Source: Antedon bifida
Taxonomy: Eukaryota; Echinodermata; Crinoidea; Comatulida; Antedonidae
Assembly: GCA_963402885.1 (NCBI GenBank)
Contig: OY727095.1
Span: 11,971,001 to 12,035,000, forward strand
Direction of reading: 5' to 3'
Length of the DNA stretch: 64,000 bases
The notes below the pieces were generated by a model. That model was not told where the DNA came from. It searched no databases and saw only the letters and a list, made by a program, of their open reading frames with translations. Positions 1 to 64,000 of this stretch are shown piece by piece; the stretch's first letter is position 1, and each line of letters starts with the position of its first letter. A program made the position numbers and the translations under genes.

Positions 1-670
1 TGAAGTGACAAAGTGAATATAGAAAGTTGGTGACAATCATAAACTGAAGTGACAAAGTGAATATAGAAAGTTGGTGACAATCATAAACTAATGTGACAAA
101 GTGAATATAGAAAGTTGGTGATAATCATAAAATAAGGTGACAAAGTGAGTATTTAGAAAGTTGGTGATAATCATAAACTAAGGTGACAAAGTGAATATAG
201 AAAGTTGGTGACAATCATAAACTAATGTGACAAAGTGAATATAGAAAGTTGGTGACAATCATAAACTAAGGTGACAAAGTGAATATAGAAAGTTGGTGAC
301 AATCATAAACTAATGTGACAAAGTGAATATAGAAAGTTGGTGACAATCATAAACTAAGGTGACAAAGTGAATATAGAAAGTTGGTGACAATCATAAACTA
401 ATGTGACAAAGTGAATATAGAATGTTGGTGACAATCATAAACTAAGGTGACAAAGTAAATATAGAATGTTGGTCATCATCATAAGCTAAGGTGACAAAGT
501 GAGCATTTAGAAAGTTGGTGACAATCATAAACTAAGGTGACAAAGTAAATATAAAAAGTTGGTGACAATCATAAACTAAGGTGACAAAGTGAATATAGAA
601 AGTTAGTGACAATCATAAACTAAGGTGACAAAGTAAGTATTTAGAAAGTTGGTCATCATCATAAGTTAAG
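1..670. repeat. 44-bp tandem repeat array
   Basis: About 15 head-to-tail copies of a roughly 44-bp unit, each carrying GTGACAAAGTGAATATAG and then AAAGTTGGTGACAATCATAA. A minority variant has TATTTAG and CATCATC substitutions. The array runs off the left edge and ends near 670, about 90 bp from the last CCDC18 exon visible. It lies in a CCDC18 intron (transcribed strand is minus). Confidence 0.93.
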
Positions 671-758
671 GTGAATCATCCACTGGTTTGTTTCTAATAC
701 AGTGGGTTTGGAAGTGCCATTATACATTTTCTGGAACATCCATCAAAAGCTCAAATAC

Positions 759-3700
759 CTGTTTGTTTCTGTGTTGTACATCAGCTTGTGCACGACCCAG
801 TTCTGACTGTAGCACTAAGATGCGTTGCTCCATTTCCCCCTGATGCATTTTGATGACACTGTTCAATTGTGAAAGCTATTTACAGGTAGTAATAAAAATA
901 CAAACTTAATATAAATAAACCACAATTTTGACCTTGAAAAAGATGGTCAAAATGGTATAACATGCCAGCATTTTATTGTATTATATCATGAAAATGTTAC
1001 TGTACATTTGACAACATGTTTATTGCGAATTATAGTGATAAATCGTAAGCTATTTCTACACAATCAAACTTTATGTGACAAAAAAATGGGATGTGCCCAT
1101 ATATTGACATGATGATGTCATATCACTACCATATTTGGGTATATCACTGCTCATCACACTTTTTTGTCAAACTAGTTTGATATATACCTGTAGTGTAGAC
1201 AGAGCTTTAAAAATAAATTGATAAAGTCTACAAATTAAGAAAAGTAAATCTTTTCATTTTTTAACAAATAATTACAATGACCTGAGCTGCCCGTTGTTGT
1301 AGATCTCTTTGTCTTGACTTCAGAGCTTCATCTAGCTGTTCAATGTCTTTCTCTTTTACTTTCAATTCATCATGACTTTGTCTAAAATTAAAACACAGTT
1401 GATCTTTGAAAAATATACTGTACTGCGTTTATAATTTGTTTTTGCGTAAAAAGAATACTCAGTAAAACTCACCATCATCAAGACAACTTTACATAGATGT
1501 AACTTTACATAGATGTAACTTTACATAAATGTAACTTTACATAAATGTAACTTTACATAGATGAAATTTTACATAGATGTAACTTTACATAGATGTAACT
1601 TTACATAAATGTAACTTTACATAGATGAAATTTTACATAGTTGAAACTTTACATAGATGTAACTTTACATAGATGTAACTTTACATAGATGTAACTTTAC
1701 ATAAATGTAACTTTACATAGATGTAACTTTACATAAATGTAACTTTATATAGATGTAACTTTACATAGATGAAACTTTACATAGATGAAACTTTACATAG
1801 ATGAAACTTTACATAGATGAAACTTTACATAGATGAAACTTTACATAGATGAAACTTTACATAGATGAAACTTTACATAGATGAAACTTTACATAGATGT
1901 AACTTTACATAGATGTAACTTTAAATAGATGAAACTTTACATAGATGAAACTTTACATAGATGAAACTTTACATAGATGAAACTTTACATAGATGAAACT
2001 TTACATAGATGTAACTTTACATAGATGAAACTTTACATAGATGTAACTTTAAATAGATGACATTTTACATAGATGAAACTTTACATAGATGAAACTTTAC
2101 ATAGATGTAACTTTACATAGATGTAACTTTACATAGATGAAACTTTACATAGATGAAACTTTACATAGATGAAACTTTACATAGATGAAACTTTACATAG
2201 ATGTAACTTTACATAGATGAAACTTTACATAGATGAAACTTTACATAGATGTAACTTTACATAGATGAAACTTTACATAGATGAAACTTTACATAGATGT
2301 AACTTTACATAGATGTAACTTTACATAGATGAAATTTTACATAGATGTAAATTTACATATATGTAACTTTACATAGGTGTAACTTTACATAGATGTAAAT
2401 TTACATATATGTAACTTTACATAGGTGTAACTTTACATAGATGTAACTTTACATAGATATAAATTTACATATATGTAACTTTACATACGTGTAACTTTAC
2501 ATACATGTAACTTTAAATAGATGTAACTTTACTGTTAGATGTAAGTAAACTTTACTTGCTTATGGCCTAGCTTGTTAAATGTAACTTTACCTGAGACTTA
2601 GGCCTAGCTTGTTAGCCTGGTCCTCATGACTTTTTGCATTTGATTTACTCCTTTGCAGGTTGTCTTGAAGATTAGCGAGTTGTTCAAAGGCTTCATGCAG
2701 CTGTCCCTGAGCCCGCCGTAATTCTGAATCCATCTCAGTTGCTCGGTTCTTGAACTGTAATAAATCTGTCTCTGTAGTTTCTTGATTCTGTTCCAAATCT
2801 TTAACTTTCATCAAATAAACCAAACATTTTTTAAATGTCAGAAAATATAATAATCACAGATACCTACAATATATTGTAATATTAAAATGTTAATTCACAA
2901 ATGTTTTTCAATTATAATATGGAAAGATAATTTAAATGTTTTTTTTTATTTTATGTCTTTTATACCAAATACCAAAACCTTCCAAAAATTCTGGTTAATT
3001 TAATACACCATATATTGATTCATATAATAATTAGTAAAAACGTATATAATGAACAAATGTACAAACGGTATTTTATAGTATAATGTTTTAAATTATTAGA
3101 GTATTAAATAGCTTGAGGCACTTTATAACGCTGTTATCTTGGTATGCATTCGGTGATTCCATATCCAAAGATATTTGTCCTGCGTCACACTTGATGTGTA
3201 CCAAATTGCATGCATTATTTCAACTATGATAATACTATGCTCACTTTTCTGTTGGTATATCTGTATACTTTCATTTGCTTGGCTTAATTCTTGTTCTAAG
3301 TCTTGTTTCTTTTGAGTCTGATTCTCAGAATCTTTTTTCACTTGTTGCATAGTCTCCACCAGGTGTTCTATATGTTTCTCTTTATCTTCTAATTCACATT
3401 CCAACTGTCTGTAATGTTTCAAATAAACTACAGTATTATGAAATAAGATGAAGATTTTGTTGTAAATATTTAAACCATTATTGCACCATCTGCCAGAAAC
3501 ATTTTCAACTGACATTTTTAGGTGGTAGTCGCAATTCACATCTAGGCTAATATTATATTTTTTGAAATATTTATCTAAAGCTCTGTCTACACTATCAAAC
3601 TAGTTGGACAAAAAAAGTGCCTAAATATGGTAGTGATATGCCCAAATATGGTAGTGATATGACATCATCATGTCCATATATGGGCACATCACATTTTTTT

Positions 3701-6700
3701 GTCACATAACATTCAATAGTGTAGACAGAACTTAAGGGAAATATCTCATTTAATTGTGTGTGATTGGTGAAAACGACCACTGGATTTCCTGAATAATTGT
3801 GAAGCATAGTATTTGCGATATTTTCAGATTTTCAGACAAACTGGACATACTTAATTAATATCATATACATCAAAGTAGATACACCATGTAGCTCATTCTT
3901 ACCTAACATCATGAGTTAGTTTTGCAACTTGAGTTGTTCGCTCTTCAAGATCACAGCAAGCACGGTGTAACTTCTTCTCTAATGCGTCTGCATCTTTTTC
4001 AGCACTGCTTTCAAATTGACTCAACTCTTTTTCTAGATCAGAAATCTAGTAAAAATGAACAGATATAAAGTAAATTAATATTATATAAATGTTATTCTTT
4101 CTTTAGAAAACCTACTAAATGTTTTGTAATTCATTCTACCAAAATCTATCCTGCACGAGACATATTTGCACAAATCGGTAAGGCTGTGAATGTCTTTCCA
4201 AGGGAGCTTTTACCAATTTTATGGATTCAAAATTTTACAATGATTCTTCAGCTTTGTAAACAACATGCTGTAAAGAGCATGATTTAAAGATTATAATTGT
4301 TGACATTCACATTTGAAGCAACTAATGGATGAGCAAAATGTGAGGAGCAAAATGTGAGAATTAAAATGCACTTGTGTACCTGTTTTTCCAGTTGACTTTC
4401 TCTATCTTCTAGATCACTGATGCGGTTGCTGCTCTGTGCCAGCATTTGTTGTCTTTCATTCAATGACTGGTGAAGTCCTGTAACCTCGTCTTCTTTATCG
4501 GCCATATCATTCTTTAAATCTTGCACCAATTTTTGAAGGGTCTCAATCTGATAATACATATTAACAAATGATCTACATTCTTTGTTTCAACAACAAGTAT
4601 GTGCTAAAGCTCTAACCCGGTGAGTGTCTATTTGTCTGGCTTCTACCATGTGTCTTTCCACCATGGGATTGGGAGATCCTAACCAGAAGATATATTTCTA
4701 GTTGGCATCGCTCTAGGGGTCACTGAGAGGAAGACACACAAGCTCCTGATTTATTTTTTGTTTTTGTGAGAGAAATCATTTTAATTAACAAAGAAATGGT
4801 AACAATCTTTCTGAACTAGGACAACGATGCTTTGAACCTATGGCTGTAGGTTACAGTGCCTCTACTAAACCACTTAACTTGAAATACATAGTATTAAAAA
4901 GTATTTTTAAATAGTATATATATATTACCTCTTTTATTTTTCCTTTCAATTCTTTCTCATTTTCATTAGTTTGCTCATCAAGTTGCTCTACACATTTCTG
5001 AAACTGTTCTTTGCAGATAATGAGGGCGCCTTCTAGCTGTGCCACTTTGTTGCTATCTTGTGCAGCCCTGCTCCTTAATGTTTCCCAGGCTTCTTGCTGA
5101 TCAGTAAGTTTTGTGCTTAGCTCCTAGTTGAATAAGTACAAAACCATTAAATAACCTCTCAACTATGTGTTTTTTAAAATTCACTCATAGACTCCTCATC
5201 AGCCACAGTCTTAGTCTTGAGGAGCCTAAGTAACAAATAACAATAAACAAAATTGATATTTATTAAATATAAAGGTGATACCTTATTGTTCGAGAATAAT
5301 TTATTGCTGAGATCTTGAATTTCAGAATTCTTGATATCAAGTTCATTTCTCAGCAAGCATATACTTTGTTGAGAAGCATCAACTTGCTGAAGTCTGTCAT
5401 CACACAGATTCTGGAGCTAAAATGTAATACATACTAGGGGTCAAATTTATATGTAAATTTAAGTCAATGATTTTCAAAATAAAACAAGCACTTATTTGTA
5501 CATATTTATTTTCTTAAATCTTAATTCCATAACTGGTTTGATAGCTTTAGTTTTTCAATTAAGCACTTCTTGAATACTTTTTCTGTTAAAGATGTATTGT
5601 CCCCCTGAAAAAATAATTCTTTTTGTTGAATATTCTATTTTAATGTAACATAATAGTTATCCACTTTGACCAAAAATTGGATCGAAAAAAAATGTATTTA
5701 CCGGAAAAAATGTAATTTAAAGCAAAAAATGGTCAAATTGGCTGCCAGCCAATGGATTTTTGGTTGAATTTAATCATTTATTTTGTCATTTTACAAGTGA
5801 AAACATAATTTGTGATTAACTTTATTAAAACTACAAAATAACCTATTCAAAGTCTGATTTAATTAATCTTAATTTTTCATGTTTTTGGGGGACAATACAT
5901 CTGTAATAAGAGTGTCCCCTTAATAGGGATGTCCTCCAAATAGGGGTGTCTCAAAGGAAAGGGTTCTACTGTAGTTGCAAGTTACATTAAAATCTGGGTA
6001 ACCAATCAAATTAAGCTGCTCTACAGTTAAATTGCGCTGAAAAAAAATTGTTAAAATATAATAGATATTTTTACCATTTCAATTTGTTTTTCAAGTTCAT
6101 GACATTGCTCAGCATTTAAATCCTTTATTTTATCAATGCTTTGTGTTACATCATCTAGTTCTGTATTTCTTTCATTCATTAAATTCTGTCATAAAAAAAG
6201 AATCGAACAAAGTATGAATTGTACCACAAAATGAATCTTTACAATGTATACGTTGAATGCACATGTTAAAAAACTACAGTCTATTACAAGTACAGTTTAT
6301 GAAGGCAACATTTGTTATATTATAAACCTTGTAATTTCTGCATTCCTGTTTAGTTTGATCAAGTTCTTCTTTTAGATTTTCAACAGTAGCAATGTGATGT
6401 CCTAGTGCGGTACTCTTGTCATCCAAATCTTTCTCAACAAGTTCAAGTTGATTTGACTTCTTTTTAAGCTGAAAACAGGAAAACAGTAGGAAAACACTTA
6501 TTATTTGATTCACAAAGACAACTACTATGTTTGTTTTAATTTCTGATCTGCTTTTAGACATGCTGGTTGAATACTGTTTAGTGGGTGGGGGTGCAGGGCC
6601 TAAAATGTGAAAGAATGAAATAAAGTGCTGAACTTAATCTGATATCCTATATTTTGCATTATAAAAAAAGGGGTGCGGCCAGGCTGGCAGCCCGCCTCCT

Positions 6701-9700
6701 GGATCCTTCTGTTATGTCCTAATATGGTCATTGTTTGCTTAATATAAATATAAGCTCATCTGCACAGAGCTCTTATCCACGGCACAACATATCTACACAA
6801 AACACATTTTTTTCATGAAGTAGATAGACACAATATGCACTTATTTATGTTTTCTCCTTTACAACAAAAATAAAACAAACCGTTCTCTGGACAGAAACAA
6901 ATTCTCCTTGCTTTTCCTCAAGATCATTTTGCAGCTCGACAACTTGAGCATTACGCTGTGTAATGCGTGCTTTGAGAGCAGTATTCCTTGCATCGCTATC
7001 AGCCAGCTGGTCACGCAACATGAAAATTTCCGATTTGATGCGCCTCCTGTCATCCTCAAGTTTACGGACGATGGTTTCTAACTCATGTGCTTTTCTGTCT
7101 CCTAACAAGAACAGGAAAAACAATTTATTTTTTAATATGAACTAAAACAATTATTTTAAAACTTCAAGAAAAAAGCTGAGCTATAGATTTTCTCACAATT
7201 CACTGTGTAGGGAAATCTCTTTTTTAGGCCTCAAAAGTGCCTGAGTGAATATTCACTAGAAATAGTATATTAATATTTTTAATTCTTTCTATTTATACTT
7301 TGTATCTTTTTTATTTTTATAATTAATAATAATAAATTCCTGTATTATATAATTGTATTATACATTTCAAGCATGAACATACTCTAAGTAGAGATATTTC
7401 TACTAACCTTGTTTACTTTTCTCAATGATTGCCATAAGTTCAGACCTAAGTCCATCCATCACGCCTGAATCATTAAGCCTGGCCTCTTCTTGTTGTCTTG
7501 CTGAATTCAACGAATGAACCTCTGCTTCTTTCATTGACAGCTTCATTCTAAAAGATGTTGAACAAATTTTAATTTTTATGATCTGGAGAGAATTCAACCC
7601 AACTCCCTGAGATTAGTATACAAATAATGAATGTTTTTGAGTTAAATAAAATTTAATAACTACTCAATAAGGCAATAAAAGCCAGAGTTGACTAGGAATA
7701 TCAGGTAATAGTATTACTTCACTCTCTCTGTTATTATTTTTAGAAACAGCAGTAAACGCAAAGAGGTTATATATCAAACCTAGATAGTCTCTCTAGTAAG
7801 CCAAAGAATTTGAAATAGAAGAGGAGCACTATATGAAACCCACATGATCATTATGGTTGACTTACTTAAGATCATCAACCTGTGCTTTATATGATAAATT
7901 GGTTCCTTGGTATGCATCCATGTCAACAGATATACTTGACAGAAGGGTTTCTGGGATTGACTTGATGCTATTGGTAGGACTGCTTGCTTTTGGATGATAA
8001 TATTCACCTTGAACTGAAGTTTTCTGCTGTACATTTTAAAAACACAATTTTAGAATTATACATTCATAGAATATAGCTATGCAGATTTGTCAACTTTCTA
8101 TACTTAATGTCAGAATTGTCAAACAGTCCTTCTGTACATGATTATAGTATGTTTCTTAGTCTTAGAAACGAAATGTCTCTGATAGGTCATGACACTTATT
8201 GGCTGTCGACGACCCTGTGGTGTGTTGTATTAATTATTGTATCATTTTTTATGCTTACAGATCTATATTAAAATACGTATTTTTTAGTTTTATAGAAATT
8301 CATGCACATTTCTCAACATATCGTTTAGTAAATTACCATTCTAAAAAACAAAAAAACATTACATTATTTTACCTGTTTTGTTTGTAGTGTTTGAATTATT
8401 TTTTCTAACTGACTAAGCTGTTGGTGGCTTTGCTCTACCTCCCTCTGTGATTCCGCCAATCTTTGGTTCTGCCTCGATGTCAGTTCTTGAAGCTCTTCTC
8501 TGTCACGTACACTGCTCTCCAAATTTCTCTCAAGTTGATTAATCAGCTGTGATTGTTGTGATAGACTTGTCTCGAGTTCTTTGTTTCGCAAAAACAGAGC
8601 TGGTTTCTCGACACTATCCACCTTTCTAAGCCTCCTAAATATTAAAAACATAAGTAGAAAGAAAATAATTACCCTAGTGTTCTGATCTAATATGTTTTGG
8701 ATCTTTGTTCTACTTCTAACTAGGGTTCATGAAATAATGGTACTTTTTATTCATAACTTATAGTATATACTTTCTCTCTTTATGTCATTTGTTTAGGCCG
8801 ACGTCTGTCGATTAGCTTTACATTCATCTGAATGATGGATGAAACTAAAGCCATGAGGACTGTTTAAGGCACCTTTGATTGGTCCTAACATAGATAGAGG
8901 GCTTCTCTCGTCTAGTTCCCACCTTAACCAGAGGAGAGGCATGGGCCAATATGTCTGAGGCAGACACTAGATGCAGGGGATGCCATAAGATTCAGCAGTG
9001 CCTAATGGGACCGCAGCTCCATATAAAGCACCCGATATTCCCAGATGGTCTTCCATCCAAGCGAAAATGTCATTATCATCAAAATAAATGGTCAAGAATA
9101 AAAAATATTGTCTTGTAAATTTGATAATCTAAATGACCAATCTTACGTAATTTCTTCACTAAGGTCTTGCAATTGTTCTTCAAGACTTGTTGTCTTGTAA
9201 AGGAGTTCTTCACGTTCTTTATCACAATGTAAGAGACTTTCTCGTAAATGATCTTCACTGCTCTGATGCTGTTAATAATGACAACAAAGATGTTTACAAA
9301 ATGGTATCAGAATGTTATTATTTTTCTAAAGATCTTAACATTTGAATATAGGGCTGTTTTTTAGTAATTGAGCAACTATTTTTTGTAGAAATTGCATGCA
9401 AGAATGACTTTTGCCCTTAGATGATTTCTTAGCAATAGTACATAACTAGTACAAAATCAGCTGTATCAAAAAATCTATCCAACCAACTCAGTTTTCATCA
9501 GAAGCTGTAGTTGGATCACATAACAATCTTTGTATAGGCCTGATTGAATAGAAAAAAAATCAAGAAATGAAGATGGGCAGGACACATCGCAGGAGTTACG
9601 GAGGAATGGAAGAAGAAAAGAAGGTGGATGAGACGACTTTAAAGCTCTGTCTACACTATCAAACAAGTTTAACAAAAAAAGTGTGCTCAAATATGGTAGT

Positions 9701-12700
9701 CACATGCCAAAATATGGTAGGACCCCAGCTCCATTGAAATCATCATGTCCATATATGGGCACATCACATTTTGTTGTCACATAAAGTTTGATAGTGTAGA
9801 CAAAGCTTAAGAGATATCTGGCTCTGGTCAATAGCTTCAAAGAAGAGGAAATGGAAAATAAGAAATGCTTAATACCTTTTGTAACTTCTGTTTAGTTTTA
9901 AACCTGTATTTTTCCAGTTGATCATTTAAATCTTCTAGGTTCTTTTTAACTTCCTCATTTTGATTCTGAACACTGCATACATAATAAATCACAAACATTC
10001 AATTTTTATTATTTCATAAAAATATATCTCAGGGCGTAAAAAGAAAATGTTGCTCAAGCCAGAATGATGCAAAATTCTAACAAATCTAGCGTCAGCTTTT
10101 TTGTTTGAAATTGAGTTGTTTTTTTTATAGTACAAATTGCATGCATCAATGAATTTTCTATAGTAGGATTTTTTTCATATTTAAGACTTTGAGCCAGTAG
10201 ATTTTAAGCAAGACTACATAATTAAATATGTACACAAACTCAGTTTTTAAAAAAGGAGGAAAATTTCATTGACACTGTATTATAATTGATGGTATGCTTG
10301 GGAAACATATAACATTTTTTCCCATTGTCTAGACTTATTATAAATCCAAGGTAAACCTTTCTCTTCTCAACATTTCTTCTGCTAGCTGATCTTTTACTTC
10401 GATGAGTTCTGTTTTAACCTGATCAAAATGTTTATCTTTTTCTGCGTGATAGTGATGACTCTCATTAAGACGCTGCTCCGTTGATCTGAGGGCGCTGTCA
10501 TATGTGCTCAACTCTTCTTTAAGACTGGACACTTGTTGTTTCAGTTTAGGTACTGAATCTCTTGTAGAATCCAGTTCAACACTAACTGAATTGAACTTTA
10601 AAAAAATTTAATTAATTAATTAATTTTATTTAAGCCTTGTCTACAATATCAAACTTTATGTGACAAAAAATGTGATGTGCCCATATATGTACATGATGAT
10701 GTGATATCATTTTTGGGCATAGCACTACCAAATTTGGGCACATCACACTGTTTTTGTCAAACTAGTTTGATAGTGTATACAGAGCTTTAGCCTAAGAACA
10801 ATGCATTGCTATTGAGATTTCTTGGATGGATGCTATACTGAAAATAGGCTGGGTAAAATACCTTAAAATACTGTAAGCTTTAGGGTGGGTGGGTGGAGAA
10901 GATGGGTGACCCTGCACACCCCACTCTACAAATTAGCAAGGCACAGGTAATTCCCCCACAAATACATTCATAATTTGTACCTTTTCTTGTGTGGAGTGAA
11001 GTTGATAACTAGTGTCTTCTAACTGACTTAGAAGACTATGATTCTGCAAGATCAACTGTGCATTCTCTTCTCTCTGAGCTTGCAGCTTAATTCGAAGAGC
11101 CTCATTATCAAAATCCTTCAGTGGCAAAGAAATTCTTCCTCCTGATTTTGAACTCCCCTAAGAAAATATATACAAGTTCAGTCATAACCACTGTGTATAC
11201 ATACATACATACAGGATCCTCCTATTGGGCACTAAGTAGCATAATATTACTAAAGTGTTTGTTAAGATTTTTTAAGGTTCATTAATACACTGTTATTGCA
11301 CACATTCGTATTATGTGTCATGTTTCAAAGGCACAATTTGAAAAAAATGATCACTGTAACAGCGTGATTGCTTGTCACGTTTGATACTGAAATCCTTAAA
11401 GATGTATTGTCCCCCTGAAAAAATAATTGTTTACATTTTTTTTCTTGAATATGCCATTTTAATGTCACATAATAAGCACAAAATAGTCAAATTGGCTGCC
11501 AGCCAATGGATTTTTGGTTGAATTTGACCATTTACTGTATTGTGTCATTTTATATGAGAAAACATTATTTTTGTGTTTTTTTAAGTGATTAACTTTATTA
11601 AAACTACAAAATAACCCATTTAAAGTCTGATTTAATTAATCTTCATTTTTCATGTTTTTGGAGGAACAATACATCTTTAAATTATGCATTAATAGTGTAC
11701 ATATAATATTTGGAGTGCCTCCTCACCAATAGTATTATCAATCAGTCTATTGCAATCAAGTGTTAATCTTGTTGCAAAATTCTCACCTTATGCAAAGAGA
11801 ATGATGGCTTGCTTCCATCCAGATGATGACTTGATGTTTTTGCCATCCTAGGTCGATAACCTTTAGTCCTTGATACCAAATCAGTGCTGGATTCTGGGGT
11901 AAGATCCTCAATTGTTAATGGTGGAACTGGATCATCTGAAAATTCTGTATCTCCACTAAATCTGTATCTATTAAAAATGGTTAAGATGAGAAAATCAGCG
12001 AGAGTGATCAATATCTATTTTCTAGTGTTGTTCTGTAAAAGTTCTCAGACTAATATTGATCTAAGTGTACTCTTAGTATCTGATGTAATTTTTTGTGTCA
12101 TTCAATATTAGTTCTACTGTTAGTTCTATTCAATGTTCTATTGCACTCTCAGCTTTTTGACAATGTTGTGTAACTGTAACACAAAAGTGACTTTTGCCAA
12201 TTTAAAAAAAGTAACCTGTAGTAGTGTGAGACATCCATAACTGTTTTCTGAGGCAAAAATTGAAGAGCTACCCATTTTAATATACTCTCCTCCCATCTAG
12301 ACTTAGTTTAAAGATAGCAGCATCAGATTAATTTATAACAATAAAAGTTCACTTTAGAAAAAGTAGGTGAATGAATGCTTGGTATTTGTTTTTAATATGG
12401 ACAATATTCTTTGGAAACTTCACTGTCCTACTTTTGTCTGCCCTCGTTAAATATACAAGTTCTAATCTTTCAACTCATAAAATATTTTTCCTATTTAACT
12501 AAACATTCATTCTTGGTTTCGGTTGGTTGACTGGTTCACCTGTTCTGTCCATGTTTTGGAGGGGTTTGTAACCGATGAAGGTTCTTCTCGGTTTCCATCA
12601 ACCTTCTTCGTAAAGCATTAACATTCTCCATCAATTCAGTATCATCATCTGTTGTTTTTAACATAACTGGTTTATTTTCCTAAAATGTGACAAATACAAA

Positions 12701-13616
12701 TAGAGGTCTTGTTAAAATTTGTAGAACTTTCTTTGCTTGGTGTAGTAGATTCTTCTAATCTTCACATTTCTTTTCTCAAAACCCTTATAACACTAAACAT
12801 AGAAGATACAACTTTTAAATTTCACACTGTGAAATAAATAAATGCCACTTCTCTAACTCTTTTCCGTAGCAGGTACAAAACAAGTCAATTTCACACCAAA
12901 CAGTGTGACTGTGAGTGAGTGCATAGTTAGTTAGGACGTTTAGTCTTAAATATTCTTTAAGTTTAATATTATTATTGTTATTAGCAACACTAGGCCTACC
13001 TAGTACTAGCTACTACTAGGCTAGTGGCTAGGCCTACAGTAGCTAGCTAGCCTAGTCTAGACGGGATATATTAATTAGAGGCCTGTCCTTCTACTAAAAC
13101 TAGGCTACCCCCCTCTAGGCTAGCCCAGCCAGGCTAGCTAGAGAAGAGTTAGGCCTAGCCAAATAATGTTTTTATTCACTAATGCTGGTATTTTATTGAA
13201 TAAATCACAAGACCAGTTAATGCCCAAATGCAATTTAACAAACACAATATGGTGATTTAGGCCTACCTGCCATTAATTTCAGTAATAATTTTAATTAGAA
13301 GACTTATTATATTAGGTAGGGCAATGTGTGATATTGTTGTTTACAAAATAAATTCAAACAAACCGCCCTCTCTCTTTCTTCAAAATCCACAAAAAAAATA
13401 ACCTTGTGTCATTTTTTGGGTTTAAAGGTCAAAGAATTGTAAACTATATAAAATCATCATAAAATGGTCTAACATAAATATATTATCACAAATAATATCT
13501 TTAAAATTTACAGTTGGTTTTAATATATTTTTATTTACTAACTAGATACAAGTTTTTATTAATTGAAAATATATTTCATGAATAAACTAACATGATTTAT
13601 TGTTCACGTCTGCCAT
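759..13616 (-). CDS. CCDC18: CCDC18 orthologue (coiled-coil protein), 3' end outside window
   Basis: Long coiled-coil protein, centrosome-associated in vertebrates by recall. Exons, C- to N-terminal: 759-875, 1282-1381, 2591-2804, 3245-3408, 3903-4045, 4380-4547, 4929-5123, 5282-5416, 6075-6185, 6328-6468, 6881-7101, 7408-7547, 7866-8026, 8373-8634, 9147-9268, 9876-9972, 10357-10595, 10981-11157, 11787-11967, 12540-12679. Every junction is GT-AG and all phases chain, giving 1,076 open codons. Diagnostic matches to remembered human CCDC18 include EENAQLILQNHSLL (exon 10981), KLSMKEAEVHSLN (exon 7408), ALIICKEQF (exon 4929) and HQGEMEQRI (exon 759). The match at 759-875 corresponds to about residue 1,090 of the human protein (about 1,450 aa), so the C-terminal part lies left of the window. 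The start is a guess: ATG GCA GAC at 13614-13616 before a GTGAAC donor joins in phase to exon 12540-12679. The alternative is an ATG inside exon 12540-12679. Confidence 0.88.
1047..1209. mobile_element. Foldback MITE family 1, copy 1
   Basis: Inverted-repeat element of about 160 bp. The ends are related to AAAGCTCTGTCTACACTATC, with inner arms holding GATGTGCCCATATATGG and its reverse complement. The left end is diverged here. It lies in a CCDC18 intron. No coding capacity. Confidence 0.75.
1488..2545. repeat. 16-bp minisatellite array
   Basis: About 65 copies of a 16-bp unit, ACTTTACATAGATGTA or ACTTTACATAGATGAA. The array lies in the CCDC18 intron between exons 1282-1381 and 2591-2804 and ends about 45 bp from the exon 2591 donor. 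The T and A variants form runs, with GATGAAAC copies concentrated in the middle, consistent with expansion by unequal exchange. The last, more diverged units carry ATATATG. Confidence 0.95.
3577..3735. mobile_element. Foldback MITE family 1, copy 2
   Basis: Well-preserved copy: AAAGCTCTGTCTACACTATC at the left and GTGTAGACAGAACTT at the right, with internal CCAAATATGGTAGTGATATG repeated twice. Flanking TAA on both sides may be a target duplication. It lies in a CCDC18 intron. Confidence 0.85.
4560..4885 (-). mobile_element. Probable tRNA-derived SINE remnant
   Basis: Read on the minus strand from about 4880, the stretch holds AGTGGTTTAGTAGAGGCAC (box A-like) and then ATAGGTTCAAAGC (box B-like, GGTTCRANNC) about 35 bp later, the layout of a tRNA-derived SINE head. 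The body below it to about 4560 is unassigned. It lies in the CCDC18 intron just upstream of exon 4929-5123. The end points are estimates. Confidence 0.4.
5587..5904. mobile_element. MITE family 2, copy 1
   Basis: Starts TTAAAGATGTATTGTCCCCC and ends GGGGGACAATACATCTGTAA, near-perfect terminal inverted repeats of about 20 bp. The interior contains the palindrome TTGGCTGCCAGCCAA. A copy at 11396-11682 shares the whole interior. Non-coding, in a CCDC18 intron. Confidence 0.88.
9027..9062 (-). repeat. 5S rRNA-derived fragment, probably SINE head
   Basis: On the plus strand AGCACCCGATATTCCCAG followed by ATGGTCTTCCATCCAAG matches, with few changes, the reverse complement of the 3' portion of metazoan 5S rRNA (GGGAGACC, GGGAATACCGGGTGCT). 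The match stops at the CTTGGATGG side, so this is not a full 5S gene. On the minus strand the fragment is followed down to about 8800 by sequence of unknown origin, as in a 5'-truncated 5S-derived SINE (SINE3 type). Confidence 0.55.
9639..9810. mobile_element. Foldback MITE family 1, copy 3
   Basis: Left end AAAGCTCTGTCTACACTATC, right end GATAGTGTAGACAAAGCTT, flanked by TAA on both sides. The middle includes a short insertion reading GGACCCCAGCTCCATTG. It lies in a CCDC18 intron. Confidence 0.85.
10633..10791. mobile_element. Foldback MITE family 1, copy 4
   Basis: Left end AAGCCTTGTCTACAATATC, right end GATAGTGTATACAGAGCTTT, with the same internal GATGTGCCCATATATG arm. Orientation is opposite to copies 2 and 3. 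It lies in a CCDC18 intron. Confidence 0.82.
11396..11682. mobile_element. MITE family 2, copy 2
   Basis: TTAAAGATGTATTGTCCCCC at the left, GGAACAATACATCTTTAA at the right. Its interior is collinear with copy 1 at 5587, including the GGCTGCCAGCC palindrome and AACTTTATTAAAACTAC. It lies in a CCDC18 intron. Confidence 0.88.
12985..13270. repeat. AGGCCTA/CTAGCC motif cluster in CCDC18 intron 1
   Basis: Dense short motifs of the AGGCCTA, TAGCTAG and CTAGGC type within about 280 bp, next to the CCDC18 5' end. Similar clusters occur beside POLE3, SNAPC4 and SUCO (21660-21850, 33840-33960, 52690-52895). The motif core TAGGCCTA is palindromic. Function unknown. Confidence 0.7.
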
Positions 13617-14140
13617 GTCTTTTCCGATGTGGCTCAGCCCCCAGCCGATGCTATCTATATTCACTGGGAATAAACCCAGAAAATCTCACAATGGTAAGAT
13701 TAAATGTAAAAAATAACAATACGTACTATTAATTAAATATATAATTTAGTCTATCTCAATGTGGAATACGCAATTCGGTGCGAGATTAAACGGAATTTTA
13801 AGGATAGATTTCCCTATTTATCCTAAGCCTGGTATTCACTGTTGTTAATGAATTGCTAAATGTAGGAAGGCTATGTAGTATGTTGAAACGTGTGCTGAGG
13901 GTTACCTCTATCGACATAAGACAGCGTTGAACCGAATGTACGGCGTAAAAGGCTATTTTCCCATTGTTTAATTGACATGTTTGTGTAACAAAAAAATGAT
14001 GCAATAATTGCAGAAACAAATATTTTATGATTTTGTTTGGACTTTGGTTGGACAGGATGGAATGAATCCTATATAAATTTGTTATAGCGCCACCTAATCC
14101 AGGTTGACTTGTAGCATACAGTGCATATTGACCAAATTTT
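13617..14140. promoter_or_regulatory. Divergent intergenic region CCDC18 / RPL5
   Basis: About 0.5 kb separates the proposed CCDC18 start (minus) from the RPL5 5' end (plus), so it probably carries both promoters. It includes the CCDC18 5' UTR near 13617-13700. I see no clear TATA box and no other gene. Confidence 0.6.
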
Positions 14141-14150
14141 CTCTACCCAA
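14137..14150 (+). promoter_or_regulatory. Candidate RPL5 5'TOP start
   Basis: TTTTCTCTACCC lies about 30 bp upstream of the RPL5 ATG. Ribosomal-protein mRNAs normally begin at a C within a pyrimidine tract, so transcription could start at about 14141. This is inference from gene class plus local sequence. Confidence 0.4.
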
Positions 14151-14175
14151 TTGCTACCCAACTAAAAAGGCATTG

Positions 14176-17100
14176 ATGGTGAGTAAAGGGGGTGCCATGA
14201 ATTTATGGTGACTGATAAAACCTGCTATGTTAATTGTTATTTCTGTTGGTTTACACTTCCCTGGTCCCGGTGTAACATGTGATTATAGTACCTCTTTTTG
14301 CGCTCTGTAGAAACGAAAACATTCAACCGCTTCAACATAGAGTATGCGAACAGTGTGCGAGTAACATGTCTATAAAATCATCAGTTGAAAGGATTTATTT
14401 GTTTCTTTTTTATTGATCAGACCTTCATAAAAGTACTTATGAGCAGAGGCCTAATTCTATGGTGTGGTATTCATGATAGTTATTTTTATCAAATTTTGTG
14501 TTAAGACAGGTGCGAAAGGGAACTACCACCAACATTGTCATCAATCGAAGATGTCTTCCATATCGTGAAAATGGCGTATAATTCAAATTTAGGTGTTCTA
14601 TATGTAGCATTCAACATGATCAGACACTGACTCAATGTATGCGTTTGATTCAATTCAATTGTTCATGATGATTAAGCCATGTAAATGCTGGAATTACCGG
14701 CTGAAAAATTTTGATGATAACGTGGCGTCTGAAAATAATTGGATTATGTAATGTTATATTCTTGCTCTATTTTCCCTTTGTCCTATTTATATGAAATTGA
14801 CATTGAGTTTATAAGTAAATACATTTGTTTTTTAGGGGTTTGTAAAAGTGGTGAAGAATAAGGCCTATTTCAAAAGGTATCAAGTGAAATTCAAGCGTAG
14901 ACGACAAGGAAAAACTGATTATTATGCTCGCAAACGCTTGGTTATTCAAGACAAGAACAAGTACAACACCCCAAAATATCGTTTGATCGTGCGATTCACC
15001 AACAAAGATATCACATGTCAGGTAACATTACAGCTTATTTGTACTATCATTTGGTACTATGTCTGTGGCCATATTAATAATAATTTTCTTGGACAACAGG
15101 AAAATAAACCCCATACCATTTAACTATAATTTAAAAATTCTCTATCTAAATGAATCCCAAAATTCCTAAAATAATTATTGACAGATAAGTTATTAGTGAA
15201 AACAGCCACTGATGCCTTTACCACTACTGAAGTATATTTAGAGTTGAGAGTGAATTTGGGTGTTTGCGCAGCAATACTCAATGTATAGCCATACCAACCA
15301 TTTATTTTGTGATGACTAAGCCATGTAAATGCTGGAATTACCGGCTGAAATATTTTGATGATAACGTGGCGTCTGAAAGAAAAAATGTGTGGCTGTTAAT
15401 GAAACATTGCCATGTTTTTGAGATGGTGACAAATTGTCTGAATATACTTTTTTTCATAAAGGTTTTGACAGTTTATTCACTTATAATGGTACTGGTATAC
15501 AGACAAATAGATGTTGATACCAGAATACTTTTCAACAAGGTCCTTTTTTTTCATTTTCAGATAGCGTATGCCAGAATTGTGGGAGACATTATCATAGCTT
15601 CAGCTTATTCACATGAACTACCCAAGTATGGCATCAAGGTCGGGTTGACCAACTATGCTGCAGCTTATTGCACAGGACTTCTCATTGCAAGAAGGGTAAA
15701 TTATCATTATCATAAACTTATCAATGGTCCAAGCATAAAGCAAATGCTTTAATTTATTAAAATAGTGTGTATTTTAAACCATGTTTGTCTTTCTACTTTC
15801 TAATTCTACTGTACAACACAGTGGTATACTTTTATAAGGTTTTGATGATGATTAAGCCATTTAAACGCTGGAATTACCGGCTGAAACACCCTGATGTTCA
15901 AGTGGCGTCTGAAAAACAAACATTTCAATTGGAGGAAAACTTGCATGTAAAATCAACTAATGTTTATATGGGTCATACACAAATTTGACAGAAAATATGT
16001 ATATAATGAACACATGCAAGGTTTTAGCATTTGAAAATATGGATGAAAAATACTATGATCTACAGAATTCACATTATTTGAGAAATTGAATATTTTGTAA
16101 TGTGATGGGTACTTTAAAAATAAGATACAAAGCTGTTCCCAACAGTAGTAGTTCCCAATATGCAATGAGTGAGTTATCCGGCATGAAATCCAATCAATAT
16201 TAAATTTGATTTTGCAGATCCTCAATAAATTTAAGCTGGATGAGATTTACAAAGGGGTAGATGAAGTAACTGGAGAGGACTATTACGTAGACAGTGAGGA
16301 GGGACAACCAGGTGCTTTCCGCTGCTTCCTTGACGTTGGTCTGGCCAGAACAACCACTGGAGCTCGTGTCTTCGGAGCTCTAAAGGGCGCTGTAGACGGT
16401 GGACTGGATATCCCATACAGGTAGATTATTGGTTATATAGGCATATTGTCAGGATTGCCAGTATCAAACTTTATTACCAATTCTAAACAGTGTTATCTGT
16501 TAATAGGATATACACAAAACATACATATGTAAAGTCTTTTAGGGTGGATATTGAGATACCAGATAGGATTTCAACCAAGACTGTGGGTTTGCTAGGCAAA
16601 CATAAAATTCACCTAGCTAAACCTCCATCAATTGCTGAAATATGTGTTGTAGGCTTTCTGTATTTTTAAAGTATTTCATGATGATTAAGCCATGTAAATG
16701 CTGGAATTACCGGCTGAAATGTTTTGATGATCACGTGGCGTCTGAAAAAAACTTTATTCAAAATTACATCACAAGTCTATTGTACTGCTTTATATTTTGC
16801 TCTCCCAACCCTTTCCTTTTTGAATGGCAATATCTTTCAGATCTATGTTTTGCGAATTATTGTTTTTGACTAATATAACAATTTGCATGTCTATTTATAG
16901 CAACAAGCGTTTCCCCGGTTATGACCAAGAAAGCGGTGAATTCAACGCGGAAGTACACCGCAAGCACATCTTTGGCGGCCATGTATCAGACTACATGAAA
17001 TCGTTGGAGGAGGAAGATGAAGATGCTTACAAACGCCAGTTCTCTCGTTTCATCAAGCTTGGCGTTTCAGCTGATTCCGTAAGTAAAATGTGTTTAAAAT

Positions 17101-18259
17101 AGAATCTCGACAAATTAAATGTGTGGCTCGGAAGTAGTAGGGTAGACATTGTTTATAGTTTAAACCTGAAACATAATAATGTTCAGGTTTCATTAAATAC
17201 TTGTTTCAATACATGCTATTGCATTATTATCGCAGTGGGATTCTTTTATAAGGTTTTGATGATGATTAAGCCATTTAAACGCTGGAATTACCGGCTGAAA
17301 CACCCTGATGTTCAAGTGGCGTCTGAAAAAATTTAAAGTGTTTTAAAATTAAGAAATATACTGTGATTGTATAATGACTACTGAGCTAACTTATATATTT
17401 AGCGTTAATTGGTTGAAATTTAATTTAAGGTATTTGGCAAATTATAAGACCAACCTGGATAAAGAATTTAAAGTATATGGGAATGGATACATAGTTATTA
17501 CATTGTTATTTTTAATAGATGGAAGAAATGTACAAGAAGGCGCATGCTTCCATCCGCTCTGATCCTGTTCATGTATCCACTGCCAAGCCAAAGCCAGACA
17601 AACAAAAACGGTAAGTACATAGTTGTGAAAATACTACAACCCAATTAAATGCAAAGGTCACAGCAATTTACTACCGTATCAAAAACAAACAATAATCCAT
17701 TCTAAGCAACGGCGAGGACGATGGTCAGTAAAGCCGGATAAGTTAATTTTAGGCTTAGGTGGCTGAAAGTATTGGCAGATCAATGCAAAGACAGTCTCTC
17801 TGTTTTAATATTGTACGACACTGTTAAGACAATAGTCTTATCTTATATTCCTAATCATTGTTTCTGCATGCTAGTCTTCCAAGGAAACCAAAACATAGAT
17901 CTTTTCATCCTGCTAAGAGATCTGTGCTCCAATTTATTGAAAGTAAATTTTGATGCTAAAGAAAGAATTGTGTTGAATTTGTTTTTATTTTGTGATGATT
18001 AAGCCAAGTAAATGCTGGAATTACCGGATGAACTCCTTTGATTATAACTTGGCGTCTGAAAAATACTAAACAAATAACTTATTTATTACCTTCGTTGGTT
18101 ATCAGACTGATGTTGTTGTCTCATTTCTTTTATAATTTTCATTAAATTAAAATTGTTATGTTATGTAGATGGACCCGTGCAAAGCTGTCCAAGCAACAAC
18201 GCACCGACCGAGTACGACAAAAGAAGGCATCATTCAAGCGGGCTAACAACATCGAATAA
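14176..18259 (+). CDS. RPL5: Ribosomal protein L5 (uL18), complete
   Basis: 60S protein that binds 5S rRNA with RPL11 and forms part of the central protuberance. Coding exons: 14176-14178 (the ATG alone), 14836-15021, 15561-15695, 16218-16420, 16901-17078, 17519-17610, 18169-18259. All junctions are GT-AG and all phases agree, giving 295 aa against 297 in human. Exon 1 ending exactly after ATG is as I recall for vertebrate RPL5. Recognisable blocks: [98 protein letters not shown], and a basic C-terminus. Each of the six introns contains one C/D snoRNA, so the gene is also a snoRNA host. Stop TAA is at 18257-18259, with polyadenylation signals at 18308 and 18389. Confidence 0.98.
14661..14736 (+). 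ncRNA. C/D-box snoRNA in RPL5 intron 1 (SNORD65/snR77-like), copy 1
   Basis: C box ATGATGA 14665-14671, D' CTGA 14701-14704, C' TGATGA 14712-14717, D CTGA 14729-14732. Flanks AATTGTT and AATAATT can pair as a terminal stem. The D' guide GCTGGAATTACCG is antisense to 13 nt of the conserved 18S 530-loop (CGGUAAUUCCAGC). The fifth base before D' pairs with the U of CGGU, the position I recall as human 18S Um627 (SNORD65) and yeast Um578 (snR77). Second guide: AACGTGGCGT before D. Confidence 0.9.
15303..15381 (+). ncRNA. C/D-box snoRNA in RPL5 intron 2, copy 2
   Basis: C box GTGATGA 15309-15315, D' CTGA 15345-15348, C' TGATGA 15357-15362, D CTGA 15373-15376. The same 18S guide GCTGGAATTACCG precedes D'. 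Second guide AACGTGGCGT as in copy 1. Flanks CATTTATTTT and AAGAAAAAATG form a terminal stem of different sequence from copy 1, which suggests maintained folding. Confidence 0.9.
15838..15918 (+). ncRNA. C/D-box snoRNA in RPL5 intron 3, copy 3
   Basis: C box ATGATGA 15845-15851, D' CTGA 15881-15884, C' CTGATG 15891-15896, D CTGA 15909-15912. The 18S guide is unchanged. The second guide is TTCAAGTGGCGT, differing from copies 1, 2 and 4. TTTT/AAAA closing stem. Nearly identical to copy 5 over the whole RNA and about 15 bp upstream. Confidence 0.9.
16672..16751 (+). ncRNA. C/D-box snoRNA in RPL5 intron 4, copy 4
   Basis: C box ATGATGA 16678-16684, D' CTGA 16714-16717, C' TGATGA 16725-16730, D CTGA 16742-16745. 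Same 18S guide; second guide TCACGTGGCGT. Flanks AAAGTATTT and AAAAAACTTT pair with one mismatch. Confidence 0.9.
17252..17332 (+). ncRNA. C/D-box snoRNA in RPL5 intron 5, copy 5
   Basis: C box ATGATGA 17259-17265, D' CTGA 17295-17298, C' CTGATG 17305-17310, D CTGA 17323-17326. Guides are identical to copy 3 (GCTGGAATTACCG and TTCAAGTGGCGT). The shared flank CTTTTATAAGGTTTTG shows that copies 3 and 5 arose by recent duplication or were homogenised. Confidence 0.9.
17986..18065 (+). ncRNA. C/D-box snoRNA in RPL5 intron 6, copy 6 (altered D' box)
   Basis: C box GTGATGA 17992-17998 and D CTGA 18056-18059 are intact. The position of D' reads ATGA (18028-18031) instead of CTGA, and C' is degenerate (TTGATTA). 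The 18S guide GCTGGAATTACCG (18014-18026) is still perfect. Second guide TATAACTTGGCGT. Closing stem ATTTT/AAAAT. It may have lost D'-directed activity, or it may be tolerated as a weak box. Confidence 0.82.
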
Positions 18260-18307
18260 ATTGGCTCTATATCAACTAAATTCAATTATATTGAACACCA
18301 TCAATAG

Positions 18308-18394
18308 AATAAAGTGGAAATTATTTATAAAAGTAACCAACTCTGCTTATGAATGATTGTCCATTAAAAAAAACAAGTGTGTCATTGAAATAAA
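18308..18394 (+). terminator. RPL5 polyadenylation signals
   Basis: AATAAA at 18308-18313 (49 bp after the stop codon) and again at 18389-18394. Either could be used. Confidence 0.7.
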
Positions 18395-19093
18395 GTAACT
18401 TGTACTATTGAAACTAATTGCATCTGAATAAGTTTTTTTTGTCTTGTTTTTCCCCATAAACATAAACTTGCAATTTTGCCATTTCTGAAGGGTCATCGCC
18501 ATCATTTACAGATAATTTTGTCGGAGGTAACAGGGTGAATTGAAAACCTGATATCCATGGGCTTTAAGGAACCCTTACTATCTATCAAAACATTGTTTTT
18601 AGTAGAGTAGTAGCCCTTTGCTGGCATATAGATTTGCATTTTGGGGTATATTTGGCCAATTGATATCCCCAGGTATTTAGGTCATCATGTGGAATCTGGA
18701 TATGGCCTAAACATAATGTTTTTACCCAATACTGTACTGTAATAATTTCCAGTTTCTTTGAGAGGCACCCCAGCTCCAATCAGCATGTTAACATACCCAA
18801 CCGGAACTACCCTGTGGATGATTATCACCCACATGAATAACCACCTGGACAATTACCTGCTATCACCAAACACATTCTTGTCTAGACTAGAGATCCTAGA
18901 TCTCCAAGTGGTCTGAAGGTTATGGGTTCGAGTCCACAACTGGATTGAAGGCTCTTCTGTTACTTAGTTGTCTTATATGTAAATGACTTATCATTCTAAG
19001 TTTGTTTCATCTTTTAGATGGGGTGTTGTGTTTTGAGGACAGATTGTAACACCAACATTATACACAAATGAAGAATAATTTACTCAAAAATGT

Positions 19094-19099
19094 TTTATT
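19094..19099 (-). terminator. Candidate POLE3 polyadenylation signal
   Basis: TTTATT on the plus strand reads AATAAA on the minus strand, about 820 bp after the POLE3 stop. Other signals in between are possible. RPL5 and POLE3 are convergent, with roughly 0.7 kb between their likely ends. Confidence 0.4.
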
Positions 19100-19361
19100 A
19101 CTGTACAAATTGCTAATACTGTACTGTAAAAATCGTTTACAGAATGACAATGTAGTAACGGAATGTAATCTAGTTGAGTGTACTACTTAGCACAGCATTA
19201 GTTAGGTAAAAGCCTGTCGAATATATTCGTACAAATCAACCATTCCTGAGCACCAGTCCAATCAATCTAATACTGTACAGTTTTCATTAGCAATGTTACA
19301 GTACAACTAGCTAGTGGCAGCAATTATAGCACACCATACAATAACAGCTACATACCCTAGG

Positions 19362-19480
19362 CAAATTTACACAGACGAGCAGTAATGGTAAAAAAAAATA
19401 GAATCGATGTTATTTCTTATGACCATTTACACAAAATTCAAAGGAGTTGGGTGGTTTCCGCTCGGGATAGATACAGATTT
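19362..19480. mobile_element. Rearranged relic of MITE family 3
   Basis: Contains AATTTACACAGACGAGCAGT, then TCTTATGACCATTTACACA and CCGCTCGGGATAGATACAGA. All are blocks of the intact element at 42248-42428, but in a different order. It lies in the presumed POLE3 3' UTR region. Confidence 0.55.
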
Positions 19481-19922
19481 TAATTTTACCCACAAATCAA
19501 TGATGGTTGGTTAATCTACCTTTAAGATATATTTCAGATATTATTTATTAATTCAGACATCTCATAGCTTATGTTACACATTAGGCAATGGGAAATAGAG
19601 ACATCACATCAACAAAGTTTATGATTGTTTTCTCAAGAAATTTCCTTAGCGTAACATCCAAGTGTAGGGGGTCTAGGACTAGCTAGGTTGCCACATATTT
19701 ATGACCTTTCAACCTTAAGTTGGTGAACATTTGCGCAGGTGATTAAAATCTGTTGTTTACCAAAAATGTTTTTGAGAGATGTTGAACCATATATGGGTAA
19801 TGTATTTTCTCGGGTCTTTATTGGAGTTGAAAACAGTTCACTTCCAAGCATCCATATATGCATTTGAAAAAATTTTAAGCAAACATTTGAGTGCAACATC
19901 CCATTAAACATAAGACCTAGTT

Positions 19923-21601
19923 TCAGGACTCTTCCTCAGGTCTTGTTTCTTCTACCTTTTCTTCACTTGCTTCTTCATCATCATCCTCTTCATCAGCCTC
20001 TTTACTTTCATTGGCATCCTCCTCTCCGGCTTCCTCTTGCGATTTTTCCAAGTCCGTTTTACTTCTCTTTCGTTTTTCTGAAGCTACTTTTTTACCTTGT
20101 TGTTCTTTCTTGAAATCTGGTAAAAAGAAAATGTACATTTTAAACTGTTATAATATAATAATAAAATACAGTCTTACAGCCATTCTGCACATGCTCATAT
20201 TTTTCTAAGCAGTCACACACAGAATGACTTTTTGACTCGATATCTGTAGTTTAATAGTTACATCATGAAATTGAAAAAAAGAGAGCATGTAATGGTACAG
20301 TAATAGTGCAGGAATAAGTGTACAGAAATTACAGTAGGTAGAACACTGATGATGAATTTTGGCTAATGCGCTATCTATTGAAACATGCAACAAACCTTCT
20401 AAGCTCTGCTGTAAAGGTTCAAGAAACTCATCAAATTCCATGTCCTTCATAGCAGCAAATACATCAGATGCATTCATTGTTTTTCGTTTTGCTTTCATTG
20501 CATAGTTGTTGGCACTAAATTGGAGAACATGTTAAAGAATAGAAAAAGATGCAGTATTCAGGCCTGAGGTATTCCACATTCAACATTACTAGTATTAGCC
20601 AAAATGACTACTAGCCACACAACACACTTGCCTCTACATTCTCTTTACTTAAACACTTTGTTACTAATATGATTTTCAATGCCTGCTTACGAGGACGATT
20701 CGGCACTCTTGGGCCGAAACGTCTCACTTTAGTCAAAACCAATGATTGTTAATATACATTTTTTGGGTATTTAAAAAGTTTTTAAACATATTTTATTGAT
20801 ATTTCCAAAAATAAATTGCTATCCTATAGTCTCTCTGGAAAAAACACAAATTTCTGCTTATAAAATGCATATCAAAGCCGATAATATAAACGTGGACCAA
20901 ATCATCTTAGTGCCGAATCGTCCCGCTAAATTTACGAGGATGCATCATCATTTTGGGTGCTAGCATGGACTTCCACTTTCTCTCTTTTCCTTCAACATCC
21001 TCACTTACTTTTCACAGCGTTTGTTTTTTTGCAATTTATAAATACCTAACCATTAGTTTTATGTTCAGAAACAAAAAGTAACAACATCTGTTCAGTATGA
21101 TTATGAAACATGTGTGAAAGGATACCATGATGTAGCATATAAAACAAACACACTAGCTGCCCTGGACACAGCACTTCTAGCTTCTTTAGATACACTAACG
21201 CCTTCAGGTACCTATAAATATAAATAAAGACATTGTATAATATTATTTTATTAATTTAAATGCAAGGTTATGAAAATGTGCCCCAAAGGTGAACTATCAA
21301 ACTTTACAAACACATTTTAATATCGGTTTGCCAGTTCTGTAGCTTCTGTGCTCATAAATCTTGTTTTAACTATTTTTACTGCACTGAGTCATTCCTGATT
21401 ATATGCAATCATGGCCATAATTGTTTAGAAATATTTCAAAACTATTATTTAATTGACAGACAGGATGTAAATGCGAGACGTGGTGGTGCAACAACATCAA
21501 TACATACCAATGATCCAACAGTTTTTGTAACTTACCGCTCCTTTCATTATTTTGCTAATAACGGTCAATGGAAGATTCAAATCTTCTGGTCTTTCTGCCA
21601 T
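19923..21601 (-). CDS. POLE3: DNA polymerase epsilon subunit 3 (CHRAC17-like histone fold)
   Basis: Histone-fold protein shared by DNA polymerase epsilon and the CHRAC remodelling complex, normally paired with POLE4 or CHRAC1. Exons, 5' to 3': 21536-21601, 21126-21211, 20396-20514, 19923-20116. Phases chain with GT-AG junctions, giving 154 aa (human 147). It begins [18 protein letters not shown], followed by [38 protein letters not shown] and FDEFLEPLQ. The last exon codes a Lys-rich then very acidic tail rich in Glu and Asp, as in the family. The start is set by the conserved [12 protein letters not shown] 5' UTR intron is possible, since an AG lies just before the ATG. Confidence 0.95.
20688..20941. 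mobile_element. Foldback element (MITE family 5)
   Basis: TTACGAGGACGATTCGGCACT at the left is matched by AGTGCCGAATCGTCCCGCTAA at the right, inverted repeats of about 20 bp with few differences. Non-coding AT-rich interior. It lies in the POLE3 intron between exons 20396 and 21126. Only this copy is seen in the window. Confidence 0.65.
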
Positions 21602-21659
21602 TTTCTGTTTCATAAAATTAAAAATTAATGTTTAAACAAATTCGCCTGCACTGCTTCTG

Positions 21660-21850
21660 CAGAAGTTGCAGCCTAAGCTATACATAGCCTAGCTGCCTAT
21701 ACACATTAGCCCGGTCTACTTTTTGTTGCTAGGCCTAGCTAGTTTGCCTCTTTTTAAGCCTAGATAGTAGGCCGAAGGCCTAGATTCCCCGGAAGAGAGG
21801 GCCCAATTTTATAGGGCCTACTAGGCCTAGCCTATATGTTTACAATGTTT
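21660..21850. repeat. AGGCCTA motif cluster upstream of POLE3
   Basis: Repeated TAGGCCTA, CTAGGCC and AGCCTAG motifs immediately upstream of the POLE3 ATG at 21601. They are probably in a 5' UTR intron or the proximal promoter. Function unknown. Confidence 0.65.
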
Positions 21851-22578
21851 GTCTAGGCAAGGTCTAACTACTTTACTTATCCAGTAAAGGACAATTAGAA
21901 GCTTCAAATGCTTTTTGGTGTAGTCTTACATGTTAAAAACACTTTCAACAACTCCAAAAGTAATTTTTAATCTCTCTCTCGAACACTCGCTATCCGTTTT
22001 TGAGATTGACTTTTCCCGCAATGTTTTCTTTTTCTCATTTACTGGGTGGCCAGAGTGTTACAATAATTTACCCAAATTTGTAGGCGTCACAAAATAGTGT
22101 GGCGGTAATTCCACTTGAAGGAGCGGACGTTCAACCATTTTTCTTGCTACATTAATCAAAAAATATTTTAAAAAATTGTATTTATTACTTGAGGTCTTAT
22201 CTTATAGACCACTATGGATTGAGAAAAAAAATTTAAATTTAACGAATTTAATCAACTTAAGATGACTTTTTTTGCTAAGCACGTTTGATAAAAAGCAATG
22301 AGAGTCACTCAACCTAAGGACTAAAAGAAGGAAAAGAAATAATATCAAGTATGTAAATATTATATAATCAACGAGTAATATACCCAAAAATTACTTGCAA
22401 ACTTGTGTTCTCATACTTAGCAAAAAGTACAGTAATGTCTGAGTAGAGTATACAGTAGGCCTATGTCTGGGTTTATATTTATCAATATTTGCTTATATTT
22501 TAAGCTGAAATATTTAAGAAATAACAAGAACCAAATACACAGACATGGAAGACACTGGCGAATGTTTAACTGGCAATA

Positions 22579-22584
22579 TTTATT
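22579..22584 (-). terminator. Candidate SNAPC4 polyadenylation signal
   Basis: TTTATT on the plus strand (AATAAA on minus), about 365 bp after the SNAPC4 stop codon. The 21.85-22.58 kb stretch between this and POLE3 holds nothing else I recognise. Confidence 0.4.
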
Positions 22585-22947
22585 CAAAACAAAGTTTTAA
22601 TAATTTTCTGGTACTTTTATGAAAAAATTAGAATTATACTTTAAGACAAACTTATGCAATGCATGTTACAAATGAAACAACAAACAAAGTTTATTACACT
22701 TATAAACACCTTATTAGACTGTCCGGAATAAATACAAAATTGGGTTGTTTTGATTGAAAAAAAAATGCTGATTGAATCTTTTTAGAAAAAAAAAGTGGAT
22801 GCACGCAATTATTTTCAAGTAAAAAGAATGAGATTTTCCTCTACCTTGACATTAAGATGCAGCAAGTTTTCAGCACTACAGTACAAATATATTGTGTCCA
22901 AAGCAAGCACCCTGTGAACTACCCCTGCTGTAAGCCATTGGTCTATA

Positions 22948-25467
22948 TTATCCCGTTTTCTCAATTTTGCTGAGCATAGTAGGCCAAGCAAATAAAGATC
23001 TAAACCTAGCATTAAATTGTTTATACTCCGGCGTTTTTCGTATAACGTGTAATGCATCTTTCACATTCTGACTGTCGCATTCTGAATCTGTTGTCTCTGT
23101 TTCTGCTGAGGTGCTTCCTAATACATTGGCGTTTGCATCCTTCAACCGGTGATGTATATGTTTAGGTATAATACAACCTTTGGTTTGATTGATAAGTTCT
23201 TTACGATGTGACCTTAAACTCTTCAAAGCTTTTACATTTGCTAAGTTCGGGGGAAGTAATTGCATAGATGACGGATTGTTTCCCAATATTCTAAAAATCA
23301 AACTATTAGCTTTACTTAACTCATCTGATGAAAAGATTTGGCTTTGAGAAACGACCAATTCAGGTCTTGGTCTTTTTCTTTGAGCTCCTGGTCGATCATG
23401 ATTTGCGAGAAAATCTGATATTCTTTCAGGGTTTGGAGAAAGATATGGTAACAGTTTTTGCTGCTTTTGGCGTTGTTTTTGTAACATGCTACAAGTAGTA
23501 GGGGAATTAACCATCACTGATGAAACATCTTCATAAATGTTATACTTTCCAAGATCGGGAATAACCACTGTGAATGGCTTTTTTCTTAGTGTCCCTGGCT
23601 TATACACTAATGCATTAATTTTACCATGATCTGCAATAGTTATTGGCCGGACATCTATTTTCACCCAGGAACATTTTCTGCTATCATTGTTCCCCTTAAT
23701 GCAAGTTAGAAAATACTGTAAACCATGGTCATCACATGCAAAAGAGATGTTATCTTCATCATATTTAGGAGACCTAAATATTAACCGAACAAGGCTTTCA
23801 TGGTAATCAGAGGACACACTTTGGTTTGTAGATTTCGCACTACAACTTTGTTTTGTTGATGAAGTTTCAGGTAATCTAGTTTGTACCTGAATGGTGTTTG
23901 GTCCCGACTTGTTGTCAGAAACTTTATCGGCTATGAAAGTCTTCCGTGCCAGTAATAAATCCATGTCTCCAGAATCAAACAATTTGAAATATCTTGTTGG
24001 CACAATATATTTGGTTTCTGACACTTTTTCTACTTCTGGTAGTGATGCAATCAGTAACATCTCGTGTGAAAACTCTCTCCCCTTGTCAGGAACTGTTGTT
24101 ACTTTTCTTGACATTTTCTTCAGTGAACGTTCATAGTATGGTAGGTTAATATTTACAGATTTAGTTGCATTACCAGCAATGGGCATGGCATTTTTGGTGG
24201 TGACTGGTGTGGAAGTTACAGCAGGTGGTGAGGAAACATTCAAAGAGTTTGGAATTGCAGCAGATGTTGTAGCAGGTACATATGATGGTGTACCAGGTTG
24301 TGCTATAGGTCTGGTAGTGGGGTTGATCACAGCAGATTGTGTTGAACCTATCTGTGGAACAGAGCAGAAATTTTGTACAGGTACTAAAAAGCCCTTTCCA
24401 GGGATATTTATTACACCGGATGTCTGGAGAATATTTCCTGGGTTTGTAGGTAAAAGGCCTCGAGCCAGGATATTTGGCATTAGTGTTTGAAAAAGTTGAC
24501 TACCTTGAGGTTGGAACTGGTTCATAGCTGGCAGGATATTCTGTACTAGATTTGTTCCAGGCAAGTTTGGTAACTGTACTGATGATAAGTCTATAGACTT
24601 TGCTGGTAGTGGTGATGTATTAGTTTGATGTCCTTGTCCATGTGATGTAACAATGGTAGCAGGCAAGGGATTCATCGATGTCGAAATTGCAGCGGAACTA
24701 CCAGAACTGATAGCTTGTGTCTCTTCTCTTGGTTGTGCTCCTTTTGTCAATATTTGAGATGCTGTTGTAGTCAATCGAGTGGCTGTTGATGTCAAGGTGC
24801 TTGTTTCAGATGTACTTGAAGAGGTACATCCTACTGTTCTGGAAATTGGAGTAACGGCAGGACAATTTGATGTAACCAGTGACATTGGAGCTTGGAACCT
24901 TGGAAACTGGGTACTATGTTGTGACAAATTTCCTGCAGGCTGTGTTGTTTGTCCTGGAGCTGGTAATCTCTGAGTTGCTGATGTCATTGGAACTTGTGAC
25001 ATTGGTGACATTGGAGCTTGGAACCTTGGTTGCTGGGTACTATGTTGTGACAAATTTCCTGCAGGCTGTGTTGTTTGTGCTAGAGTTGGTAATCGCTGAG
25101 TTGCTAGTGACATTGGAACTTGTGACATTGGTGACATGGGAGCTTGGAACCTTGGTAACTGGGTACTATGTTGTGACAAATTTCCATCAGGTTGAATTGT
25201 TTGTCCTGGTAATAGCCAAGTTGCCGGTACCATTCCCATTTGGAATGCTGTTGATAAATGAGTATTAAGACTGAATTGTGGTGATCTTGCTTGCACACCT
25301 GCCAAACTAATCACTGGTGCTGCAATTGCTGTATCTGGTATTTCTTGGTTTCCAGTGTCAGAAACGCATTTCTTTGGTGAATCTTTGTCCGATAGAGTTA
25401 AAGCTTTTCGTCTGTTTGTTATGTGTCGTATATAAGAAGCTGTAGTGTTCATATCAACTTGAAAGAC
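22948..25467 (-). CDS. SNAPC4: SNAPC4 last exon, 839 codons, with internal triplication
   Basis: Sub-feature. A single exon codes the low-complexity tail. Between about 24880 and 25200 a block of roughly 43 codons is repeated about three times, each with NLSQHST, PRFQAPMSPMSQVPM and a QRLP-type ending. The distal part contains basic KRPRPE and the conserved C-terminal PEYKQFNARF. Plus-strand open frames over this exon are shadows of the repeat. Confidence 0.9.
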   Translation of the reverse strand, partial: VFQVDMNTTASYIRHITNRRKALTLSDKDSPKKCVSDTGNQEIPDTAIAAPVISLAGVQARSPQFSLNTHLSTAFQMGMVPATWLLPGQTIQPDGNLSQHSTQLPRFQAPMSPMSQVPMSLATQRLPTLAQTTQPAGNLSQHSTQQPRFQAPMSPMSQVPMTSATQRLPAPGQTTQPAGNLSQHSTQFPRFQAPMSLVTSNCPAVTPISRTVGCTSSSTSETSTLTSTATRLTTTASQILTKGAQPREETQAISSGSSAAISTSMNPLPATIVTSHGQGHQTNTSPLPAKSIDLSSVQLPNLPGTNLVQNILPAMNQFQPQGSQLFQTLMPNILARGLLPTNPGNILQTSGVINIPGKGFLVPVQNFCSVPQIGSTQSAVINPTTRPIAQPGTPSYVPATTSAAIPNSLNVSSPPAVTSTPVTTKNAMPIAGNATKSVNINLPYYERSLKKMSRKVTTVPDKGREFSHEMLLIASLPEVEKVSETKYIVPTRYFKLFDSGDMDLLLARKTFIADKVSDNKSGPNTIQVQTRLPETSSTKQSCSAKSTNQSVSSDYHESLVRLIFRSPKYDEDNISFACDDHGLQYFLTCIKGNNDSRKCSWVKIDVRPITIADHGKINALVYKPGTLRKKPFTVVIPDLGKYNIYEDVSSVMVNSPTTCSMLQKQRQKQQKLLPYLSPNPERISDFLANHDRPGAQRKRPRPELVVSQSQIFSSDELSKANSLIFRILGNNPSSMQLLPPNLANVKALKSLRSHRKELINQTKGCIIPKHIHHRLKDANANVLGSTSAETETTDSECDSQNVKDALHVIRKTPEYKQFNARFRSLFAWPTMLSKIEKTG

Positions 25468-28400
25468 CTGGAAAGAAAAGATATACTTTAAAGTATATAA
25501 TCTACATTTTAAATACAGTATTGCATCTCCTATTAAGAGGATACTCTTTTGATTGGTTGAAAGAGCATCATGTGATTATTAGTAAAGATACTACAATGTC
25601 ACAACATTGGCACATTTAACAAAATAGTTAATACTAGACTAGAATAGTTAAGTATTTATAATTTGCTTTAAAATAGCCTCACAACTGCACTGTCTACCTC
25701 TTGAACATGCCATTCTACATAGCCTCCTTCTTTTGATGAAGATGGAAACAGCAGATATTGAATAAATGTTTACTTTAGTTTAACGTTAGGTGTGTTTAAA
25801 TGTTTATTTTGCCTATTCACAGTTTCTGATTAACACTATGGTACATGCTGCATTCTAAATTGTAAGATTTCTGCATAAGTTGGTGGCATCTCAACGAATA
25901 CTAATGTAGTAGACCCACTATTTCAGGCACCTCATAATTTTACTCAAAAGTATATTTGTAGCTGATAAATTTTGAAAGACGTACTTTTAACAGAGCAATG
26001 TACACCGACAAACTTGATTGTTTTACTTTCAATTCTGGTATTTTGCTAAGCGTTTCTTGAGCTGAAATCAAAATGATACACAACAATAAAGTGGAAATGC
26101 AGGAGAGGAATTAGGTTGGTATAAACATTTTGTTCAAATCAATTCTTCTTTGTACCAATCAGTGCCAACAAAAAAACCAAAACATTTTAAAGTTACATCA
26201 TTTTGCAAAATCTTATACATAGACTTTTACTGAAGAAAATTTTAAACCATTATGGTAGCTGGATGCATTATTACAGTAATGCAGAAACTACAGAGGGCAT
26301 GTCTGCATTGGGAAAATTTATAATTCTAGCTAGAGCACCTTTTGAAATCTTCATCTGTCTATCTCTAGTCACAAATCCAGCATATTGTTTCAACAAGTGT
26401 TTGATCTGAGCTGCCACAATGGTGTCCATTAAAGTGCCTTTTGGCCTCCCTACTTTCCGTGAAGTCTTTGGTTTTGATGGCTGTTCTCCTTCATCTTTCT
26501 CCTCTTCATCTTCAAAGTCATCTTCCTCATCCTCATCCTCGTCCTCCGATTGGCTGCTGTTCTCAGACTCTGTGATGCTGTATTTGCGCTTTTTTGGTCT
26601 TCTTTTTCTTAGTACGTGGGGTTTTCCGTCTTTATTTCGATCCTTGCATATCTGTTCTATCTCACTTCGTCTGAACCATTCACGGAGTTTGTTTGCATTT
26701 GGAACTTGATCCCATTTATTTTGTTCAATCAATTGCTATAAAATGATGGAAACAATTCAATCAATTACAGAATATTTATTAATCAATACACCACAATTAA
26801 TACCAACACTCCTACGAATACAAACACTCCTACTAATACCAACACTCCAACCACTACCAACACTCCAACTACTACCAACACTCCAACCACTACCAACACT
26901 CCAACTAATACCAACACTCTAAACACTACCAACACTCCTACTAATACCAACACTCCTACTAATACCAACACTCCTACTAATACCAACACTCCTACTAATA
27001 CCAACACTCCTACTAATACCAACACTCTAACTAATACCAACACTACTACTACCACCAAAATTCCAACATTTCCAGTGCAAAAACACTGATCAACTATTAT
27101 GATAATTTACCATAATCTGTTTTTTCCCGACCAACTTCTTCTTTAAATGGTTGATATATTTCCTCATCCATTCACACATTTCCTTTGACAAACTCCCGTC
27201 TTCCTCTTTGATTTCAACTTTTACTTCATCCTCTTCGGCATTCTCCTCTATTTTATTTTTAAATCTGTTTATTTGTACCTCCTACAAAAAAAATCTTAGT
27301 TTTAAAAATCAATTTGAAATATTTCAAACTAAATAAAAGTTTATTTTAAGACAGTTGGTGTATTAATTATAAAACAAAAAATGGATGTATTGTATTCGTT
27401 GAATGGAGAGAATGTTTCATTTGATGAGAGATTGACGGGTCTATTTAACAAGGTGGAGCAGTCGAGTATTCAACTAATGAACGAAAACAAAAACAAAATA
27501 TTCTCACAATTCAACTCGTGAACATTCATTATTTGTATATTATACAAACCCCTAAATAAATTCCTGTCATTTGATTGGACAATTGTGGGTCACATAGCGT
27601 GCAAAAGTGTGCACTATTGAACTTTTCATCATTCACCTCATGCCATTATTTGTACAATTACACTCATAAACATTCATTATTTGTATATTGTTTCATGTTT
27701 TAAATTTAAAATACCAGTATGAAAAGTGTAAGTAGATTTTTAAAAAAAAGTTTTAACTTACCAAAAGTCTTTGCCTAATGACAAGGCCATTCATTGCCCT
27801 TTCATGTTTTGAATTGGTACGTTTTGCCAACTGTTCTGTCATAAGCCTCCAATTTCCTAAAATTCTCATTAAAATGTTAAAATTATTATAATTTTTTTTT
27901 GTCAAGGCAATCTGGACCAGGATCCCAATTCTGGACCACTTTTTATTATTATTTTCAGACCTGTTAGTGTTAAAAGATAGTAGACAATTTTCAAAAGCTG
28001 GCGATCTAGTACTAAGCAGTCATTAGGTTCATAGTAAAAATAAATAAATATGGATTATTAAGAATAAAAAATAATTGATTATTGACAGCTTTTATGTGCA
28101 TGCCTGACACGTCTAGATCACTTCTACATTAGGCACAAGGAGATGGATGATATAATTTGAAAATGTACTAGGCTTGGATCCTAAATACTAAACAAATTAA
28201 ATGTACGTTTGCAGTACCTTTGCCATATTCAAGCCTCATCTCCAATAATGCAATGTCTTCCTCAATCGACCATTTTCCACTTTTTCTTTGAGGATTTAGA
28301 CTAGTCAACCATCTAATAATGATTAAGAATACAAAATTAATTAGATACAAATCAAAGGACACTGCCAGTACTAAACTTAATGACTTAAATTTGAAGATCT

Positions 28401-31400
28401 ACTTCAAAAAAAAATCATGGAACTACAAAGCATTTTTGTCTTCAACTTTCTGCTTACCTTTCACGAATACTAACTGGATGTCGACCTTTTATACGATCAG
28501 CAATCTTCATCCAAGAATTTCCAAATTGCTCAATTCCTTCTTTAAGCAACTAAAAAGATTTAAGAACTATAATAATATATTCATTTTAATTTAAGAGAGA
28601 CACTTTTTTCAAAACCCAAACCAACAGCAAAAAGAATTCACCAATAACAGGATGGATAAAATAATAATGTAATAGTCTAACCATAGTTAACGTACTTCCA
28701 CAATCTAACATACATCAACGTTATTGTAGGTTGTTTTTGTGAAAGTTGATATTGTTAATTTCCTGGTGAAATCTTTTTCTTTTTGTTTTGTATGATTTTT
28801 ATATGGATATACTATCCGAAATATAGGAAATGAATGAATAAAATAATAATAATAATGAATAAAAATACAATTAACATAAACATTATATAAAGTAGTATTT
28901 GACTATCAGTTTTGTATTAAAACTATATTTACTTTCACTCATTTTTTCCTGTACCATTGAATAATATACAAGTAACAGGTCATAAGTTCATGCTAGGCAA
29001 GCTATAGTCTTAAGCCTTGTAGGTAGGCATACACGTTTACATAAACATTTACATTAACATTACGGAAAGTCATGTTTTGTGAAAAATATTACAGAAAATG
29101 GATTTTTATTTTTTTTACTCTCAATCTCAATTCGTCGTTAGAGATGAAAGATGGACTTCTTGATACAGGGCCGAATTTCACATGCGGATGATCTCTATCA
29201 TACTTCCTAATCATACACAATTAATGTATCTAAAGGTATGAACGGCTCAGTTTAGGGGATTGACCTTTGTCTGTGAAAACATGCATATATATACATAGCA
29301 GGCATGTAAAGTAAGACGGGTGTTGTATAACACAGCCTAAGTGAGAGCTTACCTGATCTTCTGCAGCAGTCCAAGGTCCTAGCTTTAAGTTTGGATCAAG
29401 CCTAGTATTCCAACGAGCGACGACTTGTCTACGAAGTCGATTCATGAAAAATGCAACTTAAGGAAAAAACAAGAGCGGTTTTTAATGTACGCCGTAGGAC
29501 TTGTGTACCTTGATTTTACATTCCTAAATTTTCTGTACAGTATGCGTAACTGATAATTTAATCTTTATGTAAATTAATTAATTTTCTGTGCATTTTCTAT
29601 TCATTGAAAGTTGTTTTGTATGTTTCTAAACTATAGCTTTAGGTTAACAAAACCTCATAGTTATAGGATATAAAGTGTTGGGTTTACCAGGTCACCCCAG
29701 AATTTACTGATTCCATGTTTTACGAATGGCTTTTGGTACTACTTGAAGGTCCTACTGCATTTTTCAATTCAAGTATGCCTGGTACAAAGACACAGGTATA
29801 TAATTAGTATTACCAAAGCCTATCAAGGCAAAAATGATTATCTTTATAAATATGAATCAATGTTATACTGTAGCCATGTCTTTGAAAAATGAAAAATGCT
29901 ACAAATTTAAAACATTCAGACGTGCTGTTGGTGTGATGTTTGTATCTTGGTGTGTTGAAGATTATACAATTTAAGTGGGCTGTAAAGGGGTATTTTATGT
30001 GAGTGATTGCACTCACATGCCTCAAAAGACCAGGCAATGCTTACCTTTTTGAAATGGTATGAAATCACCAATTCTGAAAGAGTCAACAAGCTTCAATAGC
30101 AAGGCATCTTCCTCTTCTGTGAATTTTCTGTAAATAGATATTTATTTATTTGGCATAGTAAATTTTAACATTAAATCTGTTGAAAATTGCCACTGTCAAT
30201 ACACGGCAAGGTACAGTACTTACACATTGTCTGACTCTTGAGGAATTTCTCGTTGGTATGCATCTAAACACTGCCATGGAAGACGGCCACCCTAAAATTA
30301 TAAAATATTAGTAAAGTAAGTAAATATTATATCATTTAATAACTAGTTATATAAAAAATATTCAACTTTTTAAAAAGCACTGAATCATTTTGAAGTATTT
30401 TTTGATAATATATAATACAAAAATGTTATAATGTAATGTAATTTTTCCGTTGAAAAAGTTAGACCATCGCGAACAAAGTGTCGCGATCCCATTGGAAGCG
30501 CAGTGTCAGACGTCATTTTTGCCTGACAACAACAGTTCCATTTCGATCTGGTAGAGAGAGAGAGGCCTAACTATAGGCCACTAGGCTGGTAGGCCTAGAG
30601 GCATAATAGATGGGAACATTCCAAAATTCTTATTTGACTGAAATTGTGTAACTTACTCCTATCTCCTCAGCAACTGTGTCCCAATCATATTCACCATATG
30701 TGTTAACAGCATTTGCTAAACTTTGAATCTCTTGTGAACTCCAATCCGTTTTGTTGATATCTGGGTGCTGGTAATTTTGCCATTGGACTTGACATTCAAA
30801 GGCAGATCGAGTCCCTTCCAGCTGAAAAAAAGTTCACGGTTTACAATGGTATCTTGATTTTTAATGGTTTCTCGGTATATAATGGTTCCTCGTTATATCG
30901 TTACAATATATTCTTAATTATCATCATAGGAAACGTTCTGAAATGTTTAATTGCAATCCGTATTTGTTTATAAAATCATAAATGTAAACAAAACTTACAT
31001 CCATGATTGATATCTTAGTAAAGTCCACTTGTCTAAGTCTATCGCCAATTTGTTCTCTATCTGGCATGTTCCTAATAAATCAGTAAGAGTAAAAATTTAA
31101 AAAAAATTACATTTCTAATATTGATGCTGATAATTGGCTTTTTATAACCAAACAGCAACCAGGATATATAGAGCCTGTTTACTGTGATGAAACTAAAGAG
31201 GTTTATTGCATTGCTAAATATGTATTTGACAAAAGAGATGTTTGTCCTGTTTCTACTTCTTTGCTGTGCCAGCAAAATAACAGTCCAATTACATCAAAGC
31301 AAAGCCCCTGAAATCAAATCAGACAGGCTTTACTATAAAACACTGTCTTAACCGCTCGACAACTCGTACTATTATTTTTTTTTAAGGGGACAATATAGCT

Positions 31401-34214
31401 TTAAAATAACAAAGTCTTTAGCTACAATGACATACTTAATCCTATCCAATTCATCATCAATTTCTTGAATGGTTTTTTTCAGTTCATCTTTTTCTTCTTC
31501 TTCATCATTTTTCAGTGATTTCAGTTTTCGCATCAATACTTCACGTCGGTTCAAGATTGGCTGCATCTTTTGTTCCATTCCATCTGACTGCACACCTGCG
31601 GTCAGTCTTTCAAGTTGAGGTTTTTGCCCTAAGCCAAAATAATAATATAGCCATATGTAAGCGCAAACAACGCTTTAACAAGTTAAAAGGAAATTAATAT
31701 ACTACAGGGAACCTCTCCTTGAGGACACTTCTATTCAGGGGACACCTCTATTAAGGGGGCACTTTTCCCTGAAACGAGGGGCAACATATTTTAAAACTAC
31801 AGCGAACCAACCCCTACTCAGAGGACATCTCTATTAAGGGGACGGGAGTACTTTTGAGTGCTGCCAAATTGTTGAAAGGGGCCGTTTTTGTTTATCACAA
31901 AAAACAACAAAAAATACTAAAATATTATATTAATTTATATCATTATTAATGATTAGGGGACAATTTGTTGGGTCCCCTTAATAGTGATTCTACTGTATTT
32001 ATATATTATTACAATTTTACAGGCATAGAAGCTCTGAACTCTAAAGAAACAAACAAAAATGTGAAACCTGTGAAATGTAATCAGGTTTTGTAGATTGATT
32101 GTGATAACATTATGAATTATTTTAGCAAAACTCATCATAGGTTGCAAAACATTGATCAATCGTGTACTATTACTGCATGCTTTATTCTTACATTTCAAAG
32201 CTGGAATAATATGAGCTGATGGTTCTTTGCCAGCATGGCGTCTACTTGTCTCTTCACTTGGTGGTGGTCCCTGCCAGATAAAGAAAGTTTGTTACACTCA
32301 GGTTCAGAATATCCAAGACAACAAAATATAGTGAACTCAACTAAAAAAAGTAAGGTCCCAGGTAATTTTGAGAGTTTGACTCAAAATATCGGGAGACTTC
32401 CGCAGTTTAGGAAGAAAACTCTTATTTTGGAGAGATCTTAGTGAGTCCTGTTTTGACTACCTTATCTCTAGTGTGACTGTAATTGATGTAATTGAAGGAA
32501 AGCATTTTTCAGTCATTCTTACCTGCCCAAGATCACCTTTAAAGTATGATTGGCAGAAACTCAAAAGAGAGCGTTCTCGCTTCGGTCTTTTCTTGCTTAT
32601 GTAGGCGATATTGTAGTCATCTTTGATCTCTGCCTAAAAATCAAAACAAACACAACATGTAAAAATAATTACTACATTATTTGAGTTTGTTTGATATAAA
32701 AAGACATTTCTTTATTTATTAATATACTGTGACAAATTAGTGAGAAGCATTGTAACTAGGAAAGATTATTATAGAATTTGTTACATGTGTTCTATGTGTG
32801 AATTGGGGGTATCAGCTGCAATCATAAAGACATAAAGACATCTGAAAACATCAACACTTTCAAAACACGACTAAAAACCCATTTTTACACAGAGGCATTT
32901 CCTGCTTAACTTTGTCAAGCGCCTTTGAACATTATTATGGATACTGGCGCTATATAAATCTGATTGATTGATTGAATCATTGACATTTGACCACTAACCT
33001 GTCTTTCCCTGTTTTGAGCAAGAGCATGTTGAACTTTAAGAAGTTGTTGCTTGATAAGTACTTGGTAGTTCTGGTTGAATTTTAGACATTCTTCAAGGCC
33101 TCCAGCTTCTTCTTCTTCATCTACCACAAGTTCACCTTCATCTACATCAACTGCAGACTATCAAAAATAGTTGAAAAATAAACAGATATATTTAAGCACA
33201 CTATAATCGGGTCATGCTAATCAAGGCCCGGTATCACCCAGCAGGGTTTTAGGATATAAAATGTTATCAAGTAGTTTACGACTACAGCATATTAATAACA
33301 TGTACTTGACATCATATTATATCATAAAACCCTACCAAGTGATACCGGGCTCCTAGCTGGCGATACCGGGCATGACCGCTATAAACGACTGGTTCCTTTC
33401 GTTGGATTGGACTAGTGTAGTAAGAACATGATTAATTCAGGTCATGGTAAGCTAACAGGATGAAATTGGCCTGCGATCAAACAGTGAAGAACAATTAGTT
33501 GATTATAATAACCATCTCTGTGAAACGCACATTACTTACAAATATGTTCTCTTGGCTAACTTTTTCTTCATCATCTGAAAATTAATCACAATAATATCAA
33601 ATTTAATACAATACAAATAATACATTCTACATTTGTCATTATTCATTTGCTTTATGATGCTAAAGAGGAAAATAGACAGACTGACCCCTTCCAATTTCGT
33701 AGTTTTATATATATTTTCCTCAACGACTGATTACTATTTAATTATTATATTAAATTAATAGAGGCTATGCCCGGATTGATCCACCTATCCTACACTACAG
33801 ACAGTGATTGAAGCCTGCGAACAGTGTGTGTACAGCAGAGGGATACCCTGTACAGAGTAAGCCATGCTGGGCCTAGCCCATTTTTGTTTAGGGCCTAGCT
33901 AGCTAGGCCACTTGACCTTTTAAAACCTTTTTAGCCTAAATTCAAGGCTAACTATATAAAACACAAAACTAGGCTATTGTATTTCAAAGTTCGCGCGAAA
34001 TCTTACCAATCTTCTCTGAAAGCTCGACTACGGAAGTGTCAGTAGTAGTATTAAGAGAACATGTCGCAGTCGACTGGTGGCAAAAATCACCCTGCGTCGG
34101 CTCAGCTGCAGTTAAAGACTTGAATTCATCATTATTTTGACGGTTTAGTATACCCTTCAGTTGAGAAATCTCTTGGTTTATTATATCTACTTCGCTCTGT
34201 GTATTATCTGCCAT
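22948..34214 (-). CDS. SNAPC4: SNAPC4 orthologue (SNAP190, snRNA-activating complex subunit 4)
   Basis: Largest SNAPc subunit. It binds the proximal sequence element of snRNA genes for RNA polymerases II and III. Exons, 5' to 3': 34007-34214, 33540-33574, 32999-33157, 32523-32633, 32192-32270, 31436-31628, 30999-31071, 30657-30821, 30224-30291, 30045-30127, 29353-29456, 28458-28549, 28218-28312, 27762-27856, 27111-27281, 26292-26735, 22948-25467. Phases chain, giving about 1,564 aa (human 1,469). N-terminal landmarks are ALAQNRERQ (human LLAQNREQQ) and KISIMDLEGTRSAFE (human KISNINFEGSRSAEE). Then come 4.5 Myb repeats, an acidic region with an AT-hook-like core KVGRPKG, and a long Ser/Thr/Pro/Gln-rich tail ending in PEYKQFNARFRSLFAWP (human NPAYLLLRARFLAAFTLP). 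The 3' border of exon 26292 is the least certain point: a possible extra exon lies at 25985-26061. Confidence 0.93.
26783..27060. repeat. 18-bp minisatellite
   Basis: About 15 copies of ACTCCTACTAATACCAAC with variants, in a SNAPC4 intron between exons 26292 and 27111. It gives an open Val-rich frame on the minus strand that is an artefact of the 18-bp period. Confidence 0.95.
27762..31071 (-). CDS. SNAPC4: SNAPC4 Myb-repeat region (Rh, Ra-Rd)
   Basis: Sub-feature. Order from the N-terminal side: half repeat in 30999/30657 (FECQVQWQNYQHP), Ra (TDWSSQEIQSLANAV), Rb (VKFTEEEDALLLKLV, exons 30224-29353), Rc (GPWTAAEDQ joined to LLKEGIEQFG, exons 29353/28458), Rd (GKWSIEEDIALLEM joined to NWRLMTEQLAKR, exons 28218/27762). 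Conserved tryptophans and the acidic EED patches are in place. Joining 29353 directly to 28458 restores an unbroken repeat, which supports that splice. Confidence 0.92.
31705..31998. repeat. Degenerate repeat with GGGGACA/CTATTAAGG motifs
   Basis: Contains several GGACACCTCTATTAAGGGG-type blocks, begins near CTACAGGGAACC and ends near GATTCTACTGTA. A shorter relative is at about 5908-5975 in CCDC18 (GTCCCCTTAATAGGG, GGTTCTACTGTAG). Probably an old interspersed repeat. In a SNAPC4 intron. Confidence 0.5.
32840..32986 (+). mobile_element. 3' end of a LINE (CR1/L2-like)
   Basis: Plus-strand translation includes NINTFKTRLKTHFYTEAFPA, typical of the last residues of CR1/L2-type reverse transcriptases. 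It is followed by a 3' UTR with GGCGCTATATAAATCTGATT and a tail of TGAT repeats. Heavily 5'-truncated, inside a SNAPC4 intron. Confidence 0.75.
33208..33381. mobile_element. Foldback element (MITE family 6)
   Basis: GGTCATGCTAATCAAGGCCC at the left and GGCGATACCGGGCATGACC at the right, with internal GGGTTTTA/TAAAACCC arms and CCCGGTATCACC/GTGATACCGGG pairing. About 175 bp, in a SNAPC4 intron. A single copy in the window. Confidence 0.75.
33840..33975. repeat. AGGCCTA motif cluster in SNAPC4 intron 1
   Basis: GGGCCTAGCC, GGGCCTAGCTAGCTAGGCC and related motifs lie within 170 bp of the first SNAPC4 coding exon. Confidence 0.65.
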
Positions 34215-35868
34215 ACTTTATTCTGTTTTACTTGTTTAAACACAGAAAACTTTTCCACAACATTTTATCACGCTCGCCATTGTATTATGTAAATAAGATA
34301 GGTCATGCATAATTTGAGAGGTCAAACCGTAGTGGTTACGTTTGATTTATGAACCTTTGACAGGCAATATAAGTTCAAAACGTTACGAATGCGCTCCTTT
34401 ATTCTCTCAATTTTTTTTTCATTTAAACTTACAGTAATTAATTTTTATAAAATATATCTTATTTTAATTTCATCATCATCATCTCATTTAGTATTGCTAT
34501 TTATTTATTTTCGAAAATCAGAGAACATAAAATAAAATGGCTGCTGCATTGTTCATGTATTTATTTCCATATTAATATTTTAGGAATGTAATTAGTAATA
34601 ATAATTTGCATAAATTATACATGCACTAGAATCTAGCTAGATGATGAGGCGATAACAAACAAAATAAATATTTTAAACATAATCTTAAAACAAAATTCAA
34701 CCATTTCTTTAAAAATTACTGTTTAATATTAATAAAAAATAAATTATATTTTAAACTAACTAATACAGAAAATTTCAATTTATACTATAATATTTTTCGC
34801 CTATGTAGCATCACTACTTCTAATTCTGTTGGTCTATAACATAAATATTCCAGTATCTGTGCAACACATGAGTTTATGCGCTCACAAAAAAAATTTAAAT
34901 AAATATAATAGAAGTTTTTACAATAATTATGAAAATATAAATATTCAAAATAAAAAAAACACCACTAACATAGATAATTACTAACGCAACTACTAAATAA
35001 ATAAAACAGCCAATATGAGAAATTTCAGACATCTACAGAGGCAACTAGGAATGAAATTTAAATTTTTAAATGTGAATTAAAAAGTTATAGAGTTGTTTTA
35101 GCCAGTATATAGAGTTGTTTTAGCCAGTATTTAGATTGCTAAAAGATATTGCTATTCTTCATATATGCTTATTAACCCAAAGACAATTCAATAGTAAACC
35201 CTTAATTTAACGTTATTATTTTTCTCATTTGAAATAACTACACAAAGAACAAATTCCTAATTTCAATGTTCTTAAATTATAATCAGATGGCTTAAAAGCA
35301 GGGAAGTACTGTATTGCCATTTCTTCATATTCTTTTTACACATTAATTCAATAGTAAACTCTATATTGCGAACTAGCAAATTTTAATATTATTAAATTAT
35401 AATTTTTAATTTTTCTCCTAACTCTGCATCACTACACTAGTGTTGCTTGATAATTATTTCAGTTGAAACACATTTTAGCCAACTTTGATAGTGACGATTT
35501 GTGCACAGTATCTTGTCTAGTGACAATAAACAGCCCATAATGTTACTCTGGATGCACTCCTACTAGTTGCTTAGATAATGATGTTTATTTCTAATAATGC
35601 AGCTACAGCAAGAAGGAGGAGATCATAAAGTAAATTGATTGTAAATTAATCTATGTGAGTATACTATGATGTCCTGTTTTAATAGAAATTATTTTGAAAG
35701 ATGCCCTTAGTTTACAGAAAGCGTAAAAGAGTAAGATTCACTCATTCTTCCATGCATAAAGTACCCTCGAAATGTAACATCTTGGCAAGTAGACAATCTT
35801 ATTGAGGTTTGTTTAAAAGGTTTCACAGAGCTGAATGTCCTGTATACTTAATCTACTACGAGACAGAG
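34215..35868. other. Intergenic: SNAPC4 promoter side and SUCO 3' UTR
   Basis: Extremely AT-rich. The SNAPC4 promoter should lie just above 34214. The SUCO 3' UTR should lie below 35868, with an AATAAA on the minus strand at 35584-35589. No coding region or recognisable element between. Confidence 0.6.
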
Positions 35869-38800
35869 TCAGTACCCATTACAGAAGTTGAATCTATCCT
35901 GCCCCTTATCGTGCGTTACTTCTTCAACTCTTGTAAGATTTTCTGTACTCTTTGGTCGTTTTAATTGCCCATTACATGCACCATTATGCTTTTTAGACTC
36001 TTTTCTGGCAGCAATGCCAAACAGTAACCCAGCACTGGAGATGTTTCCAGACTTTGAAGAAGTATTACTCTTTAGTCTTTTGTTCTCTTTCTTCAAATTT
36101 GAAGCAGACGATGACTTTAAATTGTTCTTTTGCTTCTGCTTGTTTTTTAAACGTCGATTTTTCATGTTTTCATTTGCCTGTAAAATAATCAAAAAGAAGT
36201 ATTTTTAATAATAATAATAATTGATGATTGTTGATTACTGATGATTACTGATGATTGTTGATGATTTATGATGATTGTTGAAGATATTGATGATTGTTGA
36301 TGATTGTTAATGATTGTTGATGATTGATAATTGTTGTTGATTGCTGATGATTTATGATGATTGTTGAAGATATTGATGATTGTTGATGATGATTGTTGAT
36401 GATATTGATGATTAATGACTACTGATCATGATCAATAATGATGATTGATGATGATTGATAATGGATGATGATTGATGACTGATGATGATTGGTCTTTGAC
36501 TGTATAATCAAAATTGTGTTGCAAGATGGATTTGGCTAAATCAGGTAATAATGTACATCAAAAGCCAATTAATAAATTAATGAAACATCTAAGATACATT
36601 TCAACAAACAATTTACATAATGTTATTACTATTACAAAAGAACAAAACATAAGGTGCAAATGGTATGAAGGATCATCACCTGAAGAGACGCCTGTCTTAT
36701 TGGTGTCGGTGGTTCGATTATTAATAATTCTTCACAACCTCCTGTACAGGAAATGAAAACAAAAAAGGAAACATGCTACTTTAAAGAAAATAAATTTATG
36801 GGTGAAAACAGAAACAGGTTGTAATTTAATCATAAAGCCAAGCAAAACAATACTTATACTTTATTGCATATAAATCAAACATGTAAGAATGAACTTATGA
36901 ACCTAAAGCTCTGTCTATACTATCTACGTCTCAAATCAAAATCTCCGTATTACTGTATTTAAATCCATTGTTGTTTGATAAATTTATTATATAAAGCTCT
37001 GTCTACACTATCAAGCTCTGTCTACACTATCAAACTTTATGTGACAAATACCATACATGGGCATGATGATATCATATCACTACCATATTTAAGCATACCA
37101 TACCTACCTTGGGCACATCATACTTTTTGTTTGATTGTTAGTTTGTTTGATAGTGTAGACAGAGCTTTAGACTTTAAAATAAATGTAGTCATGTGGAGTC
37201 ATACCATATTACCACAATGGGAGATCTTCAAATATTTTTTTGAGGATACACAGAATATACAAACTTGGTTTTCTCAAGCAATGCTCTTATCAATGTCTTT
37301 CTAACCACCCCCATACCACCCCTTCTCTATCCATCAATGAAATCATAATCACTCTGACATTATTTATAGAACAAAAATCAAAATATCATATTAATAGAAA
37401 ATCAAAAAAGAATATACAGTATTCGACAGTACACTACCTTCTAATTTACCACCTTCATGTGGCAAGTTAAAAACACTTTTGTGATTAATTCTACCACTGT
37501 ACGAATTCCGTCTGCCATGACTCTTGGAAGGCGTTGTTATCGACAATTCTTGCAGACCTGCAGGCAACGTTTCTTTTACCTGTCGACGAGAACGTGTGCA
37601 AACCAACAGACAACAGACGATGGTAACCTCTATCAGCATTAGAAAGAAATGACTCTCAAATGTCTAGAAAAAATGTGATAATTCAGTTTAAATTCTATGG
37701 TAAAAGAATCTTGAAATAAGGCACAAAATACAATTCACATTAAAACTTCAAATAAAATGTTTTGGATGTAAAACAGCCTACTGCTAATTTGTGTATAACC
37801 ATTTCTAATAAGGAATCATCACACACTAGGCCTGAAAACCTCCAACAGAGTTTTATTACAAAAAGGATTTTTCTTACCTGGTTATGTAGATTTTCAACTG
37901 TATAATTCAAGTTATTAATTGATGTCTTTAACTTCTTGATCTCACTTTCAAGTTCTTTCACATGTTCTGCTTCTATTTGTTTCTGAGGAATAAACACATT
38001 TAATTTCACACCATTATCACAGATCACCAAAACAATCACACTAAACTATTATAACTATCTTCATAACTATTTATAAGGGCAGGTGGAAACAAAAGCTGTC
38101 ATTGTCAATTATTATCAAAGGTATCATTCTCTCAAAATCCTGACCAAAAAAAACCTTAAATAATATTTAGATATTTTATTTCTCATTTTATGTATTTAGG
38201 CACATGTGGCCAAGGATTACAAATAGTAAATTAATCACTGTCCTATCAGAACAGGACCAGTTTACAGGGTAACAGAATAATGAACTAGGTTCTATAAAGT
38301 GCAGCACCGGACAAACTGGACTTACGGTTTATAGTCCTTATCCGAGAAGACATGTTCAGCCACCAGAGTGAGTCAGCCTCAAACCCATTCCGATATTGTT
38401 GGCTATTTAGGTACAGGTACTGCCTGCCTTAACCGCTCAGTCATTTGACTCCATTTTTAAAAATATGTAAGGACTATTACTAAAATTGCAAGAATTTTTA
38501 ATGATGTTTTAGCCAATATTTAAAATGACAATTATTAATCCATTATCTAACCTTCTCCTCAGCTATCATTGCATCTTCATAGAGCTTTGCCACTTTAGTA
38601 TCATACGTCTTCCTCATGTCATCCATTTGCTTTTTATAACTTAAAAAAGAACAGTAGTAAAAATTATGTATCTGGGAGGTTAGTGAACATAATCTATACG
38701 GGTTTGAGGTTCTTTAGCTGTAAAATAAGTACATGTTTAATTATGGTTAAAGTAGTGTTTAAATTAGTCTTATTAATTACATTTTACAATATGTACCCCC

Positions 38801-41800
38801 GTTTCCTCCATCCAAGTACTGAAATGCGATAGAAAAACTGGCTATTTTTTGCATGAAATTAAATGCAATGATTATTAACTGATCAATTCAAACCCTGTGA
38901 ATATTTTGAGTAAATTTAACTATAATCATGACATCTTAAAGCTTAACTGGAAACTGAGGAAATACAGATTAGGCTTTATATAGATCCACTGCAGCTAGCA
39001 GCACCTACCAGATCAGCACATGGGGAGAGGATCCCCTAATCTTTTCGAATAGTGATACCAAGTTCTTTAACATCCACTATATGCACACAGGACCAATGGC
39101 ATTACATCCCATCCCAAGTGTCACACAGTGTCAATGATAACAAAAAAAGTAGATAAGTTTTCAGATTACAAATATCTAAACTTACCGCTGACTAAGTTCT
39201 TGTAAGTATAGGCTACTTAATGACAAGTTGACTTCAAGTGATTTAATCCGATTGTTAAGTCTCATAAGTACAGACTCCTTAGGAATCCCAAAACCAAAAG
39301 AATTTCCAGATGCTCCATCACCAGGTTTTGGTTTTGTACTGTTATCATGTTCTTTGCTAACTTTCAGATTTGAAGTGATGTCAGGAGCTGCTTCAGAATT
39401 TTTTTGGACAGAGTCTGTGGCAACAGATGCTGGCTGTTCTTTAACATGTGATGGAGCGGCAGCTTCTGTCGGTGGTTTTACATCATCTTTAAGAGTTTCT
39501 GCTGAAGTAGACTCTTTAACAGGTTCTATTTTAATTGGTACACTGCCTACATTTGTCTGATCTTCCTTTTTCTCTTTCACAGTGTCAACATGTTCTTCTA
39601 AATGACTATCGGTCAATGACTCACTTTCTGTTGTCTCTAAAGCAATTGGAGAACCTTGGTGTTCTATTTTGGGTTTTCCATTTGATGCCTCAGCAGTTAC
39701 TGTAACATCCACTTTTAATTCCTCTTTAATCATGTTGTTTACTTTTTCCTTTTGCAAGTTCACATCTTTTGTTTTTAGTTCATCAGCTTTGCTAGTTTTA
39801 ACATTATCTGATTCTGTCATTAAAGGAACACCATGTACTTTCAGGTCAAGTTTCGTTGTTTCATAAGAAGTGTTTGCTGGTAATGGAGGAGTTTCTTTTG
39901 AGGAATCGATACCAGATGGTATGGCGGCAGCAGGCGTGCTTTCTAGGTTAGAACTCACAGCAGGTTGGACATTGAATGTTTGAATATTGACAGACTGCAG
40001 TGAGGAGGTTGACACACTAATGCCACTTGCATCTATCACTTTACTACTGATGTTAACAGAATTCACTTTCACGCTACTGTTACTATTACCCTCATTGATA
40101 GTAGAAGCTTTAAGACCAATGGCACCAGTGTAAACCAGAGTTCTGATTGGAGCATCATAACAACAGAAGTAAACACCAACTTCAGATATTGATAGTTTAA
40201 CTAGATGGCACTTATGGAACACATCACCATAGTGAGGAATGAAGCAGTACTGGCATATCTTGCATCCAATATGTTGGATGATTGGTGGTGATGGTGAGAT
40301 TGAATCTTGTAAGGTTATATTTTCTAAAGAATCTGAAGACTTTTGGTTTATTGGTAATGTTGCTTTATTCAATTCAATCTTTTTTTTAGTTGCTGTATCA
40401 GTCTTTTTCAACTGTGCCTTATTGGGCGAATTAAAGGGCCTCTTGGACACGCTGTTGAAAGAGAAAAACAAACAATCATAAGTTTGTAATAATTCAAAAT
40501 TTTAATTAAATTAAAGAAGGAAAATTTGTCTTTTTCCATAATTTACAATTTAGATAATTAGAGGGTGCAATACCTGAAACAAAAACATAATATTTCAATT
40601 TTAATAAATTAGTTTTTCAACATAAATTAGTAAAGTTAGGCTAGTGTACCACAAACCTAACTTTACTAGTGTTTATTCGCCATGCAAACCTTTAAACAAC
40701 ATAATATAAAATACAAATAATGAATTATTAACCTATAGTATAAATTATTATAAAATCACAGAACAATTTACTCTTACCCATTAGAATATGGAAAACAAGA
40801 GAGCAACTCATCCTTGCGAATATCTTCAGCTACAACAGGAATTCTTACTTCAGCTGAAATGCAAGTAAATGCATGCATGAAAGTTAAACAAAGATATGTT
40901 ATCTTTCTGACAAGTATTTTTACAGTTTTTTACAATATTTTTGACATTGTTTCAATGAAAATGTTTGTTATTACAGTTATGCAAAGAAAAAACATCTCAT
41001 AGAATTGAGATAAGAAAAAATGAAGTTATACTACCTATGGCTAAAATATATGATTATTAGAATATAATGTGAATAATTTTGTGCCCTAAATATACTGACA
41101 GTTTTTACAAATGTAAATCTAGAATTTCAAAAATCTTGTATTTAAGTCTTGTATTCTATACTTTTTATACAATTTTGTACAATTGCCACTGGAATTGTTC
41201 ACAAAAAGTAGTCAGAAACTACAACACAGGAAATACCATACTGTACTAGTTTAAGTGGTCAACAGAAAATGTTTACAATTCATTTCGAACATGATAGATT
41301 TGTTTAAATATATAAATTCATCATACGCACACACTGTCGTGGACAGACGAATTGGCGCCGTAGTTGGCTGCCGATGTCACAACAATGGGACCCTTAGTGG
41401 AGCAGTAGCCTTCAACTATGAAGTTTGCTCCTAGAAGATGATGAAGAAGATATTAACCTATTGGCTTGTCTAGTCATATTATATTATTGATATGTATAAA
41501 GCTCTCACCATGGAATGCTTTAGCAGCCTCTTTCACTATTTTGATAACGCTGTCAAAGATACCATCTCCAGCTGCGGTGTCTTCTGGAGAGACTGTTGGA
41601 TGCACTGGCAGCACTTCTAAAGTATCAAAAATATTAGATCTTAAAAATATTGAATTTAAATGAAAATAGCAAGGACCTACAGTACATGTACTATAATACA
41701 TATTTTGAAAGAGCAGGCTTATTACTTTTTACAGTAACATTAACAATAATGTAATCAATGATGATAAATTTAATAAATGTATTAAAATGGCATTTTTATT

Positions 41801-44800
41801 TTGGCTCTGCAATTTCATAAGCTGATCGATATAGCACTGTTGCCCACCGAGCCACTAATGCAGGGAGCGCAACCATGTCATAGAATATTAGCCATCAAAA
41901 AAGGAGGGAGGGCAACCAGCTGGATTAGCCACTGTAATTATTTTCTTCAAATCATTTTTAGCCCACCTAATCCAATGGTAACTATTTTTCTATAATGCCA
42001 TGGCCTACTAATTGCCACTTATTACCTGCTGGACTAGGATCTATTTGCTGCTCACTTTCACTGTCAATCTCCTCTTCCATACTGGTACCAAATACTCTAA
42101 ATAAATCAATGTATTAAATTACAATTTAGTTTAAATCTTACTTGCAAGACTGAAAAACATTCTGTTATATGTTAACATTCATTTCTTTTCACAAAAGAAT
42201 CTCTTTTTCAAATAAATTAATATTATTCTTTATGGTATTGCACTAAAGGCCAATTTACACAGACAAGCGGTAATGGAAGTGGAAAACTGTGTAGCTTGTC
42301 CATGTGGAGTCTGTATCTATCTTGAGCGGGAACCGCCTGTCCGCTCCATCCGTTGTGTGTAAATGGTCATAAGAATAACATAGATTATATATTTTTTTAC
42401 TGTTACCACTTGTCTGTGTAAATTGGCCTTAAGGTGGAATAAAAACATAGTTAATTCAATAATAACAAGGTAATATAATATTTTGTATATGAAAAAACAA
42501 CACACCTCAATAATGATATTGGACAGTAGTGTTCCTTTCCAAAAAATGTTAAGAATTCTACTTTTATGAATTTTGTAAATAAAGTCTCGTCGTGTACTGT
42601 AAATGTTTGCAAAGAACGTTCATCTCTAGCATAAAACAGACCAACTTCACGCCAATAGGATGTTGGGTATCTACAAAGCATAAATGAAATACACATTCAA
42701 AATCAGTTCAATAAAATATGTGTTAACTTGAATAGCATATGGCTGTGTATACATACACTAAATCAATATATATACCCTGTAGAATAATAAAAGGTTTTTT
42801 GTGTAATTTGAAATTAACTTTAATAAAACCATGTTCAAACTTTTGGAACATCTTATTGTATCATTCCTGAATAACCTAGCTCTTATTCATTCTAAACCAG
42901 GTTGTCTACTACAATGAGCTTCTATAGCTAGAGGGCAGACTCCAATGTTCTTGCAGTTCAAAATTCTATGTGGAGAGGGGGGAACCAGGAATTGCATATA
43001 GTTGATGATCTACAGTACTGTATCTGTCGATTACAACAAAGTTCAATTTGCTCTTAAGACATTAAAGCATCATTTTCACTAATTGTCAAGCTCTGTTTAC
43101 ACTATCAAACTAGTTTGACAAAAAAAAAAGTGTCATGTACCCAAATATGGTAGTGGTATGCCCAAATATGGTAGTGATATGACATCATCATGTCCATTTT
43201 TTTGTAGTAGACAAAGCTTAAGAGAAAATGTCTATGTTAAATGTTTCTAGCCTTTAATACTATTCTAAAACATTTGTTTAGATTTACCTGTCACTTGTGA
43301 AGACTTTAAAGCTTTCAGGTGTTGATGAAAATAGTTCCAAATTAGCAATTTCAACTCGTTTTACTTGGATAGGCTCACACATTTCAACTGTAAACCTTAA
43401 ACATCAATAACAGGTCAAATTTATCAATTCAATCTTAAATAAGAATCTTTTCATTTCAAATAAAAAATAACTGTGTTTTAATTCTTTTTAATCTTTTCAA
43501 GAATCTTTAATTTATATAATTTAATGAATAAAAAATGTGATAAAAAGCAAAATGGAATAGTTTACTACTGTAAATTTACCAAAATTTACCAGTTTTAAAA
43601 ATTTAAGTAGTGTTAAATAAACAAAATATGGCAAAATTAGTAACAGACATACTTCAATAACAATACAAGTAAATCCACTATCTATTGAGTTTTGTTTGTT
43701 AGATTTGCTGTATTTATTGGATTTTGGATACAATGCGTATTGTAATGCATGGATTTGTTATATTAAACTATTAAATAGATTAATGTTGAGTGAATTTGCA
43801 AGGTGGCTATAATAATGAACATGACAATTAATATTTCTGTAACTCCCTATATAGTTTTCAGAATATCCTAAGAATTAACATTTATTTTTGTTTTTTGTAT
43901 ACTGTAGTATAACAAACTGTCTAAATAATATATATGCACCTTAAAGCTCTGTCTATACTATCAAACTAGTTTGACAAAAAAGGTGTGATGTGCCCAAATA
44001 TTGTAGTGATATGCCCAAATATGGTACATGGGCACATCACAATTTTGTCACATAAAGTTTAATAGAGTAGACAAAGCTTTAGAAATAAAATTATAAAATA
44101 TTATATTTCAGAATTATCATTTCCTACAAATGCTGAATCAAATGATTTTAGCATGTAGTTTATAACTATTGTCAAACTCAAATACTGTATTTATTTGCCC
44201 CGTTTTGAATAAACACCCCCTCCCCTGCCCCATAGAACATAATATTTTGATGCTTCTACACCCCCTCGATCTCGATTAAACGCTCTGGGGACCTTTATTT
44301 ATTTCCTCAAATAAATACCTTGCCACATGAATATATACACAATATTACAAAACATTTCTATCTGTAGTAGAATTCATTGATTGACATGATCTACAATTTA
44401 CCAAGAATGTTGATACAATTTTATTTTATCACTTCTCGATATTAATTGTATTGTTTTTTATTCTCACTCGTAATTTTTGTTGTAGGCCTATTATACATAA
44501 TTGTATTGTATTTTTTCATATCTAGGGTTTTTTTTTTAAATTATACATGGTACCATATACCCCGAATAAGCACCGCTCTAAAAACCCTCCTGAACAATAA
44601 AAATAAATAAAATATTTGAATAAATACGGTATGGAATATAAATAAATGCCGCATGTAGGAATTAACAAATTTAATAACGTTTATAAAAAAGAGGTAGCGA
44701 CATACTTACCATATTTTAGCTGAGCATGGGTTCAACATGTATTCATCCCTATTGCTTGTTAATATTGCTGATGCAGTGCTTCTACTTTCTTTATTGGAAT

Positions 44801-47800
44801 CTACAATTTTAGACCCACAGTCCACCGATGCATAGTTTTTACTCGATAGCTTTGTGTTATGTCGGGGCACAGGAATGGGATGGCCATCTATGTGTGCTAA
44901 AAAATACAAGCAATTAGTTAGAGTAGCCTATAATAATAATTTAAAATTATGTTACATAAGAAAAAATGCATAAAACAAATATACTGTATAATAAGCAAAT
45001 ATTAAAGCTACTAGGCTTACGTTTGTTCAACCTAATTTAAGGTCACATACTACATTATATGCTTATAAATGTGTAGAGTAGTATATTCAGTATTGGAGAA
45101 ATATAGAAAAATTGAAAAAAAATTTAATGTTTGTTTCGATTGAGCATAGGAAATTTTTAGATATCAAGTCATCATCAATATAATTAACAAGTATAGCTTT
45201 GGGCATTATACATTTTATATACCAGATTTGATTTAATAATACATGCTTGAAAACAAACTACACTACAATAGTTTTAACAGGGAGTTGTAACAACTCCCTG
45301 GTTTCAACAAGGGCGTTCACTGGTTAGTTTTCAATAGTTTTTACAAAGGTTATTGTCTCTTTACTATACATACTCGGTCAACCGATATATAAAGTACAGT
45401 TTATACAAAAATGTATGGATTACCTATTATATTGGAACACATCTTTCTAATACTACGAAAAAATATTATAAACTACATTTACAATTTGTTTTTCATTTTG
45501 TAAAGGGGCTTTACAAGTAAAGAAAATTTATCCGTGTAAAATGTCTTTTTGTCTAAATAAATGTGAACTTGAATTGAATTAAAAATATAAATCAATTAAG
45601 GCAACTTTTTTCACATCTTTCCAGTTTCACATTTATTTATAGAAATGCGGTCTAAACAAATCATATTTGAAATAAACAGTTCATTGATGTGCTACGCAGC
45701 AGAAACAGGAAGATTCAAATACAGTTTCAAAAACAATATCTCTTGTTTTTATAGATCAAAATCAACTCTTTGACCTTTACACAGTACTGTACCTGTATAA
45801 CATTTAGGTGTGGGACTAATTGACACTGAAATGCTTTAGATACTTATAACAGAGCACACACGAAGCATGAAACGAATTCATTCATTCATAAACCTGCCCA
45901 ATTGTGAATAAGTAATAATAGAATAAAATACGTACCTTTTATTTTTAATTTTTCTTGTTCATTTATGACAAGCTTTAATTGTTTCCATTCATCAAATGAT
46001 GGCATTGGATCTATTTCCTCCTTTTTCACTATCTTTTCCTCTTTCCCTCCCATCTTATCTTCATCTTTCTTTTCATCTTCTTCTTTAGTTAAATCAAACG
46101 CTGGTATACCCTCTATATTTTCTTCTAATTCATTCTCTTTTTTATCTATTATTTCTTCTTTTCTTTTCTTTTCCATTGTTTTTGTTTCATCATTCTTTAG
46201 CTCATCACTAGTATATTGCACATTATCATGTTTACTCTTTGCATCTTCTTCTTCTAAAATATCTCCTTCCACAACTTCCTTTTCCACCTTCTCCTTTACA
46301 ACTCCCTCTTTTCGAGATGCTTTCAATTCTTGTTCTATATCTAAGCGCAGAAATTCTTCAATATTTTTTTCAGACTGGTTTGGATCTGATTCACTAGTTT
46401 GACCAGCACTAGAATCATCAGTATTCAATTGTTCCACTTTTTTATTATTCTCCTCTTCGTTCTCATGTTGTTCTTCCTTGACCACATGATGAGGGAGTAT
46501 AATTGGCCTCACTTCATCTTCATTACCAAGCACTTCTTGGTTCCCATTTGGTTTTTTGTTTTCTATACCACTAAGCACTTCTTGTTTTCCATTTGTTATT
46601 TTATCTTCAGTACCAAGCACTTTTTGGTTTCCATTTGTTATTTTATCTTTTGTACCACCAAGGACTTCTTGGTTCCCATTTGGTTTTTTGTTTTCTGTAC
46701 CACTAAGCACTTCTTGGTTCCCATTTGTTATTTTACCTTCAGTACCAAGCACTTCCTGGTTCCCATTTGTTTTTTTGTTTTCTGTACCACTAAGCACTTC
46801 TTGGTTCCCATTTGGTTTTTTACCTTCAGTACCAAGCACTTCTTGGTTCCCAGTTGGTTTTTTACCTTCAGTACCAAGCACTTCTTGGTTCCCATTTGGT
46901 TTTTTGTTTTCTGTACCAACAAGGACTTCTTGGTGGCCATTTGTTATTTTATCTTCTGTAACACCACCAAGCACTTCTTGGCGCCCATTTGTTATTTTTT
47001 CACCGCCAAGCACTTGTTGGTTCCCAAATTTTATATCCGCTTTACTATTACTTCCACCACCAATTGCACTTTCTGATTGTTTTCTGTAACATAAAAACAA
47101 AGTAATAATTTGAAGAAAATACAAACTAAACTACCTTATAAGAGAGAGTTGTTTGGTTGTTTTTTTCCCTACTGCATGGAAACAACCGGGATATGAAAAT
47201 TATCGGAATTGTATTGGGAAAATGTTGTCTAAATTCTTTCTCACAAAGGCTGCTTGTTATACTAAATACATTTTGCTAAAATCTTAACCAATATAAATTT
47301 TCTATTTTAAAATTATCAAAATATTACGTGAGTACACCTTTTTATGTCCACTATTATACAATTAAGCATACTAAACAATTATATTATTAGGCTGAAGGTA
47401 AAAGAAAATAACAATAAATATAGTACTTTACGTTTTATTTTCTTCGTCACTAACTTGTTGAGTATTATTACTTATTTGTGTCTCTATAGAATCCTTGTGA
47501 CTAGTTTGGAGACTGACTTCAGACCTGAATAATAATTTTACGAATTAGTACAACTTTTAATTTTACATATTTCAAATTTCATATCATAAATTAATGAAAA
47601 TATGATGTTGATTTGCAGTAATAGTACCAAATTCATGAGGAATTTCGTTATAGCTCAATACATATTTTTTCTTTAATTAACTTCCGAACTGACAATTCAG
47701 AAAATTGCACACGCTCGGAAACATATTTTTTATGCAAGACCTGTGAAAAGCTACTAAAATGTTTAATTTACTAACAGAAATTGTTATCAAGACTTTTGGA

Positions 47801-50800
47801 AATAATTATAGTTCTATTGACATAGATAGAGAGATGAAGTATAAAATACATTTAACTTGCAATATTTGTATAAGAACCAGGATGTTCACAATGAAAATAT
47901 TTGCCTAGTGTTTAATTTATCTGTACAGATAACAATTGACATGATATTTGATAAGAAGATAAATATTAATAACATCACGCTTTACTTGTTATATGATGAT
48001 GATGATGAGGATGAGGTAGGAGTTGCTGGGATAGATTCAGTTCTTTCATTTTCTCTTCTTCTTTCCTTTTTGTCATCAACTTCTTTGTTTTTATCTTGAA
48101 GTTTCTTAGCATCGTGTATCTAATAAAGAAATAAATTAATACTGTATGACAAAACTTAAAATTTGGTGTAAATTTAGGGTGGAAGTAGTATAATCATCCT
48201 TTATTTCAAATAAAAAACATAAGAATGTAACAAACATCCTAGGTCACAGCTTGGAGGACCAAGCATATGCAGGGCAAAACAAGACAAAAAATACAAAAAA
48301 AAGCTAATAGTATAAAACACATCCAAAAGGCATAACAATACATTCAGATTGCTATAAAAATAATTACAATTATATTATTAGGGAACAAATTTCCCACGTC
48401 AGTTTAAAGCAGGTATTTCATATGGTATAATTTATTTTACTCAAGTCAAATTGTATTAATAATGGATCTTGCACCTAAAATTAGCCTAAATGAGGGGATG
48501 GGATTATACTTGAACACAAAAAATAGACTTTTGTGGGTTTGCTTCACTTTTATTTGATCTAGCATTATTAATGCTTTTCGACTGATCGATTATTGAGGTC
48601 ATCATTTGTTTTTTTTTTATTGTTCATTTACTATATTGTATAAAAGTATGAAAATACCGTAATAAAATAAATTTTTAAAAGAGAGGTCATCAAACTATTC
48701 ACAAAAGATCTACTCAAACTTATACAGTAGCAGAAACAGAGCGGGGGGAGGGGGGAGTATGGGAGGGGGGGGTCTAATGAGCTCTCTCCTCAAAACATAC
48801 CAGCCAAATAAGCCTATTGTTTTATGTGTTATTAAATGATATTATATTCACATTAACATATTAAAGGATTTCATTTTCTAATACTGCAATCATTTTGTTT
48901 TCTAATCCTCAGTTCAATCATCTCATGATTTATATCTTTGAAACCAGTATGCTTTCATTGTTGTATAGCCTAATACATACAGTGTCATACAGTACAGCAC
49001 AAAAGAATATTCAATATAATAGTGTTTTTCAGTTGTTATTAAAGAATAAAAGATTATGACCTCATTTAAAGTGAAGGTTTTTTTTTCTTGTTTATATCAG
49101 CCATCATCATATTTATTGTTTGTTTTCCTGGAGGTTCAGACTTAAAGCCATTATGGCTTATGGAAATCTCCATGCACAGTGAAATTTTATTATTAAATAT
49201 TTATCATCACAAATGTATATTTATTATATGTTGTGTGAAATAAACTAAACTGAAACCTCAATATAAGCATAGAGCTGATATCAGCAGGTGTACAGCATAT
49301 GTGAAAAAACTGTACCAAACAGCTTCATTAAGTTTACCCTCTATATTTCCCAATCAGGTTCAAATATACTGTAATGTGTAATGTAGAGCTCTTCCACACC
49401 TGCTCAGGTTCAGCTCCAGTTCGCGTCAGATTAGCATTTGCCACTTTTCGTTTTGACGACACACCGCAAGGTTATGCGCATATCAAGTATAAAGATCGGC
49501 GTGGATCGTCATGAAACGAAACATTGGGATGCTATTTTATGTGCAGAAGCCGGAATCTGAGAAGGCATTAAAGACCCTATAATGGTTTTTATATCGAGGG
49601 CAAAGACAATAAAGATAGCAAAAGACCTGCACAATAAAGTTGATCATTTCTCAACATTTCTATTTAAAAGTTAAAACAATGTTTACATGTTATGAGTAGT
49701 GGATTTCAGTTTGAAATATTGTACACGCAAATAAATTTAAATGTATATAGATGGTAGTCTATAATTTATAATAAAAAATGAAAGAATAATTATGTTAGTG
49801 TGTCAGTATGCTTTCAGTTTTGTTTCATAATATTTACATTACATAATTATATTAAATCTACCAAATCAGTTATTGTTTCTATATGAATTATTTTTAAAAA
49901 TGATACTTTTTTTTAATACTGCGTTTATAAAAAATGTTTTCTTTAAATAAAATGTCACATCTTGTTTCATGATATCAAACAGATGGAAGAGTCAATGAAA
50001 TAATTTTAGAGAATCAGGAAACAGGTATTGCAAATGCAGTAAACAATATTTTATTTTAAGTATGGTTTTGAAAATTTAATATGGAGAGTTATTTTCAATG
50101 ATTCAATGACAGATCCAAATTTAACCTTTACAAAATACATGTTTCAAATTTAGCATAGTCTCATAAGTAAATAATAATTCTTGGATTTTAATATCATAGT
50201 CAAAATATAAATTACAAAGGTTTTTGTACATAGGACTGAAATATTAAATATTTTTTCTTTTTGACTGTTTAAATAAGTCTGTAGAATTTGTGCTGCTTGA
50301 TGTTTTGTAATTGTGAACCATTATTAACTTTTTATATCCAGGATATTGTATATACTGTACACTGTATGACTATATTTTGTAAACATTTTGTATGGGTCGA
50401 ACCTCTTGTTACGAGTGTGTTCCTCCGTTTTAAGAGAGAGTAACCAATAAATATTATTCATATTCTATGTATTGTATAAGGAAATCATCAGGAAATTCAT
50501 AATATGAAACGTAACTTTTCAGACATAACTTATAATACGACGGAGCTTGATTTACTGCGTTATCAGGGTATTACAGATTCTCAACTCAATTATGATTTTT
50601 TGCCGGTCAGTCAAACAACTCACTAACATTAATTTAAATGACATGTGACCCCATGATTATGACTTAATGTACTGTACTATAGTTAATATTCGTATTCTGC
50701 ATAATGTTACAGACTGTTCAATTTAGGTATGTTGTTTGACGACCCTGTCCATCCAGCCTGGTTAAAAAATTCCTTCAATTTAATTCTCAGTTGTAAATTA

Positions 50801-52964
50801 AAATATCAATTGATGTGAACAAATTACGGTCAGGAAAAAGACATTTTTGCCAGCAAGATCTAATATGTTATCTGTACACTTTCCAGATTTATTTGATATT
50901 CCTGTGGACATAATCTACAATTATTTACATTAGATATGATGAACATGCCTGACACCCACATACTATAAAAACATCTGCTGATAAGGTTCATTAAAATACA
51001 GTACACTTTCATTCAAATTTAATTATAAAAAAATTATAAATTCATACAAATTATTACTAATTAGTATTATTGTAACACTCATTAAACTGTTAATTACTTA
51101 TTGTTGTGTTAATTAATCCATTTTACATGGCCACTGGGCCACTGAAATTGTGTTCTGTAACCACAGTCATACCCAGATGGAATTGTAGGACAGGTACCCA
51201 GTTTTTCAACTCCCCGCCCTTGTTACAGTACCCATCTCTGTAAACTGAATTATTATGCACAGTGGAAAATTAATGTAACAGGTGTGTTTATACAATGTGT
51301 ACTTAAGAGGTACTTACTGTATTAGAATACTTTAGTACTAAACAAATTTCAAAGGGTAGTGATTGTTTGAAGTAAACTCTAGTAGTTTTGTGTTCATTTG
51401 ACCAAATATAATTAAGGCAGCCTGCACCTCAACTGGTATGGGAGTGGGACAGACACAGGAAGTAATTAAGTGTTAACCAGCAACATTTTTTACATGATCA
51501 ACATTTACTTTTAAGCACCCTGGATCCAGGACAGACAACTTTATGGGAACTCCTTTTATTATATAATTTTAGTTTAAATTTTAAAATGAATTATAATATT
51601 TATTTATTATACTATTATAATTTTTTTAATGTTCATTTTATTTTTAGATTTTATTTGTTATCCTCGAAAAATTGATGAATGCATTTAAAAATGCTGCAGC
51701 TGGATGAATAGCTATATTAGACAGAAGTCAAATATGTGGCAGCATGGTTTCCAATGCATTAGAAACCAATACATTAAATCAAGTGCATTAATTAAGTATG
51801 TCACAAACAATCAAATCATACATATGTTAAATTGGTAAATTAGGGATGTAACTATAAAAAAAGTTTTTGAATGCAAAGTTGTTGAAAAATACAATATTTA
51901 TTCGCCCCGGGGCATTTTTTGTTCAGGTGGGTTTTTTTGGGATGTTGATTCGAGGGAGGCATTTATTTTTTTTAAATATGGTAACATGTATAATCAAATA
52001 AATACCTCTCCTAGATATGAAAAAATACAACATAATTAACATCGAGAAGTGATAAAATACAGTAATATTGTATCAAAATACTTGGTAAATTGTAGATCAT
52101 GTTAATCAATGAATTCTACTACAAATAGAAATGGTGGGGGTTCGGGGAGTTTATTCAAATAAATACGGTACTTAAATATTGAACCTCCTCCCCACCCATA
52201 ATTAATGGACTTGCTTACCGTTGGGAGAATATGTGCTTTACTTTGTTTTGTCTCATGTCCATGGTCATCACTAGTTTTTTGTCTTGCATGATCTGAACAT
52301 AGTGACAGACTGAATAAGAGGCTGAAATGAGAAAAATTTGGTTAAAAAAGGAAAGAGAACAGTAAGTATACACAGATAGAACAATTACTAATCAAACAAA
52401 CCATGTCTGAAATTGTCATTTTCAAATTTAAGCGTGGCTTAATGTCGACCTCCCCACAACTCAACTCAGTTGGAGTAAGGGCTCCAAGCAACTGAACGCT
52501 ACTGAAGTAACAACAAATATGTTGATGTGCTGTATGTGTAGTTGTGTTGTATTGAGTTGAACTTTTTCAGGAAATGAACGCAACCCAAAACCTAGAATCG
52601 TATCGTGTGCAGTAAAATAACCGCGACCAGTTCAATCATATTCGCATGCTTCATGATATTCAACAATATATTAATAAAATGGACTGCTTAGCTAGGCCGA
52701 CCTCTGCTCACTGAGTGAGACTCTAGCCTATATACTGTAGGCTAGCCTAGCTTAACTCATAACTAGCCTGGGATACTAGGCCTAGGCCTAGACTAGGTTT
52801 AGGTCTAAAAGCCTAGCTACCTGAATCTACCTAACCTAACCTTTAGGCCTGGGCCTAGGCTAGCTAGGCCTACTAGCTAGCTAAACAAAAAATAGAAGGA
52901 AATACCTTGATATGAGAAAAACAAACAGCAATATAGTTGTTCTATGTAATTTCTTTTTCGCCAT
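35869..52964 (-). CDS. SUCO: SUCO orthologue (SUN domain-containing ossification factor)
   Basis: ER membrane protein, homologue of yeast Slp1, which protects soluble proteins in the ER with Emp65/TAPT1. Exons, 5' to 3': 52906-52964, 52219-52321, 47986-48119, 47432-47524, 45936-47083, 44710-44896, 43288-43395, 42506-42670, 42026-42096, 41509-41616, 41335-41430, 40778-40853, 39186-40451, 38552-38639, 37878-37982, 37438-37663, 36680-36741, 35869-36177. Phases chain, giving about 1,467 aa (human about 1,254). The first two exons make a signal peptide, [10 protein letters not shown] then [17 protein letters not shown]. Then follow a long acidic lumenal region, [10 protein letters not shown], the SUN domain, a coiled coil ([17 protein letters not shown]), a membrane segment ([17 protein letters not shown]) and a basic tail. 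Exon 41335's donor was chosen by phase among overlapping GT sites. Candidate AATAAA at 35584-35589. Confidence 0.95.
36210..36492. repeat. TGATGATTGT simple-repeat tract
   Basis: About 280 bp built from TGATGAT, TGTTGAT and TTATGAT words, in a SUCO intron beside the last coding exon. The chance TGATGA words are not snoRNA boxes: no guides or D boxes accompany them. Confidence 0.92.
36994..37170. mobile_element. Foldback MITE family 1, copy 5
   Basis: Begins with two adjacent partial ends (AAGCTCTGTCTACACTATC twice, near 36994 and 37014) and ends GATAGTGTAGACAGAGCTTT. A further partial end, AAGCTCTGTCTATACTATC, lies at about 36905. In a SUCO intron. Confidence 0.82.
37438..37663 (-). CDS. SUCO: SUCO transmembrane exon
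   Basis: Sub-feature. Codes the single C-terminal membrane span [17 protein letters not shown] followed at once by basic RSRRQ, so the tail is cytosolic if the signal peptide places the N-terminus in the ER lumen. Confidence 0.88.
42026..44896 (-). CDS. SUCO: SUCO SUN-domain exons
   Basis: Sub-feature. Exons 44710-44896, 43288-43395, 42506-42670 and 42026-42096 code [91 protein letters not shown] and [11 protein letters not shown]. These align block for block with remembered human SUCO. The acceptor of exon 43288 is at 43395, which gives the required [11 protein letters not shown] join. Confidence 0.95.
42248..42428. mobile_element. MITE family 3, intact copy
   Basis: GGCCAATTTACACAGACAAG at the left is the exact inverse of CTTGTCTGTGTAAATTGGCC at the right, flanked by TAA-type bases. 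The interior includes ACCGCCTGTCCGCTCCATCC. In a SUCO intron. A relic is at 19362-19480. Confidence 0.9.
43086..43222. mobile_element. Foldback MITE family 1, copy 6
   Basis: AAGCTCTGTTTACACTATC at the left, truncated right arm ending AGTAGACAAAGCTT. The internal AAATATGGTAGTG appears twice. In a SUCO intron. Confidence 0.82.
43941..44084. mobile_element. Foldback MITE family 1, copy 7
   Basis: TTAAAGCTCTGTCTATACTATC at the left and AGAGTAGACAAAGCTTTAG at the right, slightly shortened in the middle. In a SUCO intron, 0.7 kb from copy 6. Confidence 0.83.
44180..44633 (+). repeat. Interspersed repeat, copy A (inverted partner at 51.9 kb)
   Basis: Carries TAGTAGAATTCATTGATTGA, CATGATCTACAATTTACCAA, TTTTATCACTTCTCGAT and TTTTTTCATATCTAGG in this order. 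The reverse complement of 51890-52172 has the same blocks in the same order. Both ends are CGGTATTTATT-like. In a SUCO intron. Confidence 0.8.
45936..47083 (-). CDS. SUCO: SUCO repeat-expanded acidic exon
   Basis: Sub-feature, 382 codons. The first half, about 46500-47030, contains roughly 11-13 tandem units of 13-17 residues around [14 protein letters not shown] or [13 protein letters not shown]. The second half is Glu/Lys-rich and ends at the conserved PSFDEWK. The repeat accounts for much of the extra length over human SUCO. Plus-strand open frames here are shadows. Confidence 0.93.
48120..52218. other. SUCO intron 2 (4.1 kb)
   Basis: Largest SUCO intron. It holds repeat copy B at its 5' end and a LINE-like 3' tail at about 49070-49260. 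A poly-G/GGGGGAG patch sits near 48745-48770, and a G+C-richer patch of unknown nature at about 49385-49575. No exon-like open frame with splice sites was found. Confidence 0.6.
51890..52172 (-). repeat. Interspersed repeat, copy B (inverted partner of 44.2 kb)
   Basis: Reverse-complement relative of 44180-44633, ending with CAAATAAATACGGTA. It lies in the large SUCO intron 2, about 45 bp from exon 52219-52321. Confidence 0.8.
52690..52895. repeat. AGGCCTA motif cluster in SUCO intron 1
   Basis: Dense GGCCTAGGCCTAG, TAGCTAGGCC and CCTAACC motifs directly 3' of the first SUCO exon (52906-52964). Confidence 0.7.
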
Positions 52965-54464
52965 AATTAATTTACATCTTTCTGTCCCTTAGGCCAGAGG
53001 CTTACAGTTTAGGTGCGGGGGGCGGCGGCAACAACGGTGATAAATAGTATCAACAAAATCTTGCTTGTACTGGTTTTTGGGAGAGCGAGCATGTGTAATA
53101 TTATAGCTTGCCGTGTTTTGTTTTTGTTGATGCGGCCGAGATGACGTGTATTAAATCATACAGAGAGAAAGAAAGGAAAGTGAGCCATCTATTTTTCAGG
53201 ATTTATTTCTTTTCTTTTAACTTTTTCAACATTTTCAAAATCTTGAATAATTATTATTATTAATACAAAATGCAGTACCGAGTACTACTAAGAGTGTCCA
53301 GTTTTTGCACGTAATGTCATTTCTTTTAATTTAATGTATTTAATGTAAGTTTAATGATTAATTTTTAAAATTATTAAAATAACCATTTTTAAAATTAAAA
53401 TCTATACCTAAATGAACAATGACAGAATGCTTTTATATCATTTCCATATAGTTTTTCCTCCGTGACCGTAGACAAATTAGGCTCCAATGAGATGAATAGG
53501 AACAATTGTTTTAATAAAATAAGTAATAAATAATGTTACCTATAAACTACACACTACAAAACATGTGTTTCAATAATAAAGAAATATTATGTATTATTAG
53601 ATCGAAATCAACCAGTTATTATAAACAGGGAAGAGACGATTAAATTTAACTAACGTACCCGGTTAAAAGCATTTATCTATCTGTATAAAAGACATCTGCA
53701 TATTTCTTTTGTGATTAAATTGAGCTACGAGTTTGTATAATAATAGAATAACCTATAGTCTTTGTGTCATTGATACTAATATACCAGCAAACAACGTTCC
53801 AGATTCCTTCCAGGAAAAACTTAGGAATTTCCTTACTAAGCTTCTTGATAAGAAGGTAAGTGTCTATCGTATGTACAGCCATCTCTGCAATGCTGTCTTA
53901 TTTTAGCTTTTGGGTTTTTTTTAAATATTTTGAAAAACATTATAATAAAGATGTATATCATAGGACGGCTGTTTCAGAGAGCATCAATATTTAAGCACAA
54001 ACACCATGTTGTAAATTGGTTGATTTATTGATTTTTGTTCACAATGGATACGTTTGGTTTGAAACCACACTTTCTGAAATGTTGACATTGAGATGTTTTT
54101 GCCATGTCTAGACTAAATAACGAAATGGTCGTTAGAATGAAACTAGACGTAAACCTTTCTACTATTATTGTTTTATTTATTGGTATATATTCAATCTCTA
54201 ACGGAATATCTTGTTAAAAACGAATAAAAGTATTTGACGTTTGCAATAAAAATGATTTTGATGTAAAATTGTTCAGAAAATACTTACTTCGATGTATTTC
54301 ACATAAAAAAATACATTTCACTGCCATCATAGACTTTAAATGTTGTCTGTCTACTTTTTGTAGGCCTAAGTAAAACGTTAGGCCAGTCATAATATTATGT
54401 TACCTTTAAAAAATCAAAAAAACAAATAAAAACAAAAAAAACAAAAAAAAAACAGAGCTTTAAG

Positions 54465-55090
54465 CATTATTCTCAAACTTCATCCTATGTCACACCTCTC
54501 TGATGATCACTTTAGACTAGCCCATACCATTCCTCTTCAGAAAAGACTCCACTACCAACTTGGTTGTCTTACTTTCAAAACCCTAAATCTTCTTGCTCCT
54601 CAAGGCTTATGCCATCTCCTCACTAAAATTATTGCCAATGGGAGGATGACTACTCGTCAAATCTCAAAGGGAAATCTTCACATTCCTAAACCCTCTCTTG
54701 AAATTTTCAAACTCTCCTTCAGCTACAAGGCCCCTCATTTCTATAATGATCTTCCTCTATCTATCCGCAATTCCTTATCCTTTTCCTCTTTCAAAACTAG
54801 ACTTATGACTTTTCTCAAAACTATGTAATCCTTTTCCAGATTTTAAATTGTAAAATTGTAGATCTAAATATTTATATATTTTTGCCTAATTTAACATATC
54901 AGTTATTTTCTATATTTCAAATTTTCTTATTCAGATTTTTAGTCTTATGTAATTAATTTTTATTTTTTGGTTTTCTTTTACTTTTCTGTTTTTGTTGTAT
55001 TTTGTGTATTGTATCTGTTCTGAGGGTCCCAAATGATCAGCAAATGCTCATTAAATATGGTTAAAATAAAAAAAAAATAAAAAAATAACT
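54465..55090 (+). mobile_element. 5'-truncated LINE, 3' end with RT C-terminus
   Basis: The open frame 54487-54828 codes about 113 aa. RLHYQLGCLTFKTLNLLAP, FSYKAPHFYNDLP and SFSSFKTRLMTFLK match the C-terminal pattern of CR1/L2-type reverse transcriptase proteins. It is followed by about 210 bp of 3' UTR and a tail of ATAAAA repeats ending near 55090. The rest of the element is absent, so it is a dead copy. It lies between SUCO and the next gene. Confidence 0.8.
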
Positions 55091-55828
55091 TCTTGTACTC
55101 AACATTGTGAAACATTTTTTGGCGCTAAATTTTGTTTGGCAGACAAGTTATTATGTAGAATTTTTTGGTGATATGATCACACCGAATATTTGGTTAGTCT
55201 TCAGCTTAGCTAATAATTTAAATTACTCAATGCTGACAGCCGTGCAGTAAAATAATTCCTCATTTTTAATGCATGGTCTTGACAAAACTCCATACACAAA
55301 ATAAACAATATTACTACAAGGAGACTTCTTGGCTACTGTCGGAATGTGATAAAATGCAGACATTATTATTTGTTTAATGGGATATAATATAAAATCATAG
55401 TTTTGTTTGACATTTTTTATATAGTTTGTTACTGTTCGAATCAATAACGGATTGCGTATGTGTCGTGGTGGTGGGACTACTTCCGAAGGGAACATTGTGA
55501 ATATCGACCTTTATGGAGAGTTTAATTCCAGTGAAAGAAATAAGGAATATTCAACGGCTATGCTTGCATTCATCGCTGAAGAACTGCAGTTGGAAGAGAA
55601 AATGTAAATCAAATTATTTTCAACAGAACATTTCTTTTCTTCCTTCAAAAAAATATAATAATATATAGAAAACAAAGAAGTGAGACAAAAGAATACAGTA
55701 TAATTAAAATGACGAGAAGGCAGAGAAGGATGAATGAAAGTAGGCTGCAGATTCCCGAGAAAGATACAAATCTGGTGTTGGGTCAGCCTAAAGTGAGAAA
55801 TATTGGTCCAAAGAAACAGAACACAGAT

Positions 55829-55922
55829 ATTAAAGATATATTGTCTCCCTGAACAAAAAAACAAAACAAAAATATTTAAAAACATTGTTGAATACTCCAT
55901 GTTTTGTGGGGACAATACATCT
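55829..55922. mobile_element. MITE family 2, short copy
   Basis: ATTAAAGATATATTGTCTCCC at the left and GGGGACAATACATCT at the right with only about 55 bp between, so an internal deletion derivative of the 5587 and 11396 elements. A lone end (GGGGACAATATAGCTTTAA) also occurs at about 31385. Confidence 0.75.
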
Positions 55923-56499
55923 TCTTTGTTGTGGTGATGAAACGAATGGTGATGGTGGTGGTTTTGGGCCTGTCTGGTGCGAAAGTTTAATGAAAACTAC
56001 GAAGAAGCCACTTCTTTGCATCATATTTGCTAAATGTTAAAGGTAAAGTATACGGTGATGGTGACATAATATTCAATTCTATACTGTTTTTCTCCACAGG
56101 ATTGCTTTGGTAATCCACAACATTCCTGCAACTCATCACTTTACGGTAGACATGCTGGAGTGACGTGTGAACTAATCCTGATTCGGAGTTTTCAACAAGT
56201 TAACACAGTTTACCAGACTGCATGTCATTAAGTTGTCTATGGCACATTATAAACAACATCTCCATTTGCTGGGAACATTGCATAAAGTTCACTTCCAAAG
56301 TGTTCGCGGACTCTCAAAAACAGGTAGGGTCTCGAAAAGCTAAACATTCGCTCACCCGTCTATGTAAGTTTTTATGGGGATCTCTTTGTCTCCAACCTCG
56401 TCAAAAGAAAACCCCAATATATATTTCTTACAATTATACCTATTAATAGAACAAGGCCAACAGCCATTAAGTCGCGTGCTACAATGCATAGTGATACCG

Positions 56500-56555
56500 G
56501 ACCGACAGACAGACCGACAGACAGACCGACAGACAGCCCGACCGACCGACATAGT
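56500..56555. repeat. GACC/GACA microsatellite
   Basis: GACCGACAGACA-type repeat of about 55 bp in intergenic DNA. It opens spurious Ser/Val/Gly-rich frames on the minus strand. Confidence 0.9.
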
Positions 56556-57596
56556 GAACTGTAGACTCGCGTCCACGCGACTAAAAAGTAAAGTAACTGA
56601 AATAAACGCAAAATGTTTTCCAAGGTTTATTCATATACCACTATCTTATAATACATATGTATGTTAGTAGTCTTTATTCATATTCATCTGCCATTATAAT
56701 AATATAATTTTCGTAAACAGTAACATCCCTATTTAGGCCAGAGTTCACAAACACTATTAAATCAGAAAAGGCCTCCGGTCCCATTTTATAATCATAAATC
56801 ATATCCATTTCTTTTATTATTTAATAATTTTTAGAAAATATACTCCACCTATGATAATGTTCGGAAGGTGGATTTTGAGTATTTTGAAAGATTATAGTCC
56901 CCCGTATATAATCATTGTTTAAGCAACACATTAAAGATAAATTAACCAAGAAGTCGGCAGAATAAGGCACTGATGTTAAGCACACGATGCCATTTATGAG
57001 CAATATCTTGATGATGGATGGTGCCTGAAATTGTGTTAATCTTTCAAATATGTAAACAGATTAAAGGATATTTACTTCTTTATACTTTAAAACACCTATA
57101 CAGAAATGTCAAATGATATAACAATGTATAATAATGTACAAAGGAGAATGTATGGCTATCAAATTTTCATTTCTAACGTAACTACGATTAAAGTATTCGT
57201 GTTTATTTACAGTAATGTGAAAGTCCATTAAATATTATAGTTTTATATATGCCAATCACCAAGCATGATATTTAATTATGGTTAAATATAAAAACAGTTT
57301 TAAGCTTGTTTTAGATAATAACATTTTGTTGCTAGTAGTATGCGATACTATTTTGGTTACTGTAATATTTACAATTATATATTATTATCACTTTTAAACT
57401 ATTGATTACTATACTATTATTATAAAGTTTACTACATCAATTCGCCTGACACAAAGTTATTATATTAAATCATGTAAATAATGCTACTAATAGGCCAGTA
57501 TGTAATATGAGACTTATTTCAATACCAATTTGAGTCTTTATAAAAATAATTATTACATTGTGATTGGTTAGTGTTTTCACTTTTTTCGGATCTGAG

Positions 57597-57801
57597 TAAA
57601 GCTTGGTTTCCACGTGACGTAGACACCTAACGCCAGTTATGCTTGGTTCCATATAGAGACGCAATACAACGACGTAACGCAATGTAAGAGATTTGACCAA
57701 TCACAAGCGATGGATTTATTCGACTGTCGCTTGTCATTGGTCAACTCGTTTGTGTTGCGTTTATATCCTTGCGTTGCGTCCTAGTGGGAACCAAGCTTTA
57801 G
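57597..57801. mobile_element. Foldback element (MITE family 4)
   Basis: TAAAGCTTGGTTTCCAC at the left is matched by GTGGGAACCAAGCTTTA at the right. The internal arms GACCAATCACAAGCGA and TCGCTTGTCATTGGTCAA also pair, so almost the whole element folds back. It is markedly richer in CG than the surroundings. Just beyond the 3' end of the next gene. Confidence 0.82.
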
Positions 57802-57928
57802 TTGACAAATCACGAAAGTTCGTGCACTTACGTCGAAGTGGGAACAAATCATCACTTCTACATAGAGAATGTAGATCTGTTGTTTTTTTTTACCAAATTG
57901 AATTTTACCAGAATTAAGAGGACATTCT

Positions 57929-60900
57929 TATAAATTGTTTAAAAAGCAACTTAAATCCCTCAAAGAATCATTAATTTCTGGAATTCTTTCACTGACTATG
58001 CGATAATCGCTAGTTTCAAGACACCATGTAAGGTCTAACCTTTTCCCACTGCTATCAAGTAATTGTATTTTTTCATAAATGCATCAGCGGATAATGTCTT
58101 AACAAATATCAATCAACAGATACTGCATCCAGCACATGAGAATATAATTGAAGTTAAAATAAATATTTACCTATACGGCCAAGTTAGAATTTGATGCTTT
58201 CTTTTAAAATATTGTTTATTAAACAAATCCATTGAAAAGGTTTCTGACCAGTTATGCCAGACTTTAAATTACATTAGATACATCACTCACGGTCCTGGAA
58301 CGTAGGTAGGCGACCTCAAATCGACCACTGGATGATATTGTTGACCAGTAACTCCATATTTTAAGAATCTCCTTGGCCTATCAGAGCTGGCGGAACCATT
58401 TGACCCAAAGCTTGGTCGTCCCATACTTGAAGTGGTTACTTCAAACGAATATTCGTGATCTTCACTTTGAGGAGTACTGGTGAGTTTTGTTGTTCTTCTT
58501 TCAGTGTCAAAGAGATAGGTCCCAGACATTGATGGGTTATGTTGTCTGCTGTCACCATTCATGTCTCTGTTAGAAAAATAACCATTCCCGTTGTTGTTAC
58601 CATAATTAGTATCTGCTTGTCTCGTGTCTTGTAAACTCGTAAACTTGAGTGAAGACATTGTATGACTACTTTCACCTAAGCCGTTCCTGTCTATCATATT
58701 TGAATAATAACCAGATGATTCACCTGATGACTGATCTGTGCTTGTCTCAACATCCATATATCTCATCGATTCTAACGACACAGTGTGTGGCTTGTCTGAC
58801 TTTAGAAGAACACCAGCAGCTGTAACAACATCGTCACTTCGGTTTCCGGAGGTCTCAAGGTACTTCAGAAATAATGTATTGTCTGGCAACTCAGGAGTTT
58901 CTGACCGAACTGTCTTTGTTACGATTTCCGTTTGTTCTCTCTGATGATACAGACTAGCAAACTCTTCGATTTCTTCTAGATCTGACAATGAAAGTATAGT
59001 TGAGTTTGAGGCGTCCCTGGTAGCCGGTGAACATTGGACACCAATGTTAAAACGTGGTGTTTCGATTGTTGAAGATCCTTCGTCTCTGGTAACTTTGTTC
59101 ACCTGGATTTGAAGGTCAGATGAGTCTGGATACTGCTTACCAGCATCAGTGTACGTCCAGAGATCAGATGTTTTAACATAGGTCTGAATACCTGAATCAT
59201 ACGCGTCAGGGCTAACTTGAACTTTGACATTTGTCGTATTAGGTGCTTGTTTAATCTGACCTTCAAGATTCATTATATTTTGTTGAAACTCTAATGTCAG
59301 TGTATTGATCTCTGTTACTTTCTCCTCATACAAGATCTCAATTCGACTGTGTTCCTTCTCTAAATCTGACAACCTTTTCTGAAGATTACGAATAATGTCC
59401 GTTTCAGTGAGTTCCTTTGTTTGTGTTCCAGAAGTATAGGTTGGTGTTTCTTCTGTTATTGTTACCAGATTGGATGTTGGTTTATTGTACGTACTAATTT
59501 CCATGCGTATTTCTTCCATCTCCTCAAGCTTACTATTATACTGCCTACGTAAATGATCGTAATCTGTTTGGAGATTCTGTAGTCTTGCTTTAAGTGATTC
59601 AATTATACCAATCTCTTCTAATTCTCTTGTTTGTGACGATATGTTGTATTGACTAACGTCGGCCGTCTGGGTTTCCAAAATGGACAATTCTGGTTCTGGA
59701 ATGGCGTCAGTCTGTGAAACAAAATCTGTATGTTTCACTTCCAGCGGTTTAATAAATGGTCTTGCTTCGACAACTGTTAGATTAGCCTGTGTTTCACTTT
59801 CCTGAGTTGGAGGTTTCTCAGCTTCAAGTTTCTTGATTATTTCCTTGCGTATCAGATGTCGTTCTTTCTGAACTTTCTCAATGTATAATGTCTCCATTAC
59901 TCGCTGTATCTCAAGAACCATACATTCCCAAACTGTCAGCTTCTGGTTTGTACCAGAAAGTGACGGAGCGCCAGTTTCTCTTTGCTTCCGTAATATTTTA
60001 TCCACAGTTCTTCTAACCTTTCTCTCGATTCGTTCCTCCAATTCCTTTAGTTGGGCAGGAGGTATACCTTGCACTTGTTGAGGACTTTGAATAGGAACTG
60101 TTGTCACGGTCTGAGGAGTTGATACGGGAGTGCTTGCAAGGTTCTGACTGCTTGCCACAAGTTTAATTACTCCAAGATTATCTAATTCTCTTGCGCTTGG
60201 AGATGACTGTGATCGTTTAAATTGATCTTGCCTTTCACTCCTTCCATTATCGACTGATTCGTTTTTACCTTCACTACTGTCACTGAATGACCGAAGTTTA
60301 ACATTACGAGGAAGAGTCGCTGACCTATGACCTCTGGAAACATGATCTGAACTCCCATACTGCTGACCAGGTATGGCGTTTGGTTGTATATACTCAGAAT
60401 CATGTACTATTACTTGTGGCGGCACTGCATTGCCATTTGAAGTGGAAGCTTTGGAAGAAGCCCATCCAGCATCAGATATCCTGCCTTCTTCTAGGTTTTT
60501 AGTACTGTCAAAATGTACAGTTCTAAAGACACTGATAGTCGCTGCCGAATTAAGACTCTCAGTGTCATCATCATCCTTGGTGTCAATTTGATTCAATGAT
60601 CTGCTTCGTTTGAGTATACCATCTTGGTTCTTGTTTTGTCCTGTTCTGTAGCCGTGGCCTAAAGTTGCAGATCCACTACCACTTCCGCTACTTCCATCAA
60701 AGGTTGTTGTCGCAGGATGCGACTTCTTGGGACTCTTTACCAGTTTTGAAATTCCTGCAAAGAAAACATTTCAATTTGTTAATGATTGATTTTTTTGTAA
60801 TAACTTAGACATAACAATATACCTTAGCGCAGTACTATATTTTTTTAATGAAAAAAAAAGAAAAATTACCGAATATATTATAATCATTATTAGGCCTAAA

Positions 60901-63747
60901 GGATTATAGGTTCAGTAACAAATATCAACATGCGCCGTCATGACGATAGAATCTAGTAAAGATGTTTCCATATTAAAGGACCACGGTATCTTATAGCATT
61001 CCGGGCTATGTTATGAACTTATTGTGCCGTATTTGTTGGCATTAGTGTAGCTGGGAAGTTCTTTTTTAAAATTTTGAATGAAACACATTATTGTTTTGAT
61101 GATACGTGTTAAAAGTAAACAACTGAGATCGTCTTGTCATACTGCATGTACTATCATATTGATATATAAAAACAGTGTCGTTACGTTTCAATCCACTTGG
61201 TTTCCACGAATATATTACCAACGTTTAATGTTCGCATTTTTGCGTGTTTTCAACAAATTGAAATTCCAAACGATTTTTATAAAATTCGGAATGGGTGACA
61301 ACATTCCCACAACTTTATGCTGTTACAATACAAAGACAAGTATATAATACCTCGTTTAATGTACTGTATACTTTAACAAATCAATTCAAAAAGTACCTGT
61401 AAACAAGATTTTTTCTAACAAATGTATACAAATAAAGTATATTTTAGATGAATACAGATAAGTCACTATCCTCTATCAAGAAAAAAGTTTTATAACCTAA
61501 TCCTGTGGTTGGTTGCCGTACATAATTATTTAAAACGAACCCACAAACAAGGCCTAGGCCTATGTTGTTGAAACGACTTCCAGAAAACCAACATTCTATA
61601 ATAAGGGTAAATGTATTTTTGAATACTTCGATTTAAAATAGTTAAGGTATCAAGTTTGATTCTCTAATGGAAGCGAACTAAGGTATTTTTCAGTTTTTGT
61701 TATAGAAATAAAAACTGGCTTTTCAGCTTAAGCCTAGCTGCTACTACTATTCAATAATCAAAGCCAAATATTAACAAATTGAAAAGAAATTGTTGAAGGA
61801 TTATTGTATACAAAGCTTGATCGTTTCTCTATAGACTAGCTACATACCAAACGGTGTCGACCCATAAGCACTCTACTGTGCCAAATTATCTATGAAGATT
61901 TTAAATAAATAAATCAATTCTTTACAAAATTTTGTTTCTAAAAAGAGAAAGAAAGAGAAAGAAAGAGTATTTATATAACCTTGGTGTTCAAAGCAGCCTT
62001 ATTTATTTTAACACGTCGATTAACAAGTCAGCAAGTCAACTGGGCAAAATAAATATTCTTTTATATAATATAATATTCTTCTTTTTAAGACTTCAACAAA
62101 TATCAAGATATAGGTACTAAACTGCTAAATATCCATCAAGTCAGTATTATTTATTTCAATAAACATGATTTTGGAACAGTTACCCTTAATAAATATTATA
62201 CTACTTAATTATATACAGTAAATAATGTGGTAATGATTACCAAGTTATTGTAACATTCGTAAGCTCTTTAACTTTGCTTTTGTTACTACTGTCCCATACT
62301 AAGGTATGTATTTAATTGACAAAATCAATTTATATTAGATGTAATGTGGATATGAACGCAATGGATAAGGAATGACAAATTTAATTTCATTTTTCTTTAC
62401 CAAATACAATTAATGTCTATATTGTGTCGTGTAACTTTCTCTCTTCATGAAGCCTGACCTAATTGTAACTAGAAACGTGGAATATTTTAAATAAAGGATA
62501 AGTTACAAAATTATTAAATAATTACTGTAATAAGTGAACAATTATTTTAGATAGAAACCGCAAATAAAACATTTTTATATAGGACTGACCAGTTCTACAG
62601 TTTGGTATTACTATGGGCTGAAGTCGACGATAATGTTAATCTATTTTGTACTGTACTATACTAATTGTCATTATAAGCACCTATCTACAATAGTGGAGGA
62701 ATGACTTCGTACCTACTGTACTGTAGGTTCTTCGCCTTCAGGCTTCACCCCTAATCTGTTGTTTCCCCTCCCAAATTGTCAATATCATCATGGAACTATT
62801 ATATTATAGTTCCATGATATCATACAGTAGATTCGACTCTGACATTACAAAATGAATGCATGTTAACGATGGTAGAACTAAGACTCTCCCAAGAGTAACA
62901 TTGAGCGTGAAAACATATTAAACTAGATAATAGGTAATACGGTAAACTCCTCAAACACCTAAACAAAGGTCAAAGTAAATAATTATGTCAGAATAATAAC
63001 CATTCATTGACAATCAAGAGGTTTAATAAAACACGGCCATGGCATTGTCTGTTTTGTTTAGTTGAATCACTAACTAAAACACTCAGAAAATAGGCCTAAC
63101 TAACTAAAAAATATCCTTATTCTCTTATTATAATCTGTTTCATCTTTAGTGACTCTGCGCGGTCACCACGCGTTTTCACCGGAATGAATCCAGGTCAACG
63201 TATACGTTTAGAGAGTGTTTTAATTCTCAACATGACCATATACAAAAATACCTTTCACAGAAAGTTGAAAATAAACAAAATATTCATCAAAGAAATATGA
63301 GGAAACAACAAAAGTTTAAGTTTAAGTCACTACACACACTACACACAAAAATTAATATAAAAAATATAATAATAATAATGCTTTTTTTTTTCCTTTGGTC
63401 AAATTAGTCAGAGAATCGGGTGAAATATTGAATTCTTATATTTTTTTTAATTAATTTTTGTTTTGCGGTACTAACTGAAACAGTAAAAAATTTAGGAATA
63501 GCCGTATATTCCTGCAAGAAAATATTTTGTATCGATGGCCTACGCTACAGCCATTAAAAGAATGGGTAATTCCTCCATTTTACAATTCAAAGATTGTATT
63601 CCCGAAAGGTTCTTGTCAAATAATGCGTCATTTTAAAGGGCTTTATTGTCGCCCACAACGGCGCTAAAACTTCTTCAACTTACCTTTCTTAAATGCTTTA
63701 GTTTTCGATGTTTTTTTCTGCTGCTGTTTTTCTGGTGATTCAGACAT
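57929..63747 (-). CDS. Unidentified coiled-coil protein with clustered QT (LC8-like) motifs
   Basis: Not recognised. Exon 1 is 63684-63747 (MSESPEKQQQKKTSKTKAF), exon 2 is 58291-60754, and there is probably a short exon 3 from about 58048 down to a stop between 57929 and 57954. Phases fit, giving about 870 aa. Order: basic start; Ser-rich region with KRSRSLNQ and SATLPRNVKLRSFSDSS; predicted helices near residues 255-335; then two coiled-coil blocks (about 400-440 and 468-520), each preceded by QT motifs; then a Ser/Asn-rich tail. QT-type motifs are ETQAN, VSQTD, ETQTA, SSQTR, SGTQT, SGIQT and IGVQC. A cytoskeletal or scaffold role is inference only. If exon 3 is not used, translation stops at TGA 58287-58289 and the protein is 843 aa. 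Confidence 0.75.
60755..63683. other. Intron 1 of the coiled-coil gene (2.9 kb)
   Basis: No exon-like frame seen. It includes a short GAAAGA tract at about 61940-61965 and a perfect hairpin at 62787-62818. AGGCCTA motifs are sparse (61550, 63094). Confidence 0.55.
62787..62818. other. Perfect 13-bp hairpin
   Basis: ATCATGGAACTAT and ATAGTTCCATGAT are exact reverse complements separated by 6 bp of TA-rich loop. Isolated in intron DNA; no terminator or miRNA-length arm is evident. Confidence 0.8.
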
Positions 63748-64000
63748 GTTTATGTATTCGTTTCAGACGCAACATCTGGAAAAATATGAATCAAATTGTA
63801 TTAATTTCGATCATTTGTCAGAACTTCAACAAGTTTGAGCCATGGTTGTGTGAACTGACAACACGCTACTGTTGAAAAGAATTTAAGAACAGATAGTGAA
63901 TAATGAAAGCCTTGAGGTTGAATTTGAATGAATAGAGTTTAGGTCACTCAACCATGCATCCAAATATAACAATAGCCTTTATAAGTGGGTGACGGAAGGT

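What the first reader, a model, noticed from the sequence alone, without database searches (positions are those of the whole stretch)
14661..18065. Every RPL5 intron carries a copy of the same C/D-box snoRNA (six copies in one gene)
The sequence shows six paralogous C/D snoRNAs, one in each of the six introns. All have an unchanged 13-nt D' guide complementary to the universally conserved 18S 530-loop, pointing to the U that SNORD65/snR77 methylate in human and yeast (by recall). As I recall, vertebrate RPL5 introns host SNORD21 and SNORA66, not this family. One-per-intron amplification of a single guide within one host gene is unusual and suggests dosage selection or a lineage-specific expansion coupled to ribosomal-protein transcription.
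Basis: partly seen in the sequence, partly recalled or inferred. Interest (0 to 1): 0.9.

Follow-up and report, generated by a model that had tools for sequence, protein, structure and literature searches.

The report
Six-copy snoRNA in feather-star RPL5
In what is very probably a feather star (crinoid), each of the six introns of the ribosomal protein gene RPL5 carries a copy of the same small guide RNA, predicted to mark one fixed spot in ribosomal RNA; both the guide and this kind of arrangement were known elsewhere, so it is a neat new case rather than a new kind of thing.

Summary
Six 67-nt box C/D units lie one per intron in an intact RPL5 gene. All keep a 13-nt D' element complementary to the 18S 530 loop as printed in the Rfam consensus; the D'+5 rule points to the U assigned to snR77/HBII-135 (SNORD65). 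The host is very probably a crinoid (RPL5 92% identical to Anneissia japonica). Two DNA searches of the 315.6-Mb genome found these six copies and no others, so this is not a scattered transposon. New here: an internal helix between the C and D sides, pairable in 6 of 6 copies with two compensatory changes, so the D side looks structural, not a second guide. Best explanation: a SNORD65/snR77-type guide multiplied by duplication within its host. "Unusual" is overstated: Xenopus has U17 in all six introns of r-protein S8 (PMC7601244), and most human C/D families sit in one host gene (PMC8178906). Dosage selection is plausible but unshown. No RNA or methylation data were available, the organism's own 18S could not be fetched, and Rfam matches stay below gathering score.

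The parts
14176..18259 (+). RPL5 (uL18) host gene, ATG to stop; seven exons, 295 aa, six introns; exon 1 (ATG only) inferred
   Evidence: exon joining gives an open frame; 92% identical over 100% to Anneissia japonica L5; 3 PF17144 exon matches in the genome, all at this locus
14660..14739 (+). snoRNA copy 1, intron 1; C..D body 14666-14732; guide 14687-14699; inner 7-bp stem 14676-14682 with 14720-14726
15304..15383 (+). snoRNA copy 2, intron 2; C..D body 15310-15376; guide 15331-15343
15840..15919 (+). snoRNA copy 3, intron 3; C..D body 15846-15912; guide 15867-15879; body identical to copy 5
16673..16752 (+). snoRNA copy 4, intron 4; C..D body 16679-16745; guide 16700-16712
17254..17333 (+). 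snoRNA copy 5, intron 5; C..D body 17260-17326; guide 17281-17293
17987..18066 (+). snoRNA copy 6, intron 6; C..D body 17993-18059; guide 18014-18026; D' degenerate (AUGA); most diverged copy
15819..15839 (+). upstream flank shared between copies 3 and 5 (partner 17233-17253): trace of the youngest duplication or conversion
   Evidence: 98-nt match at 98% that includes this flank

Best explanation
These are six paralogous intronic box C/D guide snoRNAs, isofunctional with SNORD65/snR77. Each spliced RPL5 intron would be debranched and trimmed to a snoRNA of about 80 nt whose D' antisense element pairs 13 nt of the 18S 530 loop, so that fibrillarin 2'-O-methylates the U opposite the fifth base upstream of D'. 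The region before box D does not guide: it pairs with the region after box C in an inner helix that extends the C/D kink-turn stem. The copies arose by repeated short duplications or conversions between introns of the one host gene. They stop at one per intron, plausibly because one intron yields one snoRNA, so up to six guides could come from each RPL5 transcript. Shown: sequence, architecture, complementarity to the conserved 18S, pairing and covariation of the helix, copy number found. Inferred: processing, methylation, duplication route, any dosage benefit.
For: Six 67-nt C/D bodies, one per intron. The target letters CGGUAAUUCCAGC stand in the Rfam eukaryotic SSU consensus; the guide pairs 13 bp in 6 of 6 copies, against at most 11.5 (G-U counted half) for 30 shuffles per copy on L010. 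Sub-threshold Rfam hits include the snR77/snoR77Y/SNORD65 clan CL00057. Inner helix: 60 of 60 cells paired, two pairs changed on both sides; 2 of 500 shuffles reach the covariation score. D side pairs the rDNA loci no better than shuffles. No other copy found in the genome. Copies 3 and 5 share 21 nt of further upstream flank. A terminal stem is predicted in 6 of 6 copies. Copies in several introns of one host are common (passages of PMC8178906, PMC2653536, PMC3412847).
Against: No Rfam match reaches gathering score. Of the listed hits the clan is top only for copies 3 and 6; copies 1 and 4 score highest with plasmodium_snoR24 and copies 2 and 5 with fungal Afu_300. The genome search with RF00571 listed only 1 of the 6 known copies. 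No RNA data. The organism's own 18S could not be fetched (RF01960 requests unanswered). D-box to 3' splice site distances are 103-305 nt, longer than the roughly 70-80 nt I recall as favoured in mammals. Terminal-stem signal is modest: 28 of 720 permutations do as well, and for 4 of 6 copies 21-33% of random intron positions are as stable. Copy 6 has a degenerate D'. The minimum-energy fold shows the inner helix in 5 of 6 copies, not in copy 4; its support rests on about three independent changes, 49 of 500 shuffles reach the count of doubly changed pairs, and the structure was drawn from these same sequences.
Confidence: 0.88

Rival explanations
1. On the copy number (not exclusive of the best explanation): neutral ratchet. 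One working snoRNA plus five non-selected duplicates, young enough to look intact; copy number has no function.
For: Copies 3 and 5 have identical bodies, so at least one duplication or conversion is recent; within-host copying is common (passages).
Against: Bodies differ by up to 14 of 67 sites, yet guide, C and D boxes never vary (P 0.0004) and helix changes are compensated; most flanks have diverged.
Confidence: 0.3
2. On the copy number (not exclusive of the best explanation): selected dosage. More guide per RPL5 transcript is needed, for example for fast ribosome production, and all six copies are under selection.
For: Every intron is filled; six length-weighted random placements would do so with probability 0.015; functional parts unchanged in all six; no copy found outside RPL5.
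Against: A limit of one snoRNA per intron would give the same pattern; no expression or fitness data; the regions of two other r-protein genes (RPL4, RPS7) show no such amplification with the scans used.
Confidence: 0.35
3. A mobile element or short repeat that happens to lie in the introns.
For: Repeated units followed by short A-runs.
Against: Found only in RPL5 in a 315.6-Mb genome; no exact direct repeat of 7 nt or more flanks any copy within 45 nt, one 6-mer at copy 6; clear flank homology only for copies 3/5, plus 9 of 10 bases right before copies 2/6.
Confidence: 0.02
4. The D side is a second guide, so this is a double-guide snoRNA.
For: UGGCGU before box D is invariant in all six copies.
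Against: Best pairing with rDNA loci of other eukaryotes scores 6.5-9.5 against shuffle means of 8.3-9.1; the segment is explained by pairing with GCCANNU after box C. The crinoid's own rRNA and its snRNAs were not tested.
Confidence: 0.06

Closest known systems
SNORD65 / HBII-135 (vertebrates; Rfam RF00571)
   Same: Same D' guide core GCUGGAAUUACCGG (Rfam consensus); chicken HBII-135/snR77 row gives a 13-nt 5' guide and 18S-U-588 (PMC2653536)
   Different: Listed as a single copy in chicken, in another host (mRNA CR391615 intron 4); copy 4 scores 30.1 against gathering 41; by my reading only about 3 bp (ACC/GGU) at the place of the inner helix
snR77 (yeast; RF01181) and plant snoR77Y (RF01178)
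   Same: Same guide element; top listed Rfam hits of copies 6 and 3
   Different: Scores 37.9 against 50 and 35.9 against 52; by my reading the printed consensus shows no GCCA/UGGC inner helix
Xenopus U17 in r-protein S8 (Cecconi et al. 1994, known here through a passage and reference in PMC7601244; that paper itself is not held)
   Same: Same snoRNA repeated in all six introns of a ribosomal protein gene
   Different: U17/snR30 is H/ACA class and acts in 18S processing, not in methylation (start of the abstract seen)
Vertebrate C/D families with several copies in one r-protein host (chicken U18 in RPL4 introns 2,5,6; human SNORD58 in RPL17)
   Same: Several copies in introns of one r-protein gene (passages)
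   Different: These cases show three copies (others in the chicken table two or three), not all introns filled

Membership tests
Box C/D snoRNA | C box (R)UGAUGA near 5' end and D box CUGA near 3' end | tested here: met
   6 of 6 copies
Box C/D snoRNA | Terminal stem bringing C and D together | tested here: inconclusive
   stem predicted in 6 of 6, but only copy 1 clearly (0.65%) and copy 6 marginally (5.7%) beat random intron positions; 28 of 720 permutations as good; a strict 4-of-5 rule passes 4 of 6
Box C/D snoRNA | Binds 15.5K/Nop56/Nop58/fibrillarin; stable small RNA | not testable with these tools
   needs RNA or protein experiments
SNORD65/snR77 guide | D' element of about 13 nt complementary to the 18S 530 loop, U at position 5 from D' | tested here: met
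   13 bp in 6 of 6 against the Rfam SSU consensus and 4 rDNA loci (those loci were fetched by a pattern that holds the target, so they add no independent proof); the organism's own 18S not retrieved
SNORD65/snR77 guide | Curated Rfam gathering score of RF00571, RF01181 or RF01178 | tested here: not met
   no gathering hit in the window; best 37.9 against 50, 35.9 against 52, 30.1 against 41. Named here as the same guide by function, not filed as an Rfam member
SNORD65/snR77 guide | Methylation of the target uridine | not testable with these tools
   needs RiboMeth-seq
Transposon or dispersed repeat | Copies outside the host gene; homology beyond the functional unit; target-site duplications | tested here: not met
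   the genome search can miss strongly diverged copies

The most novel reading that the evidence does not exclude
In this crinoid lineage the whole capacity to methylate the 530-loop uridine has been tied to RPL5 splicing at one guide per intron in every intron, as a selected dosage device, with a helix-locked single-guide form of the RNA that differs from vertebrate SNORD65.
Probability: 0.25. Interest if true: 0.55.

Novelty: new member of a known kind. Interest (0 to 1): 0.36.

Why it matters
It adds another case, in another phylum, another snoRNA class and another host gene than Xenopus U17, of complete one-per-intron filling of a ribosomal protein gene. Six natural copies of one guide in one transcript would allow a direct test of whether snoRNA copy number sets rRNA methylation level, and the paralogues point by compensatory change to an inner helix that would explain why only one side guides.

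Tried and rejected
Second guide on the D side: rejected for rRNA as far as tested, pairing no better than shuffles and the segment can be helical.

Retroposition: no exact flanking direct repeat of 7 nt or more within 45 nt.

SNORD65 Rfam search of the genome: only 60 of 88,347 candidates were scored and only one of the six known copies was listed, so it says nothing about absence; its second hit (L008) is a match of the guide core without a C box.

Other r-protein genes in the same genome: regions around RPL4 and RPS7 show no repeated C/D unit by repeats of 45 nt or more, Rfam (no snoRNA family at E up to 0.5) or a strict C/D rule (0 candidates; that rule also misses 2 of the 6 RPL5 copies). 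Intron limits of these genes were not worked out. R1 gave a weak hit in the RPL4 region on the strand opposite to RPL4 (20.9 bits, E 0.0043); it lacks a proper C box. RPL3 and RPS8e were asked for but did not complete.

Other C/D-like strings in the window are TGATGAT simple repeats at 36.2-36.5 kb, plus two isolated minus-strand strings. Weaker R1 hits in the window (E 0.12 to 9.6) were not followed up.

Papers: passages only were read of PMC7601244, PMC3412847, PMC8178906, PMC2653536, PMC6770171 and PMC12218551; others were seen as search listings. I saw no paper on crinoid snoRNAs or on snoRNAs in echinoderm RPL5 introns in the lists shown (20 of 53; 10 of 174); this is not proof of absence.
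Full report
What is there. The window holds an intact RPL5 (uL18) gene on the + strand: seven exons from 14176 to 18259 join to 295 codons plus stop, with GT..AG introns. Exon 1 contributes only the ATG; its place is inferred from a donor site that follows it. Each of the six introns holds one copy of an 80-nt unit, on the sense strand. The C-to-D bodies are all 67 nt with no indels. The 14-mer GCTGGAATTACCGG is present six times and nowhere else in the window within two mismatches (0.15 expected).

Which organism. The RPL5 protein is 92% identical over its full length to Anneissia japonica, a crinoid; the next named animals in the list (the best 120 of 7990 are shown) are hemichordates at 76%. 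The window lies in a 315.6-Mb genome of 27 contigs, at C8:11971001-12035000. So the host is very probably a crinoid.

What the unit is. C box UGAUGA, D box CUGA, a D' box (CUGA in five copies, AUGA in copy 6) and a C'-like box (UGAUGA, UGAUGU or UGAUUA) are in place. The 13 nt GCUGGAAUUACCG upstream of D' pair perfectly with CGGUAAUUCCAGC of the 18S 530 loop. The independent support for the target is the Rfam SSU consensus, which prints these letters. I also scanned four of six eukaryotic rDNA-bearing loci found in prokaryote assemblies; they were fetched with a pattern that holds the target, so their match is by construction, and only L010 and L012 were confirmed as rDNA by Rfam. The base next to D' (G) faces a G and does not pair. 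The fifth base upstream of D' is A, facing the U in CGGU. The chicken table of PMC2653536 lists the same kind of guide (13 nt, 5' element, 18S-U-588) as HBII-135/snR77. The human and yeast numbers U627 and U578, the name helix 18 and the use of '530 loop' are recalled. No Rfam family reaches gathering score in the window. Below it, snR77 is the top listed hit of copy 6 and snoR77Y of copy 3; copies 1 and 4 score highest with plasmodium_snoR24 and copies 2 and 5 with fungal Afu_300, a family that carries the same guide core with one extra base. I therefore call it the same guide by function, not an Rfam member.

An inner helix. Minimum-energy folds show a helix between the C and D sides in 5 of 6 copies; copy 4 folds otherwise. 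Counted on the alignment it has 3 + 7 pairs: GAU[UAA]GCCANNU from within the C box onward pairs with ANNUGGC-GUC that ends with the C of the D box. All 60 cells are standard pairs. Copy 6 changes U-G to A-U, copies 3 and 5 change G-C to U-A, and copy 2 changes U-G to C-G. Shuffles reached the covariation score in 2 of 500 and the number of doubly changed pairs in 49 of 500; slid versions pair 28 to 55% of cells. The evidence is about three independent changes, and the structure was derived from these sequences, so it is good but not overwhelming. It explains why the D side is conserved without being a guide: its best pairings with the rDNA loci (6.5-9.5) are no better than those of shuffled segments on L010 (means 8.3-9.1). 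By my reading the printed Rfam consensus sequences of snR77, snoR77Y and Afu_300 do not show it, and SNORD65 shows at most ACC/GGU there.

Copy number and origin. Two DNA searches of the whole genome, with copy 3 (body identical to copy 5; E up to 0.001) and the most diverged, copy 6 (E up to 10), each returned six candidates, all six scored, all in RPL5. The tool skips very common words, so a strongly diverged copy elsewhere is not excluded; a gapped-pattern search that would have tested this did not complete, and the RF00571 search is uninformative. RPL5 itself is found once (three exon matches, one locus). Bodies fall into three groups: copies 1, 2, 4 (2-3 differences), copies 3, 5 (identical) and copy 6 (8-14 differences from the rest). 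Ungapped flank identity is mostly at background; the clear exceptions are copies 3/5 (10, 9 and 7 of 10 in the first three upstream blocks; a 98-nt match at 98%) and copies 2/6 (9 of 10 in the first upstream block only), with a few other adjacent blocks at 6-7 of 10. Some gapped BLAST matches run up to about 36 nt into A/T-rich flanks at lower identity. No exact flanking direct repeats longer than 6 nt were seen within 45 nt. Short duplication or conversion between introns of one gene fits best. Six independent placements weighted by intron length would hit six different introns with probability 0.015, which fits either a limit of one snoRNA per intron or selection for filling all introns; the sequence cannot tell these apart.

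Signs of maintenance. Of 16 variable columns none is in the guide, C hexamer or D tetramer (P 0.0004; columns treated as independent). A terminal stem is predicted in 6 of 6 copies; 28 of 720 partner permutations of the flanks do as well or better on average, and only copy 1 (0.65%) and marginally copy 6 (5.7%) stand out from random intron positions. Distances from D box to the 3' splice site are 103, 184, 305, 155, 192 and 109 nt.

Is it unusual? [quoted passage not shown] PMC2653536 reports within-gene duplication as the route of almost all chicken paralogues (passages), and PMC3412847 finds neighbouring-intron duplicates in sponge r-protein genes (passages). In this genome, the RPL4 and RPS7 regions, the 2 answered of 4 r-protein families I asked for besides RPL5, show no repeated C/D unit with the scans used.

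Verdict. A real, well-formed, probably functional set of six guide snoRNAs, known in guide and in arrangement, new in combination as far as I searched, with an inner helix worth testing. Not shown: expression, processing, methylation, dosage effect.

Noticed in passing
window 36239-36482: TGATGAT-rich simple repeat that mimics C/D boxes in naive scans.
   Followed up: partly
L030 1973-2116: Sub-threshold matches on both strands to microRNA families (mir-2011, 36 bits against 80) near crinoid RPS7: perhaps a long hairpin or inverted repeat.
   Followed up: no
L027 7608-7994 and 9113-9500: Near-duplicate stretches 1.5 kb apart beside crinoid RPL4, 83-89% identical.
   Followed up: no
window 26742-27106: Overlapping open frames on both strands over a low-complexity repeat (TNTPTNTNTP-like / VLVLVGVLV-like), about 360 bases.
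   Followed up: no
L010: Eukaryotic rDNA with three group I intron matches in a contig filed as a Thermodesulfobacteriota MAG: probable contamination.
   Followed up: partly
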